Part shown: positions 1-23,956 of the stretch, in pieces
Numbering within the stretch: the first letter of the stretch is position 1
Layout: each line of letters begins with the position of its first letter
Source: a virus
Length of the DNA stretch: 23,956 nt
Reading direction: 5' to 3' (one strand)
IMG/VR virus record: IMGVR_UViG_3300030419_000388
Coordinates: 1 to 23,956 of that record
Program-made: the position numbers and the translations under genes
The notes under the pieces: generated by a model
Told to the model about the DNA's origin: nothing
What the model saw: the letters and a program-made list of their open reading frames with translations, nothing else
Database searches by the model: none

Positions 1-51
1 ATGACTGTAAAACTAAGGTATCGTGGTGTTGAGTACACAAGAACAAAGTAA
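1..51 (+). CDS. DUF4278-like micro-ORF (16 aa), possibly cut by the window edge
   Basis: A 16-codon reading frame begins with ATG at base 1 and ends with TAA. The peptide contains YRGVEY, which resembles the KLTYRGVxY core that opens the cyanobacterial DUF4278 family. That family is usually several times longer, so this would be a minimal or decayed copy. Because the ATG is the first base shown, the frame may continue to the left. It lies 10 bases before the secreted beta-barrel gene. Function is unknown. The family resemblance rests on six residues and is tentative. Confidence 0.4.
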   Translation: MTVKLRYRGVEYTRTK

Positions 52-61
52 TTAACTTAAC

Positions 62-421
62 ATGAAAACAATTGCACTAGCCCTAGCGGCAACATCTTTC
101 GCTACTGCTCCTGCAATGGCTGGCGTTTATGTAAACGCTGAGTCCAACGCATCTTATACAGGAAATGATTATACTTCCCGTACTACTGATCTACACCTAG
201 GATATGAAGGAGACGTGGGTAAACTTGGATACTATATTCAAGGTGGTCCTGCACTCGTTAATGGTGACGGTGTAGATGGTTCAACTGATTTCTCAGGTAA
301 GCTCGGTGCTTCCGTAGCTGCTTCAGAGAAGTTAGATGTTTACGGAGAAGTTTCATTCATTACTGATGAGACTACTGACACTGCCTACGGTACAAAGATA
401 GGCGCAAAATTCAAATTCTAA
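62..421 (+). CDS. Secreted small outer-membrane beta-barrel-like (porin-like) protein
   Basis: The 119-aa product begins with a clear signal peptide: a Lys at residue 3, a hydrophobic Ala/Leu core, and an AMA cleavage site near residue 20. The mature part of about 99 aa has alternating polar and hydrophobic strands rich in Gly, Thr and Tyr, and ends in KFKF. A terminal Phe is typical of proteins inserted by the Bam machinery. It looks like a miniature outer-membrane barrel; related small porin-like proteins are known in marine phages (from memory). At this length it could form only a small barrel, or it may assemble from several copies. It could alter the host surface late in infection, for example to block superinfection, but that is inference. 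No Shine-Dalgarno precedes the ATG; the leader is AT-rich (TTAACTTAAC). Confidence 0.75.
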   Translation: MKTIALALAATSFATAPAMAGVYVNAESNASYTGNDYTSRTTDLHLGYEGDVGKLGYYIQGGPALVNGDGVDGSTDFSGKLGASVAASEKLDVYGEVSFITDETTDTAYGTKIGAKFKF

Positions 422-430
422 ATTCTAACT

Positions 431-583
431 ATGGCACATCAATCATCTAAAGAGAAAGCTCATCCTGTTTCATTTCAACCTATTGATTATAGTAAACTAG
501 ATACTAGTCCTAGTGACTACCAACCTCCTGGTGTTGATGAAGAGCCAGAGTATGAATCCCTTGAAGAAGCACTTACAGCTTAA
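431..583 (+). CDS. Small acidic hypothetical protein (50 aa) sharing its start with the capsid protein
   Basis: A 50-codon frame runs from the ATG at 431 to TAA at 581-583. It starts MAHQSS, exactly the first six residues of the capsid protein at 841, and the first 12 bases are identical. The rest is hydrophilic, Pro-rich in the middle (SDYQPPGVDEEPEYESLEEA) and acidic at the C terminus, with no membrane segment. It starts 9 bases after the beta-barrel gene in a TAACTATG context that recurs at other starts here. No family is recognised. It could be a small capsid-associated or scaffold-like peptide, or a relic of a duplicated capsid start. Confidence 0.5.
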   Translation: MAHQSSKEKAHPVSFQPIDYSKLDTSPSDYQPPGVDEEPEYESLEEALTA

Positions 584-716
584 CGAATTATGGTTAGGGG
601 TCTTCGGACTCCTAGCCTTTTTCATTATGGTAGAGATATTGCACGTCAACTACCATAGAAAAGCTCACCCGCATTGTGCAAGTATAGAAGCACCTCAGAG
701 TCGGACTTCTATATAA
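552..716 (+). CDS. Small single-pass membrane protein, hypothetical (54 aa; start uncertain)
   Basis: This frame overlaps the end of the preceding 50-aa gene by 32 bases. In-frame ATGs lie at 513, 537 and 552; 552 is preferred because it gives the shortest overlap, though none has a strong ribosome site. The product has one hydrophobic segment (LWLGVFGLLAFFIMVEIL) flanked by a short N-terminal part with Lys and a basic, His-rich C-terminal tail. That suits an inner-membrane peptide. It may be a lysis helper or a membrane-stress protein, but no family is recognised. It ends 124 bases before the capsid start. Confidence 0.45.
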   Translation: MNPLKKHLQLNELWLGVFGLLAFFIMVEILHVNYHRKAHPHCASIEAPQSRTSI

Positions 717-840
717 TTGGCATTGGCCCTTACGAGGATACCCTTTGCCGTCTAGACGGTGGGATAGACCACGCAAATAAAAATAGCGCAAAAAATTTCA
801 GCTGAAGAAAGTACATATCTTTTTAATTTATCCCATATAA
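717..840 (+). promoter_or_regulatory. Capsid leader region with a 12-bp perfect palindrome
   Basis: This 124-base stretch is the longest gene-free gap in the window. It contains the perfect palindrome CCGTCTAGACGG at 748-759, flanked by CCC at 741-743 and GGG at 761-763 that could extend a hairpin. After it comes a strongly AT-rich stretch up to the capsid ATG with no Shine-Dalgarno. In T7 the capsid gene has its own strong phage promoter, so a promoter or RNA-processing site is expected here. TTGGCA at 717-722 resembles a -35 element but has no good -10 partner. I cannot name a specific promoter. Confidence 0.35.
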
Positions 841-1989
841 ATGGCACATCAAAGTTCAGTCAACCCGTCCCAGGTTGTCCAGTTAGGTCAATCTAATTTA
901 TCGGGTGATACCAGAGCCCTCTACCTCAAGCTGTTTAGTGGTGAGATGTTCAAAGGTTTCCAGCGTAACACAATCGCTAGAGACTTGGTTATGAAGCGTA
1001 CCTTGAAGAATGGTAAGTCATTACAATTCATCTTCACTGGTCGCACAACCGCTGAGTATCATACACCAGGTAACAGTATACTAGGTAATAGTGATAAGAC
1101 TCCTCCAGTAGCTGAGAAGACCGTCACCATTGACGATCTACTTATCAGTTCAGCATTCGTTTATGAATTGGATGAGACACTTGCACATTATGACCTACGT
1201 GGTGAGATCTCTAAGAAAATCGGTTACTCTCTTGCAGAGAAGTATGACCGTCTAATCTTCCGTAGTATCGTTAAAGGTGCTCGTAAGGCTAGCCCAGTTT
1301 CAGCAACAAACTTCGTAGAACCAGGTGGATCACAGATCCGTGTGGGTACAGGTAATGCTGATGACGCAATCAATCCTGATCTACTAGTAGCAGCATTCTA
1401 TGATGCCGCTGGAGCACTAGATGAGAAGGGTGTAAGCTCTGACGGTAGAGTAGCCGTACTAAACCCACGCCAATACTATGCTCTTATTAAGGGACTAGAT
1501 GGTGCAGGTCTAGGTGCTTACTTAGTAAATCGTGACAAGCAAGGGGATGCTCTCCAATCAGGTAAGGGTATCTATGAAATTGCTGGAATCAAAATCTACA
1601 AGTCTATGAACGTTCCTTTCTTCGGAGAGTACGGTACTAAGCTTGGTGGAGCTGCTTCTGGTACTAACCCTGGCATCACTGATGTAGGAAACAAAGGTTC
1701 CTTCACACAGGTATCCGTTGAAGATGCACGTAACTCAGTTACAGGTATCAACAATGAGTATGGTACACAATCTAACTTCATGAACACATGCGGAGTTATC
1801 TTCCAGAAGGAAGCCGCTGCTGTTGTAGAAGCTATTGGACCACAAGTTCAAGTAACTTCTGGAGACGTCTCCGTGATTTATCAGGGTGATGTGATTCTCG
1901 GTAGACTCGCTATGGGAGCCGACTATCTAAATCCAGCTGCTGCTGTTGAGCTATACGCTGGTACTGGAACTGCACCTGCTGCATTCTAA
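841..1989 (+). CDS. Major capsid protein, T7 gp10-like
   Basis: The 382-aa product forms the icosahedral shell. It resembles cyanopodovirus capsid proteins: ARALYLKLFSGEMFKGFQRN near residues 25-43, then a stretch with GKSLQFIFTGRT, EYHTPG and TVTIDDLLISSAFVYELDE, and NPRQYYALI around residues 208-216. Length fits the T7 capsid fold (about 345 to 400 aa). The ATG at 841 is chosen because the N terminus continues naturally into the conserved region, although no Shine-Dalgarno is present. Arg codons are mostly CGY and codons look more selected than in the downstream genes, which fits very high expression. It is followed at once by a stable hairpin, as T7 gp10 is followed by a terminator. No evidence for a frameshifted longer capsid form was found. 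Confidence 0.93.
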   Translation: MAHQSSVNPSQVVQLGQSNLSGDTRALYLKLFSGEMFKGFQRNTIARDLVMKRTLKNGKSLQFIFTGRTTAEYHTPGNSILGNSDKTPPVAEKTVTIDDLLISSAFVYELDETLAHYDLRGEISKKIGYSLAEKYDRLIFRSIVKGARKASPVSATNFVEPGGSQIRVGTGNADDAINPDLLVAAFYDAAGALDEKGVSSDGRVAVLNPRQYYALIKGLDGAGLGAYLVNRDKQGDALQSGKGIYEIAGIKIYKSMNVPFFGEYGTKLGGAASGTNPGITDVGNKGSFTQVSVEDARNSVTGINNEYGTQSNFMNTCGVIFQKEAAAVVEAIGPQVQVTSGDVSVIYQGDVILGRLAMGADYLNPAAAVELYAGTGTAPAAF

Positions 1990-2000
1990 ACCTTATATAC

Positions 2001-2018
2001 GGGGGGCTTCGGCTCCCC
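2001..2018 (+). terminator. UUCG-loop hairpin after the capsid gene
   Basis: The transcript GGGGGGC-UUCG-GCUCCCC folds into a 7-bp stem with one G-U pair and a cUUCGg tetraloop, one of the most stable loop types. It starts 12 bases after the capsid stop. The T tract of a classic intrinsic terminator is missing (ACCCTAACTAAT follows), so it may act as a partial terminator or as a 3' block that protects the capsid mRNA. The position matches the terminator after gene 10 in T7. Confidence 0.7.
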
Positions 2019-2037
2019 ACCCTAACTAATTAATATT

Positions 2038-2682
2038 ATGCCTTTTCCAACCACTAACGCCACTGCCGAATTACCTGCCATAAATCAAATATTGTCGTCC
2101 TGTGGTCAGGCACCTGTAACCACGTTGGACACTACCAACCCTGACGTTGCGATAGCATACGACACGTTATTACAGGTAAATAGGGAAGTACAAGCTGAAG
2201 GATGGACCTTCAATAGAGAGAATCATTATGAATTTACACCTGCTACAGATATTGTAGATGGTGAAGCTCGTAAAGAAATAGATATACCAAATAATATATT
2301 ACAAATTAAACTTACTGAAAATGTAGATAATATAGATTATGACGCAGTAAGAAGAAGTGGTAAGTTATATGATAGAGTACATCATAGATATAAATGGCCA
2401 GACCATGATATAGTAGAATGTGATGTTATATGGGAATTTGACTGGATAGATATACCTGAACCCATACAAAATTTCATTGTAGCTAGAGCAGCTAGTTTAA
2501 CATCTCAAAGAATAATAGGTGATTCTAGACAGTATGAGATGTTACAACAACAAGAAGCTTTTGCTAGATCTACTGCTTTAGAATATGAAACACAACAAGG
2601 TCAATATTCAATCTTCGGACACCCATACGATAGAACAAACTATTACAACAGCTACAAGCCCTATCAAGCACTTCAAAGATAA
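2038..2682 (+). CDS. Tail tubular protein A, T7 gp11-like
   Basis: The 214-aa product forms the gatekeeper ring between portal and nozzle. The N-terminal pattern INQILSSCGQAPVTTLD, then NPDVAIAYDTLLQVNREVQAEGW, is characteristic of this family, and the length is close to T7 gp11 (196 aa). The middle holds the DIPNNILQIKL element typical of the beta-rich part, and the C terminus has the helical AARAAS/SQR region. It directly follows the capsid gene and its hairpin. Its stop overlaps the start of the gp12-like gene by one base (TAATG), implying coupled translation. The start is at an SD-less AT-rich leader. Confidence 0.9.
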   Translation: MPFPTTNATAELPAINQILSSCGQAPVTTLDTTNPDVAIAYDTLLQVNREVQAEGWTFNRENHYEFTPATDIVDGEARKEIDIPNNILQIKLTENVDNIDYDAVRRSGKLYDRVHHRYKWPDHDIVECDVIWEFDWIDIPEPIQNFIVARAASLTSQRIIGDSRQYEMLQQQEAFARSTALEYETQQGQYSIFGHPYDRTNYYNSYKPYQALQR

Positions 2683-5444
2683 TGCCAGCAATCAGTCAAA
2701 GAATAGATAATTATCTCGGTGGAGTATCCAGACAAGCAGATGATAAAAAATTACCAGGTCAAGTTAAAGAATGTCTTAACGGTTATCCAGATCCTACATT
2801 TGGACTTACTAAAAGACCTGGTTTTAAATGGATTGCTAATTTAGGTACTGGTACTGCATATGATAATGCAAAATGGTTCTATATAGCTAGAACTAAAGAT
2901 GAAAGATACATAGGATGTATAACACCTAAACCAGCATCTGGTGTTTTATATGGTGGTGTACATGTATGGAATGTAGATGGTACTGCATGTACTATTACTC
3001 AACCAGGAGGTAATCCAGTATATATCAATTCTACAGATAGAGAAGATTATGATATATTAACTGTACAAGATACTTCTATTATAATAAATAAAGCAGTTAC
3101 AGTTACAAAACAAGCAGATCCTACATTCAATGCTAATAGAAAAGCTACACTCGTACTAAGTGGATCACCAGTTAGTAATACCTATACAGTTATAGTTGAA
3201 GGTAATACAATCACACATACTAGTAATGCTAGTGGTACATATGATTCTATATTAACTGCACTTAAAAGTTCTATTGATGCTTTAAGTATATCTGGATTAA
3301 CAACAACTAAATATAGAGAAACATTACATTTAGCAGATAGTAATTCTGCTATAACTATATCTGCTAGTGGTGGTCAAGGAGGAGATGCTATATATGTATT
3401 TCAAGATCAAGTAGATAATGTAGCACAGTTACCAGAACAGTCATTCAATAATCATCTAGTCAAGGTTATGAATACTAACTCGACTAATGATACATACTTT
3501 GCTAAGTTTATAGCTGATAATGGTACATCTGGTCCAGGTCACTGGGGAGAAGGTTTAGATCCATCTAAATCAGCAGGTCTTACTGCTTCAACCATGCCTC
3601 ATGAACTTGTTAATACTTCATTAAATAACTTTACATTTAGAGAAGCTACTTATACAGCAAGGACTGTAGGAGATGATACAACAAATAGTCATCCTAGTTT
3701 TGTAGGAGCTAAAATACAATCAGGTTTCTATTTTAATAGTAGACTTGGTTTTTTATCTGATGATAATGTATCAATGAGTCAGTCTCAAGATTTCTTTAAC
3801 TTCTATCATACGTCAGCACAGACAGTAACAGCTGCTGATCCTATAGATTTAAGAGCTTCTACTATTAAACCTGCTACTTTATTTTCTGTTTTACCTACTA
3901 CTCAGGGTTTACTCTTATTTAGTAAGGATCAACAGTTTATGATGTCTGCTGCTGATGGGGTTCTTACACCAACAACTACTAATATTCGTGTTATATCTAG
4001 TTATGACATGGAAACAGATATAACTCCTGTAGATATGGGTGGTGTAATACAGTTTGTAAGTAAAACACCTAGTTATACACGTACCTTTGGTATGCAAACC
4101 TTTGGTCAAGATGAAAACCCTAAGATTTTAGATATTGGTAGAGTTGTTAATGAGTGGGTTCCAGCTTCAGTTGATACACTGATTGCTAGTCCTCAAAATA
4201 AGTTCATAGCAATGTCAGATCAATCATCTAGATTTGTATATTTCTATAGAACTTATAATGATGGTAAAGAGACACTTGTTGAAGCTTGGTTTAACTGGGA
4301 ATTACCAGGAACTGTACAGACTATTGCTGTTGACTCAGATGATTTCTTTGCAGTTACTAAACAAGGTAGTCAGTTTACTTTATCTCAATCTAGTTTAAGT
4401 CAAAGTCCTAGTGATGCTATCATTGTTAATAATGATGGATCTAGAATTAATCCTTGTATGGATTTATATAAAGAAGCACCTAATGTAACATATAGAGCAA
4501 CTGAAGATTTTACTAAATGCTATATACCTTGGAATAATGTATCTGGATTAACTCCTGTTATAGTAATTAAAGGTACAACAGCTACAGGACAGTTCATTGA
4601 ATCTGGATTTACTACAACACCTACCGTAGCTACCGATACAAATTGGGCTGCAAATACTGCTTATACAGTAGGAGATGTTGTTGTTAATGATAGCGATAAA
4701 GTATATACATGTGATACTGCAGGTACTTCTGCAGGTTCAGGTGGACCTACAGGTACAGGATCTAATATAACAGATGGTGGTGCTAGATGGGATTACTTAA
4801 GAACTGGTAGTACTTACTTTAAAGTACTTAGAAAAGATTTAACAAGTGTAGCATCTGATGTAGTAGTTGGATGGAAATATGATTATGATATTGTATTACC
4901 TAAAACATATTACAGAGGAGATGACCAAGGCAAAATAACTGATTTTACAGCAAATTTAACTGTTAATAGAATGAAGTTTGCTTTAGGTCTTTCTGGTGTA
5001 TGTGGATTTAAACTTAAATCTACAGGTACAAGACAAGGTAAAAAAGAATATACTGGTGATGGATCTACAACTATATATAACTGGATTGATGAAGATCTAT
5101 CTTATGTAGATTCAGATCAAGTTAAAGTAAGTTTAGATGGTGTTATTACTACAGCATTTACTGTATCTGCACTCAATCAGATTACATTCAGTTCTGCACC
5201 AGCAAACAATGTAAAAATATTAATATATCTTGATGAATGGTATAACTTAAATCCGACAACTATAGCTGATACATACTTAGGTAATGATATTGCTATTAAA
5301 GATCAGTCAGTTGTACAGATACCAATACATCAAAGAACAGATAACTTCCAATTAAGAGTGTTCAATGACTCACCATTCCCTGTGTCTATAAACTCAATGA
5401 TGTGGGAAGGACATTACTCACCAAGATTTTATAGGAGGGCTTAA
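2682..5444 (+). CDS. Tail tubular protein B (nozzle), T7 gp12-like, with inserted domains
   Basis: The 920-aa product is the tail nozzle. The N terminus (ISQRIDNYLGGVSRQADDKK, then CLNGYPDPTFGLTKRPGFKW) is diagnostic of the T7 gp12 family. T7 gp12 is about 794 aa; the extra length is explained by two insertions near the C-terminal third. One, about residues 654-706, reads like a small carbohydrate-binding module (W655, NTAYTVGDVV, VYTC, GGARW). The other, about 789-853 (YTGDGSTTIYNW ... FSSAP), looks like the start of the tail fibre in this same genome. The C-terminal QLRVFNDSPFPVSI and PRFYRRA endings are typical of the family. It overlaps gp11 by one base and is followed 3 bases later by the gp14-like gene. 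Confidence 0.9.
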   Translation: MPAISQRIDNYLGGVSRQADDKKLPGQVKECLNGYPDPTFGLTKRPGFKWIANLGTGTAYDNAKWFYIARTKDERYIGCITPKPASGVLYGGVHVWNVDGTACTITQPGGNPVYINSTDREDYDILTVQDTSIIINKAVTVTKQADPTFNANRKATLVLSGSPVSNTYTVIVEGNTITHTSNASGTYDSILTALKSSIDALSISGLTTTKYRETLHLADSNSAITISASGGQGGDAIYVFQDQVDNVAQLPEQSFNNHLVKVMNTNSTNDTYFAKFIADNGTSGPGHWGEGLDPSKSAGLTASTMPHELVNTSLNNFTFREATYTARTVGDDTTNSHPSFVGAKIQSGFYFNSRLGFLSDDNVSMSQSQDFFNFYHTSAQTVTAADPIDLRASTIKPATLFSVLPTTQGLLLFSKDQQFMMSAADGVLTPTTTNIRVISSYDMETDITPVDMGGVIQFVSKTPSYTRTFGMQTFGQDENPKILDIGRVVNEWVPASVDTLIASPQNKFIAMSDQSSRFVYFYRTYNDGKETLVEAWFNWELPGTVQTIAVDSDDFFAVTKQGSQFTLSQSSLSQSPSDAIIVNNDGSRINPCMDLYKEAPNVTYRATEDFTKCYIPWNNVSGLTPVIVIKGTTATGQFIESGFTTTPTVATDTNWAANTAYTVGDVVVNDSDKVYTCDTAGTSAGSGGPTGTGSNITDGGARWDYLRTGSTYFKVLRKDLTSVASDVVVGWKYDYDIVLPKTYYRGDDQGKITDFTANLTVNRMKFALGLSGVCGFKLKSTGTRQGKKEYTGDGSTTIYNWIDEDLSYVDSDQVKVSLDGVITTAFTVSALNQITFSSAPANNVKILIYLDEWYNLNPTTIADTYLGNDIAIKDQSVVQIPIHQRTDNFQLRVFNDSPFPVSINSMMWEGHYSPRFYRRA
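4641..4799 (+). other. Carbohydrate-binding-like insert within the gp12-like protein
   Basis: Residues about 654-706 contain the pattern W-x-x-N-T-A-Y-x-x-G-D-x-V, followed by KVYTC, a Gly/Thr/Ser-rich stretch and GGARW. This arrangement recalls small carbohydrate-binding modules (CBM5/12-like) often inserted in phage tail proteins. It is not part of the T7 gp12 core. A host-surface sugar-binding role is inferred from the pattern and from the protein's place at the tail tip. Confidence 0.45.
5046..5240 (+). other. Fibre-type beta domain in gp12 matching the N terminus of the tail fibre
   Basis: Residues about 789-853 begin YTGDGSTTIYNW and continue with VKVSLDGVITTAFT and ITFSSAP. The tail fibre at 13635 begins YTGNGSTTNYSF and continues with VQVDATVTTAW and VQFNTAP, aligning over roughly 60 residues with one short gap. 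In T7-like fibres this domain attaches the fibre to the tail. Finding it inside the nozzle suggests a shared structural module. Confidence 0.6.
5433..5438 (+). promoter_or_regulatory. Strong Shine-Dalgarno for the gp14-like gene
   Basis: AGGAGG lies 9 bases before the ATG at 5448, inside the last codons of gp12. It is one of few clear ribosome sites in the window, where most starts lack one. It supports the chosen start. Confidence 0.75.
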
Positions 5445-5447
5445 CAT

Positions 5448-6422
5448 ATGATATTACCAATATTAGCTGGAGCTGCTTTAGGAGGACTAGGCGGAGCAAC
5501 TATGGCTAGTGGTGGTTTTGCATTAGCATCCCAAGCAGCTTTAATTGGAGCTGGTGTAGGTGCCTCAGTTGGAGGTAGTATATACGGTGGTCAGATGGCT
5601 GCTGGTGCTGCTTCAGAACAAGCAGAACTACAGAACCAATATGCAGAGAGACAGTACCAATATAACCTAGATATGTGGGGCATGAAGAAGCGTCAGCTTC
5701 AAGCCCAACGTGATGAAACAATTCAACGTATATTAGTTTCTGCTAGTAATGAAAATAAATCAAGAATATATAAAGATGCTGCAGCTGCAGATAAATACCA
5801 ATATGATTTATTAATAAGAAATAATCAACAGTTAGGAAATGAACTAGCTTTCAAACGTTCTGAAGATATCTATACTCAGACTATTGACATGAATGACATA
5901 TCAGCTAAGGCTGCTATGGATAGTGAAATTAGTCAATTACAAGAGATAGAAGATGAACAAAGATTTCAGAAAATTGATTCTTATATAGAACATATTCAAA
6001 ATGAAGGTAAATTGAGAGCAATGGGAGCTTCAGGTAGAAGTATAACTAAAGCTGCTCAATCTTCATTAGCTGATCATGGTAGACAGATGGCAATGTTAAA
6101 TGCAACTTTAGATAGTGCTAGTACAGATACTAAATATGCATTAGAAGAAATTATAAGAGATAAAACTTCAGCTGATTTAACAGCTTATGCAGCTAAAATG
6201 TTAGAACCAGGTGAAATACCACTACCAGTTAAACCGAGACCAATACCGATTGCTGATGTTTCTTTACCTAGAGCATTACAACCTTATGACTTCGGACCAG
6301 AGCCGGTAATGGGAGCTATGGCTTCACCATCTGCTGCTGCTAATATGGCATGGGGTAATACTATTACAAGTATAGCAGGTACTATAGGTAACGCTGCGAT
6401 AGGAATTGCTACCATGGATTAA
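5448..6422 (+). CDS. Internal virion protein, T7 gp14-like
   Basis: The 324-aa product probably is the outer-membrane pore protein of the ejection complex, by position between the nozzle and the two large internal proteins. Residues 1-55 are rich in Ala and Gly with two hydrophobic segments (ILPILAGAALGGLGG and ALIGAGVGASVGGSIYGG), followed by a long Gln/Glu/Lys-rich helical region (about 55-255) able to form coiled coils, and a Pro-rich patch near 265-290. This matches gp14-type proteins, which are short, Ala-rich at the N terminus and helical. T7 gp14 is 196 aa, so this is longer, as in marine relatives. The start has a strong Shine-Dalgarno. Confidence 0.8.
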   Translation: MILPILAGAALGGLGGATMASGGFALASQAALIGAGVGASVGGSIYGGQMAAGAASEQAELQNQYAERQYQYNLDMWGMKKRQLQAQRDETIQRILVSASNENKSRIYKDAAAADKYQYDLLIRNNQQLGNELAFKRSEDIYTQTIDMNDISAKAAMDSEISQLQEIEDEQRFQKIDSYIEHIQNEGKLRAMGASGRSITKAAQSSLADHGRQMAMLNATLDSASTDTKYALEEIIRDKTSADLTAYAAKMLEPGEIPLPVKPRPIPIADVSLPRALQPYDFGPEPVMGAMASPSAAANMAWGNTITSIAGTIGNAAIGIATMD

Positions 6423-6428
6423 TTAATT

Positions 6429-9284
6429 ATGAGTAAACCAAGATACAAGCGTGGTCGTAGATCGACACGCTTTAAAAACTTAGCTGATGGTCTACGGATC
6501 GGAGTTAGTCAACAAGAAGCTGCAACAACTAGAATTACTGAACAATTAAAGCAAACTCAAAGACAACAAGCTTTTGGGTCTCAAAATTTCATTTCTGGTT
6601 TTGAAAGTACTGCTATGGCTGAGTGGAGAAATTTAAAAGAAATCCAACAGTTTAAGAGTGATAAAAGACAACATTTAGTAGACGCTATCACTACACGTAA
6701 TAAAACTGATCTTGAAAGACTTAATCAAGAAGTTAAGCTAAAACAAGGTGAGTATGAATATTGGAAAGATTTAAGTCCTAAGATGGCTAAAGCTGCTAGA
6801 GCTTTTGTTGAAGGTGGTCTTAGATTTGGAGATATGTTACATGGTATGATAGAATGGGAAAGAGAAGATGTACAAGAAAGAATTGATAATACTGCTCTTC
6901 CTCAACAGAAATTAAATTTTACACTTAGTAAGGAAAACCTTGACCAAAAAGAAAAGCTTTCTCAAAATGGAAATGTTGAATTAGCTAGAACACATGATAA
7001 AAGTGGTTTAAAACTTAGTAGTTATTGGGCTCAAAGGAAATTATTTAAATTAGTTAGAGAAAATAAGACACTTTATAAAAATCTTATTATAGAAAGCTGG
7101 AATAAGGATAATGGTGAGAAGTATCAATATCAAGAAAATAATGCCATGGAAGTCATGGACTTCGGTGCTAGAGCATTATTAAATGAATTTGGTATATCAC
7201 ATACTTCTTCAGCTGGTAAAGAGCTTATTTTAGAATTTAGAAAGATAGGTCTTTTAGATGCTAATCATAAAGCTGATCAAAGGAAAGCTAAAGAAACTTC
7301 AGAATCAATAGAACAGAGTTTAGATATACTAGAAACAATTTTAGCTAATCCTAATTCTACTCAGAGTGAAAAGAATTTAGCTTTAAATGATTTAGTTTGG
7401 ACTATTGAGAATGGGTATTATATTAAGGATGGAAAAGTTCTTAATCCTAATAATGCTCAACAAAGATTAAGTAAAGCAGATTCTGGTATTACAGCATTCA
7501 GATACTTAGCTGATAGAAATCTTCCATATTTTAATAGTAGAGCAGAATATGAAGAATTCTTTGGTAATATGGTTATTCCTGGTGAAATACTTGAGTGGAC
7601 TACAGATCAAGATATAAGTGATCCAGCAGTGCCTTCACCAGGTAGCGTTACTTGGAGGACTAAGTTAGGTCCAAGGTATGAAAAGGAAGTAATGGGGTAT
7701 ATTGATAAAATGCTGGAAGCTAAAGCTACAGCAAACGATCTAAAGAGAAAAACAGATGGTAATATAGCATATACTCAGGAACAAGCAAACAGACAAAAAC
7801 TTATTGACGAAGGTGTAGATATAACTAGTCAGGAATTCTTATTTAAAAAATGGGATGAAATATCTAAACTACCTATAGATGAAACAAGTAGAGAAAATTT
7901 ATACGCATTATATGGTTATAATCATAAAGATATACAAAACTTAGATTTATATAAAGCATTCAAAACAGCTGAATCTGAGGGTGATGAATATCAAATGGTC
8001 AGGTTGATTAATGGTTTAGGTGAAGGTAAAGCTAAGAAAGCACTTCAAAATAACTTACGTGTACATAGACAAATAGTTGAATATGGTGGTCATAAGAAAC
8101 TTAATAAAAATATTTCTCTTATTATAGGTGGTGATGGTACATCAGATTATGAAGGTTCAACAATCCTTACACCTAGTGGGAAAGATGCAAGAGATTTCTT
8201 TACGGCAAGAGTAATACAAGCATTAAAGAATGATCCCAATTTAACTGTTGAAAAAGCCATTGAGGAAGAACAAAAAGAATTTGATAAAGGTAGTGGACTT
8301 GGTGCTAGTGGTATTTATAGAGTAGCTCGTAGACCAGGTAATGCAAAAAAAGGTAAGTATTATTATAACTTTATGGGTGATAATGAGAAGAAATATAATA
8401 TGGTAAATACCTATTTAATTAGTCCTGTAGAAGCTGTACTACATGCAAAAGATTTAGGATTGGATCTAGGAAATCCTACTATAGATGACGCACAAGCATT
8501 AAAAATATTACATAGTACTAATTATGAAAGTTGGACTATAGAAGACTTAAATAGGTTAGCTCAAGTATTTGCAGTACCAGGAGAAACTCCAGGAAAACTA
8601 GATTTTGAAGAAGGAAGTAAAAATGAAGATATATTATTTAATTTATTATATGATGCTAGATTCATAGCACCTAAACCAGTAAAAACTATTGCAGACAGAA
8701 TAATAAATAAATCTGAATTAAATATTGAAAAGAATTTTCCAGAATTAGCTAAAAAAGTAGACTGGTATAAGGAGATAACTGGTAAATCAAAGAAAGAAAT
8801 ATATGATTTACTTTTTAAAAATTATAACATTAAAGATGCTAATGATAATTTTGTAACGTTTCCACTACAACAATCTGATGTTGACAATTCTTCAGATACT
8901 AAAGATAATAATCAGGAAGCTTCAACTCTTATAAATGCAGTTAAAGAAGAAACAGGTAAAACTCCTATAAGTAAGACTGTAGATTTACAGGTGAGTGGAG
9001 GGCTGAGTAAGTACGAAGCTTTTTTTAAACTTAATAATATATCATACCAGGTTGCTGTCAATAACGAATTTGTAACTGATTGGGAAGGTATTATTAATTC
9101 AAATGGTCTAGCTTATGTAAAAGATATAGATATGGATCTTATTTATAATGCTTTTTTTGGCTATCAATATAACGTAAATTATACAAACTTAGGTAATCTA
9201 ACACCAAAACAAGCTGAAGCCCGTGCTAAGGAATTAGGCATTACTCCTAAAGAATTCAAAAATCGTATAAGAGGTAGTAAATAA
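6429..9284 (+). CDS. Internal virion protein, T7 gp15-like
   Basis: The 951-aa product is called by order: in T7-like phages the protein between gp14 and gp16 is gp15, which forms the periplasmic tube for DNA ejection. It is hydrophilic, mostly helical, rich in Lys, Glu, Asn and Gln, without signal peptide or membrane segment, and begins with a basic stretch (KPRYKRGRRSTRFKNL). T7 gp15 is 747 aa. The C terminus (PKQAEARAKELGITPKEFKN) looks like a short helical hairpin. The start sits in TAATTATG, and the stop overlaps the gp16-like start (TAATG). No enzymatic motif is recognised. Confidence 0.78.
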   Translation: MSKPRYKRGRRSTRFKNLADGLRIGVSQQEAATTRITEQLKQTQRQQAFGSQNFISGFESTAMAEWRNLKEIQQFKSDKRQHLVDAITTRNKTDLERLNQEVKLKQGEYEYWKDLSPKMAKAARAFVEGGLRFGDMLHGMIEWEREDVQERIDNTALPQQKLNFTLSKENLDQKEKLSQNGNVELARTHDKSGLKLSSYWAQRKLFKLVRENKTLYKNLIIESWNKDNGEKYQYQENNAMEVMDFGARALLNEFGISHTSSAGKELILEFRKIGLLDANHKADQRKAKETSESIEQSLDILETILANPNSTQSEKNLALNDLVWTIENGYYIKDGKVLNPNNAQQRLSKADSGITAFRYLADRNLPYFNSRAEYEEFFGNMVIPGEILEWTTDQDISDPAVPSPGSVTWRTKLGPRYEKEVMGYIDKMLEAKATANDLKRKTDGNIAYTQEQANRQKLIDEGVDITSQEFLFKKWDEISKLPIDETSRENLYALYGYNHKDIQNLDLYKAFKTAESEGDEYQMVRLINGLGEGKAKKALQNNLRVHRQIVEYGGHKKLNKNISLIIGGDGTSDYEGSTILTPSGKDARDFFTARVIQALKNDPNLTVEKAIEEEQKEFDKGSGLGASGIYRVARRPGNAKKGKYYYNFMGDNEKKYNMVNTYLISPVEAVLHAKDLGLDLGNPTIDDAQALKILHSTNYESWTIEDLNRLAQVFAVPGETPGKLDFEEGSKNEDILFNLLYDARFIAPKPVKTIADRIINKSELNIEKNFPELAKKVDWYKEITGKSKKEIYDLLFKNYNIKDANDNFVTFPLQQSDVDNSSDTKDNNQEASTLINAVKEETGKTPISKTVDLQVSGGLSKYEAFFKLNNISYQVAVNNEFVTDWEGIINSNGLAYVKDIDMDLIYNAFFGYQYNVNYTNLGNLTPKQAEARAKELGITPKEFKNRIRGSK

Positions 9285-12200
9285 TGAATGATGAAGAACA
9301 AATTATTGAAAATTCTAATCAAGAAATTGCATATGAGTTTTCTCCAGAAGCTATAGGACTACCTCCTATTGAACCAGAAGTTATACCACCAGAAAATAGT
9401 GGTTCTTTTGTGTATCCTCAAGCTAGTGATATACAAAGATTAACTGGTTCAGATTACTATTCTCAATTCTATAACCCTCAAGGTTATAAAGCTGCCTTTA
9501 ATAGTTTTATAGGTAATAGTACCGTAGATCTTTCTATACCTGAAAATGAACAGTTAATGAAAGATGAATATAATAACTGGAGATTATTAGGTAGAAAAAG
9601 ATCTTGGAAGAGTTTAGGTTTTCCTTATACTTCAGAAGAATTTAAAGAACAAAGGAAAAAATTAAGAAATGAATGGTATTTAAAATATCATGGTATGCCT
9701 TATGAACAGTATAGAAGTTTAAAGATGGAAGCAAATGGATCTAGTCCTAACTCAGGATTTTATCCAGGTGCTAACCGTCCTTTAGAATCTATGAAAAATA
9801 ACTTTCAGGCATTATCAGTACCAGGATTAGCTTATGCTGACTTCACAAATGATGCACTAGGTACAGTTGTTCCAGGTTATAATAAACTTGATGATAGATG
9901 GGATCAAGCAACTCAGTTAGATAATCCAATCCATCAAGGTATAAGACAGATACTTTCTATTGTATTACCTGCTATCCATACTGGTGGTAAAACACATTCT
10001 GTATTAGCTCAGAATCAGGCTATACAAAATATGCCTAGATTACAAAAGGCTTTAGTTGAAATAGGAGCGTATGGATTAGCTGATGGAGCTGTTACACTAC
10101 TTAGTGATACAAGTGAAGATCATAATGCTGCTAGAGTTGTATCTGATTTAATACCTGGTTTATTTGGTTCAAAAGGTATATTACCTTTACCAGAAGCATG
10201 GAAAACTAAAGATTCCCAAAGTCCTGCTGCTAGAAAAGCAATGAATTTTTGGGAAAATAGTGTTCTTAGTACATTTGGTACAATTCTTGGTGTTTTTTTA
10301 GATTCTAGATCAGCTAGTAAAACAGCATTAGATTATCTTGAACCTATTGATGAATCAGCTAAAAAATATAAACAACTTGAATTACTTAAAGTTTCAAGTA
10401 ATGAAGATTTGATTGAATTACAAAAACTTAATACATTACTCTCATCTAAGAAGTTAAATAGACAGACTGAAAAACAGATAATGGATGAGATAATGTCTAT
10501 TGAAGCAAGATTAGGTACAAATGGTGATTTAGATCAAGCTTTAAAATACAAAGAAGTTACATCTGGTATGGAAGCTGATGCAGCTGCTAAACGTAAACTA
10601 AGTAATCTGGATGCATATGAACAGTTAGATTTACCTATTGATGGTGATATATCTCCTGGTCTTTTAGATCAAGCATCAGAAGCTAGATCAGTACCACCTC
10701 CAGCTAATGTAGCTAGGAATATGGCAGATACTACTGCTATTAAAAACGGTACTTCTGTAGGTGATCCAGCTCCTATTATAACAGAAGCTATGAGAGAGAA
10801 AGGACTTATGATTGGTTCTCGTTCTCGTGATGCTGTTATGGGTGTAGCTGAAGAAACTAGAGATATTGGTAGATTCAATGCTGTTGTAGATGGTATTAGA
10901 TATAGTGCTAAACAGATGAATGCTGCTGCATGGGATATCTATACAAGTATTATAGCTGCTGAGAATATAGATGATGTTAAACAATTATTTGTAACCAATA
11001 AAGATGTAAAGAACTTCTTGATGGGTAGGTTCAAAGTTGAGGTATTTAATGAAGAGCAAGCGAGAGCCGCTGCATTCGCTCTAAGAGACCTCACTGATAG
11101 ATTCCTCGGAAGAGAGGTTACAGAAGCCTCAGCTAGGGTTATGGACACCCTTGGTAGAGAATCTGCCACACTAGCTGAGACTATACAGAAAGGTGGTCCT
11201 TATATAGATAATGCTAGAGTAATGGATCTCATTATTGAGAAGATGCAATTCTTATTAGATGAGTATGCTCTTAATAAATATCTATCTGGTTGGAGTTTAA
11301 GAAACAAAAATTGGTTTGATCAAGTTCCCCCTAAAGAATTAGATGATGTAATTGAACAACTTACTAAAGAATTTACTGATGTAGAAAATGCTATCCATGC
11401 TAGAAACTTAAGATTTACTAAAACACTACAAGAGTTAAAGAAAACCAAACCACATTTCTTACGTCCATTAGTTGATGCTTTTGCACATACAAATGGTGAT
11501 GTTGATTCATTAGTTAAACTTAATAAATGGGCTGCTCAACAAGTATCCCCAGGTGGTATATTAAAAAGTCCTAATCCAAAAGAAATGAATCTCTTTGCTA
11601 AGAGTACTTGGGCTATCGTTATGAATAATGTATTATCTGGTTTATCAGCTTTTAATGCTGGATTAGGTAATACCTTCCAATTAGTAACAAGACCTATTAC
11701 TGCATTCTTAGGACATGGTATTCTTGGACCATTGGATAACTGGAAAGGTTTGAAGATGTCAATATATGCTAATGGAGCTATCTTAGAAACAAATAGAAGA
11801 GCTTTAAATGATGCTTTTGAAATGATGAAAAAAGCTCATAAAGATCCTGATGCTATGATTAAAGCTTATCGTAAAGATTTCCAATTTCAAAATGATGCTA
11901 AATGGGATATCATGACAGAAATGAGAGATGCTTGGGCGAAAGAAGGTAATTATGGTAAGACTCTTCAATTTGATTTAGTAGATAATATGAGAAAATTATC
12001 TAGACATCCAGCTATGCGTTATGGAATGACTGCATTGGTATTCCCTGATGCTTATACTTCTACAATGTTATCACATTGGTTGTCTAGAATGAGGGCTTAT
12101 GATGATGTATTCAATGAACTTGGTTATGCTAAAAAATCATCTATTCTAGTAGCTGAAGCACAGAATTATAAACAATTTTTTGATGCTGAGGGTATTATTA

Positions 12201-13609
12201 AAGATGATGCATTAAGAGCTATAGCTGGTGAAATTCAACTTAACTTAGATGATGGTTTAGCTAATTGGTTAAATAAAGGAACAACTGCTTATCCTATTAG
12301 TAAGTTTATGTTTATGTTCCCACGTACACAAAGTAATTGGGTTAAAGCATCTGCATCTTGGACTCCTTTATCACTTATACCTGGATTTAATAAGTATAGT
12401 AAAACTATATATGCTAGAAATGCTGATGATATAGCTGAAGCTTTAGCTGAACATGGTATTGATATGGCTAGTACACCTAATGCTCAAATGTTATTTGAAC
12501 ATCTTAGAGCAGAATATTTAGGTAGAATAGCTTTTAGTAGTATCATGGTAGGTAGTTTATGGTCATATGCTTTAGCTGGTAATCTTAGAGGTAATGGTCA
12601 TTACAATGCATCACGTAGGAAAAAAGAAAGAGATCAATTTGGATATGAACCTAAGACTATTAATATAGGTGGTAAGTGGGTTTCTTATGAAGGTTTCATA
12701 GGTGTTGAACAAGTATTAAGTATAATGGGTGACTTAGCTTATTATATGAATGATCTTAATCAACCTTTAATAGAAGATTGGCAAGCTAAACTTATGTGGA
12801 CTCTTTCTGCTAGTTTCTTAAATAATTCACCATTTCAAGGATTTGAACCACTTATAGCTGCTACTAATGGTGATTTAAGTGGTTGGAATAGAATAGTTGC
12901 TAATACAAGTAGATCTTTAATACCGTTATCTGGTGGTTTAGGTGTAGTTGCAAATGCTATTGATAGTGCTCAGAAAGATATTGAAGGTGAAATGTGGGAA
13001 TATTTAGCAAATAGATTACCTTTATTTAAAAATGAATTACCTAATCAAATTGATATATGGACAGGTAATCCTTTAAATGATATAGATAATCCTATATTAA
13101 GAGGATTAAATGCAATAAGTCCTATTAAAATTAGTGGTACTAACGAACCATGGAGAGTATGGTTAAGAGACGTAGTTCAATATGATGGTATAAGTAGACT
13201 TAGAAGAGATTCCACTGGAGCTTATGAGTATACAGCACAAGAAAGAGAGTATATTTATACAAAAATAGGTGAAATGGAACTTTATAAAGAGATTGAAGCT
13301 TTAATGAATTCTAAAGAATTTGATAAAGAATTAAAAGAATTAAAAGCATATAGATCTAATAACTTTATAAATAAAAATAAAGCCTTACTCATTAGAAAAG
13401 AACTTTTACCAATTCACCGAAGAATTGATTATATACTTAGAAAAGCACAAAAAAGAGCAGAACAAATGTTACTTGAAGAAAGACCTGATATTGCTGAAAC
13501 TATATATAGTCAAGGTCTTATGAATCATATGATGAAACAAGGTAATATTAAAGATGCTACAAAAATAAAAGATAACAAACAACTCATTCAATATGGGGGC
13601 TCACGATAA
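9284..13609 (+). CDS. Internal virion protein, T7 gp16-like, inner-membrane ejection protein
   Basis: At 1441 aa this is the largest gene here, close to T7 gp16 (1318 aa), and sits directly before the fibre as gp16 does. It likely crosses the inner membrane and helps pull DNA in. Hydrophobic segments occur near residues 774-810 (WAIVMNNVLSGLSAFNAGLG and onward) and 1079-1100 (IAFSSIMVGSLWSYALAG), suitable for membrane insertion. I do not see the lytic transglycosylase signature that T7 gp16 carries at its N terminus; the first 150 residues are acidic and Pro-rich instead. A weak ribosome site (AGAGGT) lies 8 bases before the start. The assignment rests on synteny, size and membrane segments. 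Confidence 0.8.
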   Translation: MNDEEQIIENSNQEIAYEFSPEAIGLPPIEPEVIPPENSGSFVYPQASDIQRLTGSDYYSQFYNPQGYKAAFNSFIGNSTVDLSIPENEQLMKDEYNNWRLLGRKRSWKSLGFPYTSEEFKEQRKKLRNEWYLKYHGMPYEQYRSLKMEANGSSPNSGFYPGANRPLESMKNNFQALSVPGLAYADFTNDALGTVVPGYNKLDDRWDQATQLDNPIHQGIRQILSIVLPAIHTGGKTHSVLAQNQAIQNMPRLQKALVEIGAYGLADGAVTLLSDTSEDHNAARVVSDLIPGLFGSKGILPLPEAWKTKDSQSPAARKAMNFWENSVLSTFGTILGVFLDSRSASKTALDYLEPIDESAKKYKQLELLKVSSNEDLIELQKLNTLLSSKKLNRQTEKQIMDEIMSIEARLGTNGDLDQALKYKEVTSGMEADAAAKRKLSNLDAYEQLDLPIDGDISPGLLDQASEARSVPPPANVARNMADTTAIKNGTSVGDPAPIITEAMREKGLMIGSRSRDAVMGVAEETRDIGRFNAVVDGIRYSAKQMNAAAWDIYTSIIAAENIDDVKQLFVTNKDVKNFLMGRFKVEVFNEEQARAAAFALRDLTDRFLGREVTEASARVMDTLGRESATLAETIQKGGPYIDNARVMDLIIEKMQFLLDEYALNKYLSGWSLRNKNWFDQVPPKELDDVIEQLTKEFTDVENAIHARNLRFTKTLQELKKTKPHFLRPLVDAFAHTNGDVDSLVKLNKWAAQQVSPGGILKSPNPKEMNLFAKSTWAIVMNNVLSGLSAFNAGLGNTFQLVTRPITAFLGHGILGPLDNWKGLKMSIYANGAILETNRRALNDAFEMMKKAHKDPDAMIKAYRKDFQFQNDAKWDIMTEMRDAWAKEGNYGKTLQFDLVDNMRKLSRHPAMRYGMTALVFPDAYTSTMLSHWLSRMRAYDDVFNELGYAKKSSILVAEAQNYKQFFDAEGIIKDDALRAIAGEIQLNLDDGLANWLNKGTTAYPISKFMFMFPRTQSNWVKASASWTPLSLIPGFNKYSKTIYARNADDIAEALAEHGIDMASTPNAQMLFEHLRAEYLGRIAFSSIMVGSLWSYALAGNLRGNGHYNASRRKKERDQFGYEPKTINIGGKWVSYEGFIGVEQVLSIMGDLAYYMNDLNQPLIEDWQAKLMWTLSASFLNNSPFQGFEPLIAATNGDLSGWNRIVANTSRSLIPLSGGLGVVANAIDSAQKDIEGEMWEYLANRLPLFKNELPNQIDIWTGNPLNDIDNPILRGLNAISPIKISGTNEPWRVWLRDVVQYDGISRLRRDSTGAYEYTAQEREYIYTKIGEMELYKEIEALMNSKEFDKELKELKAYRSNNFINKNKALLIRKELLPIHRRIDYILRKAQKRAEQMLLEERPDIAETIYSQGLMNHMMKQGNIKDATKIKDNKQLIQYGGSR

Positions 13610-13616
13610 ATAAACT

Positions 13617-16600
13617 ATGGCTGTTACAGAACAATCGTATACAGGTAATGGCTCCACCACCAATTACTCATTCACATTTCCATATCTAAAGTCAACTGAT
13701 ATTGAAGTTCAGGTTGACGCAACCGTGACTACTGCATGGTCATTAGCCAATGCTACCACGGTACAATTTAATACTGCTCCATCTAATGGGGCTAAAATCA
13801 AAATATTAAGACAAACGAATGTTGACAATTTAACAGCCACCTTCTATGCAGGGTCTGCTATTAAATCGGAAGACTTAAATGATAACTATACACAGAACTT
13901 ATATAAGACTCAAGAGATAGGTAATAGGTATTTTGCAACGACTGGTGGTACCATGACGGGTGACCTTTCCTTTGGAGAGGATGTAAAGCTTACGTTTGAA
14001 GGTGCGACTGATAATGCTCATGAGACTATACTTACTGTAGCTGATCCTACTGCTGATCGAACAATCACATTACCTGATACAACAGGTACGGTTGTAACGA
14101 CTGGAGATAGTGGAACAGTTACATCTACAATGATAGCAGATGCAACTATTGCAACAGCAGATATAGCTAATAGTGCTGTAACTACTGCGAAGATAAATAA
14201 TGATGCTATTACTGCAGATAAAATAGCTGATGATGTTGTTAACTCTGAACACTTTGCTGCAGGATCTATTGATACTGAACATATAGCAGATAGTCAGGTA
14301 ACAACAGCTAAGATAGCAGGAGACGCAGTAACAGGAGCTAAAATTGCAGACGACTCAATTAATTCTGAGCATTATGTTGATGGTAGCATTGATACTGCTC
14401 ATATTGCCGACAGTCAGGTAACAACTGCTAAGATAGCAGATGACGCAGTTACGACTGCTAAAATAGCAGATGACGCAGTTGTTGCAGCTAGTATAGCAAA
14501 TGGAGCTATTAATAATGCTCAATTAGCAGATAACATTTTATCATCTACTAAATACATTGATGGTTCTATTGAAACAGCTAAGATAGCAGACGCTCAAATT
14601 ACTACAGCAAAGATAGCAAACACTGCTGTTACTAATGCTAAACTAGGTGCTGATTGCATAACTCAAGATAAAGTAGCAGATGATGCTATTCGTACAGAAC
14701 ATTTAGCCGATCAAGCTGTTACTACAGCCTTGATAGCTGATGCTGCTGTAAATAATTCTAAGCTGGGTGCTGATTGTATTAGTGAAGACAAGATAGCTGA
14801 TGATGCTGTACGAGAAGAGCACTTAGCAGATAATGCTGTAACTACTGCACGTATAGCTGCTGATGCAATCAATGGAAGTAAAATAGCTGATGATTCAATT
14901 AACTCAGAGCACTATGTAGACGGTAGTATAGATACAGCTCATATAGCTGACTCACAAGTTACTACTGCTAAGATAGCTGCAGATGCGGTTACTGATGCTA
15001 AGATAGCTGATAATGCCGTTACAACAGATCATATAGCCGATGCTGAACTCACAACGCTTGCTGGTATGCAGTCAGGTACTGCATCTATTCTCGCTGGGGG
15101 TACTGCTCTTACTGCTACTCTCGCTGAAATTAATACAGTGGTTGACGGTAAAGGCGTTCAAACAACTATATCTGACAGTGATGCTCACTACCCAACTTCA
15201 GGAGCTGTCGTTGATTATGTTGCTGCACAAATTGCTCCCATAGGTGGTTTAGAAGTTATTGCTAATGAAGATGCTTTCCCTACTACACAACCTGCTTCTG
15301 GTGTTGTTATATCAATAGCTGATGCAGCTGGTGTTGTTGTTAATGGTAGTGGTGTATCTACTACTGCTAGAACATCAGGAAATGGATCTGATAATGTTAC
15401 TATTAATAATTTCCCTTCTAGTCTTTATAGTGAAACACTAGCTAGTGGTAATGGTCTAATGGTAACTTCCACTGGATCAAGTCATACATATAATTATCAT
15501 AAACTATTAGCATCTGAATCTGATGTTAAACAGTTATCTGATGATATCAATGATTTCAATAGTAGGTATCGTATTAATGCTGGAGAACCTGGATCTAATA
15601 ATGATGATGGTGATTTAGTATGGGATACTAGTGCTGATAAGATGAAGGTGTATGATGCTACAGCTTCTGCTTGGAAAGAAGTAACATCATCTGGTGATTT
15701 TAAATTCTTAGTTGCAGTTGATGCTGGTACAACTACAGCAGCTACATTTGATGGAAGTGATACAAGCTTTGATTTAAAAGAAGCTACTAACTCTGGTAGT
15801 GCAGCTAGTGTTACTAATATCAATCAGTTAATGGTTGTATTAAATGGAGTTGTACAAAAACCAAATGCTGGTTCTTGGAGTGGTTCTGGAGAAGGTTTCT
15901 ATCTAACAGATTCTGATACAATTAGATTTGCAACAGCACCTCCAACTGGATCAACTTGTTTTATAGTTCAATCTGGTTCTGCTGTAAGTATTCCTACACC
16001 AGGAGATAATACAGTAGCTACAGCTAAGATACAGAATAGTGCTGTAACTACAGATAAGTTAGCTAGTGACGCAGTAACAGGTGCAAAGATAGCAGATGAT
16101 GCTGTAGGTGCTGAACATATAGAACAGTTAGATGCTGATTTATCTTTTGCAGATAGTGTTAAAGCTAAGTTTGGTGCAGGTAATGATTTAAATATATACC
16201 ATGATGGAACTAATAGTTATCTCGATAATGTTACAGGTGCAGTTCGTATAAGAACAAATAATAATGAAGATTCCGTTTATTGTTATGCTAATGCACAAGT
16301 TGAGTTATATCATGATAATGAGAAAAAGATAGAAACCAAAACAAATGGGGCAATAGTTCAAGATCTAACAGCATCAGGAGCTTATTTAGATATAAAAGGC
16401 TCAGATGGTGTAAATGGAAAAGTATATGGAGTAAGTGGTACTACTATAGGTTTATTAGATGCTCAAAATCATTATGTAATAAAAGGTGTAAAAGATGGTG
16501 CTGTAAGCTTATATTATGATAATGACGAAAGGATTAAAACTGAACAAAATGGTACACAAATATTTAGAGGCGGTGAAGTCTTTAATTGGATAACACGTAC

Positions 16601-17213
16601 AGATACAGGTGCCGATAATAATTGGTTAGGTTGCTTCATCTTTAAAGGTAATAATGATGCAAGTGAAGGTACTGAATTTGCAAAGATTTTAGCTGCATCA
16701 ACAGATGTTAGTGATGGTACAGAAGATGGAAAACTACTTCTGCAGACCATGAAGGCTGGAACGATGACAGATTCATTACACTTGGAATCTGGATATACTA
16801 GAACACCTAATAATCCACTTGTAATGCTATCATTAACTGCTAATCAATCAGTAGCTAATACTACTACACATAATATAGATTGGGCAGTAGGGGTTAATAG
16901 AGGTAGCAATTTTGATGCTAGTAATGAAAGGTTTACTGCTCCTATTGCTGGTGATTATTTATGTACTATAGATATACAATTTACACAGAATGTAGATCAA
17001 TTACATACAGGTATACAGAAAAATGGTGGTTCTCCTGCTACGCATTATGATGCATGGGTAAATCATGGTGATGATACTCGTGGTGATTGTAGAGCAGTCG
17101 TAGTTGAACTAGCTGCTAATGATTATATCACTTTCCATACTTATCAAGGAGATGGAGATGCTAGAAACTTAGAAGCATATCGAACACACGCCAGTATTAA
17201 AATGGTAGGTTAA
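13617..17213 (+). CDS. Tail fibre protein, T7 gp17-like N terminus, decapeptide-repeat shaft, C1q-like tip
   Basis: The 1198-aa product is the probable receptor-binding fibre. Residues 1-105 match the T7 gp17 attachment domain (YTGNGSTTNYSFTFPYL, SEDLNDNYTQNLYKTQEI). Residues 166-475 are 31 uninterrupted decapeptides of the type (D/S)A(V/I)TTAKIAD, giving a thin fibrous shaft. A second block of four repeats lies at 798-837. Residues about 845-990 carry the YHDGTNSY and ELYHDNEKK motifs common in marine phage fibres. The last 130 residues (about 1066-1198: FTAPIAGDYLCTIDIQF, ELAANDYITF) resemble a C1q/TNF-like jelly roll suited to binding a receptor. It starts 7 bases after gp16. Confidence 0.9.
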   Translation: MAVTEQSYTGNGSTTNYSFTFPYLKSTDIEVQVDATVTTAWSLANATTVQFNTAPSNGAKIKILRQTNVDNLTATFYAGSAIKSEDLNDNYTQNLYKTQEIGNRYFATTGGTMTGDLSFGEDVKLTFEGATDNAHETILTVADPTADRTITLPDTTGTVVTTGDSGTVTSTMIADATIATADIANSAVTTAKINNDAITADKIADDVVNSEHFAAGSIDTEHIADSQVTTAKIAGDAVTGAKIADDSINSEHYVDGSIDTAHIADSQVTTAKIADDAVTTAKIADDAVVAASIANGAINNAQLADNILSSTKYIDGSIETAKIADAQITTAKIANTAVTNAKLGADCITQDKVADDAIRTEHLADQAVTTALIADAAVNNSKLGADCISEDKIADDAVREEHLADNAVTTARIAADAINGSKIADDSINSEHYVDGSIDTAHIADSQVTTAKIAADAVTDAKIADNAVTTDHIADAELTTLAGMQSGTASILAGGTALTATLAEINTVVDGKGVQTTISDSDAHYPTSGAVVDYVAAQIAPIGGLEVIANEDAFPTTQPASGVVISIADAAGVVVNGSGVSTTARTSGNGSDNVTINNFPSSLYSETLASGNGLMVTSTGSSHTYNYHKLLASESDVKQLSDDINDFNSRYRINAGEPGSNNDDGDLVWDTSADKMKVYDATASAWKEVTSSGDFKFLVAVDAGTTTAATFDGSDTSFDLKEATNSGSAASVTNINQLMVVLNGVVQKPNAGSWSGSGEGFYLTDSDTIRFATAPPTGSTCFIVQSGSAVSIPTPGDNTVATAKIQNSAVTTDKLASDAVTGAKIADDAVGAEHIEQLDADLSFADSVKAKFGAGNDLNIYHDGTNSYLDNVTGAVRIRTNNNEDSVYCYANAQVELYHDNEKKIETKTNGAIVQDLTASGAYLDIKGSDGVNGKVYGVSGTTIGLLDAQNHYVIKGVKDGAVSLYYDNDERIKTEQNGTQIFRGGEVFNWITRTDTGADNNWLGCFIFKGNNDASEGTEFAKILAASTDVSDGTEDGKLLLQTMKAGTMTDSLHLESGYTRTPNNPLVMLSLTANQSVANTTTHNIDWAVGVNRGSNFDASNERFTAPIAGDYLCTIDIQFTQNVDQLHTGIQKNGGSPATHYDAWVNHGDDTRGDCRAVVVELAANDYITFHTYQGDGDARNLEAYRTHASIKMVG
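14112..15041 (+). repeat. 31 tandem 30-bp (decapeptide) repeats in the tail fibre shaft
   Basis: The repeats run at residues 166-475 with a strict 10-residue period and no insertion. Consensus is x-A-(V/I)-T-T-A-K-I-A-D, with variants such as GSIDTAHIAD, DSINSEHYVD and DAIRTEHLAD. A higher-order unit is visible: residues 246-274 and 426-454 are identical over 29 residues. At the DNA level the copies have diverged, mostly at silent positions. Confidence 0.93.
16008..16127 (+). repeat. Second block of four decapeptide repeats in the tail fibre
   Basis: Residues 798-837 (NTVATAKIQN, SAVTTDKLAS, DAVTGAKIAD, DAVGAEHIEQ) repeat the shaft motif. The same last units, followed by LDA, occur in the second fibre gene near 17725-17823, so the block is shared between the two proteins. 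Confidence 0.85.
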
Positions 17214-17224
17214 ATTAACTAATT

Positions 17225-17473
17225 ATGGATTATACAATTACTGTCACAGACACGCAAAAAAAATCACTGGAATATATAACTCCAGACGTTGATGATTGGA
17301 TTACTAATGCTGCTACTAATAGAGCAAGGATAGCTAAAGATGATATCATTGATCAATTAGTAAAACATTGTAATGCTAATTCAATAGCTATCGCTACAGG
17401 TGAAGATGCACAGGTAACTCAAGCTTATACATTAGGAGTTGTTAAAAAAGCAGTTAAAGCTGGAGATCCTTAA
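17225..17473 (+). CDS. Small conserved phage protein between fibre genes (82 aa)
   Basis: An 82-aa acidic, helical protein with no signal peptide or membrane segment, starting DYTITVTDTQKKSLEY. Small proteins with this type of opening are found beside tail genes in marine cyanophages (from memory). It starts 11 bases after the fibre gene in TAATTATG and ends 2 bases before the second fibre gene. A role as a fibre chaperone or minor tail component is suggested only by its position. Confidence 0.7.
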   Translation: MDYTITVTDTQKKSLEYITPDVDDWITNAATNRARIAKDDIIDQLVKHCNANSIAIATGEDAQVTQAYTLGVVKKAVKAGDP

Positions 17474-17475
17474 AT

Positions 17476-18795
17476 ATGGCATTAACAGAAGTCAATTCTT
17501 TAGGTATAAAGGATGGTGAAGTAAAAACAGCTGATATAGCTGCTGATGCGATTACAGGAGCTAAGATTGCAGACGATGCAATTGACTCCGAACATTACAC
17601 AGACGGAAGTATAGATGCAGCTCATTTATCAAGTGATGCAGTAACAGGTGCTAAGATTGCAGACGATGCTATAGATTCAGAGCATTATACTGATGGTAGT
17701 ATAGACGCAGTTCATTTATCAGATGACGCTGTATCAACAGCTAAGATACAAAATGACGCAGTTACTGGAGCAAAGATAGCGGATGACGCAGTAGGTGCTG
17801 AGCATATAGAAAGATTAGATGCTAACTTACAATTAGGAGATAATATTAGAGTTCAGTTTGGTGCTGATGATGACTTCTCTATTAGACATGATGGAACTAA
17901 TTGCCAGATAACAAATACCACTGGCAATCTAATAATTGCAGATGCAACTGATACAATGTACCTCCAATCAGATGTAGGTATTAGATTAACTGATGTCAAT
18001 GGTAATGAGAATTTCTTAGTAGCAAATGATAATGGTTCAGTTGATCTCTATCATGATAATTCTAAAAAGTTAGCCACAGATTCAACTGGAATTTCAGTTT
18101 TCGGTATTGAAGGTGGTGCTGCACAAATTCATATCAAAGCAGATGAAGGTGATGATAATCCTGATATATGGAGAATTTTAGCTGAACCCTCTGGTCCTGA
18201 ATTAAATTTCCAAAGTTATAATAGTGGTAACTATATAAATAATTTAAGACTAACTGGAGATCAAGGTTGTGAATTATACTATAATAATAGTGTAAAATTA
18301 GCTACTACCAATGCTGGTGGTACTCTTACAGGTACTTGGGCTGGTGTAGGTAAGGTTCTACAGTATGTACAAACAACTGATTATACTCATGTAACCTTAG
18401 CAGATAATGGTGATAATTATAGTCAGTTAAATACAAGTATTACTCCTTCTGCTGCTGCAAGTAGAGTATTAATTATAGTATCTCTAGGTTTAGTTAGTAC
18501 AGACAGTGCAGCTGATATGGGTTGGTCACTTCTAAGAGATACTAATGGATGGCTTGGAGTACCAAGTAGTACTGGTGCTACTAATGAAGCTACCTTCGGT
18601 GCATTTATGAATGAGGGTTCTGGATGGGCTGTTAGTTCAACTATGGCATTTATTGACCATCCAAATACCACTAGTCAAGTTACATATAAAGTAATATCAA
18701 GAGCTAATAGTACTAGAGATATGGTAATAAATAGACGAGGTTCAGATAATGCTCTTAGAGTATCAAGTTTTATGCAACTATTAGAATTAGCTTAA
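17476..18795 (+). CDS. Second tail-fibre-like protein with decapeptide repeats
   Basis: The 439-aa product lacks the gp17 attachment domain. Residues 14-113 are ten decapeptide repeats like those of the long fibre (DAITGAKIAD, DAIDSEHYTD, GSIDAAHLSS). Residues about 114-280 carry fibre motifs (IRHDGTN, DLYHDNSKKL, ELYYNNSVKL) homologous to the long fibre. From about 310 a distinct beta-rich tip follows (YTHVTLADNG, ITPSAAASRVLIIVSLGLVS), of a type seen at the end of marine phage fibres. It may attach to the first fibre or be an alternative receptor-binding tip. A weak ribosome site (GGAGA, 17462-17466) precedes the start. Confidence 0.85.
   Translation: MALTEVNSLGIKDGEVKTADIAADAITGAKIADDAIDSEHYTDGSIDAAHLSSDAVTGAKIADDAIDSEHYTDGSIDAVHLSDDAVSTAKIQNDAVTGAKIADDAVGAEHIERLDANLQLGDNIRVQFGADDDFSIRHDGTNCQITNTTGNLIIADATDTMYLQSDVGIRLTDVNGNENFLVANDNGSVDLYHDNSKKLATDSTGISVFGIEGGAAQIHIKADEGDDNPDIWRILAEPSGPELNFQSYNSGNYINNLRLTGDQGCELYYNNSVKLATTNAGGTLTGTWAGVGKVLQYVQTTDYTHVTLADNGDNYSQLNTSITPSAAASRVLIIVSLGLVSTDSAADMGWSLLRDTNGWLGVPSSTGATNEATFGAFMNEGSGWAVSSTMAFIDHPNTTSQVTYKVISRANSTRDMVINRRGSDNALRVSSFMQLLELA
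17515..17814 (+). repeat. Ten decapeptide repeats in the second fibre
   Basis: Residues 14-113 keep the 10-residue period of the long fibre. The segment DAIDSEHYTDGSIDA occurs twice (17575-17619 and 17665-17709) with identical protein but 10 of 15 codons different. Confidence 0.92.
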
Positions 18796-18797
18796 TT

Positions 18798-19112
18798 ATG
18801 GCAAATGAAATAACCCCCTTTGATGCTGTAAGATCGTTAAAACCTGGTGTAACCTTTGGATGGAATCCTGACACAAAAGAAATTACAGGTTGGGATACTT
18901 CTAAAGGTTCACCACCTTCAGACTCTGAAATAGAGACTGAAGTTAATCGTCTACAAGCAGAATATGATTCAAAGGAATATCAAAGAAAAAGAAAACCACT
19001 GTATCCTTCAATAATCGATCAATTAGATATGCAGTATTGGGACCAAGTAAATGGTACTACTACATGGAAAACAGCTATAGATAAAATCAAAGCAGATAAT
19101 CCTAAACCATGA
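18798..19112 (+). CDS. Tail-fibre-associated conserved protein with YPSIxDQLDMxYW motif (104 aa)
   Basis: The 104-aa product ends with YPSIIDQLDMQYWDQVNGTT followed by TWKTAIDKIKADNPKP. This C-terminal motif is frequent in small cyanophage proteins coded next to fibre genes (from memory). The N-terminal half has GVTFGWNPDTKEITGWD and a helical Glu/Arg-rich linker. A role as a tail fibre assembly factor or chaperone is plausible but unproven. It starts 2 bases after the second fibre in TAATTATG and overlaps the next gene by 4 bases (ATGA). Confidence 0.75.
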   Translation: MANEITPFDAVRSLKPGVTFGWNPDTKEITGWDTSKGSPPSDSEIETEVNRLQAEYDSKEYQRKRKPLYPSIIDQLDMQYWDQVNGTTTWKTAIDKIKADNPKP

Positions 19113-19516
19113 TAGATATACCTAGAGCTAACCTACCCAAGGCTCTAGATATACCTCAGATGTATCTAAGACAGCCAAGAGGGTTAGTACCATCATATAG
19201 ACCTATGGTCATCCCTCCAGCTGATTTAGAACGTCCAGAGGAAACAGAACCTGCAGATGATGAGAAAACAGAACAGCCAGAACCACCAAGTTTAAAGATA
19301 CCTGTAATAGATATACAGATGCCAATACCTGAAACAGCGGTAGTGGTAACGGCTGTAACGACAGCTGTAGTGGCAGTAACAACAACTACCATTACTCAAT
19401 CTTTATTTGAACCAATTAAAAAGAAAGTACAGAAACAATTACAAGCTAAAGTCAACAAATGGAAGGAAAACCGCAAGAAAAAAAAGGACTCCTCAAAAAA
19501 CTCAAAGACGGAATAG
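19109..19516 (+). CDS. Cyanophage-type small membrane-anchored or structural protein (135 aa)
   Basis: The protein has a Pro-rich N-terminal half (ALDIPQMYLRQPRGLVPSYR, PMVIPPADLERPEETEP), an acidic stretch, then a hydrophobic Val/Thr/Ala segment at about residues 89-115, and a very basic C-terminal tail rich in Lys. The IP-rich opening with VPSYRP followed by a single membrane segment is, from memory, a recurring small cyanophage protein, sometimes listed as structural. It begins in an ATGA overlap and its end overlaps the holin candidate by 58 bases. Function is not established. Confidence 0.7.
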   Translation: MIDIPRANLPKALDIPQMYLRQPRGLVPSYRPMVIPPADLERPEETEPADDEKTEQPEPPSLKIPVIDIQMPIPETAVVVTAVTTAVVAVTTTTITQSLFEPIKKKVQKQLQAKVNKWKENRKKKKDSSKNSKTE

Positions 19517-19770
19517 AGGACCAAGAAGCCCAAATACAGATCCTTGGAACATTCGTCAGGCTTGGCGTTGTGGTTTGGTCTGGATTTATTATAACTTTAA
19601 ATTATGTAGAAATACCAATGGTCAAAAAATCTGGTAACTCAGATATCACGTTCGTTGCTTCGGTGTTTACAGGAGCATTGGCGACTTTTGGCTTGGCTAC
19701 TGGTAATTCTAAAGATAAGGGTAATGCAACACCCGTCAACTGTCCTATGGTAAAGAAAAAAGAAGAATGA
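19459..19770 (+). CDS. Probable holin-like membrane protein (103 aa)
   Basis: The 103-aa product has a basic N terminus (GKPQEKKGLLKKLKDGIED), two hydrophobic segments at about residues 29-50 (LGTFVRLGVVVWSGFIITL) and 64-82 (ITFVASVFTGALATFGLATG), and a basic tail ending KKKEE. Size and layout fit a two-segment holin, and the DITFVASVFTGALATFG element is familiar from small cyanophage membrane proteins (from memory). No endolysin gene is in the window, so the lysis role is inferred from topology. The gene starts inside the preceding gene and overlaps the following one by 4 bases. Confidence 0.65.
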   Translation: MEGKPQEKKGLLKKLKDGIEDQEAQIQILGTFVRLGVVVWSGFIITLNYVEIPMVKKSGNSDITFVASVFTGALATFGLATGNSKDKGNATPVNCPMVKKKEE

Positions 19771-20138
19771 AGAAATGGTTATTACTCTTAATGCTGGCAT
19801 CACCCACGGTGGCAAGAGCCGAATTAGTTACCCCTCAATTCACCCAGGGAAGCATGAATTCAACAACAACTACGACCCAAGAGATAACCGAGGAAATAAC
19901 CACCACAACTTATGGGTCAGCCTTAAACAAATGGTCTGGGGACAATATAACCCATACCTCAACCTCTTCAGGAGGTATAGCGGATTCAGATTCCGTATTC
20001 AACATGACAACAGCAGGGAGCGACTTCTCTCTAGAGATAGTAACAAGAGCAGCCAGTCAAGTTCTAGAGGTAACAGAAATCGAAAGAACTATAGAAACTA
20101 CTGCTACTACTACCTCGCTCTCTGTCTTCTCACAATAG
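19767..20138 (+). CDS. Secreted cyanophage structural-type protein with Thr-rich region (123 aa)
   Basis: A signal peptide is clear: MKKWLLLLMLASPTVARA, cut near ARA at residue 18. The mature part opens ELVTPQFTQGSMNSTTTTTQ, is rich in Thr and Ser, and ends SLSVFSQ. Proteins with the same opening and ending occur in many cyanophages beside the next gene's family (from memory). It probably works outside the cytoplasm or is a minor virion component. Start overlaps the holin-like gene (ATGA). Its last 208 bases overlap the next frame if that gene starts at 19931. Confidence 0.75.
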   Translation: MKKWLLLLMLASPTVARAELVTPQFTQGSMNSTTTTTQEITEEITTTTYGSALNKWSGDNITHTSTSSGGIADSDSVFNMTTAGSDFSLEIVTRAASQVLEVTEIERTIETTATTTSLSVFSQ

Positions 20139-20776
20139 GAGTACCTGTATATGCTGGTGAAGGAGAAACCAACAATACTTCAAACCCTGTGGCAGCGGCT
20201 ACAGGAAACGTTACAAACCAAGCTGTTCAATTCCAGAACAATGGAGCCCCGTCTCGTCAAGTATACGGTCCCAATTCGTCCTGTAATGGAGCAACAATGA
20301 CATTTAGCCCATTCTATATGGGCAATCATACCACTCCTTTTGATGATACTATGAGTCAACAAAGCTATACTGTAGCTGAGAACTGGGGGTTCCAAATTAA
20401 TTTTATGGTTCCCCTAGATGGCTCTACTGTAGAAATATGTAAATCGATAGCTAGAAGACATGCTGCAAAGATGGATTTAGATTATGAACTTGTCCGTGCT
20501 TTAAAGTGTGCAGAGATACAACAAAAAGGTTTTATGTTAGTACCTGGTTCTAGGGTATATCATATGTGTGAAGACGTAGTACCTATAGTAGCTTTTAATA
20601 AGGTTATTAAGACAGAACAAAACAAACAATGTAAACCTATAAAGAAAAAATACCCATGGCAAAAGCAAAAGCAGCTGTGTCCGAAAAAGTTTCAACCGAT
20701 AAACCCGCAGCAGCTTCTAAATCCGTTAGCAAAGTTTACGGAAAAACCCAAGCAAAGTCCACTCGTGGCACCTTAG
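19931..20776 (+). CDS. Cyanophage conserved protein (TGNVTNQAVQFQNNGAPSRQ family); start uncertain
   Basis: The recognisable part begins at about 20156: GEGETNNTSN, then TGNVTNQAVQFQNNGAPSRQ, SCNGATMTFSPFYMGNHTTP and a Cys-containing C-terminal half (ALKCAEIQ, YHMCEDVVPI). Proteins of this kind are widespread in cyanophages (from memory). Just before it, in the same frame, YYYLALCLLTIGVPVYA looks like the core and cleavage site of a signal peptide, but no ATG, GTG or TTG lies close upstream. The nearest ATG is 19931, with an odd basic Arg/Asn/Ser-rich leader of 58 residues; another is at 19775. Either the gene starts far inside its neighbour, uses an unusual start, or is made by frameshifting from the 19767 gene. 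The last 120 bases also overlap a basic 44-aa frame. Confidence 0.7.
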   Translation: MVWGQYNPYLNLFRRYSGFRFRIQHDNSRERLLSRDSNKSSQSSSRGNRNRKNYRNYCYYYLALCLLTIGVPVYAGEGETNNTSNPVAAATGNVTNQAVQFQNNGAPSRQVYGPNSSCNGATMTFSPFYMGNHTTPFDDTMSQQSYTVAENWGFQINFMVPLDGSTVEICKSIARRHAAKMDLDYELVRALKCAEIQQKGFMLVPGSRVYHMCEDVVPIVAFNKVIKTEQNKQCKPIKKKYPWQKQKQLCPKKFQPINPQQLLNPLAKFTEKPKQSPLVAP

Positions 20777-20790
20777 ATAAAAGACCTTAA
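20656..20790 (+). CDS. Small basic Lys/Ala-rich protein (44 aa)
   Basis: A 44-codon frame from ATG at 20656 to TAA at 20788-20790 encodes a Lys, Ala, Ser and Val-rich peptide (AKAKAAVSEKVSTDK, then VYGKTQAKSTRGTLDKRP). The composition recalls small DNA-binding or histone-tail-like peptides. It overlaps the end of the preceding gene by 121 bases in another frame, and its codons look coherent, so I think it is real. No family is recognised and no ribosome site is evident. Confidence 0.5.
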   Translation: MAKAKAAVSEKVSTDKPAAASKSVSKVYGKTQAKSTRGTLDKRP

Positions 20791-20804
20791 TCCCCACTAT
20801 ACCA

Positions 20805-20963
20805 ATGCTATTAATTATCAAACCCATCCTTTTCGCCTTCTTGAAGTCAGACTCAGTGAAGAAACTTGTAGTAGATCTACTAGAAGCATATGTAGCTAGA
20901 ACTGATAACAAGCTTGATGATCAGGCATTAAAAATTGTAAAAGAAAAACTATTTAGTTCATAA
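20805..20963 (+). CDS. Small conserved cyanophage protein with hydrophobic N terminus (52 aa)
   Basis: The 52-aa product begins MLLIIKPILFAFLKSDSVKK, followed by LVVDLLEAYVARTDNKLDDQ and a basic end. Short proteins with a hydrophobic opening of this kind and a TDNKLDD motif recur in cyanophages (from memory). The first 13 residues could sit at a membrane; the rest would be an amphipathic helix pair. It lies 14 bases after the 44-aa gene and 2 bases before the next one. Function unknown. Confidence 0.65.
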   Translation: MLLIIKPILFAFLKSDSVKKLVVDLLEAYVARTDNKLDDQALKIVKEKLFSS

Positions 20964-20965
20964 CT

Positions 20966-21277
20966 ATGAGTCACCATAATGACGAATTCAAAGAGCCTAT
21001 AGGTTATTACCAATTAACCTGTACTGATAATGATCAGAATGTTTCTATCCCCTGGGCTCACAGATTAGTTGAAATATATGTTAGAGACAAAGATGCTAGA
21101 ATTGCTTTTAATGAGTCTTCAGGTTCTACCACTACGTTTGTAGCAGCAGGTCAGAAGTATAAGTTTAAATTACCTTGGAACCAGACTAATCTAGCTAATA
21201 CCAAGATACATGCACGTAATAATGCATCTGGTCAAGAATCAAACTTAATGATTATAGCTTATAAAGAGGATTCCTAA
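20966..21277 (+). CDS. Small beta-rich hypothetical virion protein (103 aa)
   Basis: The 103-aa product has alternating strands (GYYQLTCTD, VSIPWAHRLVEIYVRD, ARIAFNES, TTTFVAAGQKYKFKLPW, NLMIIAYKED), suggesting a compact beta-sandwich. There is no signal peptide or membrane segment. It starts in TAACTATG just after the previous stop and its own stop overlaps the small terminase start (TAATG). Placed between structural and packaging genes it may be a minor capsid or decoration protein, but no family is recognised. Confidence 0.65.
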   Translation: MSHHNDEFKEPIGYYQLTCTDNDQNVSIPWAHRLVEIYVRDKDARIAFNESSGSTTTFVAAGQKYKFKLPWNQTNLANTKIHARNNASGQESNLMIIAYKEDS

Positions 21278-21564
21278 TGGAACAAGTATCAGTAATCCCT
21301 AAAAAGGCTACTGAAAATAAGTTTAATGAGTTACATAACTTGGTTACTGAAGAATTCTTAACTAGAGTTCGTAGTGGCCAAGCTACTACTCAAGATTTAA
21401 AAGCAGCTTGTGACTGGCTGAAAACAAATGATATTACTGGAGTACCATATGAAGGTACACCATTAGATAAATTAGCAAAAGTCATACCACAAGTAGATCC
21501 AAACTTAGTACAAAGTAGACTTTATGGCAAAAACTTCAACAGAGCAGTATCGTACAAACGCTAA
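21277..21564 (+). CDS. Terminase small subunit, T7 gp18-like
   Basis: The 95-aa product matches the T7 gp18-type DNA packaging family in size and pattern: KFNELHNLVTEEFLTRVRSG, then ATTQDLKAACDWLKTNDITG. It should recognise concatemeric genome DNA and recruit the large terminase. T7 gp18 is 89 aa. A ribosome site (AAGAGGA, spacing 6) precedes the ATG. The end overlaps a basic 81-aa gene by 41 bases. Unlike T7, where gp18 and gp19 are almost adjacent, more than 2.2 kb separate it from the large subunit here. Confidence 0.8.
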   Translation: MEQVSVIPKKATENKFNELHNLVTEEFLTRVRSGQATTQDLKAACDWLKTNDITGVPYEGTPLDKLAKVIPQVDPNLVQSRLYGKNFNRAVSYKR

Positions 21565-21769
21565 ATCTCGTGCTAAACATGTACGAGATAATAGCCCAGG
21601 CGGTAAATATGCTCATTCTAAAAAATATAAACGAGACCACGCTGCTGCAAGATCAAGTTTAAAGATAGGTAAGGGGTCTACTATGGATGCTTCTAAGCAA
21701 TCCGATGGCTCCTATAAAGCAGAGAGTCGGAAGACGAATCGTGGAAGAGGAGGAGCTAAGAGGAGGTAA
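21524..21769 (+). CDS. Small highly basic conserved cyanophage protein (81 aa)
   Basis: The 81-aa product is rich in Lys, Arg and Ser: AKTSTEQYRTNAKSRAKH, GGKYAHSKKYKRDHAAARS, and a C-terminal KAESRKTNRGRGGAKRR. Similar basic proteins occur in cyanophages (from memory). It has no recognised fold and would probably bind nucleic acid. It starts within the small terminase gene in another frame, overlapping by 41 bases, and its stop lies inside the ribosome site of the next gene. A packaging or DNA-condensing role is inferred from charge and place only. Confidence 0.7.
   Translation: MAKTSTEQYRTNAKSRAKHVRDNSPGGKYAHSKKYKRDHAAARSSLKIGKGSTMDASKQSDGSYKAESRKTNRGRGGAKRR
21761..21767 (+). promoter_or_regulatory. 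Strong Shine-Dalgarno for the 694-aa gene
   Basis: AGGAGGT sits 4 bases before the ATG at 21772, and its T begins the stop codon of the upstream gene (TAA, 21767-21769). This is one of the strongest ribosome sites in the window and fixes the start. Confidence 0.75.
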
Positions 21770-21771
21770 GT

Positions 21772-23856
21772 ATGGGAGCACTTCTAAGTGAGGAAGAACA
21801 GAAAGAACTTTATCCTGATACTCCTGTTATAGGACAAGGTGATCCTAAAGATCCACATTTTAAAAAAACACCTCCTACCTTTCAAGATATAGTAAATAAC
21901 TATGAACAACAACTTATAAGGAGAGGAGGATCTTTAAAACCAGATAGATACTCACTAATTGATGAATGGAAAAATAGGGATGTAGGAGGAGGTCTTAATG
22001 CAAATATTGATCAATGGTTTATAGATAAATGGGAAGGTTTGGGAACAGAAAAACAACAATTAATATTAGATGGTATTAGACTTATAAGTGAAGGTAAGAA
22101 GATAACAAAAGAAAATTGGCTGAAATATCCTGCTGAATCTACATTCTGGCATGTTTTTGATACTGCAGCAGCGATTATGGGTCCAATATATCAAGCAGGT
22201 ACTGATTTTACTGCAAACCTTGCTTATGGATATTTAAATATGAATCCAGATTTAGTAAAAAAGGTCAATATTATTAATCAGCTTAGAACAGGTAAAGTAC
22301 TTCCATTCTTACCTACTAGAATACCAGGAGTTAAAACTTCAATCTTACCAGGAAATAAACTACTACCATCTGCTAATAAAGTTATACCTCCAACCCCTGG
22401 CTCAAATACTAAAAATATTACTGATTTTGCTAAAATATTAGATATAGCTGATGGTTCTGAATTTAGTACATTTAATAGAGCTAGACAGATAAAAGATTTT
22501 ACATCTGGTAGTTTACGAAAGGGTAGTTTATTTTCTCCAAACTATAGACCACCTAATATGATGTTTGCTCAAATAGATGGTATTCAACTCCCTATATGGA
22601 ATCAAACACCATATGATGCTAATGCATTTAAAACTTTATCTGACGAACTTATTAAAAAAAGTGAAGGTCTTGTATTAGATTATAGAGGATCTGCTAAATA
22701 CAATTCGACAGTATTTAAACCATTAATGGACAGAATAGGTGGTCCTGAAACTTTTTACAGTATTTTAGCTAATAATCCTAGATTTTCCAAGATTGAACAT
22801 ATAGTTGCAAAAGGATCACATATGAATTGGTATTGGGAGATGACAGGTAAAAATAGACATGCTCCTGAAAATGTTAGATTACTTTTAAATGATAAATTCG
22901 ATAAGTTTAAAAATACAGCAGAAACAGTTTTATTAGGTAATTCTCAAAATAATTATAGTGGAATAGGTTTACTAAATCCAGACCATAGTCAACGGATTAT
23001 ACTTGGTTTGGAAAAAGTACCTATGATGCAAAAACTAGGTATATCTCCTGTAGCACAAAATCAACCTGGAGATCTTGTGTTAAAAAAAGCTGGTTCAGGG
23101 AAAATTATTGGTAGATTAGGTGAATACTTAGATATACTCTATTCTGATGAACAAGCTTTGATACAAGGTTTAATAGAAAAAGGTATAATAAAAACCACTT
23201 ATACAAGACAAAAACCAAAATCAGGTGTTACAAAACTTGAACCTGGTCAAGTCAATGTTAATCTTAGAGAACAAATACCTTATTCAGATTCTAGTATTCA
23301 AAAACAATTAACAGCTTGGCGTACAAAGATAATTAGAGAACGTATAGAATTAATAGTTGCAGAAGCTCCTAATTTAAAAGGATTAAGTCAAAAGAAAATA
23401 AATCAAATTATCAGTGAAGCTTTAATTGAGGATATGACATATTTAAGAGATCAATATCCATTTATTAGTAGTCGATTTGATAGAGCTATAGAAAATGTTA
23501 CAAAATCAGAATTTACCGAACAAGTAGATGGAGAAACTTTTTATAAGTCTTCATTAAAGACTGGTCCTATAGAACAAGTACCAGCTTCTATTAAAGGAGG
23601 TGGTAAGCAAAAGAAAGTAACTTTACGTATTGGTAGAAACAAAAGAATTGTAGCAAGAGAAGTTACATTGACAGATGGTACTAAAGAATATTATATAAAA
23701 GGCTCTATAAAAATTAAAGATGGTAAAAGAATCCCTATTTTTGATAAACTATATGATGGACCAATTACTAGAGTAGAGTATGGACCTTTTAATGAAAAAA
23801 TAGATCAGTTTAATCCAACTCAATTAAATTGGTTGAACGAGTTATTTGATGACTGA
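21772..23856 (+). CDS. Large unrecognised protein between terminase subunits, possible HNH-like nuclease motif
   Basis: The 694-aa product is not assigned to a family. It is hydrophilic, with an acidic N terminus (residues 1-60), one weakly hydrophobic stretch near 125-157, a Pro-rich linker at 180-212, and basic segments near 600-640 (GGGKQKKVTLRIGRNKRIVA). Around 338-388, SKIEHIVAKGS followed by APENVRLLLNDKFDKFKN resembles an HNH nuclease core: E342-H343, then N367, then Lys in place of a last His (K375 or K378). HNH proteins beside terminase genes assist packaging in several other phages, so a nuclease or maturation role is possible. It could equally be a virion protein ejected with DNA. 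Ribosome site is strong, and the stop overlaps the large terminase start by one base, implying coupling. Confidence 0.6.
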   Translation: MGALLSEEEQKELYPDTPVIGQGDPKDPHFKKTPPTFQDIVNNYEQQLIRRGGSLKPDRYSLIDEWKNRDVGGGLNANIDQWFIDKWEGLGTEKQQLILDGIRLISEGKKITKENWLKYPAESTFWHVFDTAAAIMGPIYQAGTDFTANLAYGYLNMNPDLVKKVNIINQLRTGKVLPFLPTRIPGVKTSILPGNKLLPSANKVIPPTPGSNTKNITDFAKILDIADGSEFSTFNRARQIKDFTSGSLRKGSLFSPNYRPPNMMFAQIDGIQLPIWNQTPYDANAFKTLSDELIKKSEGLVLDYRGSAKYNSTVFKPLMDRIGGPETFYSILANNPRFSKIEHIVAKGSHMNWYWEMTGKNRHAPENVRLLLNDKFDKFKNTAETVLLGNSQNNYSGIGLLNPDHSQRIILGLEKVPMMQKLGISPVAQNQPGDLVLKKAGSGKIIGRLGEYLDILYSDEQALIQGLIEKGIIKTTYTRQKPKSGVTKLEPGQVNVNLREQIPYSDSSIQKQLTAWRTKIIRERIELIVAEAPNLKGLSQKKINQIISEALIEDMTYLRDQYPFISSRFDRAIENVTKSEFTEQVDGETFYKSSLKTGPIEQVPASIKGGGKQKKVTLRIGRNKRIVAREVTLTDGTKEYYIKGSIKIKDGKRIPIFDKLYDGPITRVEYGPFNEKIDQFNPTQLNWLNELFDD

Positions 23857-23956
23857 TGAATACATTAACTGCCTTACAACAAGACTTTAAACTATTCCTA
23901 CAAGCATTATGGGGGCAACTTGACCTACCACATCCTACGAGAGCCCAGTATGCAAT
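23856..23956 (+). CDS. Terminase large subunit, T7 gp19-like, N-terminal fragment
   Basis: Only the first 33 codons are in the window. They read FKLFLQALWGQLDLPHPTRA after a short leader and align with the opening of T7 gp19 (FLFVLWKALNLPVPTKCQ). The full protein would carry the packaging ATPase and nuclease domains, which lie beyond the right edge. The start ATG shares one base with the upstream TGA, so translation is probably coupled. Confidence 0.85.
   Translation, partial: MNTLTALQQDFKLFLQALWGQLDLPHPTRAQYA

Follow-up and report, generated by a model that had tools for sequence, protein, structure and literature searches.

A conserved out-of-frame gene overlap in T7-like and T4-like cyanophages, with its own start codons and an overprinted predicted export signal

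The window analysed here is a 23,956-base viral contig fragment of a T7-like cyanophage near NATL1A-7, P-SSP10 and P-SSP7. It raised the question of how translation of a protein begins when its apparent signal peptide is encoded, out of frame, in the end of the gene before it. The first-pass annotation had noted a credible signal-peptide end preceding GEGETNN over the last codons of a 123-aa gene. It had left a choice between a distant start at 19931, an unusual start codon and a -1 ribosome shift from the upstream gene, and had named a sequencing error that removes an ATG as one possible refutation. The out-of-frame overlap at this locus is conserved, has start codons of its own and is explained without a frameshift or an exotic start. 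We infer, with a probability of roughly 0.87, that gene 2 encodes a separately initiated exported protein whose start or starts and signal peptide are encoded in the -1 frame inside gene 1. The features are as follows.

19459..19770, + strand: upstream gene, 103 aa, with hydrophobic stretches; DUF6450 (Pfam PF20048, E=2.4e-32)
19767..20138, + strand: gene 1, ATG to TAG, a 123-aa predicted secreted protein (phrog_650, E=1.1e-31; alignment)
19775..19777, + strand: upstream in-frame ATG of gene 2, which would give a 333-aa form (sequence; K3 codon use)
19931..19933, + strand: conserved gene 2 start at gene-1 codon 56, over Lys-Trp AAA TGG (codon counts, stops, divergence)
19931..20776, + strand: gene 2 (gp165-like), 281 aa (phrog_848, E=2.3e-51; phrog_1755, E=7.9e-51)
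20105..20155, + strand: signal-peptide core and predicted SPase I site at the end of YYYLALCLLTIGVPVYA, overprinted on the final codons and stop of gene 1
20136-20138, + strand: gene 1 stop, inside the signal-peptide region of gene 2
20156..20773, + strand: predicted mature domain of gene 2, 206 aa (alignments, structure model)

The gene pair and its surroundings

The window, a P-SSP7/NATL1A-7-like cyanopodovirus fragment, carries gene 1 (19767-20138) and, overlapping it in the -1 frame, gene 2. The open stretch of the gene-2 frame runs from 19754 to 20776 and contains in-frame ATGs at 19775 and 19931; with the first of these, the overlap can span essentially all of gene 1. The stop of the upstream gene (TGA) and the ATG of gene 1 share bases in an ATGA junction, and ATG 19775 lies just after it, 8 nt past the gene 1 ATG. 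The tail-fibre region and the hydrophobic DUF6450 protein, whose P-SSP7 homologue is annotated with two TM regions, are followed by the gene pair and then by the terminase (downstream maturase). T7 has a holin and Rz/Rz1 in the corresponding region of its genome.

The cassette is compressed over 18798-20138: the genes at 18798-19112 and 19109-19516 overlap by 4 nt, those at 19109-19516 and 19459-19770 have 58 nt in common out of frame, and the ATGA junction (19770/19767) falls within the same stretch. Over the 3′ end of gene 2, a Lys/Ala-rich ORF of 44 aa (MAKAKAAVSEK...) occupies 20656-20790 in another frame, and 9515-10a carries an annotated CDS (L083:3376-3507) where this ORF would match, so that gene 2 may have an overlapping gene at each end. 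Elsewhere in the window, a porin-like secreted protein of 119 aa (MKTIALALAATSFATAPAMAGVYVNAESNAS...) is encoded at 62-421, directly upstream of the capsid gene.

The N-terminus of the gene 1 product, MKKWLLLLMLASPTVARA, is a predicted cleavable signal peptide, and its C-terminus, SLSVFSQ, is conserved in the alignment. No match above cut-off was obtained in Pfam or NCBIfam for either gene. For gene 1, DUF6322 was rejected as a weak hit (E=0.0056) under the family cut-off, the best result of the PDB sequence search reached only E=0.53, and fold matches to pores of the beta-barrel type and to components of phage tails were weak, not significant and unused.

For gene 2, cleavage is predicted between VPVYA and GEGETNN, with a core that spans the last codons and the stop of gene 1; the segment that the first-pass annotation described as a credible signal-peptide end was confirmed, at 20105-20155. 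Among 166 distinct relatives the residue at -3 was V, A, S, L, T, G or I before Ala at -1, the latter being demanded by the search pattern itself. The n-region of the 281-aa form is basic, with 13 K/R against 3 D/E, so that the marks of SPase I export (a positive n-region, a core and small residues at -3 and -1) are all present in a protein for which cleavage is predicted. An n-region of 57-109 residues is, however, unusually long for a signal peptide and counts against the model. The mature domain has four conserved Cys in the alignment and was modelled at moderate confidence (pLDDT 68, from input alignments built from contig loci only) as a beta-hairpin and a long helix. A PDB sequence search with gene 2 gave no match, and a fold search with moderate-confidence models of the two proteins (pLDDT 68 and 72) gave no PDB match below E=0.08; a viral structure library returned the same cyanophage family. 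Homologues of gene 2 occurred in 461 phage records, all of them cyanophage or uncultured/marine virus entries, gene 1 being likewise confined to records of these kinds, and the phrog_848 and phrog_1755 profile matches cover its exported domain. Homologues of the pair are present in NATL1A-7, P-SSP10, 9515-10a, P-SSP7 and T4-like cyanophages.

Protection of the second frame and position of its starts

Close relatives were gathered via gene 2 and, independently, via gene 1, giving 144 non-redundant sequences below 97% identity. No stop occurred in the gene-2 frame over gene-1 codons 56-123 in any of them; over codons 15-55 there were 20 stops, in 11 of the 144. Within-sequence synonymous shuffling of gene 1 predicted approximately 181 stops in codons 56-123 (66 sequences) against none seen, and approximately 70 before codon 56 against the 20 seen (shuffle of the first 66 sequences). 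Where a third-position T in gene 1 would create a gene-2 stop after codon 56, T was used at 0 of 798 sites, compared with 38% elsewhere there. The absence of stops from codons 56-123 and the shuffle together indicate that the openness of the second frame is not due to chance. Amino-acid similarity z-scores for the second frame were high in every segment through shared ancestry and were left out of start placement.

The first-pass annotation had listed 19931 as one possible start and had counted homologues plainly beginning at its position as a refutation. This refuting condition was realised, and the codon counts and the distribution of stops strongly supported the start at 19931. In the gene-2 frame, codon 56 read ATG in 113, GTG in 28, TTG in 1 and CTG in 2 of the 144 relatives, i.e. 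one of ATG, GTG or TTG in 142. Most sharply, one relative (L032) reads TAA ATG right at codon 56. In 25 sequences Ser, Thr or Ala stood in place of the Lys before W56, and in 23 of these the four-fold degenerate third base was A or G, against a background of approximately 40%; the sequences share ancestry and do not represent 25 independent events. A constraint boundary near codon 56 was indicated by the fall in four-fold-site divergence of gene 1 from 0.593 (bootstrap 0.563-0.623) over codons 21-55 to 0.439 (bootstrap 0.411-0.466) over codons 57-123; the non-overlapping part of gene 2 diverged at 0.602, the same as codons 21-55. Inspection of the sequence before ATG 19931 revealed no evident Shine-Dalgarno sequence, which counts against a start there, and little amino-acid constraint was found between 19931 and the hydrophobic core (gene-1 codons 57-90).

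The earlier statement that the core has no standard start near it also stood, but the ATG at 19775 had been overlooked. In the gene-1 tree, the sequences with upstream stops formed one 22-leaf clade plus a single further sequence (L020). The remaining lineage, that of the window, comprised 121 sequences, a group defined by the absence of stops, so that the test that follows is biased towards openness. In this lineage the third codon of gene 1 (K3), which supplies ATG 19775, was AAA in 121/121, and K2 was mixed AAA/AAG; this signal may be confounded by a preference for A-rich codons close to starts. Over codons 5-55, none of 74 four-fold changes at sites that could yield a stop was to the stop-making T, compared with approximately 17 expected by hand arithmetic from neighbouring-site rates. 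The long frame from 19775 therefore seems, from these codon patterns, to be maintained in the window's lineage, where the 281-aa form may be accompanied by one of 333 aa.

The same data could be read to mean that gene 2 starts only at 19775 here, as a protein of 333 aa, and that 19931 is an internal Met forced by the Lys-Trp of gene 1. This would be a sub-variant of independent initiation and not of frameshifting. The invariant K3 and the lack of stop-making changes outside the stop-bearing clade agree with it, as does the annotation of NATL1A-7 and 9515-10a, which begins at the corresponding ATG. Yet in the 11 sequences with stops between the two ATGs, 19931 or a later start suffices; the synonymous divergence of codons 21-55 is not reduced; no amino-acid constraint was found on the stretch between 19775 and 19931, codons 21-55 included; and purines before W56 persist even where the Lys is lost. 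We regard a start at 19775 alone as unlikely, though deserving of serious attention.

Starts in distant relatives and routes to the second protein

T4-like cyanophages carry the same pair; of their 77 typed loci, 74 have gene 2 in the -1 phase. In these phages a conserved ATG (MDR...), usually preceded by AAAGAAAC or AAGGAAAC, lies 21 codons before the gene 1 stop, and it bore out the suggestion of the first-pass annotation that homologues be inspected for a start of their own near the core. In P-SSP7-like phages, gene 2 has a GTG or ATG 37 codons, or an ATG 22 codons, before the gene 1 stop. At three T4-like loci (L170, L171 and L173) the phase of gene 2 is +1, and its start is a TTG downstream of GGAG. 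Predicted SPase I motifs persist across all these groups, as judged with a search pattern that demanded Ala at -1.

Also in T4-like loci, a second predicted secreted gene lies just upstream of gene 1 (L190:660-1121; also L176:642-1127 and L201:660-1121). It is a gene 1 paralogue (37% identity, 92 columns, E=3e-10), and the T4-like cassette therefore has three predicted exported proteins in a row. A T4-like Pro-rich neighbour was considered as a homologue of the window's gene at 19109-19516, and the match was not significant. At another T4-like locus (L238:10-205), gene 2 has a different N-terminal signal and no detectable overlapping gene 1, possibly a non-overlapping state of gene 2.

Under a programmed -1 frameshift, ribosomes would slip from gene 1 and yield a fusion of the two products. 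The phase, which was -1 in 87/87 typed cyanopodovirus-query loci as well as in the T4-like majority, and the strong conservation of the end of gene 1 would both be expected. However, the slippery heptamer X XXY YYZ was found in only 2 of 144 sequences, at one codon position, in line with the earlier remark that no classical heptamer is seen at the overlap; none is conserved. Every lineage has conserved start codons inside gene 1, at differing positions, some of them nearer the core, and in three relatives the phase is +1. A fusion would, moreover, put a second signal peptide within an already exported chain. Neither of the marks of such a frameshift, a conserved heptamer and a second frame without its own start, was thus present. 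Start sites that move, and even a change of phase, about an export signal that stays constant favour independent initiation over a fixed frameshift. The -1 shift raised in the first-pass annotation is accordingly very improbable.

With a non-standard start codon directly upstream of the core, the signal peptide would have a usual length, and a GTG nearer the core is used in P-SSP7-like relatives. In the window clade, however, no column of ATG, GTG, TTG, CTG, ATT, ATC or ATA was conserved besides gene-1 codons 4 and 56, and the frame is shielded from stops far upstream of the core. This earlier proposal found no near-cognate column to support it and is likewise very improbable. The contig is a metagenomic virus fragment, in which a sequencing error might have deleted a nearby start or shifted the frame, but cultured NATL1A-7, P-SSP10 and 9515-10a show the same layout, as do many independent contigs, and this refuted the possibility.

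In the preferred reading, separate initiation of gene 2, ribosomes would initiate at ATG 19931, a start that all close relatives conserve, and in the window's lineage could initiate additionally at ATG 19775. Termination-reinitiation at the ATGA junction could feed both frames, and reinitiation at either ATG would be a natural route to both proteins. The overprinted hydrophobic core would direct the gene 2 protein to the inner membrane, where signal peptidase I would cut after VYA and free GEGETNN... into the periplasm. Initiation, export and cleavage are predicted here from sequence; the computational results show that the overlap exists and is conserved, where the starts lie and that the cleavage motif is conserved.

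Public annotation and comparison with known systems

The pair was mis-called in all eight records examined. No CDS for gene 1 appears in the entries for NATL1A-7, P-SSP10 and 9515-10a, in which gene 2 is called from one or other of the two ATGs; in P-SSP7, P-RSP2, SS120-1, S-SBP1 and S-H38, gene 1 is present and gene 2 is called downstream of its signal peptide. Public annotation thus loses either one gene or the export signal, which conceals that both proteins look exported, as judged from their predicted signal peptides. Literature searches found no description of the gene 1/gene 2 overlap. Annotation errors of the same kind have been described for overlapping spanin genes, which overlap-averse gene calling conceals (PMC6139136).

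The overlap is common to two unrelated phage morphologies with cyanobacterial hosts, and because it is conserved across both, a translated second frame could be inferred from sequence alone. The presence of the cassette in both morphotypes favours a role in the host envelope, itself a speculative proposal, over one tied to the particle. A function in lysis is offered as a hypothesis only. In the survey of Kongari et al. (2018), marine cyanophages made up 20 of 91 spanin-less phages, and P-SSP7, Syn5, S-PM2 and Syn9 were among the phages without a known outer-membrane disruption protein (PMC6139136). The pair is a concrete candidate for outer-membrane disruption by cyanophages, though without the spanin lipobox. 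It is conceivable, but we think improbable, that it represents an envelope module, for outer-membrane disruption or another purpose, that has been missing from the picture of marine cyanophages. It would then be a non-lipoprotein counterpart of Rz/Rz1 common to T7-like and T4-like phages, with a product ratio fixed, in the window's lineage, through reinitiation in different frames at ATGs that lie 8 nt from each other.

The closest known proteins are the gp165-like cyanophage protein (phrog_848/phrog_1755) and phrog_650, which are direct homologues of the pair in the same gene order. Like the Rz/Rz1 spanins of lambda and T7 (18.5/18.7), the pair comprises two proteins directed to the envelope, and their genes overlap in shifted frames close to the large terminase gene; overlap or embedding in different frames is a feature that it shares with spanin genes. 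It differs from them in that the lipobox Cys of a spanin lipoprotein is absent: both gene 1 and gene 2 proteins have SPase I-type signals with no Cys at either cleavage site, and no spanin sequence or fold match was found for the pair. As in other phage overlapping frames with dual starts, the second start lies inside another gene, near an ATGA termination-reinitiation junction. What sets the present case apart from such overlaps in general is that the export signal itself is overprinted and that the overlap persisted through several shifts of the start, one of them into the other phase.
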